Of a stretch of DNA of 64,000 nucleotides, positions 1-64,000 are shown in pieces. The notes under the pieces were generated by a model that saw nothing but the letters and a program-made list of their open reading frames with translations, was not told the DNA's origin and did no database searches. Origin of the DNA: Rhodanobacter sp. L36 (GTDB lineage Bacteria; Pseudomonadota; Gammaproteobacteria; Xanthomonadales; Rhodanobacteraceae); contig NZ_LMUV01000003.1 of NCBI RefSeq assembly GCF_009765755.1, positions 162,661 to 226,660 on the forward strand, in the 5' to 3' direction. A program made the translations under genes and the position numbers. How positions within the stretch are numbered: the stretch's first letter is position 1; each line of letters begins with the position of its first letter.

Positions 1-2564
1 TTGGTGTAGCTGCCGCTGAGAATGGTGCCGAAGCCGCCAAGCGCCGGTGCGAAGTTGCCGAACGGCAGGTTGAAGGTGGTCTGCAGACCTTTCACGTAAC
101 CGCGGCCGTCGTTGGTTGGCCCGGACACGATGCCTTCGGTGGTGCCCAGCTGCGCCTGTTGTGCGGGCGTCAGGTACGACGGAACCAGCGCGGCGAAGTC
201 ATACAGATAAGCCGCGGTCGGATTGATGTAATCCTTCAGCTTCAGGTAGTAACCCGACACCGAAATGTAGCCGCCACCACCGGCGCTGCGGCACAGGTCC
301 GACTGCTTCGCATCGCTGGCGTTGCACTGATAACCGGACGTGTCGCCGGACAGATAGTGCTCGTAGCTGATGTTGTAGTTGTCGGCCATGGTCGGCTTCA
401 GTTCGGCGTTGCCGCCGGTGGCGCTGAAGTACGACTGGTTCGGATCGGTTTCGGTCAGGTGCGTGATGTTGCCGGTAACGCCAAGGCTCGCGCTCATCTG
501 ATCCATGCGCGGCTGCGCCATCACGCGTGCCGCACTGACGCGCAGATCGTTGTTTTCGTTGAAGCTGAAAATCAGGTTGGCGCTCGGCAGGTAGCGGGTG
601 TAATTGGTTCCGCCACTCACCGGCACCAGGATCGCATTGGATTGGCCCGCGGCATTGGCAGTGGTCGCCGTCACACGCTGGCCGTCCGAGGTCTGATCCG
701 TGTGCGCCACCTGGATACCGACGTTGCCACGCAGGCCGACGCTGCCGACGGTGGTGTCGAGGTTGAACTGCAGATACGAGGTGAGATCGCGCTCGTTGAC
801 CTTCCAGTTCGGCGGTACTGCGATCGACGACAGCGAGGTCGGCAGTTCCGTGTACGTACCGTTGGAAATCATTTCGAGCGGGTTGTAGCAGGCCTGCTGA
901 CCGATGCCCATCCAGCCGAGCGGATCGCAGGTGCCGCCGGTGTACGGCGCGGTTTCAACCGGCGTATTGGTCGGGCTGAACACGCCGCCGCCCAAGGTAA
1001 GAAAGGTCTGGCCAATGGTGTAGTTTTTCTGCCGCGTACCGCGTACCACGCCGGCTTCGACGCTGGAGAATGGGCCGGACACGAAGTCACGCTTGACGCT
1101 CGCGCGCAGGTTGGCGAGATAGTCGTTGGTGCTTGGCTGGTTGATGAAACCAGCCTGCACCACGCCCGGGCTACCGCCTGCGCCCCAGCCCTGCGGGTCG
1201 GTGAGCACGATCTGGTTCGAGCCGTAATCGAGCATCGGGTCCAGGAAAAGCTTTCCGTTGGGAAGTTCGCTGAAACCGAGCGTATCGGTAGCGCCCGAGC
1301 CGACGTTGTAGCCGGTGCCCGAATAGCTCTCGAGCTGGAAGTCGCGACGATCGGCGCGCGAGTAATTGGCATCGAGTTCGCCGGACCAGTTGTCGCTGAA
1401 CTTGAACTCGTTGCGCCAGCCGATATTCCACACCTTCGCCTTGGTCTGGTTGTAGTCGTTGCGGATCACGCCCTTGACGTTGTCGTAGGTGCCGCTCTGC
1501 ACGAAACCGTTCTGCGAGTTGTAGCCCGGCTCAAGCGAAACGCCCGAGCCATAGGCGAGCGGAAACTCGATGCCCTTGGCTTGCTGGGTTTCCTTGAAGT
1601 TGTCGTAGGTCAGGTCCAGCGTGCTGTTGATGAATTCGTTCGGCTTCCACTGGAACGAGGTCAGCAGGCCCTGGCGCTTGAACGTATCGGAGATGCCGTA
1701 GTTTTTGGAACCGCCGACCAGCAGCGAACCATCGCTCGCATTGGCGTAGCCCCACGGTGCCTGATGCTCGATCTGCGACGGGTTCGATTCCAGATCGACG
1801 CCCAGCGTGACGCCGAACGTGTGATCGGCGAACTGATCGACCCAAATGCCATTGACGTTGTAGCCCTTGTCGCTCACGCCGGGACCCGGCGACAACTGGC
1901 TCTTGCCGTCCCACACGTAACGCGCATTGACCGCGCCTTCCGCCTTGTCCTTGTCCAGCGGTCGGATGGTCTGCATGTCGACCGTGCCGGCGAGGCCCTG
2001 GCCGATCATGTTGGCCGACGGTGTCAGGTGCACGATCACGTTGTCGAACCAGCTCGCCGGATACTGATCGAACTGCACGTCACGATTGTTCGACGTGGAA
2101 ACCTGCTGGCCGCCGTTGACCAGCGCGGTGCTGAAGTCCGGACCCAGGCCATGGATGCTCAGTACCTGTGGGCGTCCGCTCACCGTCTGGACGGCCAAAC
2201 CGGGCAGGCGGCCGAGCGAGTCGGCAATGCTGGTGCCGGGCAGTTTGCCGATCTGCTCGGACGACACCGCTTCGACGATGGTGTCGGCGTTCTTCTTGAT
2301 CGCGGTGGAATTCTCGATGCTGCTGACGAAGCCGCTGACCTGCACGGCTTCAAGCTTTTTCACCTTCGGCGCGTCTTTCGACTTCGCGTTGGCACGCGCC
2401 TGTGCAGCCGTCGTGTCGTCGGCGGGAGCGGTGGTGTCCTGTGTCGCCCATGCCTTGCTGCCCGCATCGTCCGCCTTCGGTGTCGTTGCGGCGTATGCGG
2501 CAAAGGTCGAGCTGAAGCAGATCGACGCCAGCGCCATGGCCAGCACATTACGTTTGAGTATCAC
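1..2564 (-). CDS. TonB-dependent outer-membrane receptor (3' end beyond window)
   Basis: Outer-membrane, TonB-energised transporter; the partner gene suggests a maltose/alpha-glucan type ligand. About 854 residues are visible and the C-terminus lies beyond the left edge. I start at a GTG (2562-2564) preceded by a strong GGGAGGGG ribosome site. A signal peptide covers about residues 1-26, then a charged Ala/Lys-rich linker, then the plug domain with typical stretches (EAVQVSGF, IGKLPGTSIADSLGRLPG, GPDFSTALVNG), followed by barrel sequence rich in Tyr, Asn and Gly. The plug type matches the large sugar-associated receptors of Xanthomonas and Caulobacter (family knowledge). It diverges from an alpha-glucosidase and shares an intergenic region with two operator-like boxes. 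Ligand identity is inference. Confidence 0.93.
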   Translation of the reverse strand, partial: MILKRNVLAMALASICFSSTFAAYAATTPKADDAGSKAWATQDTTAPADDTTAAQARANAKSKDAPKVKKLEAVQVSGFVSSIENSTAIKKNADTIVEAVSSEQIGKLPGTSIADSLGRLPGLAVQTVSGRPQVLSIHGLGPDFSTALVNGGQQVSTSNNRDVQFDQYPASWFDNVIVHLTPSANMIGQGLAGTVDMQTIRPLDKDKAEGAVNARYVWDGKSQLSPGPGVSDKGYNVNGIWVDQFADHTFGVTLGVDLESNPSQIEHQAPWGYANASDGSLLVGGSKNYGISDTFKRQGLLTSFQWKPNEFINSTLDLTYDNFKETQQAKGIEFPLAYGSGVSLEPGYNSQNGFVQSGTYDNVKGVIRNDYNQTKAKVWNIGWRNEFKFSDNWSGELDANYSRADRRDFQLESYSGTGYNVGSGATDTLGFSELPNGKLFLDPMLDYGSNQIVLTDPQGWGAGGSPGVVQAGFINQPSTNDYLANLRASVKRDFVSGPFSSVEAGVVRGTRQKNYTIGQTFLTLGGGVFSPTNTPVETAPYTGGTCDPLGWMGIGQQACYNPLEMISNGTYTELPTSLSSIAVPPNWKVNERDLTSYLQFNLDTTVGSVGLRGNVGIQVAHTDQTSDGQRVTATTANAAGQSNAILVPVSGGTNYTRYLPSANLIFSFNENNDLRVSAARVMAQPRMDQMSASLGVTGNITHLTETDPNQSYFSATGGNAELKPTMADNYNISYEHYLSGDTSGYQCNASDAKQSDLCRSAGGGGYISVSGYYLKLKDYINPTAAYLYDFAALVPSYLTPAQQAQLGTTEGIVSGPTNDGRGYVKGLQTTFNLPFGNFAPALGGFGTILSGSYT

Positions 2565-2720
2565 CGTGATCCCCTCCCAGGGTTGCGCATTGCTTGTTGT
2601 CGTTCGGCATGGTCTTAGCCGCTGCCGTTGTATCGATTCGTCGATGACGCATCACGTCGTGACGCGGTCCATCTGCGTGGCGGCCATGGTAGGGCCGCGC
2701 TCCAGCAGTGATGCGTTTCA

Positions 2721-2938
2721 TGCATACGTATTCATTGTGCTGCTATGCATCGCAAATGCCTCGACGTGCATCTCATCCACTGGATCGGGCGGACGCTCGT
2801 ACGAATGGAGTGAAATCGCGATGACTGCAGCAACCGCAACGAACGAACATCGATGCATCGACCGCCAGCGAGCACACATGGTCGATGCGAACGCGCCATG
2901 TTGCGCCGCGATGAAGCACGTCCATGAATACGTATGCA
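2721..2938. promoter_or_regulatory. Two inverted copies of a near-palindromic operator-like box
   Basis: The 434-bp region 2565-2998 between the receptor and the alpha-glucosidase contains no gene. The 15-mer TGCATACGTATTCAT (2721-2735) recurs exactly, inverted, at 2924-2938. Each copy is itself a near palindrome around ATACGTAT with one mismatched pair, the form expected of a LacI- or TetR-type dimer site. A perfect 12-bp palindrome TCGATGCATCGA lies between them at 2850-2861. One box is near the start of each divergent gene, which fits coordinated sugar-responsive control. No regulator gene is adjacent, so the binding protein is unknown. Confidence 0.55.
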
Positions 2939-2998
2939 CTCTCGCCATGGCATCGACATGCTGCCATTAAGCTGCCCGCTAGCCACGAGGACCCGCTG

Positions 2999-4690
2999 AT
3001 GAGCGTCGCCGACATGCGGGTCGAACATCCAACAGAACCGCGCTCATCCGAGCAGCGTCCAGAGCAGCAAATGATCGACATCCCCTGGTGGCGTGGAGCC
3101 GTCACCTATCAGATTTATCCGCGCAGCTTCCTGGATACCGACGGTGACGGCGTAGGTGATCTTCCGGGCATCATCGATCGGCTGGACTATGTGGCGAGCC
3201 TCGGCGTCGACGCGATCTGGATCGCGCCGTTCTTCAAATCGCCGATGGCGGATTTCGGTTACGACATTGCCGACTATCGCGATGTCGATCCGTTGTTCGG
3301 GACGCTGGAAGATTTCGATCACCTGCTGGCGAAAGCGCATCGTCTCGGCCTGAAAGTGATGATCGACCAGGTGCTGAGCCATACCTCGATGGAACACGAG
3401 TGGTTTCGGCAGAGCCGCGCCAGCCGCGATAATTCCAAGTCCGACTGGTATGTGTGGGCTGACGCACGCGAGGACGGCAGCGCGCCGAACAACTGGCTGT
3501 CGCTGTTCGGTGGTTCGGCCTGGCAATGGGAACCACGTCGCGGCCAGTATTACCTGCACAACTTTCTCGCCGCGCAACCCGACCTCAATTTTCACAATCC
3601 GCAGGTGCAGGCAGCGGCGCTCGACAACGTGCGTTTCTGGCTCGATCGCGGCGTGGACGGCACACGACTGGACGCGATCAACTTCTGTTTCCACGATCAG
3701 CAGCTGCGTGACAACCCGCCCAAGCCGAAGGAAAAACGCACCGGTCGTGGCTTCAGTCCCGACAATCCGTACGCGTTCCAGTACCACTACTACAACAACA
3801 CGCAGCCGGAGAACCTCGCGTTTCTCGCCGAGCTGCGCGCGCTGATGGACGGCTATACGGATGTCGCCGCGCTGGGCGAAATATCCTCGGAAGATTCACT
3901 CGCCACGATGGCCGAATACACCAGCGACCATCGCCTGCACATGGGCTACAGCTTCGAATTGCTCACCGACGATTTCAGCGCCGCGCATATCCGCGACACG
4001 GTGCAGATGCTGGAGTCGAAGATGACCCAGGGCTGGCCGTGCTGGGCGATCTCCAACCACGACGTCGAACGCGTTCTCACGCGCTGGGGCAGGGGAAAAT
4101 CGTCGGCACAACTGGCGAACTTGCTTACCGCGATGGTCTGTTCGCTGCGCGGATCGGTGTGCGTCTACCAGGGCGAAGAGCTCGGGCTCACCGAAGCTGA
4201 CGTGCCTTACGAAGCATTGCAGGATCCGTACGGCATCGCGTTCTGGCCGCAGTTCAAAGGTCGCGACGGTTGCCGCACGCCGATGCCGTGGACCGATGGT
4301 GACCACGCAGGTTTCAGCAACGGCAGGCCGTGGTTGCCGGTGCCGGAGGAACATCGCGCACTGGCGGTCAACGAGCAGGAAGCACAACCGACGTCGGTAT
4401 TGAACGGCTTTCGCACTTTCATGCACTGGCGCAAGGCGCAACCGGCGCTGCGCTGGGGCGATATTCGTTTTGTCGACACCGCCGAACCTGTGCTTGCATT
4501 CACTCGCAGTCTGGACGGCCAAACGGTGTTGGTAATTTTCAACCTGTCGAGCGATTCGGTTGCGATCCTGCTGCCACTGCCGACGGGTTCGCTGCAGATT
4601 CTCGAAGGCCATGGCCTTGCGCAGGGCCAGCGCGATGGCGATCAACTCGTGTTGCCCGCCTATGGCGCATGGTTTGCACAGGTCGGCTGA
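2999..4690 (+). CDS. GH13 alpha-glucosidase
   Basis: Hydrolyses terminal alpha-linked glucose from maltose-type oligosaccharides, probably intracellular because no signal peptide is seen. 563 residues from the chosen ATG at 2999, which follows CGAGGA by a suitable distance; an in-frame ATG at 2924 gives 25 more residues but overlaps the operator-like box. The GH13 regions appear in order: VMIDQVLSHTS (about 120-130), GTRLDAINF with nucleophile Asp225, ALGEISSED with acid/base Glu294, and ISNHDVER with His354 and Asp355. The C-terminal part is a beta domain. Length and order match oligo-1,6/alpha-glucosidases of xanthomonads. It diverges from the receptor, suggesting an uptake-and-hydrolysis unit. 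Exact linkage preference cannot be read from the sequence. Confidence 0.95.
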   Translation: MSVADMRVEHPTEPRSSEQRPEQQMIDIPWWRGAVTYQIYPRSFLDTDGDGVGDLPGIIDRLDYVASLGVDAIWIAPFFKSPMADFGYDIADYRDVDPLFGTLEDFDHLLAKAHRLGLKVMIDQVLSHTSMEHEWFRQSRASRDNSKSDWYVWADAREDGSAPNNWLSLFGGSAWQWEPRRGQYYLHNFLAAQPDLNFHNPQVQAAALDNVRFWLDRGVDGTRLDAINFCFHDQQLRDNPPKPKEKRTGRGFSPDNPYAFQYHYYNNTQPENLAFLAELRALMDGYTDVAALGEISSEDSLATMAEYTSDHRLHMGYSFELLTDDFSAAHIRDTVQMLESKMTQGWPCWAISNHDVERVLTRWGRGKSSAQLANLLTAMVCSLRGSVCVYQGEELGLTEADVPYEALQDPYGIAFWPQFKGRDGCRTPMPWTDGDHAGFSNGRPWLPVPEEHRALAVNEQEAQPTSVLNGFRTFMHWRKAQPALRWGDIRFVDTAEPVLAFTRSLDGQTVLVIFNLSSDSVAILLPLPTGSLQILEGHGLAQGQRDGDQLVLPAYGAWFAQVG

Positions 4691-4708
4691 GCGGAAACTA
4701 TTTCCGCT
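4690..4708. terminator. Hairpin overlapping two convergent stop codons
   Basis: AGCGGAAA (4690-4697), a 3-nt loop, and TTTCCGCT (4701-4708) form a perfect 8-bp stem between the convergent alpha-glucosidase and M28 peptidase genes. It covers both stop codons. There is no long T-run on either side, so termination efficiency is uncertain. Confidence 0.45.
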
Positions 4709-6356
4709 GGCTGCTTGTTGCATCGCGAATGGCGCGGAATTCCGAGTCCTTGCTCCAGTCCGGCCACTCACCGGAATTCGCCAGGTTGCCGCCGAGCGTG
4801 TAGAGCAATTGCAGGTCTCGCGCCATGCCGGTGAACGGCCAGCTGGCCTGCCATTCGTCCGCAGGCTGGTGATAGCGATTGGCCGTGTAGTCGTCATCCG
4901 CCGCTTTGCCGGCTGCGACGCCGCCATCGATCCAGTCGTTGCCGGAACCGAATGAAATCGCCGGCACGCCGCGCTTGGCGAACGAAAAATGATCGGAGCG
5001 AAAGAAACCGCCGGCCTCGGGTTTGGGATCGGCGGAGTACGTCATGCCGTGGGTTTTCGCATCGGCGATCAGGTTGTCCAGCAGGCCGAGCTTTGCGCTG
5101 CCGGCGATGGTGAAGTCGCGCGATGGCCCGTGCGGATCGAGCGCGTCCATGTTGATCACGCCGGCGGTGGTGGCGAGCGGATATAACGGCTTCGAGGCGT
5201 AGTACTCCGAGCCGAGCAGGCCCTTTTCCTCGGCGGTGACATTGAGGAACACGATCGAACGCTGCGGTTTCGGCGCATGCGAAAACGCGCGTGCCAGTTC
5301 GATCAGCGCTGCCGTGCCCGTCGCGTTGTCGACGGCGCCGTTGTAGATGCGATCGCCTTTCGCGTCGGGCTGGCCCACGCCGAGATGATCCCAGTGCGCG
5401 CTGTAGATCACCGTTTCGTCCGGGCGTTTGCTGCCCTCGATGCGGCCGACAATGTTGTGCGTGGTGATGACTTTCGAGTCGACCTTGAAATTCGCTGAAA
5501 GGGTTTCGCCTTGCAGCACAACGGGCGTGAACGCGCGCGTCTGCGCCTGCTTTTTCAACGTGTCGAAATCCAGCCCGGCGTTCCTGAACATCGCCACGGC
5601 GAGATCGCGCTGGATCCAGCCTTCGATCTGTGGATGCACGGACGATGGATGATCGCGCACGATGTCGAACATCGTGTTGGTGTTGGAATTCTTCACCGTT
5701 GCCCAACCGTACGATGCCGGCGCGGTTTCGTGGATGACCAGCATGCCGAGCGCGCCCTGCCGCGCGGCTTCTTCGTACTTGTACGTCCAGCGGCCGTAGT
5801 AGGTCATGGCCTTGCCGCCGAAGTCACCCTTGCCCGTTTCGAAATCGGGATCGTTCACCAGCACCACCGCGATCTTGCCGCGCAGGTTCGCGCCCTTGAA
5901 ATCATCCCAATGTCGCTCGGGCGCCTTGACGCCGTAGCCGACAAACACCAGTGGCGCGTGCGCAACCGCGACGGTGGTCGTGCCGTCCATCGGCGCGCGC
6001 ATCGCGATCTGTTCGCCCTGTTTCAAGGCCATGCGCTTGCCACCCATATCCAGCGAAAGCGAGGGCGTGCCGATGATGTTGCTGCGCAGCAAGGGCACAT
6101 TCTGCGTCCATGCGCGCTTGCCGTTCACAACATCGCCACCGGGTTGCAGGCCGACGGCTTTCCACTGTGACGTGACGTAATCGATGACTTTCGCTTCCGC
6201 CGGCGTCGCCGGCCCGCGTCCTTCGAACGCATCGGAAGAAAGCGTCTTCACCTCTTCCGACAAGTGGTGCGGGTCGATCGTCGGTGCGTTGGAAGTGGCT
6301 GCTGGCGACGCCGAAGAAACGGCAAGGGCGAGGGCGGAAAACATCATGCGTTTCAC
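4698..6356 (-). CDS. Exported M28-family metallopeptidase
   Basis: Zinc aminopeptidase/carboxypeptidase-type enzyme with a PA-like insert, predicted periplasmic or secreted. From GTG 6356 (552 residues) a signal peptide MMFSALALAVSSASPAA is at the extreme N-terminus; an ATG three codons later is an alternative. The co-catalytic zinc ligands are visible in order: His in YSAHWDHLGVG, Asp in GAVDNATGTAAL, the Glu-Glu pair in TAEEKGLLGS, Asp in GVINMDALD, and His in RYHQPADEW. The insert before the catalytic domain (about 110-290) resembles a protease-associated domain. Converges on the alpha-glucosidase and stands about 105 bp downstream of the PepSY gene. Substrate unknown. Confidence 0.9.
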   Translation of the reverse strand: MKRMMFSALALAVSSASPAATSNAPTIDPHHLSEEVKTLSSDAFEGRGPATPAEAKVIDYVTSQWKAVGLQPGGDVVNGKRAWTQNVPLLRSNIIGTPSLSLDMGGKRMALKQGEQIAMRAPMDGTTTVAVAHAPLVFVGYGVKAPERHWDDFKGANLRGKIAVVLVNDPDFETGKGDFGGKAMTYYGRWTYKYEEAARQGALGMLVIHETAPASYGWATVKNSNTNTMFDIVRDHPSSVHPQIEGWIQRDLAVAMFRNAGLDFDTLKKQAQTRAFTPVVLQGETLSANFKVDSKVITTHNIVGRIEGSKRPDETVIYSAHWDHLGVGQPDAKGDRIYNGAVDNATGTAALIELARAFSHAPKPQRSIVFLNVTAEEKGLLGSEYYASKPLYPLATTAGVINMDALDPHGPSRDFTIAGSAKLGLLDNLIADAKTHGMTYSADPKPEAGGFFRSDHFSFAKRGVPAISFGSGNDWIDGGVAAGKAADDDYTANRYHQPADEWQASWPFTGMARDLQLLYTLGGNLANSGEWPDWSKDSEFRAIRDATSSQRK

Positions 6357-6461
6357 GGGCAGCACCTGTCGGAGGGAACCACGCGATACTAGTGAGCACG
6401 CTTGCGACGGTCCAGCCAAGAGAAGGCTGCCCGCATCCGGACAGCCCTTCGTGGCAATCAT

Positions 6462-6884
6462 TCACTCGGCGCCGATCACCTTGCCGCTGTCTGCATCCAC
6501 CTTGACCTTGACGTGTTTGCCAGATGGATTTTTTGCTTTGGCCTTCCATATGCCATCGTCGAATTTCACATCGTGCACATCGGTATAGCCTTGCGTGGTG
6601 AGCGCGGCATTGATGTCGTGTTTGCTCAGTTTCGAGACCTGCTTGTCGGGATAAACCTGACCGGTTTTCGCATCGACGCGCAGCTTCACACTCTTGCCGT
6701 TGGCACTCTTCGCATCGGCCTGCCACATGCCGTCCTTGAACTTGAGGTCATTGACGTGGGTATAACCCTGCTCGGTCAGGCGGGTCTGCACCTGCGGTTC
6801 TGTCATGGCCTGCTGCTGCGCCATCACCGCGCTCGACACGCCCAGGGCGAGCGCAAGGGACAACGTCGCGATCCTGTTTTTCAT
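6462..6884 (-). CDS. Exported protein with two PepSY-like repeats
   Basis: Small periplasmic protein of 140 residues. The ATG at 6884 follows GAGGAAC closely; a longer upstream reading is less likely because it precedes the signal peptide MKNRIATLSLALALGVSSAVMA. The mature part contains two copies of the same unit: an alpha segment with Gln-Gly-Tyr-Thr, then a V-x-D-L/V-K-F-x-D-G-x-W strand and a V-K-V/L-x-V-D-A strand (copies at about 50-90 and 100-138). This is the PepSY/YPEB pattern, proposed to inhibit peptidases. It sits next to the M28 peptidase on the same strand, so a modulatory role is possible but is inference. Confidence 0.82.
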   Translation of the reverse strand: MKNRIATLSLALALGVSSAVMAQQQAMTEPQVQTRLTEQGYTHVNDLKFKDGMWQADAKSANGKSVKLRVDAKTGQVYPDKQVSKLSKHDINAALTTQGYTDVHDVKFDDGIWKAKAKNPSGKHVKVKVDADSGKVIGAE

Positions 6885-6955
6885 GCTCGGTTCCTCGCTG
6901 CGTTTAAGGAGCGCCGAGTCTTCGCCCGCGCACGCCAACAAGCCGTGAACGACGG

Positions 6956-7207
6956 CTAGCGCGGGACGCTGCTGTTGGCAGATACCAGTACCACCGGGCG
7001 CTCGACCATCAACTCGTCGCTGGTCACGATGCCGCGGCGGAACATCGTGTAGCCGTACCAGTGCGAGCGACCCGGCTCGATCGCCACGTCGTACGTCTTG
7101 CCCGCGCGCTGGAGACGCGTCTGCATTACTCCGTCGACATACGCACCGTCGCCCTCGCCCTCGCGTTTCAGCCTCACGCTGTGATCCACGTGGTCGACCG
7201 CGATCAC
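6956..7207 (-). CDS. Small ORF overlapping the end of the PD40 lipoprotein gene
   Basis: An 83-residue reading frame starting at a GTG whose last bases overlap the TGA stop of the preceding gene (GTGA, 7204-7207), a layout typical of translational coupling. GAGAG lies a few bases upstream. The product is basic-to-neutral, rich in Val, Arg and Gly, with segments such as GRSHWYGYTMFRRG and SDELMVERPVVLV that look like coding sequence. I do not recognise a family. The alternative is that a frameshift split one gene, but the upstream protein ends naturally in the pattern usual for its beta-propeller. Confidence 0.5.
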   Translation of the reverse strand: MIAVDHVDHSVRLKREGEGDGAYVDGVMQTRLQRAGKTYDVAIEPGRSHWYGYTMFRRGIVTSDELMVERPVVLVSANSSVPR

Positions 7208-8115
7208 GGTCGCGCTCTCAGCCAGGGTGCCAGCGGGACGCTCCAGATATGGTTGCTGCCCCGGTTCGCTGCCGTGGCGATCGCGGCGCCGGGCAATGCA
7301 TGGTCGCTGGTGAAATACAGCGTGCGGTGATCGGGGCTGAGGTGCGAGCCCCATGGCTGGTACGGGTTCAGCGCATCGCCCATGTCGACGGGCGCGCTCC
7401 ATCGCCCGCCCTTGCGAAAGGCGATGTAGAGGCGGTCGGGCTTGCCCTTGCCGGCGTAGTTGGCGTCGAACACGATGAACGAACCGTCCGGTGCAATCGC
7501 CGGATCGAGCTTGTGCGCGTTCGCGTCGCCGAGTTCGACGAGGGTCGGCGGGAGGTAGCTGCCGTTGCGATAGGCCGTTCGATACAAACGGAAGTCGTGC
7601 CCGGGTGGATCGGCCTGCTGGAAATACACGTCGCCGTTCGCGGCGATCGTCGGCGCAAAGGTGCGCGTGGTTGCGTTCACCGTATCGGGAAAACGGGTGG
7701 GCTTGGCCCAGCCGTCACCTTGGCGATCGACGCGCCACAGGTGTCCCCCGTGCAGCGGCTGGCCGCCATCGCTGTCGGGCCGGTTGGAGGTGAACACGAT
7801 GAACGACCCCTCCGGTGACACCACCGGATCGTGGTCCATCCAGATTCCCGAAAAAGTCGCGACTTGTGGCGTCAACCATGTGCCCGCCACGCGATGGGAA
7901 ACCATGATCGTCACGCCGGCCTTCGTCTCTTGATCGAAGTACACAGTGTTGCCGTCGGGCGTGAAAGTCAGGCAATCCACGCCGCCGGGCGCGGAGATCA
8001 CGTCCGGCGCGAAGACGGTAGGGGACACCCTGGCCGACGTATCGCTGGTGCGCGCATTGCAACCGATGCCGAGCAGGCAGACGCCGAGCAGCGCGAAAAG
8101 TGTCCGACCGGGCAT
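7204..8115 (-). CDS. PD40/TolB-like beta-propeller lipoprotein
   Basis: 303 residues from the ATG at 8115, which has an AGGGAAA ribosome site. The N-terminus LFALLGVCLLGIGC is a lipoprotein signal with a Cys near residue 21, so membrane anchoring is expected. The rest consists of repeated blades with the PD40 pattern (DCLTFTPDGNTVYF, DPVVSPEGSFIVFTSNR, APTIAANGDVYF, DPAIAPDGSFIVFDAN, GSHLSPDHRTLYFTSD). Such WD40-like propellers act in protein binding or envelope sensing; the specific partner is unknown. It lies between the LytTR regulator genes and the PepSY/M28 genes on the same strand. Confidence 0.85.
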   Translation of the reverse strand: MPGRTLFALLGVCLLGIGCNARTSDTSARVSPTVFAPDVISAPGGVDCLTFTPDGNTVYFDQETKAGVTIMVSHRVAGTWLTPQVATFSGIWMDHDPVVSPEGSFIVFTSNRPDSDGGQPLHGGHLWRVDRQGDGWAKPTRFPDTVNATTRTFAPTIAANGDVYFQQADPPGHDFRLYRTAYRNGSYLPPTLVELGDANAHKLDPAIAPDGSFIVFDANYAGKGKPDRLYIAFRKGGRWSAPVDMGDALNPYQPWGSHLSPDHRTLYFTSDHALPGAAIATAANRGSNHIWSVPLAPWLRARP

Positions 8116-8251
8116 GTCGTTTCCCTGATGACGATGCCGTCGCGGCACCGATAGCAGCGGGAATGCTGGGGCAGTGCGGGTGGCCGCGCACACTTTTTGT
8201 GTCGACCGACTCGAGCTGGGTGACGAAAGGTCGGTTGGCGGGGATCAGCGG

Positions 8252-9004
8252 TCAGCGCAGGCCGAGCGCCGCGCGCGCCCCGGCGCGGAAGCGGCGGCTG
8301 AGATCCAGCCGCGTACCGTCGCGCAGCACCACTTCGGCGTGACCCTGGAACAATGTGTGCACTTCGCGGATGCGATCCACGTTGACCACGATGCTGCGAT
8401 GGATGCGCAGGAAATCATTCGGATCCAGCGATTCCAGCAGATGCCGCAGCGTTTCCCGATGCAGGAAGCATTTGCCGCCCACATGGATGCGCACGTAGTT
8501 GCCGTCGGCACGCACCCAGTCGATATCGCTGACCGGAATCACGCGGCTGTGCTCGCCGGTGTTGACGCTGATACGGCGCAGATAGTTGCCGGCCACGTCG
8601 TTCGCTGCGGCATGCGTCGAGACGTTCATGCCGTACCAGTGTTTTTTCACCCGGCCCATGGCCTGATCGAAGCGCTGCTGGTCGATCGGTTTCAACACGT
8701 AGTCGATCGCATTGGCGTCGAACGCCGCCAGCGCATGTTCGGCAAAGGCAGTGGCGAACACCAGCAGCGGCAAGGGTGCTTTCGGCAGGCTGTGCAGCAG
8801 ACCGAAACCATCCTTGCCGGGCATCTGGATGTCGAGAAACATCAGGTCCGGCTCCAGCGCCGCCACAGCCTGCAACGCTTCGCTGGCGTTGCCGCACTCG
8901 CCGACGATCTCGATGTCGGCGTGGGATGCCAGCGCCTGCCGAATGGCCAGCCGCGCGAGGACCTCGTCATCGACCAGCAAGGTGCGGATGCGCGGCGCGT
9001 TCAT
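8252..9004 (-). CDS. LytTR-family response regulator
   Basis: 250-residue response regulator. The receiver domain (about 7-120) shows LLVDDE, the phospho-acceptor Asp in LMFLDIQMPG, and the conserved Lys in YVLKPID. The C-terminal LytTR DNA-binding domain (about 145-245) contains IDWVRADGNYVRIHVGG and FLRIHRSIVVNVDRI. The ATG at 9004 overlaps the kinase stop codon as ATGA, so the two are translationally coupled. A longer frame running back to 9388 lies wholly inside the kinase gene and was rejected. Target promoters are unknown. Confidence 0.94.
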   Translation of the reverse strand: MNAPRIRTLLVDDEVLARLAIRQALASHADIEIVGECGNASEALQAVAALEPDLMFLDIQMPGKDGFGLLHSLPKAPLPLLVFATAFAEHALAAFDANAIDYVLKPIDQQRFDQAMGRVKKHWYGMNVSTHAAANDVAGNYLRRISVNTGEHSRVIPVSDIDWVRADGNYVRIHVGGKCFLHRETLRHLLESLDPNDFLRIHRSIVVNVDRIREVHTLFQGHAEVVLRDGTRLDLSRRFRAGARAALGLR

Positions 9005-10089
9005 CCGTTGCATGCCACGAACGGGAAGCGCAGATCCACCCGCGTGCCGCCGCCGTCGATGCGCGACAGCTGCAGGCGTGCCGAGGTGCCGAACAACGCC
9101 TGCAGCCGCTCGCGAGTGTTGCTCAGGCCAATGCCTTCGTGATGTCCGGCCGGCGGCAGCCCGAGCCCATCGTCTTCCACGCGCAGACGCAGCAGATCGC
9201 CGGCGCGGTGCGCGGATATGCGCAGGTTGCCGCGCTCGCTCTTCGCCAGCAGCCCATGCCGAAGCGCGTTCTCCACCAGCGGTTGCAGGATCAGGTTCGG
9301 CACGGCGGCGTCGAGCGTGTCCGCGGCGATGTCGAGGTGCGTGGTCAGGCGATCCTGGAAACGCACCTGCTGGATGCCGAGGTAGCAATCGAGAAACTGC
9401 ATTTCGCGCGACAGGGAAACCTGTTGCGCGTTGCGTTCTTCCAGCGTGAGGCGCAGGAAATCGCTAAGCCGCGAAATCATCAGGCGTGCCTGCGGCGGGT
9501 CGGCGAGCGCCAGCGCGGAGATCGCGTTGAGCGTATTGAACAGGAAGTGCGGCTGCAGTTGCATGCGCAATGCCTGCAGCTGTGACTGCGCGAGTTGTCC
9601 TTCGAGTTGCGAGCTGCGCAGTCGTTCGTCCTTCAGCGAACGCTGTGACGCGAGGCCGCGCAATACAACCAGCAGCAGCCAGTAGATCAGCAGTGCAAAA
9701 TGGAATTTGTAGACCGATTCCTGGTGCAGAAAATCGTCGAACGTATGTACCTTGCCGATCGGGCTCGGTCCGGTGATCTGCCAATACAGGGTCAGCATCA
9801 CGGCGGATTGCACGCCGGCAATGACGATGCCGGCAGGAATGTGCACAACCCAGAATCGCGGCCAGTCGTGCGCGCCGCGACGGCCGAGCCAGCTCACCAG
9901 CGGCGTCAGCAACATCCACAGATAGAAGTCCAGAAAATTCCAGGCAAACGCGCGCGACCATGAGGCCGGATAGCCTTCGTTGATCGAGCTGATCACCGAG
10001 CTGGCCGAATACGACAACACGAGCAGCGTCCAGATCCCGAAAACGAGACTCCAGTTTCTGAAGCGATGCGTGGTGGATGCCGCACTCAT
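9001..10089 (-). CDS. LytS/YehU-type sensor histidine kinase
   Basis: Membrane sensor kinase of the His_kinase (PF06580) class, 362 residues from ATG 10089; an upstream start at 10125 would add 12. Four hydrophobic helices occupy about residues 15-165, with no obvious periplasmic sensor domain. A short coiled coil (ASQRSLKDERLRSSQLE) leads to the phospho-acceptor His in QLQPHFLFNTLNA and then to the ATPase boxes LVENALRHG, DDGLGLP and GIGLSNTRERL. Paired with the LytTR regulator by a 4-bp ATGA overlap. The signal sensed is not evident. Confidence 0.93.
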   Translation of the reverse strand: MSAASTTHRFRNWSLVFGIWTLLVLSYSASSVISSINEGYPASWSRAFAWNFLDFYLWMLLTPLVSWLGRRGAHDWPRFWVVHIPAGIVIAGVQSAVMLTLYWQITGPSPIGKVHTFDDFLHQESVYKFHFALLIYWLLLVVLRGLASQRSLKDERLRSSQLEGQLAQSQLQALRMQLQPHFLFNTLNAISALALADPPQARLMISRLSDFLRLTLEERNAQQVSLSREMQFLDCYLGIQQVRFQDRLTTHLDIAADTLDAAVPNLILQPLVENALRHGLLAKSERGNLRISAHRAGDLLRLRVEDDGLGLPPAGHHEGIGLSNTRERLQALFGTSARLQLSRIDGGGTRVDLRFPFVACNG

Positions 10090-10340
10090 GGTTTCGTTTT
10101 CTCGTGGCGATGGCGTGTCGCGCAAGACCGAAGTGTGCGCACTGTTCCGTCGATTTGGAAGGCCATCGCAGCAGGCGAAAGCGCTTCAGACGATGCGGAA
10201 AAAATCGAACCGCCGCTCGTCACGGCATGGCGACCGCTCGTCACAGCAACGGCTTTTTCATCACAAAGTGGATGCGCGTGAAGGACACGTCTCCCACGCT
10301 GCGATGGCGGCGATTCGCCCGCGGCTTTCGGAATCCTGCA

Positions 10341-10865
10341 ATGGCCTTTCGCATTCGACACTCTCAGCTGAGTCACGTCATCGGCGCCGCACTGCTGGTG
10401 GGTTCCATGGCGTCGTGTCTTTTCGTGCTGCCGACGCACGCGCAGGATTCGATGTCGAGCAGCGCCGCCGAAAACCAGAAGACCCAGTCCGGTGTGATCG
10501 CCACCGACGAGCACTGGAGCGTGGCCGAAATGACCGGCGACACCGCGTATCTGCAGCGGATGCTGATGCCCGACTACCGGTCAGTCGATGCCGACGGCAT
10601 GGCGTACTCGAAAGACCGCATTGTCGCTGGCGCCGCAAAGCGTAGCGGCACGCCAGTGGCAACGGCCAAGGCCAAGCTTGCCGAATATCGCAAGGTCCAT
10701 CCGTATGGCACCTCCGTGGTGCTTCAGGGCGACATGGCGATTCTTTCGTTCTACAACCCCGCGCGCGGTGCGCAGAAAGGCGTGAGTTCGTCCGACATTT
10801 TCGTCTATGCCGAAGGTCAATGGCACGCGATCTACTCACAGCACGGCGACGTCGAAAAAGGCTGA
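10341..10865 (+). CDS. Exported NTF2-like (DUF4440/SnoaL) protein
   Basis: 174 residues from ATG 10341, chosen because it directly precedes a signal peptide (HVIGAALLVGSMASCLFV...THAQD); an ATG at 10270 is possible. The mature part has the NTF2-like fold pattern: an alpha helix with ATDEHWSVAEMTGDTAYLQRML, then MPDYRSVDADG, a middle helix, and the strands TSVVLQGDMAILSFYN and HAIYSQHG. These proteins often bind small ligands or are isomerase-like; no catalytic assignment is possible. It diverges from the LytS/LytTR pair. Confidence 0.8.
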   Translation: MAFRIRHSQLSHVIGAALLVGSMASCLFVLPTHAQDSMSSSAAENQKTQSGVIATDEHWSVAEMTGDTAYLQRMLMPDYRSVDADGMAYSKDRIVAGAAKRSGTPVATAKAKLAEYRKVHPYGTSVVLQGDMAILSFYNPARGAQKGVSSSDIFVYAEGQWHAIYSQHGDVEKG

Positions 10866-10989
10866 TCGGTTGCATGCGATCGCCCGCACGCATGCTGTCG
10901 GCGATCGTTGAATGCGTGCATCGCTCAGCAGGGATTTGATAGTGCGATTCACCGGTGATCGCTATCGTCATGTCGAACTGAACGTTTCA

Positions 10990-12462
10990 ATGTTTTCAGC
11001 GCAAGAGGATGACGTGTACCTCGAACTCGACGGATGCGGCCCGAGCTACGCGCAGCTGGCGCGGGCCATTAAAACGGCCATTGCCGAAGGATCATTCACG
11101 CCGGGACAGCGCTTGCCGCCGAGCCGCGCGCTGGCGCAGGAGCTCGGCCTTTCGCGCACCACGGTGACTACGGCGTACGAGCAACTGGAAGCCGAAGGCT
11201 GCATCGATTGCCTGGTGGGTTCCGGCAGCTATGTCAGTGCGCTGCAGGCGCAGCCCGCGCTGCCTGTCGTGACGGCGCCCATGCTCGCGCCGCCATCGCA
11301 ATATGCGGAGCGCGCCACACAGGTGCGTCGCGATGCGGTCGCGCGGATGCGCTTCGATGGGCGCTACGATCTGCAATGCGGAAACCCGATGACCAACGCG
11401 TCGCTCAGCACGATCTGGGGTCGCGAGCTGGCGCATGCTGCAACGTACACACCGCCGCAGGCTGCGCCCGAACAGGGCTTGCCGTATCTGCGCGAGCAGG
11501 TGTGTCGTTATCTCAAGCACAGCCGTGGCATTCATGTGCCACCGGAGCGCGTACTCATCGTCAGCGGTTTCCAGCAGGCGGTGACGCTGGCTGGGCGCGT
11601 GCTGGTCAACGAAGGCGAAACGGTGGTGCTGGAAGATCCGCATTATTTTCTCGCACGTCAATCACTGCAGGCCCACGGCGCGCAAATCCACCTCGTGCCC
11701 ACTGACAACCATGGACTGATCACCGCAGAGCTCCCGGCGCGCGCGCCGCGGCTCATCTACGTGACGCCATCGCATCAATATCCCACCGGCGCGGTGTTGT
11801 CTCTCGCGCGTCGGCGCGAGCTGCTGCGTTACGCCGAAGCGAATCAGGCGTGGATTCTCGAAGACGATTACGACGGCGATTTTCGCTACGACTCGAAACC
11901 GCTGGCATCGTTGCGTTCGCTCGATCACGCCGATCGCGTGATCTACGGCGGCACGTTTTCGAAAGTGCTGTTTTCATCCCTTCGCCTGGGCTACCTGGTG
12001 TTGCCCGCGGCGTTGGTGAAACATTTCGTCGACGCGAAATACCTGTGCGACTACAGCACCTCGGCGATCGAACAAGCCGCGCTGGCGCATTTCATGGAAT
12101 CGGGTGGATTTTCGCGACATCTGGTGCGTGCGGTGAAGACGCTCAAGACGCGTCGCGAGGAGTTGATCAAGGGCTTGCGCCAGTACGCGGGCGCACGTGT
12201 GCAGATCGCCGATTCCTGCGCCGGCATGCACTTGGTGATCTGGATGCGCGATTACACCCACGCGCAGGTCGATGCCTTGATCGCCCTCGCTCGCACGCGC
12301 GAGCTGGGCATTTATTCGATTGCGCCGTATTACGAAACCCCGCCGGCCACGCCCGGCCTGCTGCTTGGTTATTGCAGCCTGCCGCCCGCCGATTTGCATG
12401 ATGCGATGCGGATATTCGGCGAATGCCTGGACACACTGGACGGCATGTCCGCGCGCAGTTGA
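10990..12462 (+). CDS. MocR/PdxR-family regulator (GntR HTH + aminotransferase domain)
   Basis: Transcription factor with an N-terminal GntR winged helix (about 20-80: GQRLPPSRALAQELGLSRTTV) and a C-terminal fold-type I aminotransferase domain that binds PLP. The PLP lysine lies in YGGTFSKVLF, with DDYDGDF and TPSHQYPTG upstream as in the family. 490 residues from ATG 10990; a GTG at 11012 and an upstream ATG at 10912 are alternatives. It lies just upstream of, and in the same direction as, the RND efflux operon, with a 112-bp gap, so it may or may not control it. MocR proteins usually regulate vitamin B6, GABA or amino-acid genes; the target here is unknown. Confidence 0.92.
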   Translation: MFSAQEDDVYLELDGCGPSYAQLARAIKTAIAEGSFTPGQRLPPSRALAQELGLSRTTVTTAYEQLEAEGCIDCLVGSGSYVSALQAQPALPVVTAPMLAPPSQYAERATQVRRDAVARMRFDGRYDLQCGNPMTNASLSTIWGRELAHAATYTPPQAAPEQGLPYLREQVCRYLKHSRGIHVPPERVLIVSGFQQAVTLAGRVLVNEGETVVLEDPHYFLARQSLQAHGAQIHLVPTDNHGLITAELPARAPRLIYVTPSHQYPTGAVLSLARRRELLRYAEANQAWILEDDYDGDFRYDSKPLASLRSLDHADRVIYGGTFSKVLFSSLRLGYLVLPAALVKHFVDAKYLCDYSTSAIEQAALAHFMESGGFSRHLVRAVKTLKTRREELIKGLRQYAGARVQIADSCAGMHLVIWMRDYTHAQVDALIALARTRELGIYSIAPYYETPPATPGLLLGYCSLPPADLHDAMRIFGECLDTLDGMSARS

Positions 12463-12516
12463 ACGCACTCGCCCAGAGACGGATCGCAAGATATTGAGGC
12501 GTGCATCCCGACGGTT

Positions 12517-12543
12517 TTTACAGCACTGTTACATTATACTGTT
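12517..12543 (+). promoter_or_regulatory. Candidate promoter/operator of the RND operon
   Basis: Upstream of the outer-membrane gene lie TTTACA (12517-12522) and TATACT (12535-12540), only 12 bp apart, which is too short for an ordinary sigma-70 promoter and might be activator dependent. The segment also holds the palindrome ACAGCACTGT (12520-12529) and a direct repeat of ACTGTT. Tentative. Confidence 0.3.
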
Positions 12544-12574
12544 GCGTCCGAACGACTCCTCAAGACGCGCTCGC

Positions 12575-14119
12575 ATGAAACAGGCCGATGCCGCCTCCAT
12601 CGATGAAGAGGGCGCCGACCTTTCGGCTGGCGCAGCGCTTCGATGCGCGCGTGGTTTCTTCGCGATGTCCATGCTGTTGCTTGCCGGTTGCACCGTAGGC
12701 CCGGATTTCCACAAGCCCGCTGCGCCGAATGTCACCGGTTACACCGCGCATCCGTTGCCGACCACGATCACCGGGGCGAACGTCGATGCCGGCGAGACGC
12801 AGCATTTCATCGATGGTCGCGACATTCCCGCCGATTGGTGGACGCTGTTTCATTCGAAGCCGCTCAACGATCTGGTCGAGCGTGCGCTGGCGAATAGCCC
12901 CGACCTGAAAGCCGCGCAGGCCGCGCTCACGGCCGCGCACGAAAACATGCTCGCGCAGCGTGGTTCGTATTTCCCGAATGTGAGTGCAGGCATCGCAGCA
13001 AGTCGCGAACAGGATCCGCCCGGTTCGCTCGCGCCGGTGCCGAGCAACAACGCATTTCTCTACAACCTGTACACGCCGCAGCTCAGCATTTCGTATGCGC
13101 CCGACGTGTTCGGCTTGAATCGCCGCACGGTCGAATCGCTGAAGGCACAGGAAGCATCCACGCGTTTCCAGATGATCGCGGCACGCATCACGCTGAGCGC
13201 CAACGTGGTCGCGGCGGCGGTACAGCAGGCATCGTTGAAGGCGCAGATCGACGCCACGCGCGAGCTCGTCGACATCAACACCAACATGGTCAGGATTCTT
13301 CGCTATCAGTTGGCGAAAGGCTATGTCGGCCAGCTCGATGTGTCCGCGCAGGAATCGCAGCTCGCGCAAGCGCAGGCCACGCTGCCGCCGCTGCTCAAGC
13401 AGCTGGCGCAGCAGAACGATCTCATCGCGGTGCTCGCTGGACGTTTCCCTGGCGATGCGCCGGATCAATCGTTCGAATTGTCGAACATCGCGCTGCCGCG
13501 AGAGTTGCCGGTGAGCCTGCCTTCGACGCTGGTCGCGCAACGTCCTGATGTGCGGCAGGCGGAAGAAAACATGCATGCGGCCAGCGCGCAGATCGGCGTC
13601 GCCGTCGCCAATCGTCTGCCGAATATTTCGCTGACCGCCAACGCCGGCAGCACGGCGCTGGCGATCAGCCAGGTATTCAAGTCGGGCACCGGTTTCTGGA
13701 ACATCGGCGCCGGCATCACCGCGCCCATTTTTCAGGGCGGCACGCTGCTGCATGAAGAGCGCGCGGCAAAAGCCAATTACGTGCAGGCCGCCGAGCAATA
13801 TCGCAGCACCGTGCTCGGCGCTTTTCAGAATGTCGCCGATTCGCTGGTGGCCTTGCAGCAGGACGGCGATGGCGTGAAATCAGCGGCCGATGCGGCCGAT
13901 GCGGCGAAGGTGACGCTGGATCTTTCGCAGCGCCAGTCGCAGGTCGGCTACGGAAATTACTTGTCCGTGCTGACCGCGCAACAGGCCTGGCAACAGGCGC
14001 GCATCGCGCTGATACAGGCGCAGGCCAGCCGCCTCGCCGACACCGCGGCATTGTTCCAGGCACTCGGCGGTGGCTGGTGGAATCGTACGGATTCATCCCG
14101 GGATACCGATGGAAAATAA
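12575..14119 (+). CDS. Outer-membrane efflux lipoprotein (NodT/OprM family)
   Basis: TolC-like channel of a tripartite RND pump, 514 residues from ATG 12575. A lipobox (MSMLLLAGC, Cys near 34) is followed by the family signature TVGPDFHKP. Two OEP repeats follow, rich in Ala, Gln and Leu, with typical motifs (LDVSAQESQLAQAQATLP, LVAQRPDVRQAEENMHAA, VGYGNYLSVLTAQQ). The gene overlaps the next gene by 11 bp, so it is the first gene of an outer membrane-adaptor-pump operon in CBA order. Confidence 0.95.
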   Translation: MKQADAASIDEEGADLSAGAALRCARGFFAMSMLLLAGCTVGPDFHKPAAPNVTGYTAHPLPTTITGANVDAGETQHFIDGRDIPADWWTLFHSKPLNDLVERALANSPDLKAAQAALTAAHENMLAQRGSYFPNVSAGIAASREQDPPGSLAPVPSNNAFLYNLYTPQLSISYAPDVFGLNRRTVESLKAQEASTRFQMIAARITLSANVVAAAVQQASLKAQIDATRELVDINTNMVRILRYQLAKGYVGQLDVSAQESQLAQAQATLPPLLKQLAQQNDLIAVLAGRFPGDAPDQSFELSNIALPRELPVSLPSTLVAQRPDVRQAEENMHAASAQIGVAVANRLPNISLTANAGSTALAISQVFKSGTGFWNIGAGITAPIFQGGTLLHEERAAKANYVQAAEQYRSTVLGAFQNVADSLVALQQDGDGVKSAADAADAAKVTLDLSQRQSQVGYGNYLSVLTAQQAWQQARIALIQAQASRLADTAALFQALGGGWWNRTDSSRDTDGK

Positions 14120-15296
14120 ATTCTTTCGCACGACGACGCGCGCGCTGCGTCGACGATGCGCGCGTCCGCTCGCCACGCTCATGCTGGCCGTTGCCTTCGT
14201 TTCGATGACGGCGTGTTCCTCGAAGACCGACAACGATTCTCAGGCGGCATCGACAACGCCGAGCAACGTCACGCTGACTTCGGCGCAACGGCAGAACATC
14301 CATCTCTACACAGTCACGTCGTCGCCGTTCCATCGCACGATCGAAGCCAGCGGCGCGGTCGATTTCGACAACGACCAGGCGACCAGCGTACTCGCCGCGT
14401 TCTCCGGCCCGGTGTTGCGCTTGCTGGTGAATCCCGGCGACAAGGTGAAGAAGGGCGACGCGCTGGCGATCGTGGATTCGGCCGACTTCGCCACCGCGAT
14501 CAGCACGTATCGCAAGGCGCTCGCCACGGCGAATACCGATCGACGGCTGGCCGATCTGGAAAAGGATCTGGTGCAGCATCGCGGTGTCGCGCAGCGCGAA
14601 GAGGATCAGGCGCAGACCGATGCGGCCAACGCCGATGCGGATGCCGAAGCGGCGTTGCAGGGTTTGCTCGCGTTGAATGTCGATGCGAAGACCATCGCGG
14701 ATATTCGCCAAGGTCGTTCGGTTTCGAAAGTGCAGAGCGTGATCCGCGCGCCGATCGGCGGCACCGTGGTGGAAAAACTGATCACGCCCGGCCAGCTGTT
14801 GCAGGCCGGCACCACGGCATGTTTCACCATCGCCGACTTGTCGCGCGTGTGGGTGATGGCGCAGGTTTCCGTCTCGGACATAGCATCGGTGAGCGTGGGC
14901 GATCCGGCGGATGTGGAAACCGGCGTCGATGGAAAAACAATTGCCGGCAGCGTCACCAATATCGCTTCGCTGGTGAGCCCCGACACGCGCCTCGTGGCTG
15001 CGCGCGTGGAAGTGGCGAACCCTGGCGTGCTGCTGAAAAAACAGATGTACGTCAACGTGCGCATCCACTCGCGGCAGCAGCACAACGGTCTGCTGGTTCC
15101 AGTCGCTGCCGTGCTGCGCGATGACGAAAACCTGCCCTTCGTCTACGTCGCGCAAGCTGACGGTAGCTTTGCACGACGCAGCGTGACGCTGGGTTATCGC
15201 GCCGACGATCGCTACGACATCGCCGATGGTTTGCGTGCCGGTGATCAGGTCGTCACCGATGGCGGCATCTTCGTCCAGTTCATGCAAAACCAATGA
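14109..15296 (+). CDS. RND efflux periplasmic adaptor (CzcB/CusB-like)
   Basis: Membrane-fusion protein that bridges the inner-membrane pump and the outer-membrane channel, 395 residues from ATG 14109. The N-terminus carries a signal ending in SMTACSS, suggesting a lipoprotein. The barrel-sandwich (lipoyl) halves are LRLLVNPGDKVKKGDALAIVDS and VIRAPIGGTVVEKLITPGQLLQAG, separated by a helical hairpin (about 120-190), followed by beta-barrel and membrane-proximal domains. No N-terminal His-rich metal-binding stretch is seen. It overlaps the pump gene by ATGA. Confidence 0.94.
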   Translation: MENKFFRTTTRALRRRCARPLATLMLAVAFVSMTACSSKTDNDSQAASTTPSNVTLTSAQRQNIHLYTVTSSPFHRTIEASGAVDFDNDQATSVLAAFSGPVLRLLVNPGDKVKKGDALAIVDSADFATAISTYRKALATANTDRRLADLEKDLVQHRGVAQREEDQAQTDAANADADAEAALQGLLALNVDAKTIADIRQGRSVSKVQSVIRAPIGGTVVEKLITPGQLLQAGTTACFTIADLSRVWVMAQVSVSDIASVSVGDPADVETGVDGKTIAGSVTNIASLVSPDTRLVAARVEVANPGVLLKKQMYVNVRIHSRQQHNGLLVPVAAVLRDDENLPFVYVAQADGSFARRSVTLGYRADDRYDIADGLRAGDQVVTDGGIFVQFMQNQ

Positions 15297-18200
15297 GCGA
15301 GTCACTGCCTCCGAACGGGTACGAACCGCGCACGACCTCGATGATGAATCGGATCGTGGGTTCGTCGCTGGCGCAGCCGCTGGTCGTGTTGCTGCTGACG
15401 TTGCTGCTCACCGGTGCGGGTGCGCGTTCGCTGCAACGGCTGCCGGTGGATGCGTATCCCGATCTCTCGCCGCCGATCGTCGAGATCGTGACGCAGTGGC
15501 CCGGCCACGCCGCCGAGGAAGTGGAGCGGCTGATCACCGTGCCGGTCGAGCTCGGCATGAATGGCGTGCCGAAGACGGCCAACACGCGATCCATTTCGCT
15601 GTATGGCCTGTCCGATGTCGTGCTCACGTTCAAGGACGGCACCGACAACAATTTCGCGCGGCAGGAAGTGTTCAACCGCATGAGCGATCTCGACCTGCCC
15701 GATGGCGTGACGCCGTCGGTGTCGCCGCTGTCGTCGCCATCGGGGTTGATCTATCGCTATGTGCTGCAGAGTTCCGATCGAACGCCGATGGAGCTGAAGA
15801 CGCTGGAGGAATGGACGGTCGAGCCGAAGTATCGCGCAGTGCCCGGCGTCGCCGACGACTCCGGTTTCGGCGGCGGCACGATGCAATACCAGGTGCTGCT
15901 CGATCAGGCGAAACTCGCTGCGGTCGGCTTGTCCGCGCAGCAAGTGGAAACCGCGCTGGCCGCCAACAATGGCAACGCCGGTGGTGGTTTTTACTCGCAG
16001 GGCGGGCAGTTTTATTACGTGCGCGGCGAAGGCCGCATGGGCACTACCGACGATATCGGCAACGTGGTGCTGGCGGTGCACGACGGCACGCCGGTGCTCG
16101 TGAAGGACGTCGGTCGCGTGGTCATCGGCATCGCGCCGCGGCTGGGCGAATTCGGTTTCGAGAAACAGGACGATGCGGTCGAAGGCGTGATCCTGTTGCG
16201 CACGGGCGAGAAAACCCAGGACGTGCTGAAGCGCGTCGAGGCGAAAACGCAGGAACTCAACACGCAGATTTTGCCGAAGGACGTGAAGGTTGTGCCGTTC
16301 TACGACCGCACCGATCTCGTCGCACAGACCACGCGCATCGTGCAGGACAACCTGCTGCGCGGCATGCTGCTGGTCGTCGTGGTGCTGATTTTCTTTCTCT
16401 ACGATTTCCGCGCCGGCCTGATCGTGGCCACCACGATTCCGCTGGCGCTGCTGTTCGCTTTCATCTGCCTCGATCTGCAAGGCGCATCGGCGAACCTGCT
16501 GTCCATCGGCGCGATCGATTTCGGCATCCTGGTCGATGCCGCGGTGGTGATGGTGGAGAACATCTTCCGCCAGGTCGCCCAGCGCGAAGGCGCGCCACTC
16601 GACATCCGCCAGATCATCCGCGACGCCGCTGCCGAAGTGGATCGCCCGCTGTTCTACGCAGTCGCGGTGATCGTGGTGAGTTTCCTGCCGATCTACGTGC
16701 TGGCCGGGCCGTCGGGCACGCTGTTCAAGCCGATGGCCGACACGATGATCTTCGCGCTGATCGGCTCGCTCATCGTCACGCTGACGTTGCTGCCGGTGCT
16801 GTGCGCGTGGTTCATGCGCAAGGGCGTGCGCGAAAAGCACAACACGATTTTCGAGAAGCTGAAAACGGTTTATGCGAAGGGTCTGGATTTCTCGCTCGAA
16901 CACGCCAAGGCCGTGACGATCGCATCGGCGGTGCTGCTCGCGCTGTCGCTGCTGCTGATCCCGCGCATCGGCGCGGAGTTCATGCCGCAACTGGACGAGG
17001 GCGCGCTGTGGGTGCGCGCGACGATGCCGTACACGATTTCATTCGACGAATCGGCCAAAGTCACGCCGAAGATTCGCGACATCCTGCGCTCGTTCCCCGA
17101 AGTCACCAAGGTCGCTTCCGAACTGGGACGTCCGGATGACGGCACCGATTCGACCGGCTTCTTCAACGTCGAGTTCTATGTTGGCCTCAAGCCGTACTCG
17201 CAGTGGGCCGGTTCGTACCGCACGAAAGCCGCGCTGACCGAGGCGATCAACAAAAAGCTGCAGGCGTTTCCCGGCGTCATCTTCAACTACACGCAGCCAG
17301 CGGAAGACGCAGTGGACGAGGCGGAAACCGGCCTGAAAAGCGCGCTCGCGGTGAAGGTGTTCGGGCCGGACCTGGACACGCTGCAGCAGAAGGGCAAGTC
17401 GATCAAGCAGGTGCTTGAACACGTGCGCGGCATCCGCGACGTGACGCTGGTGCAGGAGCTCGGCCAGCCGAGCCTCGCCATCCACATCAAGCGCGACCAG
17501 ATCGCGCGCTACGGCCTCAACGTTTCCGACATCAACGGACTCATCACCACCGCCATCGGCGGCGACGTGGCGACGCAGGTGGAGCAGGGCGAAAAGCAGT
17601 TCGACCTGGTCGTGCGGCTTGAGCAGAAATATCGCGACAACCCGGACGAGATCGGCAACATCCTTGTGGCCACGCCGGCCGGCCAACAAATTCCGCTCAA
17701 GCAGTTCGCGGACATCAGCGTGACCAACGGCGCCTCCTTCATCTATCGCGAAGACAACTCGCGCTACATCGGCGTGCAGTTCTCGGTCGAAGGGCGCGAT
17801 CTCGCTGGCGCGGTAGAAGACGCGATCCAGCAGGTGCATTCGAAAGTGAAATTGCCGCAGGCCTATCGACTCGACTGGGGCGGCGAGTACACCGAATACA
17901 CGGCATCGCGCGCGCAGCTCAACGTGATTTTGCCGCTGACGCTGGCGTTGATTTTCCTGCTGTTGTTCACGCTGTACAGCAACTTCAAGTTTCCGCTGAT
18001 CACCGTGCTCGGCGTGCTGCTCTCCGCGCCGGTCGGCGGCATCGTGGCGCTGTGGCTTACTGGCACGCCGTTCTCGGTATCGTCGGGCATCGGCTTCCTC
18101 GCGCTGTTCGGTGTTTCGGTGCAGACGGCCGTGGTCTACATCTCCTACGTCAACGAATTGCGTCGTGGCGGCACCAATCTCGCCGAGGCGATCCGCGAAG

Positions 18201-18418
18201 GCGCGATCCTGCGTTTGCGTCCGATCATGATGACCGCGCTGGTCGCTGCACTGGGTTTGCTGCCTGCCGCGCTCGCCACCGGCGTCGGCACGGACACGCA
18301 GCGTCCGTTTGCATTGGTCATCGTCAGCGGCTTGTTCACGCGCCTGCTGATCAGCATCTTCCTGATGCCGGCGCTGTATGCGCTGGTTGCGCGGCCGGAC
18401 GATCGGCTGGAAGTCTAG
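15293..18418 (+). CDS. CzcA/CusA-type RND efflux pump
   Basis: Inner-membrane proton-driven pump of the heavy-metal efflux class, 1041 residues, the family's usual length. It has twelve predicted membrane segments in two halves separated by large periplasmic loops. The porter start PVDAYPDLSPPIVEIVTQWPG and the TM4 motif DFGILVDAAVVMVEN are typical of the class; the usual Gly after Asp (DG) is Ala here (DAA). The start codon overlaps the adaptor stop as ATGA. A terminator hairpin follows the gene. Substrate, whether a divalent metal or an organic compound, cannot be assigned from sequence alone. Confidence 0.93.
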   Translation: MSESLPPNGYEPRTTSMMNRIVGSSLAQPLVVLLLTLLLTGAGARSLQRLPVDAYPDLSPPIVEIVTQWPGHAAEEVERLITVPVELGMNGVPKTANTRSISLYGLSDVVLTFKDGTDNNFARQEVFNRMSDLDLPDGVTPSVSPLSSPSGLIYRYVLQSSDRTPMELKTLEEWTVEPKYRAVPGVADDSGFGGGTMQYQVLLDQAKLAAVGLSAQQVETALAANNGNAGGGFYSQGGQFYYVRGEGRMGTTDDIGNVVLAVHDGTPVLVKDVGRVVIGIAPRLGEFGFEKQDDAVEGVILLRTGEKTQDVLKRVEAKTQELNTQILPKDVKVVPFYDRTDLVAQTTRIVQDNLLRGMLLVVVVLIFFLYDFRAGLIVATTIPLALLFAFICLDLQGASANLLSIGAIDFGILVDAAVVMVENIFRQVAQREGAPLDIRQIIRDAAAEVDRPLFYAVAVIVVSFLPIYVLAGPSGTLFKPMADTMIFALIGSLIVTLTLLPVLCAWFMRKGVREKHNTIFEKLKTVYAKGLDFSLEHAKAVTIASAVLLALSLLLIPRIGAEFMPQLDEGALWVRATMPYTISFDESAKVTPKIRDILRSFPEVTKVASELGRPDDGTDSTGFFNVEFYVGLKPYSQWAGSYRTKAALTEAINKKLQAFPGVIFNYTQPAEDAVDEAETGLKSALAVKVFGPDLDTLQQKGKSIKQVLEHVRGIRDVTLVQELGQPSLAIHIKRDQIARYGLNVSDINGLITTAIGGDVATQVEQGEKQFDLVVRLEQKYRDNPDEIGNILVATPAGQQIPLKQFADISVTNGASFIYREDNSRYIGVQFSVEGRDLAGAVEDAIQQVHSKVKLPQAYRLDWGGEYTEYTASRAQLNVILPLTLALIFLLLFTLYSNFKFPLITVLGVLLSAPVGGIVALWLTGTPFSVSSGIGFLALFGVSVQTAVVYISYVNELRRGGTNLAEAIREGAILRLRPIMMTALVAALGLLPAALATGVGTDTQRPFALVIVSGLFTRLLISIFLMPALYALVARPDDRLEV

Positions 18419-18452
18419 ACGGCCATACGGCTCGCGCCGAAGTCGCAGTAAA

Positions 18453-18475
18453 AGCCGGCTTCAGCCGGCCTTTTT
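18453..18475. terminator. Bidirectional terminator inside the end of the ArsR gene
   Basis: AGCCGGC, a 4-base loop TTCA, GCCGGC and then TTTTTC form a compact rho-independent terminator for the RND operon. On the opposite strand the same stem is followed by TTTT, so it can also end the convergent regulator transcript. The loop contains the regulator's stop codon. Confidence 0.75.
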
Positions 18476-18841
18476 CTTCGCCGCCGTCTTGCGTCGCGTG
18501 GCGCGTGCCTCATCGGCCGACTGCACGCGATGTGCGGCCAGGATGGCTTTCAGCAACCCGGGAAACCGCTGGTCGACTTCGACGCAGCGCGAGACGGTGT
18601 GCATCTCGACGCCGTGGCGTTCGCTGCGTACCAGGCCTGCTTCGCGCAATACACGGAAGTGCTGCGACAACGTGGACTTCGGAATGTCGCGGTCGCTGAT
18701 CTGCAGGAAGTTGGAACAGGTGCTGGTGCAGCTCGAGCCGGCCAGCTGCGCGTAGATCGCCACGCGCACGGGATCGGAGAGCGCATGCAGGATGCTCTCT
18801 ACGGTGATGTCTTCGATCGCGGGGTGGAGCAGGGGTCGCAT
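18461..18841 (-). CDS. ArsR-family winged-helix regulator
   Basis: 126-residue repressor-type protein. The winged helix spans about 15-85: ESILHALSDPVRVAIYAQLAG, the recognition helix in IPKSTLSQHFRVLREAGLV, and the wing RSERHGVEMHTVSRC. It carries a Cys pair in SSCTSTC between helices and another Cys after the wing; these could respond to metal or redox, but the classical ELCVCDL site is absent. The tail is Lys/Arg-rich (RRKTAAKKKAG). It diverges from an SDR gene over a palindromic operator-like site, the usual arrangement for self-regulated ArsR/dehydrogenase pairs. Confidence 0.88.
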   Translation of the reverse strand: MRPLLHPAIEDITVESILHALSDPVRVAIYAQLAGSSCTSTCSNFLQISDRDIPKSTLSQHFRVLREAGLVRSERHGVEMHTVSRCVEVDQRFPGLLKAILAAHRVQSADEARATRRKTAAKKKAG

Positions 18842-18860
18842 GGTTTCATCCTAGCAGGCC

Positions 18861-18897
18861 TTGACTTCTAGTTCCATAGTTCATAAGTTACGAACTA
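18861..18897. promoter_or_regulatory. ArsR operator and SDR promoter candidate
   Basis: Between the ArsR and SDR genes, TAGTTC (18877-18882) and GAACTA (18892-18897) are the arms of a 21-bp imperfect palindrome; a further AGTTC half-site lies just upstream. TTGACT (18861-18866) with a weak -10 near 18884 puts the palindrome over the core promoter, a repressor arrangement. Confidence 0.5.
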
Positions 18898-18948
18898 TCG
18901 AATTATTGAACTTCACTCCGCCTTAGCGGGCATCCACAGGAAAACGTC

Positions 18949-19695
18949 ATGAGCAAGCTCACAGGTAAAGTCGCCATCGTCACCGGCGCATCCAAGGGTA
19001 TCGGCGCCGCCATCGCCAAGGCACTGGCCGCGGCTGGCGCGTCGGTGGTGGTCAACTACGCATCCAGCAAGGAAGGCGCGGACAAGGTCGTTTCGACCAT
19101 CACTGCCGCGGGCGGCAAGGCCTTTGCGGTCAAGGGCGACGTATCCAAGAAAGCCGATGCCGAGGGCATCGTTGCCGCTGCGATCGAGCAGTTCAGTAAG
19201 CTGGATGTGCTGGTCAACAACTCCGGCGTGTACAACTTCGGTGCGCTGGAAGACATCACCGAAGAGGATTTCCATCGCCAGTTTGGCGTCAACGTGCTGG
19301 GTCTGTTGCTGACCACGCAGGCCGCCAGCAAGCACCTCGGTGAAGGCGGCAGCATCATCAACATCGGTTCGGTGGTCGCGCGTACTACGCCGCCCGGCAG
19401 CGCCGTCTACACCGGCACCAAGGGTGCAGTCGATGCGATCACCGGCGTGCTTTCGCGCGAATTGGGAGCACGCAAGATCCGCGTCAATTCGTTGAACCCG
19501 GGCATGATCGAAACGGAAGGCACCCACACCGCCGGCTTCATCGGTTCGGACTTCGAGACCCACGTCGTGACTCAGTCGCCGCTGGGACGCGTCGGTCAGC
19601 CGGAAGATATCGCCTCGATCGCGGTGTTCCTGGCCTCCGATGATTCCGCGTGGCTCACCGGTGAACAGTTGCTTGCCGGCGGTGGCATGCGTTGA
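18949..19695 (+). CDS. SDR-family oxidoreductase
   Basis: Short-chain dehydrogenase/reductase, 248 residues, cytosolic. The N-terminal Rossmann motif TGASKGIGAAIA binds NAD(P); NNSG follows at about 88; the catalytic Ser of INIGSVVA and the Tyr-x3-Lys of YTGTKGA complete the active site. LNPGMIETEG and the C-terminal DDSAWLTGEQLLAGGG are usual for 3-oxoacyl-ACP reductase/glucose dehydrogenase-like members. Substrate unknown. Its divergence from an ArsR gene suggests derepression by the signal that protein senses. Confidence 0.92.
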   Translation: MSKLTGKVAIVTGASKGIGAAIAKALAAAGASVVVNYASSKEGADKVVSTITAAGGKAFAVKGDVSKKADAEGIVAAAIEQFSKLDVLVNNSGVYNFGALEDITEEDFHRQFGVNVLGLLLTTQAASKHLGEGGSIINIGSVVARTTPPGSAVYTGTKGAVDAITGVLSRELGARKIRVNSLNPGMIETEGTHTAGFIGSDFETHVVTQSPLGRVGQPEDIASIAVFLASDDSAWLTGEQLLAGGGMR

Positions 19696-19721
19696 TCGCC
19701 AACGCTTGATCTGTTGATACG

Positions 19722-19762
19722 AAGCGGTCGCGCATCGATGCTGATGCGCGACCGCTTTTTTT
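19722..19762 (+). terminator. Rho-independent terminator of the SDR gene
   Basis: A perfect 15-bp stem (19722-19736 with 19743-19757), a 6-nt loop and a T-run form a strong terminator just after the SDR gene. Confidence 0.9.
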
Positions 19763-19922
19763 GTTGAGATTTTCCCTTGGCGCTTCGAAGCCGCTGAGAA
19801 GCGAACGCAAACGTCACGGCGCTATCGACTGACGGCGCATGAGCATTCAAACTGCCGGCCGGCCATCGCGCCTTGACGCCTTCGTCGTCGCATCGTCTCC
19901 TATTCCACCCCGGCACGTCCCT

Positions 19923-21308
19923 ATGCACATCGGCATCGATTTCGGTACCAGCTATTCCGCCGCCGCAACCTATCGCAACGGGATGCTGGAAATCATCCGT
20001 TTCGGCGACGCGGCGCAATTCCGCACGGCGGTTTTTTTTCCCGAGGTCGTGCCTGACCCAAGCGATTTCGTGCTGACGCCGGCGCTCGAATCGGAAGTGG
20101 AAACGCACGTGCGCGATCTGCGCATCCAGCAACGGCAGTTCGGCACGCCCGAGCGCGCGGACGATGTCTTGCGCCGCGATGCCATTCGCGTGGTACGCCG
20201 CCAGTGGCTGGAAGAGCGTGCGCGGACTTCGCCTGCCGCCACGCTGGAAAGTTTTCAGCACGCGTTGTTCGGCGACGATGCCGTGGACGCGTACATGGAA
20301 TACGGCGACGGCAACCTGATCGAATCGCCGAAGTCGATGCTGGGCTTTCGCATGGACGCGGACGTGCGCAAGGTGATCGTGCACATCACCACGCACATCC
20401 TCGAACACATTCGCCTGACCGCCAGCCGTCAGCTGGACGAGCCTGTGCGCAGTGCCGTCATCGGCCGGCCGGTGCAGTTTCGTTCGTCGATGGGCGAGCG
20501 CGGTTCCGAGCAGGCCATCGAGCTGATTCGCGAAGCGGCGGCGGTCGCTGGTTTCGATGAGATCTCCTTCATGGAAGAACCCGCCGCAGCGGCGATGCAC
20601 TATCACAAGAGTCTGGAGCATCGTCAGCGCGCACTGATCGTGGACATCGGCGGCGGCACCACCGACGTGGCCTACGCAGAGCTTGGCGGCGGCGAGCATC
20701 CGCAGATCACCCGCAGTTGGGGCCTGGCGAAGGGCGGCACCGACTTGGATGTAAACCTCAGCGTCCACGCGTTCATGCCGCTGCTGGGCAACAACATCGC
20801 CAACGTGCCGGTGCACTACTTCGTGGAGGCGGCGAGCGTGCACAACCTGCCCAAACAGCGCGAATTTCGAAGGCAGGACTTTCGATTCGTCGACGAGCCG
20901 TGGCAGTCGCGGCTGTGCAATCTGCATATACCCGGCGCAACCACCCGTCTCAATCAGGAAGCGGAGCACACGAAGATCGTACTCTCGACCGAGCCGGCGC
21001 ATCGCTCGGATCTGGGCTTTCTTGAAGACGGCGTGGGCGTGGATACCACGCAGTCGGACCTCAGCGAGGCGATCTCACCCTTCATCCATCGATTGAAGCG
21101 CGCGCTCGGTGACGTCAACGACGATCTTGTGGAACTGGAGATTCCGGCCAGCGTTTTCCTCACGGGCGGCACGTCTCGCTCACTGGCCGTGCAAGCTGCG
21201 GTACGCGAAAGTTTTCCGAAGATCGATCTTGTGAAAGGCGATCCATCGTTGGGCGTGGTGTCGGGGTTGGCAGTGGCGGCCGCGGAGCTGGACGGCATGC
21301 CGCCCTGA
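19923..21308 (+). CDS. yegD: Hsp70-family protein, YegD-like
   Basis: Actin-fold ATPase related to DnaK but without a complete peptide-binding domain; 461 residues, close to E. coli YegD. The start ATG 19923 is chosen because it places the phosphate-1 motif IGIDFGTSYSA at the N-terminus; the frame stays open upstream to 19839. Phosphate-2 (LIVDIGGGTTDVAYAEL), the EEPAAAA segment and the adenosine motif (VFLTGGTSRSLAVQ) are intact, so ATP binding is expected. Client and partner proteins are unknown; no J-domain or GrpE gene is nearby. Confidence 0.9.
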   Translation: MHIGIDFGTSYSAAATYRNGMLEIIRFGDAAQFRTAVFFPEVVPDPSDFVLTPALESEVETHVRDLRIQQRQFGTPERADDVLRRDAIRVVRRQWLEERARTSPAATLESFQHALFGDDAVDAYMEYGDGNLIESPKSMLGFRMDADVRKVIVHITTHILEHIRLTASRQLDEPVRSAVIGRPVQFRSSMGERGSEQAIELIREAAAVAGFDEISFMEEPAAAAMHYHKSLEHRQRALIVDIGGGTTDVAYAELGGGEHPQITRSWGLAKGGTDLDVNLSVHAFMPLLGNNIANVPVHYFVEAASVHNLPKQREFRRQDFRFVDEPWQSRLCNLHIPGATTRLNQEAEHTKIVLSTEPAHRSDLGFLEDGVGVDTTQSDLSEAISPFIHRLKRALGDVNDDLVELEIPASVFLTGGTSRSLAVQAAVRESFPKIDLVKGDPSLGVVSGLAVAAAELDGMPP

Positions 21309-21356
21309 GTTCGGTGGCGTCTTCAACGTGCGAGATCGAATCCATTCAATGCGAAC

Positions 21357-21869
21357 TCATGACTCGCCGCCGACGTGCATGAGCAGCGTGTCTGCGCCGT
21401 TGTCGCCACGCGAAAGAAGTTTCCATGTGGAGAAGCACGCGCACGGTTCGATCGGGTCAAGCATCAGCTTGCCGTCCGCGATGCTCACGTAGCCGAGCTT
21501 GCCGCGTCCCGCCTTTCGCGCATCGACGATCATCAGTGGTCGCTGTGCCGTGAGCATGAGGCTTCCCGGTTTGCCCATGTCGCCATCAGCGGGTGCCTGA
21601 TCCATCTCGAGTTGCAGTTGCAGGTTGCGCGACGGCAGCGCGAGCGAGCGACGCTGTGCGGCGTCGGCGTTCCAGAGTTCGAACGAGTAGGGCACCTCGT
21701 CGTTGAGCCTGATCACGCCCATGCCGTCCGCTTGTCCCTCCGGCAGTTCAACCCTGAGAAAGAAGTTTCGCTTTCCTGTCGGGGATTCGAACGTGCAGAA
21801 AAAAGTACCGGGCGGAATCTCCGAGGCGGCAACGGATCGAAGTCCTTCGAGCGGCAAGTTGATCGACAT
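21357..21869 (-). CDS. Conserved-looking protein of unknown function
   Basis: 170 residues from ATG 21869 (GGAAACC upstream); an upstream start at 21947 would add 26. No signal peptide or membrane helix is visible. The sequence alternates strand-like stretches (FFCTFESPTGKRNFFLRVEL, VPYSFELWNADAAQRR, LQLQLEMDQAP, LMIVDARKAG) and looks like an all-beta domain. It converges on the YegD-like gene. I do not recognise a family. Confidence 0.55.
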   Translation of the reverse strand: MSINLPLEGLRSVAASEIPPGTFFCTFESPTGKRNFFLRVELPEGQADGMGVIRLNDEVPYSFELWNADAAQRRSLALPSRNLQLQLEMDQAPADGDMGKPGSLMLTAQRPLMIVDARKAGRGKLGYVSIADGKLMLDPIEPCACFSTWKLLSRGDNGADTLLMHVGGES

Positions 21870-22105
21870 GGAATGGTTTCCGGCTGGGAACGTTGCCGCC
21901 AGTTTGAGCAGTGGCGTGCCGATCCGACGTGAAGGTGTTTCATGCACGTGCTAGATCGCCAACTTCGCAACGGGACAACCCCATTCGCCGCCCAATCGTT
22001 CGATGACCTTGTGCGCGTCGCTGCGTGTGCAACGACCAGACCGACGCCATGCCTGCACAGCAAGCGGATGAACGCGGGATCGACGAAGCTTCGTGCCACC
22101 ACGCA

Positions 22106-22138
22106 CAAAAAAATCTGGCGGCATTGCGCCGCCAGATG
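22106..22138 (-). terminator. Terminator of the S53 peptidase operon
   Basis: On the minus strand ATCTGGCGGC, a short loop and GCCGCCAGAT are followed by seven T residues, immediately downstream of the S53 peptidase stop codon. Confidence 0.88.
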
Positions 22139-22164
22139 GTTTTGCCTTTTGGCTCGGAATTTTC

Positions 22165-24504
22165 TTACGGCGATGCAGTCGGCGCGTTGACGAAGGCACG
22201 CCAGGCGATCAGCAGGTTGGTCGCATTCACCGAACCCAGGCCGGTCGCAAAGCTCCAGCCCGGTTGCGCACCGAAGGCTTTGTTGGCATTTGAATAACCG
22301 GTTGGGGATGCATCCGTCGTGGTCAGTCCGACTTGTTGCTGGATACCCGGTCCGAACGGCGCGATCGTGTCGAAGAAATAGCAGTTGCTGGTCGTGAAAG
22401 ATCCCTGCTGCTCGATGCACTCGCTGGAGTTCGATCCACGCGTGACGTTATGGAACACGCAACTACTGGTTCCATTGGCGCCGTTGTCGGCATTGCACGC
22501 AGCGAGGCTAGCGGGTATCGGGCCGGACGCATTGCCGTACTCCTGTGCGGCCAGTGCATAGAGCGTCGGCGCTGCATTGCCCTGATCCGGGTTCAATCCG
22601 CGCGCGGCCAGCCCTTGGTCCATAAGCGCCTGGATGCCCGCGAACATCGGCGTGGACAACGACGTGCCGCCACTTAACGCGGTCGGGGTGCTGAAGTCCG
22701 GCGTGCAGGGGTAGTAGGCCGTGCACGTGATGACCCACGTGTAATCGCCATAGGCGCCGGCGAACAGCGAGACATCAGGGAGATCTCGCGACTGATCCTT
22801 GGCCGCGTTGTAGATCTGCCGCTGCCAGGTCGGCTTGGCGTTGATCGACGAAGGGCCGCCGCTGCCGGATTCCGAGGTCATGTAATAACCGGCTGGATCC
22901 CACTTCAGGTCGTACGTGCAGAATGCAACCGCGCTGCTGAAGCCGGCAGCTTTCGCGGCGACTCCGTTGCCGCAGGAGTCGTTCCATGGAATCTCCGGTA
23001 CATACGACAGGGCCGAGCCGTCGGTGAAATTGGCGTCGGAGGAAAAATACTTGCTGGTGGTGCCGTCGAGAATGTCGGCGAGGTCGGTGCCGCCGACGCC
23101 GGTGACATGCGGCGACGTGGCGAACGAACTGGCGTCGACTGCGGAATCGCCCTGGCTGCCGCTGATGACCAGATGGTTGTAGCTTGCATTGGACCCGCTG
23201 TCGCCGGTGGCCACGAACACCGAGATGCCTTCCGCATCTGCCTGCGCCCACATGAGGTCGATGGCGGTCTTGCTGGCTGCGTCGGTGAAGAACTCGCCGA
23301 AACCATAGCTGGCGCTGATGATGTCCGGTCGCGTGCCGCCGTTGATCAGGTTGTCTGCCGCCAGATACACACCGCCGAAGAAATTGTCGGTCGAGTTGCC
23401 CGACAGGTCGCCGTTGTATTGCGAGCACGTAGCCACCACGAGGTGCGCGCCTGGTGCCATGGCGGTGGCCCATTCCGCATCGAGCAGAGTTTCGCCGTCA
23501 TCGCCCTGGTAATTGAACAGGGCGTCCTGGTCGAAGCAATTGGTGGGGCCGCTTGCCGGCGCCGGGTTGATCTGCGCAAAAGTGCCGCCGTACTGGCCGA
23601 GCTTGAACACGCCCACGAAGTTGTGCCAGTCGTCCGGCACCATGTCGTTGTCTTCCACGACCGCGATGGTGATGCCTTTCCCGGTGATGCCGTTGGCACG
23701 GATTCTCTGGATGCCGTACATCGTGGCAAGGTCGTTCGGCACCAGCCCGCGCGCGCCGTTGGTGAAGTTCACCGCCTGGCTGGTGGGTCTGGCGGCGGTT
23801 GTCGCGTTCTTGCCTGTGGAGAAAAACTTTTTCTTCGTCGCATCCCACTGCGCAATGCTGGACTTCTTGCGAAGCGACACCGGGTGGAAATCCGACAAGC
23901 CCATCACGCCCGCGACGACGGGTTGCAGCGCGGAAGGAACGCTGACATCACTGGCATTGGCCAGATGCTTCGCGCCATCGATGGTGTAGATCGTTTCCTG
24001 CGTATGGAAAGCCTGGTTGATCTGCGCAGCCGTGCCGCTGAAATCGATCTGTGTCTTGTTCGGGTAAACGTTGTTGACCTTGAAGCCCTGCGACGTCAGC
24101 CACGAAGTGACAGCCGCAACATCGCTGTCGACCACGCCGAACGCGGCGCCAAACTGTTCCGGCGTCAGCCACTTCTGGAACTGGGCGGATTTCGGGTTGT
24201 GCTGGTTGGCGATCAGCTGCTCCATCGCGGCCTGGCGCACGGCGCTGGGCTTGAGCACGAGCTGCATGTGATTCATGGCGGTCGAACCGGCGAGCGGCGC
24301 GCCGTTCTTCACCTTGTCAACGATGGCCAGGTGCGTTTTGGCAAGGGGCGCAAGGTCGCTGTTGACCACGGCCTGCGTGACGCGCGGTGCCTCCGACATG
24401 TTGATGCCCGCAAACGTGTTGCCAGCAGATGCCATCGACAGCGCGGGCGTGCCGGCCAGCGCTGCGGCAATGGACGCGCTCAATATGAAATACCGATGTT
24501 TCAT
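22165..24504 (-). CDS. S53 (sedolisin, pro-kumamolisin) serine-carboxyl peptidase
   Basis: Secreted acid protease, 779 residues. A signal peptide (to about 27) precedes an activation pro-domain (about 45-210, with QLVLKPS, WLTPEQFG and AFHTQETIY). The catalytic domain shows the full set: Glu338 and Asp342 in GETLLDAEWA, oxyanion Asp435 in ATGDSGSN, and Ser615 in SGGTSLSTP. The C-terminal calcium-site region is altered: the usual Asp in FHD is Asn (FHNVTRG) and the usual GWD is GWS, a point to check against xanthomonalisins. It follows a paralogue with a 55-bp gap and is probably co-transcribed with it, ending at a clear terminator. Confidence 0.94.
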   Translation of the reverse strand: MKHRYFILSASIAAALAGTPALSMASAGNTFAGINMSEAPRVTQAVVNSDLAPLAKTHLAIVDKVKNGAPLAGSTAMNHMQLVLKPSAVRQAAMEQLIANQHNPKSAQFQKWLTPEQFGAAFGVVDSDVAAVTSWLTSQGFKVNNVYPNKTQIDFSGTAAQINQAFHTQETIYTIDGAKHLANASDVSVPSALQPVVAGVMGLSDFHPVSLRKKSSIAQWDATKKKFFSTGKNATTAARPTSQAVNFTNGARGLVPNDLATMYGIQRIRANGITGKGITIAVVEDNDMVPDDWHNFVGVFKLGQYGGTFAQINPAPASGPTNCFDQDALFNYQGDDGETLLDAEWATAMAPGAHLVVATCSQYNGDLSGNSTDNFFGGVYLAADNLINGGTRPDIISASYGFGEFFTDAASKTAIDLMWAQADAEGISVFVATGDSGSNASYNHLVISGSQGDSAVDASSFATSPHVTGVGGTDLADILDGTTSKYFSSDANFTDGSALSYVPEIPWNDSCGNGVAAKAAGFSSAVAFCTYDLKWDPAGYYMTSESGSGGPSSINAKPTWQRQIYNAAKDQSRDLPDVSLFAGAYGDYTWVITCTAYYPCTPDFSTPTALSGGTSLSTPMFAGIQALMDQGLAARGLNPDQGNAAPTLYALAAQEYGNASGPIPASLAACNADNGANGTSSCVFHNVTRGSNSSECIEQQGSFTTSNCYFFDTIAPFGPGIQQQVGLTTTDASPTGYSNANKAFGAQPGWSFATGLGSVNATNLLIAWRAFVNAPTASP

Positions 24505-24559
24505 GATGAAGCCTCTTGAAATGAGTCGATCGAAGATGGATGGCTAAACGTCAGAGCCT

Positions 24560-26887
24560 TCACTGAGGCGCCGCGGCTGGCGCGTGCACGAAGGCGCGCC
24601 AGGCGATCAGCAGATTGGTGACGTTCACCGAGCCCAGGCCGCTGGCGAAATTCCAGCCGGGACCTGCTCCATAGGCCTTGTTGTTGACGCCGTATGCGGT
24701 GGGCGCCGCATCGGTGGTGGTCAACCCTTCGGTCTCGACGCCATATCCGTAGGGATTCACCGCGCCATAGAAATAGCAGTTGGGCGTGTCTGCTCCGCCA
24801 TCGAAACTCACGCACTGCGTGGAGGTCGAGCCGCGCGTGATGTTGTGGAAGACGCAACTCGATGTGCCGTTGTTGCCGTTGTCGGCACTGCACGCCGCAA
24901 GGCTCGCTGGCACGGCGCCGCTGGCGCCGCCATATTCCTGCTGGGCCAGCGCGTACAGCGTCGGCGCTGCATTGCCCTGGTTCGCCGGCAAACCGCGCAT
25001 GGCGATGCCCTGGTCGATCAATGCCTGGATACCCGCGAACATCGGCGAGGCGAGCGATGAGTTGGTAACCAGGAACGCCGGCGTCGTGAAGTTCGGCGTG
25101 CACTCGTATCCGCCCAGGCAGATGACCATGGCGGTGTTGTTGGCATAGGAGCCGCCGAACAGCGAAACGTCCGGCACATCGCGCGACTGGTCTTTCGGTG
25201 CGTTGTAGACGAGACGCTGCCACGTCGGTTTGCTGTCCACCACGGACGAGCCGCTGCCGCTTGCGATCGACGTGGTGTAGGAGGCGTTGGGATCGCGCCC
25301 CATCAGGAACTGGCAGAAGCCCACCGCGCTGGAAAACCCGTCGGCCTTGGCGACGACGCCGTTACCGCACGAAGCGTTCCACGGAATCTCCGGCACGTAG
25401 CCCAGCGCGGTTCCGTAGTTGGCATTCGGCGTACTGCTGAAGTACTGGCTGGTGGTGCCATCCAGTTCATCCGCAAGATCGGTTCCACCCACCGCCGTGA
25501 CATAAGGTGAGCTTGCGAGCGCGGCGACGGTCTGGCCTGCAGCGTTGATCTGGCCGCCGGTGAAATCCGAATTGCTGCCCGAACCACCCGTGTCCGTAAA
25601 TACCGATATGCCCTCGGCATCGGCCTGTGCGGTCACCACATCGAGCGCGGTCTTGCTGGCGGTGTCGGTCTTGTCTTCGCCGTGGTAATAGCCCGGATAC
25701 GTAACGCTCACGACGTTCGGCCGCTCATCTGCGTTCACCAGATTGGTCAGCGCGATGAAGGTCCCGCCGTAGGTATTGGGGCTCGCCGGATCGAACGTGC
25801 TGGTGTAGTTCGAGCAATAAGCGACTTCGATATGCGCGCCGGGTGCGATCGCCGTGGCCGCTTCCAGATCTTCCGCCGCGGAGAACGATTCGTTCGGCGG
25901 GTCCGACTCCTGGCCGGCGTAACAATTGTTCAGCGTGCCGATCTGCGGCGTGATCTGGCTGAAGCTGCCGCCATAAGAGCCAAGGTTGAACTGGGTGACA
26001 TAGTTGCTCCAGTCGTCGGGCAAAGCGGGTGTGATCTCAACCACTGCGATGGTGATGCCGGTGCCGCTCACGCCGTTCTGGCGAATGCGCGAAATGCCGT
26101 ACATGTTGGCGAGATCGTCGGGCACCAGGCCTCGGGTTCCACGCAGTCCGCCGCTACCAATCGTCATTGCATGCGCTTGTGATGCCGCAGCGCCGGTCAG
26201 GTCGAACCGGTGCGTGGCAGCATTCCACTTTCCGGCGCTGGGCGCGGCGGCTTTAATCGCAGGCGCCTCGCTCAGCCCGACCACGCCGGCGATCACGTCG
26301 TGCAGAGCGACAGGCACGCTGATGTCGCCGTCATTGCCTAGATAGCGTGTGCCGTCCTTGAGTTTGTAGACGGTTTCCTGCGTGTGGAATGCCTGATTGA
26401 CCTGCGCTACGCTGCCGCTGAAATCGATCTGCATCTTGTTCGGGTAGACGCCGCTGACGGTGAAACCCTGCGCGGTGAGCCACGAGGTTATCGCCGCGAC
26501 ATCGCCATCAACGACGCCGTATGAATCACCGAACTGCTGCGGCGTCAGCCACTGGTGAAACTGATTCGATTGGGGATTGTGCTGAGCGGCGATATGCGCT
26601 TCCAGTTCTGCCGTGCGCAGCGGGCTGCGTTTCAGAACCAGTTGGAGGTGTTTCATCGCGGCCGATCCCGACAGCGATGTGCTGGAGAGGGCCTGACCAA
26701 CGACGCGCGAACGCGTTTGCGCAATCGTCGCCAGCTGGCTGTTGCTGACCGTTTGCGTGACACGCGGTGCTTCCTTGATGCCGAGGCTTGCGGAAACAGA
26801 AGCCGTCGCCTGCGCCTGGAGCAGGCCGGGTGCGCCGCTCAGCGCTGCGGCAATGGCCGCGCCGAGAATGAAAGAGTGTTGCTTCAT
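24560..26887 (-). CDS. S53-like paralogue with replaced catalytic residues (likely pseudopeptidase)
   Basis: 775 residues with the same plan as its neighbour: signal peptide to about 26, pro-domain (QLVLKRS, WLTPQQFG, AFHTQETVY) and sedolisin domain. By alignment to the neighbour, Ser336 replaces the catalytic Glu, Gly435 replaces the oxyanion Asp (TGGSGSN for TGDSGSN), and the Ser motif is TNSSLASP rather than GGTSLSTP, although Ser611 and Asp340 remain. Self-activation and proteolysis are therefore unlikely. The reading frame is intact and the cysteines are conserved, so the fold seems selected. A decoy, chaperone or binding role is inference. First gene of a two-gene operon; ATG 26887 chosen because it starts the signal peptide. 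Confidence 0.9.
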   Translation of the reverse strand: MKQHSFILGAAIAAALSGAPGLLQAQATASVSASLGIKEAPRVTQTVSNSQLATIAQTRSRVVGQALSSTSLSGSAAMKHLQLVLKRSPLRTAELEAHIAAQHNPQSNQFHQWLTPQQFGDSYGVVDGDVAAITSWLTAQGFTVSGVYPNKMQIDFSGSVAQVNQAFHTQETVYKLKDGTRYLGNDGDISVPVALHDVIAGVVGLSEAPAIKAAAPSAGKWNAATHRFDLTGAAASQAHAMTIGSGGLRGTRGLVPDDLANMYGISRIRQNGVSGTGITIAVVEITPALPDDWSNYVTQFNLGSYGGSFSQITPQIGTLNNCYAGQESDPPNESFSAAEDLEAATAIAPGAHIEVAYCSNYTSTFDPASPNTYGGTFIALTNLVNADERPNVVSVTYPGYYHGEDKTDTASKTALDVVTAQADAEGISVFTDTGGSGSNSDFTGGQINAAGQTVAALASSPYVTAVGGTDLADELDGTTSQYFSSTPNANYGTALGYVPEIPWNASCGNGVVAKADGFSSAVGFCQFLMGRDPNASYTTSIASGSGSSVVDSKPTWQRLVYNAPKDQSRDVPDVSLFGGSYANNTAMVICLGGYECTPNFTTPAFLVTNSSLASPMFAGIQALIDQGIAMRGLPANQGNAAPTLYALAQQEYGGASGAVPASLAACSADNGNNGTSSCVFHNITRGSTSTQCVSFDGGADTPNCYFYGAVNPYGYGVETEGLTTTDAAPTAYGVNNKAYGAGPGWNFASGLGSVNVTNLLIAWRAFVHAPAAAPQ

Positions 26888-27272
26888 GATGAAACCCCAT
26901 CGAAGTGGAAAAGTGATAACCCTTGTTTCACCTGCGCGAACCATTTGTTCCGGACACACAGCGTCCGCGGTGTCTGCCCGCATGGCACACGCAATCAAGT
27001 TGCCCCCAGGTATCGCTGACGCGTGCCGGATTCCGTTCCGGTCACCCGCCATCCCTATGACGCCTGCAGACTTGTTTCTGCTTGCGGGTCCTCGTCAGAT
27101 AACGATGAAGACCGATGCATTCGAGGAAGCCGTTGCGATCAGGTCGCTGCTTTTTCGAGGCATGGGTCGAGTGTCTGCCTGACGCAACGGCTCATCAATA
27201 GAAAAAGGTGATGCATCTGCTTCTATGATGGAAGTACATCACGCGTCGGGCCCAGCGCGCGCCATGGACGCA
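26888..27272. other. Gene-free stretch upstream of the S53 operon
   Basis: 385 bp without a plausible gene on either strand. It must hold the S53 operon promoter, but I see no convincing -35/-10 pair. Near its right end there is a possible weak terminator for the regulator gene. Confidence 0.5.
27202..27243 (-). terminator. Possible weak terminator after the TrmB-LuxR gene
   Basis: On the minus strand GTGATG and CATCAC arms enclose an inner CTTC/GAAG pairing and are followed by CTTTTTC. The stem is interrupted, so this is tentative. Confidence 0.35.
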
Positions 27273-28667
27273 TCAACGACGGCGCGGCGGTGCCTTCAAC
27301 GGCGGCAGCGCGATCGTCTGCGCAGGTGCAGCCAATCGTTCCGGAAATGCGTCCAGAGCCGCACGCCAACCCAACTGAAAGCGCGTGCGGGTGCCGAAGC
27401 GGCCCATGAGTTCGGCGATACGCCGATTGAGCGTGGCGATCGAGATGCCGGCCTCGTACACGATCGCCTTGTCGTTCAAGCCGGCCGCCAGCAGCGGAAT
27501 CATTTGGGCGGCTGTTTCCGAAACCTGCGTATCCGGCTTGCCGGTTTCCATGGCGCCGGTTCGACTGAATGCGATGGGCGTGGCACGCGCCCAGGTCATT
27601 TCGAAGAGCTCGTAAAGCGCATCGAGCAGGGCAGGTGCCCGCACCAGCAAGGTGGGGCCTCCCTGGTCCTCGACGTTCAGCGGAATGAGGGCGACACGCC
27701 GGTCCACTACCAGCATCTTGATGGGCAAGGTCGGGAAAATTCTTGCCTGTTCGCCTTTCTCCACTTCGGATCGCAGCAACGTCAATGCGCCCGGTAACGC
27801 GATGTAGCCGGCATCGGAAATACTTCTGATGCGCACGCCACGGCGCATTTCCGGCCGATTGACGTCCTTGCGGTACAACCATGGCGGGCGCTGAAAGCCG
27901 AAGATTTCCTCCTGCACCGTCTGCCGCAACTGACCCAGAATCTGTCCAAGCGCCGCGTGGTTCGTGATCACTTCCACGGGTTGTTCCGGCATTCTGGCGC
28001 TGGCCGACTTCGCGGCCTGCTTCTTCAGTTCGGGGATGGTCGACCGCGCGAGTTCGAGCACGACCTGTCGCTGGCCCACGAGTGCTTCGATCGCGAGTTC
28101 CGGGGGCACCGCAATGTAACGTCGCGGACGTTCGGGAGAGTGCGATGCGAGGCCTTTGGATTCGATATCGTCGAGCAGTTGCTGCGCTTTTCGCAGTGAC
28201 AGCGTGAGCGCATCGGCAATCTCCTTCGCCGTCACCATGCCTTGCACGAGCAGCGTGCGATACGTGCGCTCTTCCAGTTCGCCAATGCCGAGCGGTTCCA
28301 GCGGACGCTGGCTCACCGATGCGAGGCGCAGCTTTCCGGACGAGCGCGGTTTGCGTGCGATGAGAGGTTGCTTTTTTCGCAGGCGATCCTGATCGGCAGC
28401 TTTCTCCGCCTTTCGATGCTCGCCAGGATCGACGCCCGAGGCCAGCATCGTGCGAGCCGCGTCACGCTTCTCGCGAGCAAGCTTCAAACCGATATCCGGA
28501 TACGCGCCGAAAGCCAGCCGCTTCTCCCTTCCGCCGAAGCGATACTTCAGCCGCCACAGCTTGCCGCCGCTCGGCGTGACTTCGACATACAAGCCACCGC
28601 CGTCGAAAAGTTTTCGCGCCTTGCTCTCCGGCTTCGCCTTGAGAATCGCTTTGTCCGAAAGTGGCAT
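27273..28667 (-). CDS. Integrase arm-binding domain fused to a TrmB/LuxR-type regulator
   Basis: 464 residues from ATG 28667. Residues 1-88 are the DUF4102 arm-type DNA-binding domain of P4-like tyrosine integrases (LSDKAILKAKP, RKLFDGGGLYVEV, GKLWRLKYRFGGREKRLAFGAYPDIGL). The integrase catalytic domain is absent. After a basic linker (about 90-120) come a TrmB-like winged helix (130-185: LEERTYRTLLVQGMVTAKEIADAL), a middle sensor-like domain (225-370) and a C-terminal LuxR-type HTH (380-437: LLAAGLNDKAIVYEAGIS...RTRFQLG), the architecture of actinobacterial TrmB-LuxR regulators. The frame is continuous. A GTG at 28314-28316 could be the regulator's own start. Upstream of the S53 pair on the same strand; regulation of them is inference. 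Confidence 0.8.
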   Translation of the reverse strand: MPLSDKAILKAKPESKARKLFDGGGLYVEVTPSGGKLWRLKYRFGGREKRLAFGAYPDIGLKLAREKRDAARTMLASGVDPGEHRKAEKAADQDRLRKKQPLIARKPRSSGKLRLASVSQRPLEPLGIGELEERTYRTLLVQGMVTAKEIADALTLSLRKAQQLLDDIESKGLASHSPERPRRYIAVPPELAIEALVGQRQVVLELARSTIPELKKQAAKSASARMPEQPVEVITNHAALGQILGQLRQTVQEEIFGFQRPPWLYRKDVNRPEMRRGVRIRSISDAGYIALPGALTLLRSEVEKGEQARIFPTLPIKMLVVDRRVALIPLNVEDQGGPTLLVRAPALLDALYELFEMTWARATPIAFSRTGAMETGKPDTQVSETAAQMIPLLAAGLNDKAIVYEAGISIATLNRRIAELMGRFGTRTRFQLGWRAALDAFPERLAAPAQTIALPPLKAPPRRR

Positions 28668-28906
28668 GGGTCGTCCGTGGGGGCAGTTTTGATTTGCCGA
28701 TGGTGCCCCCAATGTGCCCCCGCATCAAATGTCGTGGCAACCTCCTCGCAGAGTCGAGTCAGGCGTGACTGGTGGAACGTATTCGCGCCGACCAAGGCAG
28801 CGTATTCAATTAGACGGCTAACTCGATTGTTGCCCCCGCGCGCTGTCAACGGCGCCAGGAACGTTGTCTACTGTGGCCTCAACATGGATTTCGTCAGGGG
28901 TAGCGA

Positions 28907-29611
28907 ATGCACGCACGTGCCTGGAAAGGTGTGATCCATCGATGCGCATGGATCACTGTGGTCATCCTGATCTTGATGCCGGGATAGAGCAGGGCACAAA
29001 GCCAGGTCGTCACCTCCCGCCCGTGTCATTTCGCCGCGCATGCCGTCTCCACCGTTGGGCCTGCCTGTTTGCTGGCCCAAGTCCATGCCGGCGCATTGCC
29101 TCTCGAACCCATGTACTGGCATCTGGACACCTTTGCGGATCCCGCCGCGGCCAACGCTGCGAAGGACGCCCGCAGTGTCGTCGTGGAGGACTACGGCAAG
29201 GTCTGGTTGTTTACCATCGCGGGTAAAGGGCGGCGAGCGAAGGGCACAACCCACGTGGCACGAATCGGTCCGCTTTCCGTAACGTCAGCCGCGGCATTCG
29301 ACGCCGAGTATGTGCACTCGCTGTTCGCACCCGGAACCACGGCACCCGTGCACAAGCACTCCGGACCGGAGGCGTTCTACGCCCTCGAAGGCGATACCTG
29401 CATTGAGATGCCCGACGGTGCTCATGTCACAGAGGACCCGGCAACATCCTGGTGATGCCGGGCGGCGAGCCGATGTTGCTGATGGCTATCGGCAACACGA
29501 CGCGACGCGCTTTTGCTCTTGTGCTTCACGATGCGTCTTTGCCTGCCACCACGCGCGTTACCGGTTGGAAACCTGCAGGCCGCTGCTTGGCTGGCGCGAC
29601 AATGAAATGAA
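28907..29611 (+). pseudogene. Cupin-domain exported protein, disrupted by a stop and a frameshift
   Basis: From ATG 28907 the frame encodes a signal peptide (ITVVILILMPG) and then meets TAG at 28985-28987. Reading on in the same frame gives ACLLAQVHAGALP, GKVWLFTIAGKG and the cupin strand GTTAPVHKHSGPEAFYALEGD. Near 29428 one base is missing (GTC-ACAGAGG), after which the frame that continues the protein is the next one: RGPGNILVMPGGEPMLLMAIGN, FALVLHDASLP, ending at 29611. Two independent lesions make a sequencing error unlikely to explain both. The original was probably a periplasmic small cupin protein. Confidence 0.8.
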
Positions 29612-29682
29612 TGCAGGTGTGGAATGGCAGAGCATTTCGCGAACGGGCGGATGGCGATCGGCAAGCGTGTGCGTCTGAAGCG

Positions 29683-30126
29683 TCATTCCATCGCGTCAAC
29701 GTTCGCCGAGACGCGTTGAAGCAGCGCGAGCAGTGTCTTGACTTCGGCGGCGGACAGTCCGCGCGTCGCCTCCTTGTTTCCTTGTCGCAGCACCTCGCGT
29801 CCCGCGGGAAGTTTTTTTCGCGCGGCATCCGTCAGAGAGATCAGGCTGCTGCGGCGATCATCCGGATGAGTTTCGCGGCGCACGAGTCCGTCGCGCTCAA
29901 GCCGTGCGAGCAACTGGGCCATGCTGGGCTGCTCGACTTTCGCCCAGCGTGCCAAGTCTGCCTGCGACATTTGTTTGCCATCCGCGAGTGCGCTGAGTAC
30001 GGGCAGTTGCGCCGTTGCGAAACCCAACGGACGCAATCGCGCATCGCCCACCCGCGCGAGGCCGCGTGCGATTCGACTGAAATAGTGACCAGGCGTGATC
30101 ATCGGCTGCCAATCATTTGCGGTCAT
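29683..30126 (-). CDS. MarR-family transcriptional regulator
   Basis: 147 residues from ATG 30126; the longer frame to 30273 runs into the divergent gene and was rejected. The winged helix is clear: LPVLSALADGKQMSQADLARW, the recognition helix in VEQPSMAQLLARLERDGLV and the wing RRETHPDDRRSSLISLT, followed by a C-terminal dimerisation helix. It diverges from an FAD-dependent monooxygenase with 64 bp between starts and paired inverted repeats in the gap, consistent with control of that gene and of itself. Confidence 0.92.
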   Translation of the reverse strand: MTANDWQPMITPGHYFSRIARGLARVGDARLRPLGFATAQLPVLSALADGKQMSQADLARWAKVEQPSMAQLLARLERDGLVRRETHPDDRRSSLISLTDAARKKLPAGREVLRQGNKEATRGLSAAEVKTLLALLQRVSANVDAME

Positions 30127-30128
30127 TG

Positions 30129-30170
30129 CATAGCATCCTATGAATTCATGTGTATAGTATAGGTTCCTAT
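30129..30170. promoter_or_regulatory. Paired operator-like inverted repeats (MarR/monooxygenase)
   Basis: The MarR/monooxygenase gap holds CATAG-N4-CTATG (30129-30142) and ATAGG-TT-CCTAT (30159-30170). TATAGT (30153-30158) on the plus strand and TATACT on the minus strand lie between or over them as -10 candidates, so one repressor could block both directions. Confidence 0.5.
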
Positions 30171-30190
30171 GTAAATCGGTGATAGCGGCC

Positions 30191-31336
30191 ATGGCATCTT
30201 TTTCGCGAATCGCAATTGTCGGCGGCGGTCCCGGCGGCCTGATGCTTGCCCGCTTGCTGTTAATGCGCGGCATGAATGCAGCTGTGTTCGAGCGCGATAC
30301 GCATGCCGACGAACGCCCTCAGGGCGGCTCGCTCGATCTTCACGCCGATACCGGACAACGTGCGATGCGCGTGGCCGAGCTGGAAACACAGTTCAGCGCG
30401 GAAGCGCGACCGGAACATCAAGGCGATCGACTTTACGATCAGCACGGCACGCTGTTGTTCGACCGTGACGGCGAGGGCGATGATCGTCCCGAGATCGACC
30501 GCACTGCGCTGCGCCGCATTCTTCTCGATTCGCTTCCACCGGACCTTGTGCGATGGGACAGTCGGATCGAGAGCATCAAACCTCTGGCGAGCGGCGGCCA
30601 TGAAGTAGCCGGTCGCGGATTTGTCGAGCAGTTCGACATCGTCGTCGGCGCTGATGGCGCATGGTCGAATGTTCGACCGCTGGTCTCTGACGCTGCGCCC
30701 AGCTACGGCGGCGTCACACTGGTTGAACTCGGCTTCGACACGCAGCGCCACCCCGCAGTTGATGCGCTGACCGGCAGCGGCAAGATGTTTGCCGTCGGCG
30801 ATAACCGCGCGCTAATCGCACAGCGCAACGGCCTTGGTCACATCCGCGGCTACGCGGGAGTGCGCATGCCTGAGGACGCGTCGCGATATTTGGCGCAGAG
30901 TTCCGTTGAGGATGTGCGCGCGATCATGCTGGAAGCGTTCGCGGCGTGGTCGCCTGAGCTGACTCATCTGATCGAGGTCGGCGACGTGATCGGCATTCGC
31001 CCGATGTACGCGCTCCCGATCGGCCACCACTGGCCAAACCAGCCCCGCCTCACGCTGCTGGGCGATGCGGCACACCTGATGTCGCCATTCAGCGGGGAGG
31101 GCGTGAACCTGGCACTTGCCGATGCCGTCGATCTTGCCGAAGCGCTGAGCTCAGGCGAAGGATGGCCCGCGATCGAGCGTTATGAAGCGATCATGGTCGA
31201 GCGTTCCGCACCCGCTGCAGAAGGTGCGGCAGCGGGCTTGAACGCCGCGTTTTCGCCTGCGGGTGTCGACAGCGTGCTTGCGCATTATCTGGAGCGGGTT
31301 GCTGTTTCAGGACCAGAGAATCGGCAGGTTTCTTAA
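30191..31336 (+). CDS. FAD-dependent monooxygenase (TetX/PHBH-like)
   Basis: Flavoprotein hydroxylase, 381 residues from ATG 30191. The N-terminal dinucleotide motif IAIVGGGPGGLMLARLL binds FAD; the mid DG motif VVGADGAWSNVR and the second FAD motif LLGDAAHLMSPFSGEGVNLAL are both present, as in class A monooxygenases. Closest in style to the TetX-like proteins that are often paired with MarR or TetR regulators in xanthobacterial and soil genomes. No membrane anchor. Substrate unknown; an aromatic or antibiotic-like compound is inference. Confidence 0.9.
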   Translation: MASFSRIAIVGGGPGGLMLARLLLMRGMNAAVFERDTHADERPQGGSLDLHADTGQRAMRVAELETQFSAEARPEHQGDRLYDQHGTLLFDRDGEGDDRPEIDRTALRRILLDSLPPDLVRWDSRIESIKPLASGGHEVAGRGFVEQFDIVVGADGAWSNVRPLVSDAAPSYGGVTLVELGFDTQRHPAVDALTGSGKMFAVGDNRALIAQRNGLGHIRGYAGVRMPEDASRYLAQSSVEDVRAIMLEAFAAWSPELTHLIEVGDVIGIRPMYALPIGHHWPNQPRLTLLGDAAHLMSPFSGEGVNLALADAVDLAEALSSGEGWPAIERYEAIMVERSAPAAEGAAAGLNAAFSPAGVDSVLAHYLERVAVSGPENRQVS

Positions 31337-31902
31337 AACTGCCATTAAAGACACCGAGCGACGGGTTCAACGAAGACCGCCGCGGAGAATCACCCTGAGT
31401 TGCACGCCTGTGAACGTGCTAGCGGATCGTGATCGGGATGTCGACGATGCATTCGGCAAAGCTCGCACGGCTGACGCGGATGCCAGCAAGTTGGGCGTGT
31501 CGTACGAGTACGGTCAGAGCAGCAAATGTTCAGGTGGCTTTGGGGGCTTCGATTAGTAGCTTGGGGCATTCTGAAGCAAGGCTCAGCGAGGTGGATATTG
31601 ACAATTCTGAAATGGGTACATTCAAGCTGGGGGCGGGCTGGGAGTCGGCGCCGACGTATCACGAAGTACCACCGGAGCCAGCGGACGGTGTGTGCGGGCC
31701 ACCGCGGTAGGTTATTACCCACACGGCAGCGAATACCGCTGATGTCCGATCGATCTCCCACGAGGCGTGCTGACGTAAGCACTACGGTGTCGAAGTGCTC
31801 GTCCGTGCTGAAGCAGCAATCGATGCGTTCTTGGCGGCCGAGCAAAAAGCAAGCAGATAACAGAACGCTCGTCGACCAGCCTTACATATGACTGACACAA
31901 CG
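31337..31902. other. Gene-free accessory stretch with a decayed remnant
   Basis: No intact gene is supported here; base composition looks more AT-rich than the flanks. The only protein-like signal is on the minus strand at 31419-31658, annotated separately. The stretch ends at the tRNA-Phe terminator. Confidence 0.45.
31419..31658 (-). pseudogene. Possible decayed coding remnant
   Basis: One minus-strand frame gives 42 codons ending PKLLIEAPKAT, an in-frame TGA at 31530-31532, then 36 more codons (TFAALTVLVRHAQLAGIRVS and on to IVDIPITIR) to a TAG at 31419-31421. The amino-acid pattern resembles real protein sequence, but I cannot name a family and no start codon is evident. Confidence 0.25.
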
Positions 31903-31929
31903 AAAAAGGCCACCCGGTGAGAGTGGCCT
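31903..31929 (-). terminator. Terminator of tRNA-Phe
   Basis: On the minus strand GAGGCCAC and GTGGCC pair across a short loop and are followed by TTTTT, about 17 bases after the tRNA 3' end. Confidence 0.85.
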
Positions 31930-31945
31930 CAAACGTTGCTATTCA

Positions 31946-32021
31946 TGGTGGCCGGGGACGGAATCGAACCGCCGACACGGGGATTTTCAATCCCCTGCTC
32001 TACCAACTGAGCTACCCGGCC
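31946..32021 (-). tRNA. tRNA-Phe (GAA)
   Basis: 76 nt including an encoded CCA. The acceptor stem pairs GGCCGGG with CCCGGCC; the D arm is GCTCAGTTGGTAGAGC; the anticodon stem GGGGA/TCCCC holds the loop TTGAAAA with anticodon GAA at 31986-31988; the T arm contains GGTTCGATTCC. All invariant positions are present, so the gene looks functional. It has its own promoter and terminator. Confidence 0.98.
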
Positions 32022-32076
32022 AAATCTTGCGAATCACGACAGCCGCGATGGTTGCGGGTGCCTTGTGGAGCCGCGC

Positions 32077-32105
32077 ATTAGACCGAATGCGCGGGTTTTC
32101 GTCAA
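32077..32105 (-). promoter_or_regulatory. Sigma-70-type promoter of tRNA-Phe
   Basis: TTGACG (32100-32105) and TCTAAT (32077-32082) on the minus strand are separated by 17 bp, giving a leader of about 50 nt before the tRNA. The -35 element overlaps the stop codon of the yggX gene. Confidence 0.7.
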
Positions 32106-32380
32106 GGCTCGGCGTCGGGTGCGGTGAAGCCGGAGGCCTTGGCGAAGTCGCCGCCGAACAGGAATTTTTCCATTTCCTCGGAGAGGAACGCACGCGATTT
32201 CGGTTCGAGCGGATTGAGCCGGTATTCGTTGATGAGCGTGGTCTGGTGCGCGAGCCATTGCTGCCACGCGGGCTTGGAAATCTCCGCGTAGATGCGCTGG
32301 CCGAGCGGGCCGGGCCACGGTGCGAAGTCGAGGCCTTCGGCGTCGATGCCGAGCTTGCTGCAATGGATGGTGCGACTCAT
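32102..32380 (-). CDS. yggX: Fe(2+)-trafficking/oxidative-damage protection protein YggX
   Basis: 92 residues, the usual length. It begins MSRTIHCSKLGIDAEGLDF with the conserved Cys near residue 7, followed by PWPGPLGQRIYAEISKPAWQQWLAHQT and LSEEMEKFLFGG, all family hallmarks. Thought to protect iron-sulphur clusters and limit free iron. The ATG overlaps the mutY stop as ATGA, matching the common mutY-yggX operon; both relate to oxidative damage. Confidence 0.97.
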   Translation of the reverse strand: MSRTIHCSKLGIDAEGLDFAPWPGPLGQRIYAEISKPAWQQWLAHQTTLINEYRLNPLEPKSRAFLSEEMEKFLFGGDFAKASGFTAPDAEP

Positions 32381-33495
32381 GGGTTTTCCTGGTCGGTGTC
32401 GATGCGGAGCAAGAGTGCTCGCACCGGTGCGGGGAGGCCGAGTGTGCCGATCTCGCTGGCGCTGCACCAGCGTGCGCCGGTTTCATCGGCGTCGGCTTTG
32501 CGTGGCGCCGCGCCGTCGAACAGCAGCGGCTCGATATCGAGGCGGTAGTGGGTGAAGACGTGGGTAAACGGGGCGAGCGCTGTCACGTCGTCGATGCGCG
32601 CGTGCTGTTGCGCGATGCGCCAGCCGTCTTGTGGATCGATTGCTTCGGGCAGGCTCCATAGTCCGGACCAGACGCCTTGCGGGCCGCGTCGTTCGAGCAG
32701 CACGCGACCATCGGCATCGCGCAGTACCAGCATCACGGTGGCGCGTGTGGGAATGCTGCGAGTCGGCTTGCGGCTTGGCAACTGCGCGGTGAGGCCGTCG
32801 CGATAGGCGATGCAGTCGGTGGACAGCGGGCATTCGCTGCAGCGCGGTCGCGGATGGATGCACACGGTGGCGCCCAGATCCATGATCGCCTGTGTGTAGT
32901 CAGCCACGCGTTGGATAGGCGTGTGTTCTTCGGCGTGCTGCCAGAGCTGCTTTTCGACCGCGCTCTGGCCGGTGTATCCGTGGATGCCGTGGTAGCGCGC
33001 GAGTACGCGCTTGACGTTGCCATCAAGGATCGCAAAACGCAGGCCATGTGCCTGCGCAAGGATCGCCGCGGCGGTGGAACGCCCTATGCCGGGCAATGCC
33101 TTGAGCGCGTCGAAATCGCGCGGCAGTTCGCCGCCGTGATGTTCCACGCACAACTGCGCGGCACGGTGCAGAAAACGCGCGCGCCGGTAGTAGCCGAGGC
33201 CGGACCACAGGGCGAAGACATTGTCTTCGTCGGCCGCGGCAAGATCGGTAAGCGTCGGCAACGCGCGAATGAAGCGATCGAAATAACCAACGACCGTGGC
33301 GACTTGTGTCTGTTGCAGCATGACCTCCGACAGCCACACGCGATACGCGTCGCGCGGGTGTTGCCACGGAAGATCCTTGCGGCCGTACTGATCGAACCAG
33401 CAAAGAAGGCGTGTGGCGAAACTGTCGGAATGCTTCGACGAGGATTTGCTGGACGTGCGTCCGGATAATGCAGCTTCGGTGCGACGCGGCGGCAC
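32377..33495 (-). CDS. mutY: A/G-specific adenine DNA glycosylase MutY
   Basis: Removes adenine mispaired with 8-oxoguanine. The helix-hairpin-helix ALPGIGRSTAAAIL and the catalytic Asp in ILDGNVKRVLARY (near residue 150) are intact, followed by the [4Fe-4S] site CIHPRPRCSECPLSTDC with C-x6-C-x2-C-x5-C spacing. The C-terminal NUDIX-like domain (about 250-360) recognises 8-oxoG. The frame opens with GTG 33495, one base after the upstream stop; the family usually starts nearer the SDSFATRLLCWFDQYG segment (about residue 23), so the true start may be internal. Confidence 0.96.
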   Translation of the reverse strand: MPPRRTEAALSGRTSSKSSSKHSDSFATRLLCWFDQYGRKDLPWQHPRDAYRVWLSEVMLQQTQVATVVGYFDRFIRALPTLTDLAAADEDNVFALWSGLGYYRRARFLHRAAQLCVEHHGGELPRDFDALKALPGIGRSTAAAILAQAHGLRFAILDGNVKRVLARYHGIHGYTGQSAVEKQLWQHAEEHTPIQRVADYTQAIMDLGATVCIHPRPRCSECPLSTDCIAYRDGLTAQLPSRKPTRSIPTRATVMLVLRDADGRVLLERRGPQGVWSGLWSLPEAIDPQDGWRIAQQHARIDDVTALAPFTHVFTHYRLDIEPLLFDGAAPRKADADETGARWCSASEIGTLGLPAPVRALLLRIDTDQENP

Positions 33496-33496
33496 G

Positions 33497-34564
33497 TCAG
33501 TGTGTGGGCGCTTTGCTGGCGGCCGGCTTCGGCGCGACCGTGCTCGCGGCGGCAGGGACAGCGTCGCCGGTCTTCATGCTGAAACCTTCGATTTTTACGC
33601 CGCTGGCTTCGTAGTTCGCGATTTCAAGATGTCCATCCGCGGGCGGCATGCTCAGGTGAGGACCATGCTCATCGCTCAACGCACTCCACCAATGCGCAAG
33701 CGCAAGCGGCGGTAGGCGAAGGTCGGCATGGTTGTCGGGTCCGTCGAGTTTCAGCTCGAGCATGAGTGGTGTGTTCTGTGCGGCGGGCGTGAGGGTGAGC
33801 GCGATGTCGTAACGCGCGGCGCCGGCGTGCTCGAAGGTACCGGCGAGTATTGCGGCAGCATCGGCGCTGCCATGCCAGTGCGCGTTGCCGTTGAGTGCAA
33901 GCGTCGAATCCGTGCCTTGCGCGAGATGCAACGCGACGTTGTCGAGTTCCAGCGTGTTGCCGTTGATGCGTGGCGTGGCGGACAGCTGTAGTTGCAGCGG
34001 GGTTCCGGATTCGGTGTTGGCGGTCATGCTGAGCGGAAACGGCTGGCCGGAAAGAAGGCAGCCCGCTTCGAGCCGCACGTCGCCGAGTAGCAATTCGTCG
34101 CCACGCACCAGGCTGCCGCGACGGATGCTGACGCCCGCATCGATGCGTGGAATATTCGGCGGCGCGCCGGCGGGTTGCGCAGGCAATGCGGCGACCCACG
34201 CCTGCAACGCGTCGAGGTCGACGCGCGGCGATTCGATTTCGAGTTTGGTGATGACCGTTGGGCCGCCGAACACGGTTTGCCACGGCAGCACGAGGCTGCC
34301 GCGTGCCGCGACAAGGATCGGCGCGTTCGCACCTTGCGCGTTGAGCGTGATGCCGCGCAGGTCGAGTGCGGGCCGCGGAAACAAGGTCGGGCTCGCAGGG
34401 CTGGCGAGGTTGAGTTCGAGTCCGGCGTTGCGCGCCTGCTGCTGCAGCGTTGCGGTGAAGCGCTCCGGCTGCAGCAGGATATATACGGCTATCACTGCTG
34501 CCAGCACGATGGTCAGCGCGAGGCCGCCAACGACGTAGAGCGCGAGTCGGAGTCGGCGGGACAC
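33497..34564 (-). CDS. AsmA-like membrane-anchored protein
   Basis: 355 residues from GTG 34564 with GGAG upstream. A single N-terminal membrane helix (LALYVVGGLALTIVLAAVIAVYILL) anchors a large periplasmic all-beta domain. The repeat pattern NLASPASPTLFPRPALDLRGITL is typical of the AsmA N-terminus, and the domain ends in a low-complexity Ala/Pro tail. AsmA-like proteins are linked to outer-membrane lipid transport. Lies between ftsY and mutY on the same strand. The exact subgroup is not resolved. Confidence 0.85.
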   Translation of the reverse strand: MSRRLRLALYVVGGLALTIVLAAVIAVYILLQPERFTATLQQQARNAGLELNLASPASPTLFPRPALDLRGITLNAQGANAPILVAARGSLVLPWQTVFGGPTVITKLEIESPRVDLDALQAWVAALPAQPAGAPPNIPRIDAGVSIRRGSLVRGDELLLGDVRLEAGCLLSGQPFPLSMTANTESGTPLQLQLSATPRINGNTLELDNVALHLAQGTDSTLALNGNAHWHGSADAAAILAGTFEHAGAARYDIALTLTPAAQNTPLMLELKLDGPDNHADLRLPPLALAHWWSALSDEHGPHLSMPPADGHLEIANYEASGVKIEGFSMKTGDAVPAAASTVAPKPAASKAPTH

Positions 34565-34579
34565 GCTCAGCTCCGCGCC

Positions 34580-35731
34580 TCAGTCATGACCCTGGCCTTC
34601 GACGCCGAGGCTTGCGGGAAGCAGGCCATCGACGAATGCTTCAGCCTCGAACACGCGGAGATCGGTCGCCGTTTCGCCCAGCCCGACAAAACGGATCGGC
34701 AGGCCGAATTCCCGCGCGAGCGCGAACACCACGCCGCCCTTGGCCGTGCCATCGAGCTTGGTGACCACGAGTCCGGTGACGCCGACGATCTGCAGAAACT
34801 GGCGAACCTGGTTCACCGCGTTCTGTCCGGTGGTGCCGTCGATCACCATCAGCACTTCGTGCGGCGCGTCGACGTCGATCTTTTTCAATACGCGGGCGAT
34901 CTTGCCGAGTTCGTCCATCAAGCCGCCCTGCGTGTGCAGGCGGCCGGCGGTGTCGGCGATGAGCACGTCGATGTCGCGCGATCGTGCGGCCTGCAACGCA
35001 TCGAAGATTACGCTGGCGGCGTCGGCATCCTGGCCTTGCGAGATCACCGGCACGTCGTTGCGCGTGCCCCAGGTTTTCAGTTGTTCCACCGCAGCCGCAC
35101 GGAACGTGTCGCCGGCGGCGAGCATCACGGCGTGGCGCTCATCGCGCCAGCGGCGCGCTAGCTTGCCGATGGTGGTGGTCTTGCCGGCGCCATTGATGCC
35201 GACGACAAGCGTGACGAAAGGATGGCGGCCGCGGATGTCGAGCGGCTTCTCGACCGGCTTGAGCAGCGCGACAAGTTCGGCACGCAACGCTGCCAGCAAA
35301 GCCGGTGAATCGGCGAACTCGCGTTTGTGCATGCGCTTGCGCAGGTTTTCGACCAGTTCGCTGCTGGCTGCGACGCCGACGTCGGCAGTGATCAGCGTGG
35401 TTTCCAGTTCGTCGAGGAGATCGTCGTCGAGTTTCGGATGACGCACGAACAGCGAACTCAGGCCGCGCGCGAATGAGTTGCCGGAAAGCCGTTCGCGCCA
35501 GCTGCGCTTGGCGGGTGCGGCTTCGGCTTCGGTTTCGGAAGCGGGCGTCGGATCAATAATTGGTGCAACGAAACGTTCGTTGTCGGTGCGCCCTTCGGCA
35601 GGCGAGGGGACTTCGGCCAGCGTTTCCTGGATCACCGGTGCCGCGCCGTCCAATGTCGCTGGATCGGCGGGCGGAACGATCGGTATTTCCGCTTCCGTCT
35701 CGGCGGGTTTCTTCTTCCAGAACTTGAGCAT
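34580..35731 (-). CDS. ftsY: Signal recognition particle receptor FtsY
   Basis: SRP receptor GTPase for co-translational membrane targeting, 383 residues. The acidic, Glu/Pro-rich A domain (1-80, beginning LKFWKKKP) is followed by the N domain and the NG GTPase: G1 GINGAGKTTTIGKLA, G2/insertion box, G3 DTAGRLHTQGGLMDEL and G4 TKLDGTAKGG. Diverges from rsmD, the typical xanthomonad neighbourhood. Confidence 0.98.
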   Translation of the reverse strand: MLKFWKKKPAETEAEIPIVPPADPATLDGAAPVIQETLAEVPSPAEGRTDNERFVAPIIDPTPASETEAEAAPAKRSWRERLSGNSFARGLSSLFVRHPKLDDDLLDELETTLITADVGVAASSELVENLRKRMHKREFADSPALLAALRAELVALLKPVEKPLDIRGRHPFVTLVVGINGAGKTTTIGKLARRWRDERHAVMLAAGDTFRAAAVEQLKTWGTRNDVPVISQGQDADAASVIFDALQAARSRDIDVLIADTAGRLHTQGGLMDELGKIARVLKKIDVDAPHEVLMVIDGTTGQNAVNQVRQFLQIVGVTGLVVTKLDGTAKGGVVFALAREFGLPIRFVGLGETATDLRVFEAEAFVDGLLPASLGVEGQGHD

Positions 35732-35805
35732 TGCGGCAATGATTCAAAGACAATGGGCGGCATGCTAACACCCCGACCTGTACTGCCCGCTGAGGGCGCG
35801 ACGCC

Positions 35806-37469
<1,664 letters not shown>

Positions 37470-37472
37470 TAG

Positions 37473-39595
<2,123 letters not shown>

Positions 39596-39602
39596 CATAG
39601 CG

Positions 39603-40478
39603 ATGGAATTGTTCTCGATCCTGGGTAACTCACAGCAGCTCGATGGCGGAGCCATGTTTGGCAATGCTCCGAGAGCGTTGTGGTCCCGCTGGATCAAGCC
39701 TGATGACGAGAACCGCATTCCGCTCGCGTGCCGTTGCTTGCTGGTTAAGAATCTGGACGGCCGTAACGTGCTGTTCGAAACCGGCATCGGTGCTTTCTTC
39801 GAGCCGTCGATGCGCGAGCGCTATGGCGTGGTTGAACAGCGGCATGTACTGCTCGACTCGCTCGCCGAAGTCGGGCTTTCGCATGTGGACATCGATGTCG
39901 TGGTGTTATCGCATCTGCATTTCGATCATGCCGGTGGTTTGCTTGCTGCGTGGGAAGAAGGGCAGGTGCCGAAGCTGTTGTTTCCGAATGCGCGGTTCGT
40001 GGTCGGTGCAGATCACTGGCGTCGTGCGCTTGCGCCACATCCGCGTGATCGTGCCTCGTTCGTTCACGAATTGCAGTTGCTGCTCGAAGCATGCGGACGG
40101 CTGGAACTCGTCGAAGGCGAGTATTCGCAGGCATTGGGATCGTCGGTTCGTTTCAGTTTTTCGGACGGCCATACGCCGGGCCTCATGCTCGCCGAAGTCG
40201 GTGGCGTGGCGTTTTGCGCCGATCTGATTCCGGGGCGTTTCTGGGTGCATCTGCCGATCACGATGGGCTACGACCGTTCTCCGGAAATATTGATCGACGA
40301 GAAGCGCGCTTTCCTCCAAGACAAGTTATCGCGTGACGTGCGCCTGTTTTTCACGCATGACCACGACTGCGCACTCGCGCGGGTGACGCGCGATGAACAC
40401 GGCCGCTTCGGCACGGCCGACGAGCAACGCGAACTGCGCGGCGACATCGTTCCAGCGTCGGTCGGAGCAGCGGGATGA
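39603..40478 (+). CDS. Metallo-beta-lactamase-fold hydrolase
   Basis: 291 residues from ATG 39603. Metal ligands occur in [10 protein letters not shown] (HxHxDH), the His in SDGHTPG, Asp in FCADLIPG and the C-terminal His in [10 protein letters not shown]. The fold resembles quorum-quenching lactonase and other YtnP-like members; no signal peptide. Short gap after ggt and ATGA overlap with the next gene suggest a single transcript. Substrate unknown. Confidence 0.92.
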
Positions 40479-41527
40479 TGACCGCGAAAGCGACATCGAT
40501 GCCGGGCGTGATCGGCCAGATCGCGGGCGCCTTGCTTGTGCTCGCTGGCGTCGGCCTCGCGGCCATGACGGCGCGCGGTCTGTCCAATTATCACGCAGCT
40601 GTTGGCCGGCATGGCGGCGACTTGATCGAGCTGGGTGCCGACGCGTCGCCGCAACCGGGCCAGCATGGTTACATGGCGCGAATCGTTGGCACGCCGTCGG
40701 TGGTAGAAACACCGCACGATCAGGAGTTCAGCCAGCACGCCGACACGCCGCTGCTCACCCGCCACGTCGAGATGTTCCAGTGGCGCGAGATTCGCATTGG
40801 CGACGACGTGCATTACGAACTGGACTGGGAAGATCATCCGATCGATACCAGTCGATTCAGGCAGCCGGGCGGCCACGCCAATCCCGGCAGTTTCCCGATC
40901 GCCGGCAAGCAGTTCGAAGCAGGTCTGGTGCAGATCGGCGGGTTCAAGTTATCCAGCAATCTGCTGCACGCGCTGCCCGGCTCGGAGCGCATCGCGCCGG
41001 ATCCCAAATCGCTGCCGGCGAATCTCGCCGCGAGTTTCAGCGAATACGACGGTTATCTGGTGACCAGCGCGCATCCGCAGGATCCGCGTCTGGGTGATTT
41101 GCGAGTGAGCTGGGACGGAGTGCCGCTGCAACCGGTCACTGTGGTGGCTCGCATCGACGGCGACCGGCTGGTGCCAGCGATCGACGCCGCCGATGGCAAA
41201 GGCTACGACGTCGAAGTCGGCGACGTATCGCTGCTCGATGAATTCCCCGATCTGCCGATACCGCCGGAATCGGTGCTGATTCGCGAAATTATTTCCGTGC
41301 TGCTCGCGGCGGCTGGCGCATTCCTGCTGATCAGGTTGAACAGTTCTCGACGGGATGCACTGCTCGCGCTCGCAATCGGTTCGATGGCCGTCGGTGCTGT
41401 CACCAGCGTGATGTATCTCGGCAGCGATGGCCACATGGCAGGCATCTGGTTGCTGATCGCGTTGCTCGGTATCGGTGTGGCGATCTGGCGGCTTCGGCGA
41501 CATCCGTCGACTCCGCACCCACTCTGA
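40475..41527 (+). CDS. TMEM43-family membrane protein
   Basis: 350 residues, one N-terminal helix (about 10-32) and three close C-terminal helices (about 270-345), with a large soluble loop between. The loop contains the TMEM43 (DUF1625) signatures [41 protein letters not shown] and SFSEYDGYL. Bacterial members are uncharacterised; their human relative is an inner nuclear membrane protein. Its ATG overlaps the upstream stop by ATGA. Confidence 0.9.
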
Positions 41528-41530
41528 TTT

Positions 41531-42124
41531 TTATCTCGTCGCCGACGGCGGCGTGGCGATTCGCTCGTTGGTGTGTTCGATGAACCACAGGCCGGCAAAC
41601 AGTTTCGGGTCGATCGAATAACCTTCGGCTGCGCGTGCGAACAGCCAGCCACCGGCTTCACTGCGTGGCACTTCATGCACGACGATGTTCTCGGTTTCGT
41701 CGCCGCCGCCTGGGCCGACTTTTTCCAGATCCCACGCGCGCACGAAAGTGATCATCTCGGTACTCATGCCCGAGGAAGACGGGCCGCAATGCACGAATTC
41801 CACGTGCTGGCAGCGGTAGCCGGTTTCCTCTTCGAGCTCGCGCTGTGCCGCAAGCAACGCGCCTTCGTCGGCCTGTTCAAGCACATCGCCGACGAGTCCG
41901 GCAGGCATCTCGATGGTGTTCTGCAGGATCGAAACGCGGTATTGCTCGACGAACAACACCGTGTCCTGCGGCGTCACCGCCAGGATGATCACCGCGCCAC
42001 CGGGATTGTTGCGCTCTGCATATTCCCAGCGTCCACGCTTGCGCAGGCTCAACCATTTGCCTTCGTGGAGAGTTTCGACCGGTGCGTTGGCGTCGGCGGG
42101 AATGCGCGGGTTGGAATCGTTCAT
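41531..42124 (-). CDS. NUDIX hydrolase (ADP-ribose pyrophosphatase-like)
   Basis: 197 residues. The Nudix box is present as AGLVGDVLEQADEGALLAAQ then RELEEETGY, with a two-residue insertion between the usual Gly and Glu. Preceding strands (GAVIILAVTPQDTVLFVEQYR) and IEMPAG are typical of the ADP-ribose/GDP-mannose group. Hydrolyses a nucleoside diphosphate derivative; which one is not resolved. Lies downstream of the exonuclease gene, 89 bp away. Confidence 0.92.
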   Translation of the reverse strand: MNDSNPRIPADANAPVETLHEGKWLSLRKRGRWEYAERNNPGGAVIILAVTPQDTVLFVEQYRVSILQNTIEMPAGLVGDVLEQADEGALLAAQRELEEETGYRCQHVEFVHCGPSSSGMSTEMITFVRAWDLEKVGPGGGDETENIVVHEVPRSEAGGWLFARAAEGYSIDPKLFAGLWFIEHTNERIATPPSATR

Positions 42125-42213
42125 CGGCGATCACGGTTGGAAAGTTCAGCGGACATGGTGAACTGTCCCGACGGCAGCGACAACCGGCCGGCGAGATTTC
42201 TTCGACGATGTCG

Positions 42214-43119
42214 TCAGCGCAACTGCGCGCGCAGGCGGCTGCGTGTGAAGGCGCCGAAGCGCAGCTGCTCGCAAATGGCATCGAGCTGCGCAGAGTCGCG
42301 AGATTGGCGCACCAACAGATCGGGTGTGATGGCGGATGGCGCGTCCAGCGCGATACGCGTGAGGCGGCGATACATGCGCGCCATCTCGCCGTGCTCGCGC
42401 AATTTGACGGCGCAGGCCGCGGCACCGCGCAGACGCAGGAATGTCACTTCGTCGACGCGTTCGAGCAGCGCATCAAGGCTCCCGAAATGAGTAAGCAGTG
42501 CGGCGGCGGTCTTGGCGCCGATGCCGGGCACGCCGGGAATGTTGTCCACCGCATCGCCGCAGAGTGCGAGGTAGTCGGCCACCTGATGCGGATGCACGCC
42601 AAGCCGTTCGTGCACGCCGAGCGGGCCCCAACGCGTGTTGCGCGCGTAATCCCACTGCTCGTCGTGCTCGCCCAGCAACTGACCGAAATCCTTGTCCGCC
42701 GACACGATTACGCTACGCCAACCCATCGCACGCAGGCCCCACACCGTAGTGCCGATCAGGTCATCGGCCTCGAACGCGTGGTCGATCATCACGTGGATGC
42801 CGAGCGCTTCGGTGATGGCACGACACATCACGAATTGCCGCTCGAGCGCCGGCGGCGGCAACTCGCGATTGGCTTTATACGCGGGATAAATCGCATTGCG
42901 GAACGAGCTGGTCAGCGAGGCGTCGAAAGCCACCGCCACATGTTCGGGTTGCACGCGTTCGAGCAATTCGCACAAAAATCGCGTGAAGCCGTGAACGGCG
43001 TTGATCGGGTGATCGTCCGCATCGAAGAACTCGTCCGGCATCGAATGCCAGGCGCGAAAGACGTACAGGCTTCCGTCGATCAGATGGACGGCTGGACGTC
43101 CATCTGAAGATGCCGTCAT
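42214..43119 (-). CDS. 5'-3' exonuclease (PolI N-terminal / ExoIX-like)
   Basis: Stand-alone FEN-type nuclease, 301 residues from ATG 43119, which overlaps the nitroreductase stop as ATGA; a start nine bases upstream is possible. The acidic metal-binding motifs appear in order: LIDGSLYVFRA, VAFDASLTSSFRNAIYPAYKANR, EADDLIGT, VSADKDF and GDAVDNIPGVPGIGAKTAA (helix-hairpin-helix). Equivalent to the 5'-nuclease domain of DNA polymerase I; probable role in flap or primer removal. Confidence 0.93.
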   Translation of the reverse strand: MTASSDGRPAVHLIDGSLYVFRAWHSMPDEFFDADDHPINAVHGFTRFLCELLERVQPEHVAVAFDASLTSSFRNAIYPAYKANRELPPPALERQFVMCRAITEALGIHVMIDHAFEADDLIGTTVWGLRAMGWRSVIVSADKDFGQLLGEHDEQWDYARNTRWGPLGVHERLGVHPHQVADYLALCGDAVDNIPGVPGIGAKTAAALLTHFGSLDALLERVDEVTFLRLRGAAACAVKLREHGEMARMYRRLTRIALDAPSAITPDLLVRQSRDSAQLDAICEQLRFGAFTRSRLRAQLR

Positions 43120-43685
43120 GGCGTCCATGTGCTGAGAAGGTCATCAAGCGCCGGGCGATCACGATCGGGCACATCGATCTGCGGTGTGCCCAGATGCATG
43201 AAGCCGACCACGTGTTCATTGCTGGCGAGCCCAAGCACGGCCGCTGCCTCGCGATCGTAGGCTGCCCAGCCGGTAAGCCATTGCGCGCCGAAGCCCAAGG
43301 CGTATGCGCCAATCAAAAGATTCTGCGCGACGCAGCCGGCAGTCAGCGTTTGCTCGATCGGTGGCACGCTGCTTTCTTCGTCGATGCAGGCCACGATGAC
43401 CAGCACCAGTGGCGCGAAGGTGTAGCGCAGGCGTTCCTTCTCGCGCTTGGAGTCAGACAGCTCCGGCTTGTTGCGAATCACCAGCGCGGTCATGCGCTCG
43501 CCGAAGCGCAACTTTGCCTCGCCTTGCATTTGAATCAGTCGGAACGGCACCAGCTTGCCGTGGTCGGGCACACGGATCGCCGCTTCAAGCAGGGCGCGCA
43601 AAGTGGATTCGTCCGGCACCGGTTCGCCGAGTTGCCGCGATGGTACGGAATGGCGTTGCTGCAACAAGGACAAGGCGTCAGACAT
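43116..43685 (-). CDS. Nitroreductase-family protein, YdjA-like
   Basis: 189 residues, a minimal FMN-dependent nitroreductase. It begins LSLLQQRHSVPSRQL, the FMN phosphate-contact segment, with AAIRVPDHGKLVPFRLIQM and LTAGCVAQNLLIGAYALGFGAQWLTG in the usual places, and ends in the strand HVVGFMHLGTP. The compact length matches YdjA/TM1586 types. Physiological substrate unknown. Confidence 0.92.
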   Translation of the reverse strand: MSDALSLLQQRHSVPSRQLGEPVPDESTLRALLEAAIRVPDHGKLVPFRLIQMQGEAKLRFGERMTALVIRNKPELSDSKREKERLRYTFAPLVLVIVACIDEESSVPPIEQTLTAGCVAQNLLIGAYALGFGAQWLTGWAAYDREAAAVLGLASNEHVVGFMHLGTPQIDVPDRDRPALDDLLSTWTP

Positions 43686-43745
43686 GGACAGACTCGGTAG
43701 ATCGGACTTTCCATGCTAGCCCGCGAATCGACATTGCGCGAATCG

Positions 43746-44162
43746 TCATGCGCGCGCCGGCAAACGGAACGAACCGGGCAGTAATTCCGACACGCTGGTC
43801 CGTTGCATTTCTCCGCGCAGGTTGGCGAGCAATACCGGCATGTCCGCATCACAAAGTTCGGCCATCACCTGGCGACATGCGCCGCACGGCGTGATCGGTG
43901 CGGGGCAATCGCCGATAACCGCCATGGCCGCGAAATCACCGGGCTGGCAACCGGCGGCGATCGCACTGAACAACGTGGTGCGCTCGGCGCAATTGCACAG
44001 GCCGTACGAGGCGTTTTCCACGTTGCAGCCGGTGAACCGGCGACCGTCATGCGTCAGCAATGCGGCGCCGACGAAGAAGTGAGAATAGGGTGCGTAAGCG
44101 CGGTTGCGCGCTTCATGTGCGAGCTGGATCATTTCGTCGAACGCGGTGGCAGATACAGGCAT
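43746..44162 (-). CDS. cdd: Cytidine deaminase
   Basis: 138 residues, the length of homotetrameric cytidine deaminases. GRRFTGCNVENASYGLCNCAERTTLF supplies the first zinc Cys and catalytic Glu (C-A-E); TPCGACRQVM supplies the other two Cys. ATG 44162 has GGAG at good spacing. Salvages cytidine and deoxycytidine to uridine forms. Diverges from pntAA. Confidence 0.96.
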   Translation of the reverse strand: MPVSATAFDEMIQLAHEARNRAYAPYSHFFVGAALLTHDGRRFTGCNVENASYGLCNCAERTTLFSAIAAGCQPGDFAAMAVIGDCPAPITPCGACRQVMAELCDADMPVLLANLRGEMQRTSVSELLPGSFRLPARA

Positions 44163-44300
44163 CGGGATCTCCGGCGAGAGCCCCATTCGACGCGAGCCGC
44201 GTCTGGCGGCGGGCCAGCTTACTCTTCCGTCGTCGCCGGGATCAAAGCCCGGGGGCGCGACTCCCGCTAAGATGTCCGGACCATTCGAGGGGGTTGCAGC

Positions 44301-45401
44301 ATGCCGATCACCATAGCCGCCTTGCGCGAAACCGCCGCCGGTGAACGCCGCGTAGCGATCACGCCGGAAATGGCGAAAAAATTCCGTGGCAAGGGACTGC
44401 GCGTGCTGATCGAACACGATGCGGGACGCGCCGCAGGTTTTCCGGACGCGGCCTATGCCGATGTCGAATTTGTCGATCTCGCTGGCGTGCTGGCACAGGC
44501 GGATGTGCTGGCCTGCGTGCTTCCGCCGGATGACGCGGTGTTCGCGGGTTTGCGCGAAGGCAGCATCGTGGTCGGGCAGTTGCGTCCCTATGGCGCGCCG
44601 GCTCGCGTCGCTGCGCTGGCATTACGAAAGCTCACTGCGTTCTCGCTGGAATTGCTGCCGCGAACCACGCGCGCGCAGGCGATGGACGTGCTGAGTTCGC
44701 AGGCTGCGGTGGCGGGTTATCGCGCCATGCTGATTGCGGCGGAAGCATCGCCGAAATTCTTTCCGATGCTGACGACGGCTGCCGGCACGATTCGTCCGTC
44801 CAGGGTGCTGGTGATCGGCGCAGGTGTTGCAGGCTTGCAGGCGATCGCCACCGCGCGACGCCTCGGCGCGCAGACCGAGGGCTACGACGTGCGGCCGGAA
44901 ACACGCGAGCAGGTCGAATCGCTGGGCGCGAAATTCCTCGAGCTTGGCGTGTCAGCGGCAGGCAGCGGCGGCTACGCGCGCGAGCTTTCCGCAGAAGAGC
45001 GCGCGTCGCAGCAGCAGGCGCTGGCCGAACATCTGAAATCAGTTGATGTGATCGTCACCACGGCAGCTGTTCCGGGCAGGCCGGCTCCGAAGATTCTCAC
45101 CCGCGCCATGGTCGAGGGGATGAAGCCCGGTGCGTTGATCGTGGATCTCGCAGCCGAAGGCGGCGGCAACTGCGAACTGACCCGGCCCGGCGAGCGCGTG
45201 GAGCATGCAGGTGTGGTGATCCTCGGTCCGCTCAACCTGCCGGCTGGTGCGCCACTACATGCATCGGAAATGTACGCACGCAACGTGTACAACTTCTGCG
45301 AGCTTCTGGTCCATGACGCGGCGTTGCAGCCGGATTTCAATGACGAACTGATCGCGAAAAGCTGCGTGAGCCACGCAGGCGAGGTTCATTTCAAAGGTTG
45401 A
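44301..45401 (+). CDS. pntAA: NAD(P) transhydrogenase subunit alpha part 1 (PntAA)
   Basis: Soluble NAD(H)-binding subunit of the proton-translocating transhydrogenase, 366 residues. ETAAGERRVAITPEMAKKF is the family N-terminus, RTTRAQAMDVLSSQAAVAGYRA is conserved, and the Rossmann motif VLVIGAGVAGLQAIATA binds NAD. As in split PntA systems, the membrane part is a separate gene. Here that gene and pntB lie 1.7 kb downstream, after an antisense three-gene module. Confidence 0.96.
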   Translation: MPITIAALRETAAGERRVAITPEMAKKFRGKGLRVLIEHDAGRAAGFPDAAYADVEFVDLAGVLAQADVLACVLPPDDAVFAGLREGSIVVGQLRPYGAPARVAALALRKLTAFSLELLPRTTRAQAMDVLSSQAAVAGYRAMLIAAEASPKFFPMLTTAAGTIRPSRVLVIGAGVAGLQAIATARRLGAQTEGYDVRPETREQVESLGAKFLELGVSAAGSGGYARELSAEERASQQQALAEHLKSVDVIVTTAAVPGRPAPKILTRAMVEGMKPGALIVDLAAEGGGNCELTRPGERVEHAGVVILGPLNLPAGAPLHASEMYARNVYNFCELLVHDAALQPDFNDELIAKSCVSHAGEVHFKG

Positions 45402-45427
45402 TGCCGTCGGGTTTAAACCGGGTGCGG

Positions 45428-45952
45428 TCAGGGTTTGAGGGGCGGCGTCGCGCGACCGGACTGCCTGAGCCAGCGCATGCGTTGTCCCGGTGGTATGGCG
45501 CGCCATTGACGCATCAGTTCATCACGCTGTCCCGGCGGCATCTGCCGGAAACGCTCGAACGCGGCGTGCAGGCGCTGGCGCTCGCCGGGCGGCAGCCGCT
45601 GGAATTCGGCCTGGTTCGCGCGTGTCTGCTGGCGTTCGGCCGGCGTCATGGTTTGCCAGCGCGCGATGCGCTCGCGAATTTCGTCGCGTTCCGGCGGCGG
45701 CAGGCCCACCCAGCCTTCGGCGCGCTTCATCATGCGTGCCTGCCTGCGCGGCGGCAGGCTGTCCCATTTTCCGCGTAGCGGCATCAACACTTCACGCTGT
45801 TGCGGCGTGAGTTGGCGCCAAGAGTGCGGTTGCGGCAGCGGACCGAGATCGACCGGATCACCGGAAACATCCTGGGCATGCAGCGGCACGGCAATGACGC
45901 CGCCGAGCAGGGTGGCGCAAATCAGTGACAGGACAAGGCGATGGAAGGTCAT
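45428..45952 (-). CDS. DUF3106-type exported protein
   Basis: 174 residues with a signal peptide (LVLSLICATLLGGVIAVPLHA). The mature part is Arg/Gln/Pro-rich and helical, built from about seven short repeats with a hydrophobic-Pro-Pro...Arg core: LTPQQRE, LPPRRQAR, LPPPERDE, MTPAERQQ, LPPGERQR, MPPGQRDE, IPPGQRMR. This is the DUF3106 pattern. It follows a sigma factor and a membrane protein by 4 bp, so it may belong to an envelope-stress system; function unknown. Confidence 0.85.
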   Translation of the reverse strand: MTFHRLVLSLICATLLGGVIAVPLHAQDVSGDPVDLGPLPQPHSWRQLTPQQREVLMPLRGKWDSLPPRRQARMMKRAEGWVGLPPPERDEIRERIARWQTMTPAERQQTRANQAEFQRLPPGERQRLHAAFERFRQMPPGQRDELMRQWRAIPPGQRMRWLRQSGRATPPLKP

Positions 45953-45956
45953 GGAC

Positions 45957-46349
45957 TCAACGATGGGTGGGCTGGCTGTCGTTGGCTGCGAGCCAGCCGT
46001 AGAAATCGAGATCCTGATAAAGATTCGGATCGGTCTTGTCGGCGTCCGGCGGCAGGTCGTTGTCGGTGTCCGCGCTGGCCTGGATGGCGATGGCCGTCTG
46101 CGCCGACGGTGCGGCAGGGTGATGTTGATGCGGCATCGGCTGCCACACCATCAGCGCGGCAAACGCAAGCATCGCGAACGCGCCGGTGGGGATCAGCCAG
46201 CGTCGTGCGCTGTGCTTCGGTGCCGCAGAGGCAAGTGCTTCGCGGCGTGCTGTGCGCAGCCGTCCGGCGGTCACCGGATCGACGTGCTGGCTCGCCTCGC
46301 GATAGAGCTTGCGGGCGCGCCTTGCGATGTTTGTTTCAGGCGACGTCAT
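45957..46349 (-). CDS. Single-pass membrane protein, putative anti-sigma (DUF3619-like)
   Basis: 130 residues from ATG 46349, overlapping the sigma-factor stop by ATGA. A basic cytosolic N-terminus (about 1-48: IARRARKLYREASQHVDPVTAGRLRTARREAL) precedes one membrane helix (LIPTGAFAMLAFAALMVW) and a periplasmic acidic tail ending YQDLDFYGWLAAND. Size, topology and position match the DUF3619 proteins that accompany sigma factors and DUF3106 in betaproteobacteria. Anti-sigma function is inference from context. Confidence 0.75.
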   Translation of the reverse strand: MTSPETNIARRARKLYREASQHVDPVTAGRLRTARREALASAAPKHSARRWLIPTGAFAMLAFAALMVWQPMPHQHHPAAPSAQTAIAIQASADTDNDLPPDADKTDPNLYQDLDFYGWLAANDSQPTHR

Positions 46350-46927
46350 CGCCAGTCCTCCAGTAGATCGCGCAGGTGATGCATCGCGCGCGACAGGTGT
46401 GTTTTCACGCTGCCTTCGGAGCAGCCCATGGCTTGCGCGGTTTCCGCCACGTCGAGCCCTTCCAGCATGCGCAACATGAAAGCTTCGCGCTGGCGCTGCG
46501 GTAACTGACGGACCGCTGCGGCCATATCCGCATACGATTGCACGTCGTGCAGCCGATCGAGCGGACCGGGGCCGTGATCGGGCGGCTCCCACGCCGGCAT
46601 TTCGTCGCCGTCGTCGTCGCGCCCGCCGCCAAGCCAGCCCACTACGATCGAACGCACCTTGCGACGGCGCTGAAGGTCCACGATGCGCCGACGCAGGATT
46701 CCCCAGAACAAAGGCGGCCACTCGGCCGCGGGTTTGTCGCGATAGTGCTTTACCAATCGCAGCATCGCGTCCTGCACGGCGTCCATTGCATCTTCTCGCT
46801 GGCGCAATTGCATCTCGGCCATGCGGAATGCGCGACGCTCCACCTGCGCCAGAAACGCATCGAGCGTGGCGGGCGTTTCGCGTACGTCCAGCAATTCCGC
46901 GTCGAGCGCGCCGGCCACGCTGCTCAT
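46346..46927 (-). CDS. RNA polymerase sigma factor (ECF-like)
   Basis: 193 residues. Region 2 (about 30-95) shows RREDAMDAVQDAMLRLVKHY and the -10-binding WGILRRRIVDLQRRRKV; an acidic Gly/Asp linker follows; region 4 (about 130-190) shows LPQRQREAFMLRMLEGLDVAETAQAMGCSEGSVKTHLSRAM. No region 1 or 3, so ECF type. The start is taken at ATG 46927; a longer frame overlaps the divergent pntAB gene. First gene of a three-gene operon with the membrane protein and DUF3106. Confidence 0.93.
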   Translation of the reverse strand: MSSVAGALDAELLDVRETPATLDAFLAQVERRAFRMAEMQLRQREDAMDAVQDAMLRLVKHYRDKPAAEWPPLFWGILRRRIVDLQRRRKVRSIVVGWLGGGRDDDGDEMPAWEPPDHGPGPLDRLHDVQSYADMAAAVRQLPQRQREAFMLRMLEGLDVAETAQAMGCSEGSVKTHLSRAMHHLRDLLEDWR

Positions 46928-47095
46928 GTCGGCAGCCTCCGCATCCTCGGAGTGTGCATGCTCGTGCTGTGGCGCATCCTCGGGCTCCAGCGGTTCGACT
47001 CCGTTGATCAACGCAGCAGGCTCGCGCGGGTTGACTGTCGCCCGTATGATGGCAAGACAACGTCCTGGCGGGCGGTTCTCATAGGGTGTGGGCTC

Positions 47096-47416
47096 ATGAT
47101 CGACGGTTTCCTGGCGCTGTATATCTTCATGCTGGCGGCGTTTACCGGATATGAAATCATCGCGCGGGTACCGGTGATCCTGCATACGCCGCTGATGTCG
47201 GGATCCAACTTCGTGCATGGCATTGTGCTGGTTGGGGCGATGATCGCGCTAGGTCACGCACAGACGCCGTTCGAGATCAGCGTGGGCTTCATCGGCGTGC
47301 TGCTCGGCGCGGGCAACGCGGCCGGCGGCTATGTGGTGACCGAGCGGATGCTGGAGATGTTCAAGTCCAGCAAGCCCGATGCCCGCAAGGCCGGCGCCAG
47401 CGCGGAGAGCAAGTGA
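47096..47416 (+). CDS. pntAB: NAD(P) transhydrogenase subunit alpha part 2 (PntAB)
   Basis: 106 residues forming the membrane segment of PntA. It begins MIDGFLALYIFMLAAFTGYEIIARVP, with VILHTPLMSGSNFVHGIVLVGAM (the conserved TPLMSG/HG segment) and IGVLLGAGNAAGGYVVTERML. Three to four helices. TGATG overlap with pntB shows coupling. Separated from pntAA by the antisense sigma module. Confidence 0.95.
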   Translation: MIDGFLALYIFMLAAFTGYEIIARVPVILHTPLMSGSNFVHGIVLVGAMIALGHAQTPFEISVGFIGVLLGAGNAAGGYVVTERMLEMFKSSKPDARKAGASAESK

Positions 47417-48894
47417 TGAGCTGGTTGCCAGTGCTGATCAAGGCCTGCTATTTCGTCGCCGCACTGTTGTTCATTCTGGGCCTGAAACGCATGAGTTCGC
47501 CGCGCACCGCACGCGGCGGCATCGTCTGGGCCGGCTACGGCATGTTGCTGGCGGTACTGGCGACTTTTTTCCTGCCGGACATGCATCATCTGGAATTGAT
47601 TATTGCCGCCGTGGTTATCGGCGTCGGTGCCGCGTGGTGGAGCGGCAAGCGCGTGGCGATGACCGACATGCCGCAGATGGTCGCGCTCTACAACGGCATG
47701 GGCGGCGGAGCGGCCGCGGCCATCGGCGCGGTGGAGCTGATCGGTTACGTGCGCAGTTTCGCGCTGCTGCATCCGGCGGGCGTTCCCGATACCTCGCCAC
47801 TGCGACCGGAAAGCTGGGCGATCAACGCGGTGTCGTCGCTGCCGATCATCTCGCTGTTGTCGCCGGTCGAACTCGCGCTTGGCGTGCTCGGCGCGCTGAT
47901 CGGCGCAGTGAGTTTTTCCGGCTCGCTGATCGCGTTCGCGAAGTTGCAGGGCTGGCTCGACAAACGTTTCGTTTTCGCCGGACAGCGCGTGATCAATTTA
48001 GTGCTGCTGGCGGCGGCTGTGGTGATCGGCATCGTGTTGATCAGCGGGCACGCCAGCCTGCTGCTGATCGTGTTGTTCTTCGCGCTGGCACTGCTGTTCG
48101 GATTGATGATGACGCTGCCGATCGGCGGCGCCGACATGCCGGTAGTCATCTCCTTGTACAACGCATTCACCGGCCTCGCCGTGGCGTTCGAAGGTTTCGT
48201 GCTCGGCAACGAGGCGATGATCATCGCCGGCATGGTGGTCGGCGCGGCCGGCACGTTGCTGACCCAGTTGATGGCCAAGGCGATGAATCGTTCGATCGGC
48301 AATGTGCTGTTCGGAAGTTTCGGCGCGAGCGGTGGCGAGGCACAGGCGATCGACGGCGCGCAAAAACCGATCGACGCCAACGACGCAGCGGTGATGATGG
48401 CTTACGCCGAACGCGTGGTGATCGTGCCGGGTTACGGCATGGCCGTGGCGCAGGCGCAACACAAGGTGTGGGAATTCGCCAAGCTGCTGATCGAGCGCGG
48501 CGTGAAAGTGAAGTTCGCGATCCACCCGGTCGCCGGTCGCATGCCTGGCCACATGAACGTGCTGCTCGCCGAGGCCGGCGTGCCGTACGATTTGATCGCC
48601 GACATGGACGATATCAATCCCGAATTTCCCAACGTCGATGTGGCGCTGGTGATCGGCGCGAACGACGTGGTCAATCCGCTGGCGAAAACCGATCCGGCTT
48701 CACCGATCTACGGCATGCCGATCCTGGATGTGTCGAATGCGAAGCACGTCATCGTGGTCAAGCGCGGCAAGGGCACCGGTTTCGCCGGCATCGAGAACGC
48801 GCTGTTCTATGCCGACAACGCACGCATGCTCTATGGCGATGGCCAGGCAGCGGCCGGGCAACTGGTATCGGAGTTGAAGACGCTCGACAGCTGA
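47416..48894 (+). CDS. pntB: NAD(P) transhydrogenase subunit beta (PntB)
   Basis: 492 residues. About eight N-terminal membrane helices (LPVLIKACYFVAALLFILGLK onward) include the conserved GGGAAAAIGAVEL and GGADMPVVISLYNAFTGLAVAFEG segments of the proton channel; the C-terminal domain (about 310-490) binds NADP(H), with VPGYGMAVAQAQ, HPVAGRMPGHMNVLLAEAGVPY and GANDVVNP. Couples hydride transfer between NADH and NADP to the proton gradient. Start at ATG 47416, overlapping pntAB by one base. Confidence 0.97.
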   Translation: MSWLPVLIKACYFVAALLFILGLKRMSSPRTARGGIVWAGYGMLLAVLATFFLPDMHHLELIIAAVVIGVGAAWWSGKRVAMTDMPQMVALYNGMGGGAAAAIGAVELIGYVRSFALLHPAGVPDTSPLRPESWAINAVSSLPIISLLSPVELALGVLGALIGAVSFSGSLIAFAKLQGWLDKRFVFAGQRVINLVLLAAAVVIGIVLISGHASLLLIVLFFALALLFGLMMTLPIGGADMPVVISLYNAFTGLAVAFEGFVLGNEAMIIAGMVVGAAGTLLTQLMAKAMNRSIGNVLFGSFGASGGEAQAIDGAQKPIDANDAAVMMAYAERVVIVPGYGMAVAQAQHKVWEFAKLLIERGVKVKFAIHPVAGRMPGHMNVLLAEAGVPYDLIADMDDINPEFPNVDVALVIGANDVVNPLAKTDPASPIYGMPILDVSNAKHVIVVKRGKGTGFAGIENALFYADNARMLYGDGQAAAGQLVSELKTLDS

Positions 48895-48910
48895 GCGTCG
48901 TTCGCCCGGG

Positions 48911-49363
48911 TCAACGTTGTACTGGGAGCTTGCGCGGCGAACGCTGCGCGAGCCACGCCGCGAGCAACATGCCCGCAACTGTCCATGCGATATCCGCCGG
49001 CCGCATCGCGACTCGCGCCAGTTGCCACAGCATGCCGATGCCCGCGATGCGTATCGCATCGACCAGACCCATGCTCATGCTTCCGGCGATCTCCACGCTG
49101 GCGATCAGCACGTTGACGTAGATCGAAGCCAGCGCCGCGGCGAACGCCGAGAGCAGCGCCGCAGCGCGTCCCGGTGCGAGCACCCCGGCGCGGATGGTCC
49201 AGGCCAGCAGTGCGCCGATCGGCAGCACCAGCCACGGCAGAGGATGGCGCAGATAGAGCGTTGCCACCATCCAGACCGCGCCAGCCGCCAGCCCGAGCAT
49301 GGCCGCGCTGAACAGCGAAAACACCAGCGTCCACACGCGACGCAGAGTCATCGGAAGAGGCAT
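48911..49363 (-). CDS. Small polytopic membrane protein, unknown function
   Basis: About 150 residues from ATG 49363 (start uncertain; a frame from 49414 adds 17). Four predicted helices: VWTLVFSLFSAAMLGLAAGAV, YLRHPLPWLVLPIGALLAW, AALLSAFAAALASIYVNVLIA and ADIAWTVAGMLLAAWLA. The tail is basic (RSPRKLPVQR). Converges on pntB with a 16-bp gap. I do not recognise a family. Confidence 0.7.
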   Translation of the reverse strand: MPLPMTLRRVWTLVFSLFSAAMLGLAAGAVWMVATLYLRHPLPWLVLPIGALLAWTIRAGVLAPGRAAALLSAFAAALASIYVNVLIASVEIAGSMSMGLVDAIRIAGIGMLWQLARVAMRPADIAWTVAGMLLAAWLAQRSPRKLPVQR

Positions 49364-49586
49364 CGCAAAACGGGTAAGTGCATGCGCGGGTCCATCGGGC
49401 AAAGCGCGCATCATAGCGTGAGCCCGATCGACGCCATCCCCGTCGCAGTGCGCCGCATCTTGAGATTTCTCCGCGCGTCCCGATCTGGAAGTGAGCTACG
49501 AAGCGGGTGTTCGCCATCCGCGGGCGTCATAATGCAAGACCCGGGTTCGGCGTTCGGCGACCCGCAAGAACAGGATTGGCGTTGGA

Positions 49587-50144
49587 ATGAGTGGTTTCAG
49601 TCTGAGCAGCGAACCTTTCACCCTGTCGCGTGACTGCAACGCGGTGATGGTGCCGCAAGGCGATGTGGTAAACCTGCCGGCCGGGCAGATCGGCTATATC
49701 ACGCAGGCATTGGGTGGCAGCTTCACGGTCTACGTGGAAGGCAACCTGTTCCGCATTGCCGGCATCGACGCCGACGCGCTGGGCAAGGAGCCACCGCCGC
49801 CGATCGAGATTCCCGCCAACGCCACCGATGCCGATGTTGAAAAGCTCGCGTGGGATCAGTTGCGCACCGTGTTCGATCCGGAGATCCCGGTCAACGTGGT
49901 GGAGCTCGGCCTCGTCTACGACCTGACGCTGGAGCCCACCGAATCCGGCAATCGCAAGGTCTACGTCAAGCTCACGCTTACGGCGCCGGGTTGCGGCATG
50001 GGCGACATTCTCGTCGATGACGCGCGCACCAAGCTGGAGATGATCCCCACGATCAGCGAGGCAGACGTGGATCTGGTGTTCGATCCGCCGTGGAGCCACT
50101 CGATGATGTCGGATGCCGCGAAACTCGAAACAGGAATGCTTTGA
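49587..50144 (+). CDS. sufT: Fe-S assembly protein SufT
   Basis: 185 residues. The N-terminal beta part (about 15-70) carries PQGDVVNLPAGQIGYITQALGGSFTVYVEGNLFRI, followed by a MIP18/DUF59 domain: TVFDPEIPVNVVELGLVYDL and LTLTAPGCGMGDILVDDARTK with the conserved Cys. This N-extension plus DUF59 arrangement is the SufT type, which helps iron-sulphur maturation under high demand. No suf genes are nearby. Confidence 0.94.
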   Translation: MSGFSLSSEPFTLSRDCNAVMVPQGDVVNLPAGQIGYITQALGGSFTVYVEGNLFRIAGIDADALGKEPPPPIEIPANATDADVEKLAWDQLRTVFDPEIPVNVVELGLVYDLTLEPTESGNRKVYVKLTLTAPGCGMGDILVDDARTKLEMIPTISEADVDLVFDPPWSHSMMSDAAKLETGML

Positions 50145-50184
50145 AACTTTTCGGCGTAACCCGAAGTCGCCGATGTTTTCCTCT

Positions 50185-50212
50185 CGTCATTCCGGCCTGC
50201 GCCGGAATGACG
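50185..50212. repeat. REP-like palindrome
   Basis: CGTCATTCCGGC, CTGC, GCCGGAATGACG: a perfect 12-bp inverted repeat in the gap between sufT and the asparaginase-like gene. This form is typical of dispersed REP units in xanthomonad genomes. Only one copy is seen in the window. Confidence 0.7.
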
Positions 50213-50270
50213 GTAAGACGTCTGAGCTAGTGAGCCAGAACGCGAATGACGAGAACGCGCATGAATCGAA

Positions 50271-50759
50271 TCAGTTCGCTTCTTCGAATCGATTCGCGTC
50301 GCGGTTCTTGCGGACCTTGGCGGGATCCCACACGCGACCGTTCATGGTGATGTAAACGCCGTCGGGCAGCGTCTGCACCGCGGCCACGGCGCAACCGATG
50401 TTGAACACCGCATCCGAGCCCTGGAAACGCGCCGGGTTCAACGCGCCTGTGAGCACGATCACCTTGCCTTCGATGTGCGCCAGCTCGCGTGCGGTTTCGA
50501 CCATCGTGTCGGTGCCATGCGTCACCAGGACATGGCGATGCGGTTGTGCTTCGATGGCCGAGCGCACCAGCGTGCGATCCTCCGCGCCCATGTGCAGGCT
50601 GTCCTTGCGCAGGATCGGAATCACATCGAACGCGAACGCCACGCCGAGCTGGCCGAGAATCTCACCGATCTGCGGCGCGCCGATCTTGTAATCCGACTTG
50701 TCGTCGAAGTAGATCTTGTCGATCGTGCCGCCGGTAGTGACGATGGTCAGATGCTGCAT
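50271..50759 (-). CDS. Half-size asparaginase-domain protein
   Basis: 162 residues, about half of a normal L-asparaginase. LTIVTTGGTIDKIYFDD holds the first catalytic Thr, and VLVTHGTDTMVETA holds the second Thr-Asp pair, so the N-terminal active-site domain is intact. The C-terminal domain that completes the fold is absent and replaced by a short tail (RVWDPAKVRKNRDANRFEEAN). Such short proteins occur as a distinct group. Activity is uncertain. The REP-like palindrome lies just downstream. Confidence 0.85.
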   Translation of the reverse strand: MQHLTIVTTGGTIDKIYFDDKSDYKIGAPQIGEILGQLGVAFAFDVIPILRKDSLHMGAEDRTLVRSAIEAQPHRHVLVTHGTDTMVETARELAHIEGKVIVLTGALNPARFQGSDAVFNIGCAVAAVQTLPDGVYITMNGRVWDPAKVRKNRDANRFEEAN

Positions 50760-50908
50760 GGTCGATAGCCGGAGAGGGAGTCGTGGCATTTTAGCGTGTG
50801 TCGACACCCCAACGGCTGCCCGTGTGATGTTCCGTAGGAGAATCCTGTGCGCGATGATCTTCCGTTACATGGCGAAAAACATCGCGCACAGGGTGCGATC
50901 CTGCAAGG

Positions 50909-52549
50909 TCAGTCCAGCAGCAACGCAGTGCTGTCGGCATCGGGTGTGACCAACCGGTCAAGGCCGTGGCTGATGAAACGGCGCAACGCTGCCGCTGGGC
51001 GTGGATCGCCTTGATGGCTTGACCATGCTCCCTGGCGCGCCAGCAACGCCGCGGCGGCGCAACGTGCCAGCGTGAAGGCTAGTCCACGGGATCCTGCTTC
51101 GAGCCTGTCGCGTGAGGCCGCATGCTGATCGAGCCAGTGCGCGGCAGCGTCGATCGTTTGCGTGATCGTGCAGGCTGCGTGCGTGTGACGGTCGTCATTC
51201 AGCCAATGCACGATGGATCGGCGCAATGCGCCGAAGCTGTCGCCGGCCAGTGCGCGCAGGCTGTCCAGCGACAACACATTCGTGGTGCCTTCCCAGATCG
51301 CGTAGACCTGTGCATCGCGCAGCAGTTGCGGCAGGCCGGTGTCCTCGATGTAGCCAGCGCCGCCGAAGCACTCCAGCGCCTCGGAGCAAATCCTGATCGC
51401 AAGCTTGCCGGTCCAGAGTTTTGCCAGCGGCGTGAGCAGGCGCAGCAGGACGACTTCATGTGGTGCCGCCGCGCCGTGTTCGACGCGGCCGAGAAGATGT
51501 GCAACTTCAAAGGTCAATGCGAATGCAGCTTGGAACTCCGCCTGCATGTCCGCGAGCGTCTGCGCGTGCAGCGGCTGTTCGATCAATGGACGTCCAAATG
51601 CGTGGCGACGATTTGCGTAGTCGCGCGCCAAACTGATCGCACGCGCCATGCTGGCCACCGCGCAAACCGCATTCCACGTACGCGTGACGTTGAGCATCGG
51701 CGCGACCTGCCGCACGCCATGACTCAATTCACCCAACGGCCATGCGGGCAGGCCATCGAGATGGATTTCAGCGGTTGGGAGTTCATGCGTGCCGAGTTTG
51801 TCCTTCAGCCGATCGATGATCAGCCCGGGTTTGCGGTGCTCGCCGTCCATCGTCTCGACGTAGAAAAGCGCCAGCGCCGCGGTGCCATCGCCCATGCCCT
51901 CAGGGCGCGCGAGAGCGAGCGCAGCCTCACCGACTACGGCGGAGCTGAACCATTTGCGTCCGTGCAGCCGCCATTGCCCATTGCTGTCCTGCCTGGCGAT
52001 GGTCTCGCTGTTGCCGACGTCGGAGCCGCCGGCGTTCTCCGTCATCCATTGGCCGCTAAGCCAGAAACCGGATGCGTCGCGACTGAGAAAATGCGGCAGC
52101 GCGCGATCGATCAACGCCTGGTTGCCGGAGGATTTCAGCGCGGTGGCAGCGCCGTCGGTCATCGCCAGCGGGCAGGTATAGAACTCGCTGGCGACGTGAT
52201 ACAGATACACGCGCGCAAATTCTTCCAGCCGCGCGAATTCGCCGTCGGCATGTCCCGAAGCAAGCACCGCATATTGCGTGGCGATGTGCGGACCTTCCTG
52301 CCACGCCGTGGTCAACTCGATGCGGTCGACCCGTTTTCCCCACGCATCCCACTGCGTCAATACCGGTTTGCGCCGTGTGCTTTGGGACGCGCGCTGCCAG
52401 GCCATCTGCGCGTAGTCGCCGAGCCCTGCAAGGTCGGCGATCAACGCTTCATGTCGTTGTGTTGGCAGCGCGCGCTCGATCAATGAGCGCAGCAATCGAT
52501 CGGCATGCCATGGGTGCGCGAGTTGTGGAGCGTCTTGCAGGAAAGCCAT
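50909..52549 (-). CDS. aidB: AidB-like acyl-CoA dehydrogenase
   Basis: 546 residues, the length of AidB. ALTPTQRHEALIADL-type N-terminal helices precede CPLAMTDGAATAL, the FAD-contact TENAGGSDVGNSET, the strand WRLHGRKWFSSAVVGEAALALARPEG, YANRRHAFGRPL and the C-terminal ECFGGAGYIEDTGLPQLLRDAQVYAIWEGTTNVL. AidB binds FAD and DNA and is induced in the alkylation response in E. coli; no ada gene is nearby. The true start is ATG 52549; a longer frame runs antisense through the GT2 gene. Confidence 0.92.
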   Translation of the reverse strand: MAFLQDAPQLAHPWHADRLLRSLIERALPTQRHEALIADLAGLGDYAQMAWQRASQSTRRKPVLTQWDAWGKRVDRIELTTAWQEGPHIATQYAVLASGHADGEFARLEEFARVYLYHVASEFYTCPLAMTDGAATALKSSGNQALIDRALPHFLSRDASGFWLSGQWMTENAGGSDVGNSETIARQDSNGQWRLHGRKWFSSAVVGEAALALARPEGMGDGTAALALFYVETMDGEHRKPGLIIDRLKDKLGTHELPTAEIHLDGLPAWPLGELSHGVRQVAPMLNVTRTWNAVCAVASMARAISLARDYANRRHAFGRPLIEQPLHAQTLADMQAEFQAAFALTFEVAHLLGRVEHGAAAPHEVVLLRLLTPLAKLWTGKLAIRICSEALECFGGAGYIEDTGLPQLLRDAQVYAIWEGTTNVLSLDSLRALAGDSFGALRRSIVHWLNDDRHTHAACTITQTIDAAAHWLDQHAASRDRLEAGSRGLAFTLARCAAAALLARQGAWSSHQGDPRPAAALRRFISHGLDRLVTPDADSTALLLD

Positions 52550-52666
52550 GGTGGGGCCCTCAGTGCGGTGGCCGGAGTATAGAAGCGCGTCGTCGATCAA
52601 ATCGTTGTCGGTGTCGATCAAGGCTAGAATCTGCCGATTCTGTCGCGTCAACTTAGGGAAAAAGAC

Positions 52667-53611
52667 ATGACCTGGACGCCACGCGTTGCAGTACTGATTC
52701 CGTGTTTCAACGAAGCCGTTGCGATCGGCACCGTGGTGCGCGATTTCGCGGCGCAGCTTCCGCAAGCGCGGGTCATTGTCTTCGACAACCATTCCACCGA
52801 CGACACCGTTGCCGAAGCTCGCAAGGCCGGTGCCGAAGTGCGCACCGAACGGCTGCGCGGAAAGGGCAATGTGGTGCGCCGGATGTTTGCCGATATCGAC
52901 GCGGATATCTATGTGATGGTGGACGGCGATGCCACCTACGATGCGGCTGATGCGCCGGCGCTGATCAGGCACATGCTCGACGAACATCTCGACCTTGTGG
53001 TCGGCAGTCGTGTCACCGAAGAAAAAGTCACCTATCGGCGCGGACATCAGTTCGGCAACCGCGCGCTGACGGCACTCACGGGATGGATTTTCGGGCGCAG
53101 CTTTACCGACATGCTGTCCGGCTATCGGGTGATGTCGCGTCGTTACGTCAAATCATTTCCCGCGCACTCGCAGGGATTCGATATCGAAACGGAACTGGCC
53201 GTGCATGCGCTGGAACTTCACATGCCGGTGGCGGAAATGCCCAGCCGCTACATCGCACGTCCTGAAGGCTCGCACAGCAAGCTCCATACCTGGCGCGATG
53301 GCTGGCGCATTCTGATGACCATCGTGCGTCTGGCGAAGAATGGACGTCCATTCGCGTTTTTCTCCGTTGCCTGCGCGATCTGCGTGGCGCTGGCGATCGG
53401 ACTATCCATACCGTTGCTGAAAACCTATCTGGAAACCGGACTCGTGCCGCGCTTCCCCACCGCCATACTCAGCGCCGCGTTGGGTTTGCTCGGCGGCGTG
53501 TTTCTCGTTTGCGGACTCGTACTGGATACAGTGACACTCGGACGGCGCGAGTTGAAATACCTGGCGTATCTGAGTTGTTCGTATCCCGACACGTCAGTTG
53601 ATTACACGTGA
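52667..53611 (+). CDS. GT2 glycosyltransferase with C-terminal membrane helices
   Basis: 314 residues. The N-terminal GT-A domain (about 5-225) begins VAVLIPCFNEAVAIGTVVRDF and has the metal-binding DGDATYDAAD motif, GSRVTEEKVTYRRGHQFGNR and DMLSGYRVMSRRYVKSFP. Two C-terminal helices (about 228-250 and 268-292) anchor it. Resembles DPM1/ArnC-like enzymes that charge a lipid carrier. Overlaps the next gene (TGATG), which encodes a polytopic protein; together they may build or transfer a lipid-linked sugar. Confidence 0.92.
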   Translation: MTWTPRVAVLIPCFNEAVAIGTVVRDFAAQLPQARVIVFDNHSTDDTVAEARKAGAEVRTERLRGKGNVVRRMFADIDADIYVMVDGDATYDAADAPALIRHMLDEHLDLVVGSRVTEEKVTYRRGHQFGNRALTALTGWIFGRSFTDMLSGYRVMSRRYVKSFPAHSQGFDIETELAVHALELHMPVAEMPSRYIARPEGSHSKLHTWRDGWRILMTIVRLAKNGRPFAFFSVACAICVALAIGLSIPLLKTYLETGLVPRFPTAILSAALGLLGGVFLVCGLVLDTVTLGRRELKYLAYLSCSYPDTSVDYT

Positions 53612-55227
53612 TGCGCAAGCGTGCTGCAACAAAGTTCGGCACATTCCGGATCCTCTTGGTTTGCCTGCTGATCGGCGCGCTGTACTCGTTATACAAAGGC
53701 CAGGACGCCGACTGGGATCTGAAAAACTATCATCTCTACAATTGCTGGGCGTTGCTGCATGATCGACTGAACATCGATCTCGGCGCGGCCGGCATCCAGG
53801 CTTATTTCAATCCGCTGCTGGATCTTCCGTACTACTTGCTAGGCACCGGTGTGCTGAAGCATTTGCCGCGCGTGCTCGCCGCGTTGCAAGGACTCTGGTA
53901 CGGCGGCCTGATTTTTTTCCTGCTGCAAATCGCCGTTCGTCTTTCGGGTTTGCATGGCCGTTCGTTCGGCGTGATCGATCTGCTGGCGGTGTTGATCGGC
54001 GCGACCGGCACCATGGCCATGTCGCAGGCAGGCCTGAGTTCAAACGAGATGCCGCTTGCGTTGTTGATGCTTGCCGGCATCCATCAACTGCTTCCGCTAT
54101 GTGCTGCCGAGCTTCCATCGAGAGCATGGCGACACGCGGTGATCGCTGGCTGTCTATGCGGGATGGCGGTCGGGTTGAAGCCCACGGCAATGATCTATCC
54201 ACCCGCGCTCGGGTTGGCTCTATTGTTTGCGCTGGGAGCGCGCGCAACGGCATGGCGACTGAGCGCGTTGTTCGCACTCGGGACCTGCGCGGGCTTTCTG
54301 CTGACGTACGGCTGGTGGGGCTGGACCTTGTTCGAACTCACGGGCAATCCGACATTCCCGATGTTCAACCAGTGGTTCCATTCGCCGCTGATGCCAGCCA
54401 ACAGCGGAACGGATGTCCGGTTTCTTCCGCGCAGTACGGCGCAGTGGTTGTTCTATCCGTTCTACTGGATACGACCGAGCAGCGGCCTCGTGACGGAGTC
54501 CCCTGTCGCCGATGCACGCATCGCATTGACGCTGCTGGCGATCGTGGGATTGGCAGCGATGGCCTGGCTCAGGCGTGCCAGGCCATCAACAGAGCGACGC
54601 GCCGTACGATTGCTCACGATATTCGTTACGGCTGGCTATGTGCTGTGGCTTGGCATGTTTTCGATACTTCGTTACACCGTGTCAATCGAGGTGTTGTCCG
54701 GATTGATCATGCTGCTGGCGGTACAAGAGCTACCTGGCAGTCAACGGGCGGATGGCTCGGCCCGGCGCTGGCCGGCATGGACAATGTTGTGCCTTTTTCT
54801 GCTTCTGGCGGGCTCCAGTACCCATCCGGATTGGGGTCACGCACCTTATGCCGATGTCGCCTTCGACGTGCATGCACCGGCCGTCGAGCCGGGCAGCATG
54901 GTGGTGCTTGTCGGTGCACCGCAGGCATATGTGATTCCCTTCATCGACCGGGCGCAGGCCAGCCAATATCTCGGGCTGACCAACCTCACCAAGCGCTCGC
55001 AGAATCATGGGATCACACAGGCAACGCGCGAGCGTCTTCTCGCTTATCGCGGTCCGACGTATGCACTGCTGCGCGACGATGCCGGCGAATATCTTGCGAT
55101 GTTGAAGCAGTGGCTGCCCGGTGCGAAGCTCACGGATTGCAGCACCATTCGCAGCAATCTGGAACACGACCAGAGCAATGTTGACGTCTCATCGAACCTG
55201 CGCTTGTGCCGATTGCAGCGCAGTTGA
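53611..55227 (+). CDS. Polytopic membrane protein, probable GT-C-like partner
   Basis: 538 residues with ten or more hydrophobic helices (ILLVCLLIGALYSLY, VIDLLAVLIGATGTMAMSQAG, YPPALGLALLFALGA, LFALGTCAGFLLTYGWWGW). An Asp-rich segment near the N-terminus (GQDADWDLKNYHLYNCWALL) follows the first helix, the position of catalytic acidic residues in GT-C enzymes. A C-terminal soluble region (about 415-538) follows the last helix. No named family recognised; a lipid-linked sugar transferase role is inference from the coupled GT2. Confidence 0.75.
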   Translation: MRKRAATKFGTFRILLVCLLIGALYSLYKGQDADWDLKNYHLYNCWALLHDRLNIDLGAAGIQAYFNPLLDLPYYLLGTGVLKHLPRVLAALQGLWYGGLIFFLLQIAVRLSGLHGRSFGVIDLLAVLIGATGTMAMSQAGLSSNEMPLALLMLAGIHQLLPLCAAELPSRAWRHAVIAGCLCGMAVGLKPTAMIYPPALGLALLFALGARATAWRLSALFALGTCAGFLLTYGWWGWTLFELTGNPTFPMFNQWFHSPLMPANSGTDVRFLPRSTAQWLFYPFYWIRPSSGLVTESPVADARIALTLLAIVGLAAMAWLRRARPSTERRAVRLLTIFVTAGYVLWLGMFSILRYTVSIEVLSGLIMLLAVQELPGSQRADGSARRWPAWTMLCLFLLLAGSSTHPDWGHAPYADVAFDVHAPAVEPGSMVVLVGAPQAYVIPFIDRAQASQYLGLTNLTKRSQNHGITQATRERLLAYRGPTYALLRDDAGEYLAMLKQWLPGAKLTDCSTIRSNLEHDQSNVDVSSNLRLCRLQRS

Positions 55228-56201
<974 letters not shown>

Positions 56202-56278
56202 TCAGTGGCAATGCGCTAGTGTACCGACCGATAACCACGATGTTGGCGCCGCGCTGCGCCGGCGAACCCGAGGAACCG

Positions 56279-57556
56279 ATGGCCCGACGATTCGACCGCG
56301 ATCGCACGAAGAGCTTCGGGTATTTCCTTTGGCGTCGTTTTGTCGACGACAAGTGTTTCGAAACCGCCGGCGCGCTGTCGTACACCACGCTGGTGTCGCT
56401 GGTGCCTCTGACGGTCGCGGTGTTCGCGATGTTCTCCGCGTTCCCGGTGTTTGCCGATGCGCGCAATACGCTGATCGGTTTCGTGTTCGACAACTTCGTG
56501 CCGGCCGCTGGCGAGAAAGTGCAGGAAACGCTGACCACGTTCGCGGACAACGCCAAGCGCCTCACCGGCATCAGCATCCTTGTGATGCTGTTCAGCGCGT
56601 TGTCGATGATGGTGAGCATCGAGGATCGACTCAATCGCATCTGGCGCGTGAAACAGGCGCGCGGTTGGGGTTCGCGCCTGCTGCTGTATTGGGCGGCGCT
56701 GTCGCTGGGTCCGATCCTGGTGGTCGGTGGTATCGCGGTGACTTCGTATGTGACGGCGATGCCGTTGCTGCAGGGCGCGGCGGGACAGATCACCAGCATC
56801 GGCCATCGCTTGCTCAGCGTGCTGCCGTTCGTGGTCACGTTTCTCACGCTTTGGCTGATGTACTCGACCATTCCCAACTGCAAGGTGTTGCGCCGTGACG
56901 CGGCGATCGGTGCGCTGCTGGGCGCGATACTTTTCGAAATCGTGCGCTGGGGCTTCACGTTGTTCGTGCATCGGGCGCAGACGTACCAGCAGATTTACGG
57001 CGCACTCGCGGCGATTCCGATTCTGCTTTTGTGGATCTATCTGTCGTGGGTGATCGTGATTTTTTCCGCGTCGATCGCCGCGTCGGCATCGGCATTCGAT
57101 TACCACGCGCCAAAAAAGATGCTGCCCGAAGGCGCCGAGTTTCTCGGTCTGCTGGTGGTGCTGAAACATTTCATCGATGCGCAGCGCGGCGGCGAGAGTC
57201 TCGATCACGCCGATGTGCGCATGCGCGAGCCATACCTGCACAGCCATCTGATCGCCGATTACTTCGACGATCTGAGTCAGGCCGAATTGATCCAGCGCGC
57301 GGAAAACGGAGGCTGGCTGTTGAGCCGCAGCCTTGACAGCACCGACTTGCTGCGCGTGTATCGCAACACGCGTTTTCGATTGCTGCTGCGCCCGGCGGAA
57401 GAGGCGGCGGCGATGGATATCGAACTGCCGGCGCCGCTGCTGGCGTTGCTCACCGAAGCGGCCGATGCGCTCGAAATGCAGCTGCGTTGCCGGCTCGACC
57501 AGGTCTATCCCCAGGACGCGAACGACGCGTCCGACACCGAGGAAATTCACGCATGA
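56279..57556 (+). CDS. YihY/virulence factor BrkB-family membrane protein
   Basis: 425 residues from ATG 56279 with a GAGGAACCG ribosome site; an upstream frame to 56219 adds 20. The YihY domain spans about 20-290 with six helices and the motifs FETAGALSYTTLVSLVPLTVAVFAMF and FVHRAQTYQQIYGALAAIPILLLWIYLSW. The C-terminal cytosolic extension (about 290-425) contains YLHSHLIADYFDDLSQAELIQRAENGGWLLSRSLDSTDL, as in proteobacterial forms that end in a winged-helix-like region. Despite the old name, not an RNase. Function unclear. Coupled to the next gene by ATGA. Confidence 0.92.
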   Translation: MARRFDRDRTKSFGYFLWRRFVDDKCFETAGALSYTTLVSLVPLTVAVFAMFSAFPVFADARNTLIGFVFDNFVPAAGEKVQETLTTFADNAKRLTGISILVMLFSALSMMVSIEDRLNRIWRVKQARGWGSRLLLYWAALSLGPILVVGGIAVTSYVTAMPLLQGAAGQITSIGHRLLSVLPFVVTFLTLWLMYSTIPNCKVLRRDAAIGALLGAILFEIVRWGFTLFVHRAQTYQQIYGALAAIPILLLWIYLSWVIVIFSASIAASASAFDYHAPKKMLPEGAEFLGLLVVLKHFIDAQRGGESLDHADVRMREPYLHSHLIADYFDDLSQAELIQRAENGGWLLSRSLDSTDLLRVYRNTRFRLLLRPAEEAAAMDIELPAPLLALLTEAADALEMQLRCRLDQVYPQDANDASDTEEIHA

Positions 57557-58032
57557 CTTTTTCATCTTTGCTGCTTCGATCCACTGCGTTGTCATTGATG
57601 CTCGTGATGTCCGCGCCATCGCACGCGGCGATGCCAACTACGCCGACGCTGCATGTTGCGACGCTGGACGGAAAGACGTTCGACCTCGCCGCGCAGCGTG
57701 GCAAGTGGGTGATCGTCAACTATTGGGCAACCTGGTGCGTGCCGTGCATCAAGGAAATGCCGGACATCTCTCGCTTCGTCGCCGCACACAGGAACGTGGC
57801 CGCGATCGGGCTCGCTTACGACGACAGTGATCCGGCAGACATCAAGGCGTTCGTCGCCAAGCATCCGGTGGCATATCCGATCGCGCAGGTCGTGCTGGAC
57901 AAGCCGCTGAAGGATTTCGACGAGCCCAAGGGCTTGCCGACGACTTACGTCATCGCGCCGGATGGCAAGGTTGCCAAGCTGTTTATCGGTCCGGTCACGG
58001 CGGCATTGTTGAGCGCGGTGATCGGCAGGTAA
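57553..58032 (+). CDS. Exported TlpA-like thioredoxin-fold protein
   Basis: 159 residues: signal peptide (STALSLMLVMSAPSHAAM), then a thioredoxin fold with WVIVNYWATWCVPCIKEMP, the redox CxxC being Cys-Val-Pro-Cys, and the cis-Pro segment KGLPTTYVIAPDG. A periplasmic thiol-disulphide reductase or reducing partner is expected. The ATG overlaps the YihY stop; the stop overlaps the next gene by one base. Confidence 0.93.
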   Translation: MTFSSLLLRSTALSLMLVMSAPSHAAMPTTPTLHVATLDGKTFDLAAQRGKWVIVNYWATWCVPCIKEMPDISRFVAAHRNVAAIGLAYDDSDPADIKAFVAKHPVAYPIAQVVLDKPLKDFDEPKGLPTTYVIAPDGKVAKLFIGPVTAALLSAVIGR

Positions 58033-58298
58033 TGCCGACGGCGAAGTTCATCGCCAATGGAAGAGTGCAGGGCGTGTTCTATCGCGCCAGCACTCGTGAT
58101 CAGGCGCTGGCGCTTGGCCTTGCCGGTTACGCGAAAAATCTGCCCGATGGCCGCGTCGAAGTGTTGGCTACCGGCACCGCCGACGCGCTCGACGCACTCG
58201 AATGCTGGATGCGGCAAGGTCCGCCCACTGCAAAGGTCGACGCGGTGCAACGCGATGATGTCGCCGAGCAGGAATTGCACGGATTTCACACTCGCTGA
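58032..58298 (+). CDS. acyP: Acylphosphatase
   Basis: 88 residues, the standard length. NGRVQGVFYRASTRDQALALGL gives the phosphate-binding loop with the catalytic Arg, AGYAKNLPDGRVEVLATG gives the catalytic Asn, and the fold ends in the usual strand. Hydrolyses carboxyl-phosphate bonds. Start overlaps the previous TAA by one base. Confidence 0.96.
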   Translation: MPTAKFIANGRVQGVFYRASTRDQALALGLAGYAKNLPDGRVEVLATGTADALDALECWMRQGPPTAKVDAVQRDDVAEQELHGFHTR

Positions 58299-58301
58299 AA
58301 A

Positions 58302-59066
58302 TCAAAAAGTGTCGGGAACCCAAAGCGCCTTGTCGGTGACGTGTTCGCTTTTCGGCTTGCCCTTGAGCTTGGGCAGTTTCACTTCGGGGATCGGTTTGTC
58401 GCTCAACGGAATCTGCTGCAGAAGGTGCCGGATCAGGTTGACGCGTCCCTTTTTCTGATCGTTGAAGTCGACCACGAACCACGGCGCGTGCGCGCTGTGC
58501 GTGCGCTCGATCATCGTGTCGCGCAGTTCACCCATCTGGGCATATTTCTGTCGCGCGGCGAGATCGACGGGCGAAAGCTTCCAGCGTTTCAGCGGATCGT
58601 CAGCGCGTTCGGCGAATCGCGTTTCCTGTTCGGACTGATCCACCGCCAGCCAGTACTTGAGCAGAATGATGCCGTCGTCGGTCAGCAGTTTCTCGAACGC
58701 CGGCGCGGCGTCGAGGAAAGCCTCGTACTGTTCCTTGTTGCAGAACCCCATTGCCGGTTCGACCACCGCGCGGTTGTACCAGCTGCGATCGAACAGTACG
58801 AGTTCGCCGGCGCCGGGAAGATGCGCGACATAGCGCTGGAAATACCACTGCGTGGATTCCTCTTCGGTCGGCTTGCCGAGTGCGGCGATGCTGTAGTCGC
58901 GCGTGTCCAGGCTCTCGGTGAGGCGCTTGATCACACCGCCTTTGCCGGCGGCGTCACGTCCTTCAAAAATCACCACCAGACGTTTGCCGCTGCTGCGCAA
59001 TGCGTATTGCATGCGTACCAGTTCGATCTGCAATTCCTTCATGGCCTTGCGGTAATGCTTGCCCAT
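58302..59066 (-). CDS. ppk2: Polyphosphate kinase 2
   Basis: 254 residues, a one-domain class I PPK2. Walker A is FEGRDAAGKGGVIKRL, Walker B is ELVLFDRSWYNRA, with lid residues PLKRWKLSPVDLAARQKY and the C-terminal APWFVVDFNDQKKGRVNLIRHLL. Uses polyphosphate to phosphorylate nucleoside diphosphates, or the reverse. Converges on the acylphosphatase gene 3 bp away. Confidence 0.96.
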   Translation of the reverse strand: MGKHYRKAMKELQIELVRMQYALRSSGKRLVVIFEGRDAAGKGGVIKRLTESLDTRDYSIAALGKPTEEESTQWYFQRYVAHLPGAGELVLFDRSWYNRAVVEPAMGFCNKEQYEAFLDAAPAFEKLLTDDGIILLKYWLAVDQSEQETRFAERADDPLKRWKLSPVDLAARQKYAQMGELRDTMIERTHSAHAPWFVVDFNDQKKGRVNLIRHLLQQIPLSDKPIPEVKLPKLKGKPKSEHVTDKALWVPDTF

Positions 59067-59125
59067 GCTCGCCTCGCTGATGGTTACATCGTGATATCTG
59101 ATCGTGTCGTGCGTGACGAACCGGT

Positions 59126-60205
59126 TCAGACGTTGCCGAGTGCCTGCAACTGGTCGGCCTGGTTTTCGCGGGTCAACGTTTCGATCAATTCGCGCAGGTC
59201 ACCCTGCATGATGTCGGTCAGATGATAGAGGTTGAGGCCGATGCGGTGATCGGTCACCAGATTGTCCTTGTAACGATAGGTGCGGATGCGCTGGCTGCGG
59301 TCGCCGGTGCCGACCTGCAGGCGTCGTGATTCCGCTTGCGATGCGTTTTGCTTGCTGCGTTCGGCATCGAGCAGGCGCGCCTTGAGCAAGCTCATCGCGC
59401 GCGCACGATTCTTGTGCTGGCTGCGTTCTTCCTGACATTCCACCACGGTGCCGGTCGGCAGGTGCGTGATGCGGATGGCCGAATCGGTTTTGTTGACGTG
59501 CTGGCCACCTGCACCGGACGCGCGAAACGTATCGACTTTCAGGTCGGCGGGATTGATGTCGATTGCTTCGATCTCGTCGAGCTCGGGCATGATCGCCACG
59601 GTCGCGGTCGAGGTGTGTATGCGGCCTTGCGACTCGGTGGCCGGCACACGTTTCACGCAGTGCGCGCCGGATTCGAACTTCAGTTGCGAATACGCTCCCT
59701 TGCCTTCGATGCGCGCTACCACTTCCTTGTAGCCGCCATGTTCGCCGGCATGTTCGCTCAACACTTCGACATGCCAGCGGCGGCTCTCGGCGTAACGCAC
59801 ATACATGCGAAAAAGATCGCCGGCGAAAATCGCCGCTTCATCGCCGCCGGTTCCCGCGCGCACTTCAAGATAGAGATTCGCTTCGTCGCGCGGATCGTTC
59901 GGCAACAACAGCAGTTGCAGTTCGTTGTCGAGGTCGAGGAGCTGCTTTTCGAGCCGCGCGATGTCGTCGGCCGCCATCTCGCGCATCTCGGGATCGTCGA
60001 GCATGGCGCGGGTGTCAGCCAGCTCATTTTCGGCTTCGCGATGTTCGTGCAACGACTTCGTCACGGGTTCGAGCTGCGCGTATTCCTGCGAGAGCTCGCG
60101 AAAACGCGCGTTGTCGGCAAGCACGTCGGGTTGCGACAGCAGCAGGCCGATTTCTTCGTGACGCTCGGCGAGTGCTTCGAGCTTGCAGCGGATCGATGGG
60201 GTCAT
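59126..60205 (-). CDS. prfA: Peptide chain release factor 1
   Basis: 359 residues. Recognises UAA and UAG stops; the GGQ loop ([20 protein letters not shown]) hydrolyses peptidyl-tRNA. The start ATG 60205 gives the family N-terminus [19 protein letters not shown]. Follows hemA by 90 bp, the conserved hemA-prfA order. Confidence 0.98.
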
Positions 60206-60295
60206 GCGTGAATGCGTGGCTTCTGTGTAGGAGCGCACCCTGTGCGCGATCGCTGGTCGGATTGTCGCTGCGTGATTCGCGTGCAGGATGCGCTG

Positions 60296-61564
60296 CTACG
60301 GTGCTTCGGAGTCTTCATCCAGGCCGTATAGACGTCCGGCTGCGTGCAGTAGATCGAGATCGCCGCTCAGTGTCGCTTCGCGCAATCGCGCACTGGGGTG
60401 ATGCAGCAACTTGTTGGTGAGCGTGTTGGCGAGGAACGCCAGGGCCTCGTCCGGCGACTTGCCGCGCGCGAGCATGGCGCGTGCCTTGTCGAGCACTTCA
60501 TCGCGATGGAGTTCGGCGTTCTGGCGCATGTCCAGCGCCGGATTGCGCAGCGTGAGCGCGCGGCGCCATGCCATGTACCGATCAACCTGCAGGTCGATGA
60601 TCGCGCCGGCCTCGCGCGCGGCGGCCTCGCGTGAGCGGCGGTTGTCGTCGATGACCTGGCGCAGGTCATCGATGCCGTAGAGATATACGTCGGGCAGGTC
60701 GCCGACGCTGGCTTCGATGTCTCGCGGCACGGCAATGTCGACCATGAACATCGGCTTGCGACGACGTGCTGTCATCGCCTTTTCGACCATCTCGCGCGTC
60801 AGCACCGGCAGTCGCGCAGCGGTGGACGAAATCACGATGTCAGCTTCGGCCAGGTGTTGCGGGAGATCGGCCAGCGCGATCGCATAGCCCCCGTAGCGGC
60901 CAGCGAGTTCCTGCGCGCTTTCGAGCGTGCGGTTGGCGACGATGATGCGCCGCGCATGCTTGTCGGCGAGGTGGCGCGCGGCCAGTTCGATGGTGTCGCC
61001 CGCGCCGATCAGCAGCACGCAGGCCTGCCGCAGGTCGGTGAATACCTGCTCGGCGAGTCGTACCGCGGTAAACGCGACAGACACGGTGTACGCACCGATG
61101 CGCGTATCCGTGCGCACGCGCTTGGCGACGGCGAAGGTGTGCTGAAGCAGGCGGTCGAGCGGTGCCTTCAATACCTGCGCATCGCGTGCCTGCTGATAGG
61201 CGTCCTTCACCTGGCCGAGGATCTGCGGTTCGCCCAGCACCATCGAGTCCAACCCGGTGGCGACGCGAAACATGTGACGCACGGCGTCGCTTTCATCGTG
61301 CCTGTACAGGAACTCGTCCAGCTTGCCGGGAGTCAGACGGTGGTGACGGCTCAACCATGCCAGCGGAATGTTCTCCGCGCCACTCGCCACGCCGACGTAC
61401 AACTCGGTTCGGTTGCAGGTGGACAGGATCATCGCTTCTTCCACGCCCGGCTCGCGCGTCAGCTCAAGCAAAGCGCTGCCGGCGGCGTCCGGATCGAACG
61501 CCACCTGCTCGCGCAGGGCAACAGGCGCGGTGAGGTGATTGAGCCCGAGGGCGATCAGCGGCAT
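60296..61564 (-). CDS. hemA: Glutamyl-tRNA reductase
   Basis: First committed enzyme of C5-pathway tetrapyrrole synthesis, 422 residues from ATG 61564 (MPLIALGLNHLTAPVALRE). The catalytic Cys lies in ILSTCNRTELYV, SCAFAV-type HTFAVAKRVRTDTRIG follows, the NADPH domain has VLLIGAGDTIELAARHL, and a C-terminal dimerisation helix ends the protein. Diverges from the TPR gene by 72 bp. Confidence 0.97.
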   Translation of the reverse strand: MPLIALGLNHLTAPVALREQVAFDPDAAGSALLELTREPGVEEAMILSTCNRTELYVGVASGAENIPLAWLSRHHRLTPGKLDEFLYRHDESDAVRHMFRVATGLDSMVLGEPQILGQVKDAYQQARDAQVLKAPLDRLLQHTFAVAKRVRTDTRIGAYTVSVAFTAVRLAEQVFTDLRQACVLLIGAGDTIELAARHLADKHARRIIVANRTLESAQELAGRYGGYAIALADLPQHLAEADIVISSTAARLPVLTREMVEKAMTARRRKPMFMVDIAVPRDIEASVGDLPDVYLYGIDDLRQVIDDNRRSREAAAREAGAIIDLQVDRYMAWRRALTLRNPALDMRQNAELHRDEVLDKARAMLARGKSPDEALAFLANTLTNKLLHHPSARLREATLSGDLDLLHAAGRLYGLDEDSEAP

Positions 61565-61635
61565 ATCTTGGGTGAAGCTTCCCGAAGGGCGGTGGTCGGC
61601 GACGTGGGCTAAGCTTGACGGGTCTGTCGTGAGCG

Positions 61636-63411
61636 ATGACGCGCACGGCTGCATTGGTGGACGGTACGGAGAGTAGTGTGCGGAGCAGGGCGTTCAAGTT
61701 CAAGCAACTGCGGCATTTTACGGCAGTCGTGCTGGTCGTGCTGGGCGGCTGCGCAGTGGCTCCGTCGCGACCGGCGCCGAAGGTCAACGCGAGTCCGCAA
61801 CCGTTGGCGCGGTTGGTGATCGCCACGCCTGACACCGATCACGATGTGCTGGCCCAGTTGCTCACCGGCGAGCTGGCGCTGGGCCATACCGATTTGAAGA
61901 CCGCATCGGACGCCTATGGCAAGGCCATGCTTTCCAGCAACGATCCACGCGTGGCCGAACGCGCTACCTCGCTGGCGCTTGCCGTCCATGACAATGTCGC
62001 CGCCCGTCGCGCGCTGGATCGCTGGCAACTACTGGGCGCGCAACCGGTCGCCATGGCGGAAGCGCGCGCCGGGTTGGCGATAGCACAAGGCGATTCTGCC
62101 GAAGCGAAGCGCCAGCTCGAACTGCTCACCAGCAGCGGCGCCAAGGATGCATGGCGGACTTTCGGGCGCGTGCTGCTGGGCGATTCCGATCAGGCGCAGG
62201 CTGCGCAACTTCTTCAATCGCTGGCGACACCGAAACGCCTGCCGGCGGATCCGCAGGCGTGGCTCGCGATGAGCGAGCTTGGCGACAAATTCAATCAGCA
62301 CGCGTATGCCGTCGGTATCGCCGACGCGGCCATGCAGAAGTTCGGAACGGCCGAAACGTATGCGTGGGCCGCGCAGGTGAAATTCAAGGACGGTGATCAC
62401 GCCGGTGCGCGCGCGTTGTTGCAGAAAGCCATCGCGAAGGCGCCGCAGAACATCCAGCTGCGTCTGACCTACGCCGGCGTACTTACCGACGCGGGCGAGT
62501 ACGCAGAGGCATCACGCCTGCTCGATCACGGCCCACAGAATGCCGACACTTTCGCCATGCGCGCCGCACTCGCCGCGCGCAACAAGGACGCCACGGCACT
62601 CGCTTCGATTTACCAGCAAATGCAACAGGCCGCGCCCGATGTGCGCGAACGCAGCGCTTACCTGCTCGGGCAACTCGCCGAAATGCAGCATCGCGACGAT
62701 GAAGCGCTGGCCTGGTACGGACAGGTGGGCGATGACGACGCCCATGCGTTCGATGCCGACCTGCACAGCGCGATCATCCTGCAATCGCAGGGCAAGACTG
62801 ACGACGCGCATCAGCTGCTCGAACAGATGCAGACGGACTATCTCGAACAGCCTGCGCAACTGCGTCAGGCCTATGAGGTCGATGCCGAGCTCTACATGCG
62901 CGATTTGAATTACGCGAAAGCCGAGGATGCTTTCAGCCATGCGTTGCAGGTGGTGCCGAACGATCCGGGCCTGCTGTACGGACGCGGGCTGGCCTATGCG
63001 GAAGCCGACCAGATCGATCAGGCGGTGCAGGATTTCCAGCAGCTTCTGAAGATCAAGCCCGGCGATATCGATGCGAGCAACGCACTCGGTTTCACGCTCG
63101 CCGACGCCAATCGCGACCTTCCCGAGGCCGAGCGTCTGATCAACAGCGCGCGGTCCGCCAAACCCGACGACCCGGCGATCGCGGATTCCTGGGGCTGGCT
63201 GCAATATCGCCTCGGCCATCTCGACCAAGCCGTCCAGACGCTGCAGAGTTCATGGCTCGCGCGCAAGGACGCGGATGTCGGCGTGCATTTGGGCGAGGTG
63301 TTATGGAAGCAGGGTCGCAAGCAGGATGCGCAGCGTGTGTTCGAGGAAGTGCGCAAGCTCGATCCGCACAACACTGCATTGCAGAACACCCTGAAGCGGC
63401 TTCACCTTTGA
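61636..63411 (+). CDS. TPR lipoprotein upstream of lolB
   Basis: 591 residues. Lipobox VVLGGCAV places a lipidated Cys near residue 39. The rest is tandem TPR-type helical repeats, e.g. LALGHTDLKTASDAYGKAML, LARNKDATALASIYQQM and NYAKAEDAFSHALQVVPNDPGLLYGRGLAYAEADQIDQAVQDFQQLLKI (read as short repeats). The position between hemA and lolB is typical of this order. Likely an envelope assembly or scaffolding protein. Confidence 0.92.
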   Translation: MTRTAALVDGTESSVRSRAFKFKQLRHFTAVVLVVLGGCAVAPSRPAPKVNASPQPLARLVIATPDTDHDVLAQLLTGELALGHTDLKTASDAYGKAMLSSNDPRVAERATSLALAVHDNVAARRALDRWQLLGAQPVAMAEARAGLAIAQGDSAEAKRQLELLTSSGAKDAWRTFGRVLLGDSDQAQAAQLLQSLATPKRLPADPQAWLAMSELGDKFNQHAYAVGIADAAMQKFGTAETYAWAAQVKFKDGDHAGARALLQKAIAKAPQNIQLRLTYAGVLTDAGEYAEASRLLDHGPQNADTFAMRAALAARNKDATALASIYQQMQQAAPDVRERSAYLLGQLAEMQHRDDEALAWYGQVGDDDAHAFDADLHSAIILQSQGKTDDAHQLLEQMQTDYLEQPAQLRQAYEVDAELYMRDLNYAKAEDAFSHALQVVPNDPGLLYGRGLAYAEADQIDQAVQDFQQLLKIKPGDIDASNALGFTLADANRDLPEAERLINSARSAKPDDPAIADSWGWLQYRLGHLDQAVQTLQSSWLARKDADVGVHLGEVLWKQGRKQDAQRVFEEVRKLDPHNTALQNTLKRLHL

Positions 63412-63424
63412 TGCGCGTGAATCC

Positions 63425-64000
63425 ATGAAGCGAAACCTCCGATTCCTTGCCGCCGCCTTGCCGCTGCTGCTCGCCGCCTGCGCGCCTGCCGTGCGCATGA
63501 AAGGCGATGCGGGCCTGCTCGACGCGCAACGCACGCGCGAACAGCAACTCGCGTCTGCGGAGCACTGGACGTTGCAGGGTCGGTTGTCGATCTCCGATGA
63601 CAAGGGCCACGGCGGCACCGGCAGTCTCGTGTGGACGCAGGATGGCGAGTACTACACCTTCGAGATGCGCGGCCCGGCGATCAGCGGCGCGAATTTCAGG
63701 CTCAGCGGCGGCCCGGACGGCGCGTTGCTCGAAGGCTTGGCCGAAGGTCCGCTGCGTGGTCCGGACGCCGAGGCATTGATGCGCAAGGCGGTCGGCTGGG
63801 CGGTTCCGCTGCGCGATCTGCGCGCGTGGGTGATGGGTTTGCGTGCGGACAGCGGCCCGGCGGAACTGAACTTCGGCACGGATCGACTGCCGTCGCTGCT
63901 GCAGCAGGACGGTTGGGTGGTGGACTATCGCGAATGGGATGCGGCACATCAGCCGCCGTTGCCGAAGAAGGTTTTCGCGACGAATCCGCCTTACAAGGTT
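63425..64000 (+). CDS. lolB: Outer-membrane lipoprotein receptor LolB (3' end beyond window)
   Basis: 192 codons visible, no stop before the right edge. The signal peptide LRFLAAALPLLLAAC gives a lipobox Cys near residue 19. The lolB beta-barrel-like half follows: WTLQGRLSISDDKGHGGTGSLVWTQDG and YYTFEMRGPAISGANFRLSGG, then AVPLRDLRAWVMGL. Accepts lipoproteins from LolA and inserts them into the outer membrane. Starts 14 bp after the TPR gene. Confidence 0.95.
   Translation, partial: MKRNLRFLAAALPLLLAACAPAVRMKGDAGLLDAQRTREQQLASAEHWTLQGRLSISDDKGHGGTGSLVWTQDGEYYTFEMRGPAISGANFRLSGGPDGALLEGLAEGPLRGPDAEALMRKAVGWAVPLRDLRAWVMGLRADSGPAELNFGTDRLPSLLQQDGWVVDYREWDAAHQPPLPKKVFATNPPYKV

Follow-up and report, generated by a model that had tools for sequence, protein, structure and literature searches.

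A TrmB/LuxR-type regulator headed by an integrase arm-binding domain, with probable cognate repeats before its gene, arose more than once in Rhodanobacteraceae

How did a gene come to begin like a tyrosine integrase and to continue as a transcription regulator, and is its integrase part still in use? The locus that raises these questions lies in a stretch of 64,000 nucleotides from Rhodanobacter sp. L36 (NZ_LMUV01000003.1, positions 162,661 to 226,660), which in its entirety we call the window. A preliminary description, made from sequence alone, had proposed one frame of 464 codons with an arm-binding domain at about residues 1-88 and no integrase catalytic domain, followed by a TrmB-like winged helix, a middle domain and a LuxR-type helix-turn-helix (HTH), and had inferred that a rearrangement joined the N-terminus of an integrase to a TrmB/LuxR-type regulator. 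The frame, the arm domain, the winged helix and the middle domain held, the joining is supported, and the HTH is backed by weaker evidence. The 464 codons form a single uninterrupted frame on the minus strand, read from 28667 to 27273. In Pfam scans, residues 3-88 matched the full profile (1-83 of 83) of Arm-DNA-bind_3 (DUF4102, PF13356; E 8.9e-26, 90.3 bits, cut-off 27), so that the outcome that had been named as refuting the proposal, no such match for residues 1-88, did not occur. TrmB (PF01978) matched residues 123-190 (E 2e-11, 44 bits, cut-off 25.6), and no match to Phage_integrase was found in the 464-codon protein. Lacking any match to a core-binding or catalytic domain, the protein is an arm-binding domain joined to a regulator and not an integrase. 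The joining is not a chance event of this one genome, given that the whole fusion is present with 81% identity in another genome of the family (G004). The coordinates of all features are collected in Table 1.

Table 1. Features of the fusion locus in the window (positions counted from the first letter of the window)
Feature	Position	Strand	Basis
Additional GGGGGCA site, ~165 bp before the ATG	28831..28837	-	Motif scan
Arm-type repeat 1, GGGGGCA, ~50 bp before the ATG	28715..28721	-	Motif scan; kept in G004
Arm-type repeat 2, GGGGGCA, 11 bp from repeat 1	28704..28710	-	Motif scan; kept in G004
Inverted arm-type site, close to the start codon	28679..28685	+	Motif scan
Fusion gene: integrase arm-binding domain, TrmB-type winged helix, PLD-like middle domain, LuxR-like HTH	27273..28667	-	Frame; Pfam; 81% identical G004 copy
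Arm-DNA-bind_3 (DUF4102) domain, residues 3-88	28404..28661	-	Pfam; phmmer to 3ju0/3jtz; model vs 3jtz; dN/dS 0.12 vs G004
Linker, residues 89-120, weakly conserved, contains the fusion junction	28308..28403	-	dN/dS 0.52 and 41% amino acid identity vs G004; low pLDDT
TrmB-type winged helix, residues 123-190	28098..28301	-	Pfam; model matches TrmBL2
GGGGGCA within the fusion gene, possibly by chance	28102..28108	+	Motif scan
PLD-like middle domain, residues 191-380	27528..28097	-	Foldseek: TrmBL2/TrmB and phospholipase-D-family structures
LuxR-like HTH, residues 383-432	27372..27521	-	GerE below curated cut-off; conserved residues
GGGGGCA site upstream of the adjacent S53-type gene, ~115 bp from its start	27001..27007	-	Core GGGGCA kept at the aligned G004 position
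S53-type secreted protease gene (pro-kumamolisin activation domain), likely target, start MKQHSF	24560..26887	-	Pro-kuma_activ E 7.6e-28 on 24563-26893
Second S53-type protease gene	22165..24504	-	Pro-kuma_activ E 1.9e-29

The assignment of the individual domains rests on evidence of unequal strength. An AlphaFold2 model of the fusion, built from 17 sequences, has a mean pLDDT of 78 and a pTM of 0.37, so that the placement of the domains in it is unreliable. In Foldseek, the arm fold of the model matched the arm domain of the HPI integrase (PDB 3jtz; see also 3rmp) with a TM-score of 0.93 by target length and 49% identity over 74 columns; the fusions thus share their N-terminal domain with IntSXT/P4-like tyrosine recombinases, from which all eight copies known to us differ in having a regulator instead of the catalytic domain. 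The linker was modelled with mean pLDDT values of 34 (residues 101-110) and 40 (residues 111-120). The regulator part of the model, of moderate confidence, is similar to TrmBL2 with a phospholipase-D-like middle domain, and Foldseek also returned the sugar-binding domain of TrmB; with phmmer, the middle domain gave only a weak match to a cardiolipin hydrolase (E 0.2). For the proposed LuxR-type HTH there is no match above cut-off: residues 383-432 reached 17.3 bits against the GerE profile (cut-off 23.5). A LuxR-like HTH is nevertheless suggested by helices at residues 384-440 of the model, by similarity to proteins annotated as LuxR, and by the stretches LLAAGLNDKAI and RTRFQLGW, in which most residues are invariant among 17 aligned relatives.

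We found at least eight full-length fusions, in 6 of 233 genomes of the family, Rhodanobacter and Dyella included; this number is a lower bound, only the best candidates per genome having been scored. The carriers are the window genome, G004 (one copy), G041 (two copies, a and b), G018, G016 and G168 (two copies in tandem), and the six copies other than that of G004 are 53-59% identical to the window fusion. Arm-DNA-bind_3 and TrmB were matched in all eight and Phage_integrase in none. An order-wide draw of 398 genomes (E <= 1e-42) listed no full-length fusion outside the genomes already known. The window genome itself also encodes five unfused paralogues of the regulator part, and in the frames of unfused relatives that were inspected no arm domain was seen. 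When we searched plasmid records with the regulator part, 85 actinobacterial records were returned, 79 of them from Streptomyces; ten of these are 31.7-35.4% identical, and five of the ten are annotated as helix-turn-helix or LuxR proteins. Actinobacterial relatives of the kind suggested from the RTRFQLG ending thus exist among plasmid records; these regulators and the unfused Rhodanobacter and Dyella paralogues share with the fusion a TrmB winged helix, a middle domain and a C-terminal HTH. Phage records gave no match to the regulator part. As a side observation, genes that by eye resemble TniB and TniQ are found a few kb upstream of the tandem fusions of G168 (3394-5413 of stretch L070), suggesting a Tn7/Tn5053-type mobile element.

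Is the integrase part translated? The frame of the window fusion remains open further upstream, to a TTG at 28712. Because the similarity among all eight fusions starts at MPL or MTL, the ATG at 28667 is the likely start codon rather than this TTG. The preliminary description had offered the alternative that translation starts at the GTG at 28314-28316 and that the integrase part is only an untranslated scar. In favour of this alternative, the similarity of unfused relatives begins about where this GTG lies, and the linker is weakly conserved. Against it, the dN/dS of the arm domain is 0.09-0.13 in the five closest fusion pairs, three of which are drawn from the same three sequences; in the same pairs, the linker has values of 0.29-0.58 and the other domains 0.03-0.41 where computable. 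Among three more distant pairs, arm dN/dS was 0.125 in one and saturated in two. Moreover, the frame is open through the arm domain in all eight copies, and the in-frame replacement of this domain by a LexA DNA-binding domain in one relative (G014, described below) suggests that the N-terminal domain is used. The arm domain is under purifying selection as a protein. Because it evolves in this manner, it is not an untranslated scar; this part of the preliminary description is contradicted and we regard a translation start at the GTG as very unlikely.

The arm domain is accompanied by repeats of the kind found before integrase genes. In many arm-related integrases, GGGGGCA repeats at a distance of 10-12 bp from each other precede the gene, with an inverted copy right before the start codon. 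The window shows this layout too: the direct pair lies at 28715 and 28704, the inverted copy at 28679. Among 32 integrases of the GGGGCA arm class, a direct GGGGCA pair lies within 100 bp in 22, TGCCCC is present in the last 30 bp in 25 (but in only three of seven GGGGCA-type fusions), and five have neither. Seven of the eight fusions have a GGGGCA pair no more than 100 bp from the ATG; the sites of G168a have the six-base form GGGGCA and not GGGGGCA. By contrast, none of 25 unfused relatives, nor the G014 copy, has a pair within 400 bp (for the unfused relatives counted back from the start of similarity, their start codons being unsure), and single sites occur upstream of 8 of the 25. Across 100-bp tiles of the window and 14 further loci, a GGGGCA pair occurred in 4 of 3416, and all four are fusion promoters. 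In the window genome, paired repeats occur at two places, the fusion locus and C8:944275, the latter within a long reading frame with no arm domain nearby. GGGGGCA[AC] is not enriched in this genome (41 occurrences vs 40 of a reversed control pattern), and five of the 41 lie within 1838 bp at the fusion locus, a clustering that none of 200,000 random placements equalled. Of note, it was the repeats that had drawn attention to the locus, and the test of this cluster came afterwards. We infer, in the absence of binding data, that the repeats are probable binding sites of the arm domain.

Whether more than the repeats was taken from an integrase is less clear. With the repeats masked, the 160 bp upstream of each fusion were no more similar to the upstream DNA of 80 integrases than was shuffled sequence; because this comparison remained at the shuffled level, integrase upstream DNA beyond the repeats is either no longer recognisable or was never there. 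No sigma-70-like promoter was found at 26800-29000 (0.5 expected by chance). Capture of an integrase promoter is not shown. A separate observation concerns the extent of similarity between the window (14001-40000 compared) and a 20-kb stretch of G004 (L038), which stops at 28728, just upstream of the arm repeats; the similarity at 22165-28728 looks as if operator, regulator and proteases could have moved as one unit.

A sceptical reading of these data is that the arm domain is translated and no longer binds DNA here, the repeats being passive leftovers of captured integrase DNA. A match between arm subtype and motif would indeed be expected at capture even without later use. Against this reading, the upstream DNA besides the repeats has diverged from that of integrases beyond recognition; between the window and G004 the repeats are kept and the bases between them have changed; such repeats are missing from the G014 copy, in which the arm domain has been lost; and an extra site is present before the protease gene, with its core kept in G004. 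Passive leftovers are therefore an unlikely explanation. The reading that we hold to be likely is that a working regulator acquired the 5' end of an integrase gene, that is, the arm domain with its operator repeats and probably a promoter; binding, repression and expression are inferred.

We tabulated 80 distinct integrase arms from 90 loci, leaving out 10 loci whose arm was already represented. GGGGGCA accompanies arms with K41/E48/R50 (30, plus 2 without a motif), GGGGGTA those with K41/E48 and L, V or A at position 50 (19), and GACGGTA those with D41/R48 (19, plus 3 without a motif); the seven arms of other classes show none of the three motifs. Arm class predicts the motif in each of the 68 integrases that have one (12 of the 80 have none), and the best of 10,000 label shuffles agreed in 38. 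Classes and motifs were first noticed on the initial integrases and tabulated afterwards, and the second class (KEL) was extended to admit L, V or A at residue 50 only once the table had been inspected. The 40 loci that were retrieved when the rule had already been noticed comprise 31 with a motif, every one of which agrees, and nine with none of the three. In the model, the relevant positions 29, 41, 48 and 50 belong to the strands at 26-30, 36-44 and 47-55, in the sheet to which DNA reading is ascribed for such domains. It is important to note that the arm classes are largely clades, so that few independent switches lie behind the rule. Well-supported branches provide two independent pairs for D41, each of them concordant; of the two pairs for E29, one is concordant and one shows no motif difference. 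The fusions follow the same relation: seven have K41/E48/R50/E29 and all seven have GGGGCA-type sites, and the remaining fusion, G041a, is of subtype D41/R48/T50 and has three sites of the GACGGTA type, as do integrases of that subtype. All eight fusions thus obey the residue-to-repeat rule. The relation between residues 29, 41, 48 and 50 and the motifs GGGGGCA, GGGGGTA and GACGGTA gives predictions of arm sites for many integrases as well as for the fusions. By eye, four integrases of a fourth class, N41/Q48/T50 (L146, L152, L157 and L172), have TTGGTA- or CTGGTA-like repeats, which would extend the rule.

Did the eight fusions descend from a single joining? A single clade of all eight is rejected by the arm tree (p-AU 0.002) and likewise by the regulator tree (p-AU 0.022; 0.017 without G041a). 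A single origin is thereby rejected, and we conclude that the fusion arose more than once. Smaller groupings were not rejected, namely a clade of the seven fusions without G041a on the arm tree (p-AU 0.152) and a clade of the window, G004, G168a and G168b copies on the regulator tree (p-AU 0.117). The best trees each require four changes, which may hide losses, and well-supported branches alone force at least two changes on the arm tree and one on the regulator tree. We note that the arm trees include the specificity columns. On the arm tree, G041a sits inside the D41 integrase group, and its gene lies 354 bp behind a tRNA-Leu, as in integrases of tRNA-inserted elements; the end of this tRNA has no exact second copy in the 20-kb stretch. 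No C-terminal part of an integrase was detected near fusions (E <= 1e-3) in the window, in L038-L051 or in L070. As a candidate source, an island at the tRNA-Phe of the window (31946-32021) was considered and rejected, the last 12 bases of the tRNA having no exact repeat in the window. Between the fusion and this tRNA, at 29683-31336, we observed by eye genes for a MarR-type regulator and an FAD-dependent monooxygenase on opposite strands; the third-position GC of the monooxygenase frame is 0.675, below the median of 0.75 for 44 window frames.

One relative shows a different DNA-binding domain in the same position. In the G014 copy, the same regulator is headed by LexA_DNA_bind (residues 8-69, E 1.7e-16), and no match to Peptidase_S24 was found in it. 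The LexA domain is followed by 22 residues that match the last helix of the arm domain, a stretch scoring 20.8 bits (best of 1000 shuffled sequences, 9.3; best of 34 regulator parts without the stub, 3.4). Over the LexA domain, its LexA kin are two proteins of G041 (78-80% identical) and one of the window genome (69%), all three with LexA_DNA_bind and Peptidase_S24 and with the palindrome TTCACC-N5-AGGTGAA directly before the start. The same palindrome precedes the ATG of the G014 fusion, its only occurrence in that genome. The G014 copy thus resembles LexA in its DNA-binding domain and palindrome, and differs from it in lacking Peptidase_S24 and in continuing with the arm stub and the TrmB-LuxR regulator. 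Because upstream stretches of at least 16 bases are common to the G014 fusion and the G041 lexA genes, the promoter region seems in this case to have been taken over as well. Arm repeats are absent upstream of the G014 copy. We conclude that G014 acquired a second kind of DNA-binding domain together with the operator of that domain, apparently overlying an earlier capture from an integrase. Downstream of this copy lies a gene for a protein with an autotransporter barrel.

What might these captures have in common? LexA represses its own gene. Integrase genes whose promoter overlaps the attachment region are commonly self-repressed, as shown for IntS of KplE1 and for other E. coli integrases in two of three arrangements; integrases of arrangement OC are not autoregulated, and in KplE1 single arm-site mutations did not relieve repression by IntS (PMC2951348). 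The likeness of the fusions to KplE1 intS, the product of which binds sites overlapping its own promoter (PMC2951348), lies in the sites before the gene; the fusions differ in that only the arm domain is left, they are not recombinases, and repression is inferred. Because the integrase (KplE1 IntS) and LexA genes repress themselves, we read the captures as those of autoregulated genes: in one step, the regulator would have taken the operator and the DNA-binding domain of a self-repressed gene and gained control of its own level. A bolder form of this reading, which we hold to be slightly more likely than not, is that bacteria have a recurrent evolutionary route in which a regulator gene takes over, in one piece, the operator and the DNA-binding domain from the beginning of a self-repressed gene, whether the promoter comes too or not, and the resulting protein is immediately able to bind its promoter and control it. 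On this view, integrases that differ in arm specificity served as donors more than once, and lexA once, always at the N-terminus of one regulator family; the lexA front apparently replaced an integrase front acquired earlier, of which the last helix survives. The bolder reading is weakened because we found no similarity to integrase promoters beyond the repeats. In animals, there are transcription factors made of the DNA-binding domain of a mobile element, a transposase, and a host regulatory protein. The fusions described here differ in being bacterial, in deriving from tyrosine recombinases and in having the cognate operator directly before the gene. In the open-licence literature that we searched, no arm-binding domain fused to a transcription regulator was found, which is weak evidence of absence; the parts are known, and their repeated capture with cognate operators appears to be new within that literature. 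This bacterial counterpart can be traced across its separate origins, the operator being still in place, and so makes the steps of rewiring testable.

The neighbourhood of the fusions points to a possible target. A gene similar to that for the second S53-type protein of the window lies within 2.5 kb downstream on the same strand of six of the eight fusions and of 9 of 27 unfused regulators tested; no such gene lies within 2.5 kb of the two G168 fusions or of the majority of distant relatives. Our working hypothesis is that the regulator family, which in these genomes lies mostly just upstream of genes for secreted S53-type proteases, acts on the protease promoter through the TrmB winged helix and the LuxR-like HTH, perhaps with a ligand of the PLD-like domain as the signal, and that the arm domain would bind the repeats in its own promoter and repress it, like integrases of such a kind. 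In the window lineage, the arm domain may also act at the site before the protease gene; such a site is present only in the window and G004 and is missing from the four other fusions next to an S53 gene.

Two other functions were considered. First, the fusion could bridge its own promoter and that of the protease, with one DNA-binding end on each, and form a loop. Lambda integrase, which bridges arm and core sites, is the model for this rival, and it is supported by the arm sites flanking the gene in the window and by the three predicted DNA-binding modules. Against it, the downstream site is restricted to two of the genomes, and no binding site has been identified for the other modules; we consider looping unlikely. 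Second, the fusion could be a domesticated defence that sits on the arm sites of integrative elements of its own arm class and so keeps these elements silent. For this rival, the arm retains the residues of its class, and L007, one of two integrase-like genes of the window genome that were examined (of three found), belongs to another class, GGGGGTA. Against it, close relatives of the regulator adjoin S53 genes whether fused or not, and G041 carries a GGGGCA-type fusion together with an integrase with a 62%-identical arm, making defence very unlikely. As a last observation, made by eye, the first S53-type protein has TNSSLASP around the likely nucleophile where its neighbour has GGTSLSTP, and may perhaps be altered in activity.
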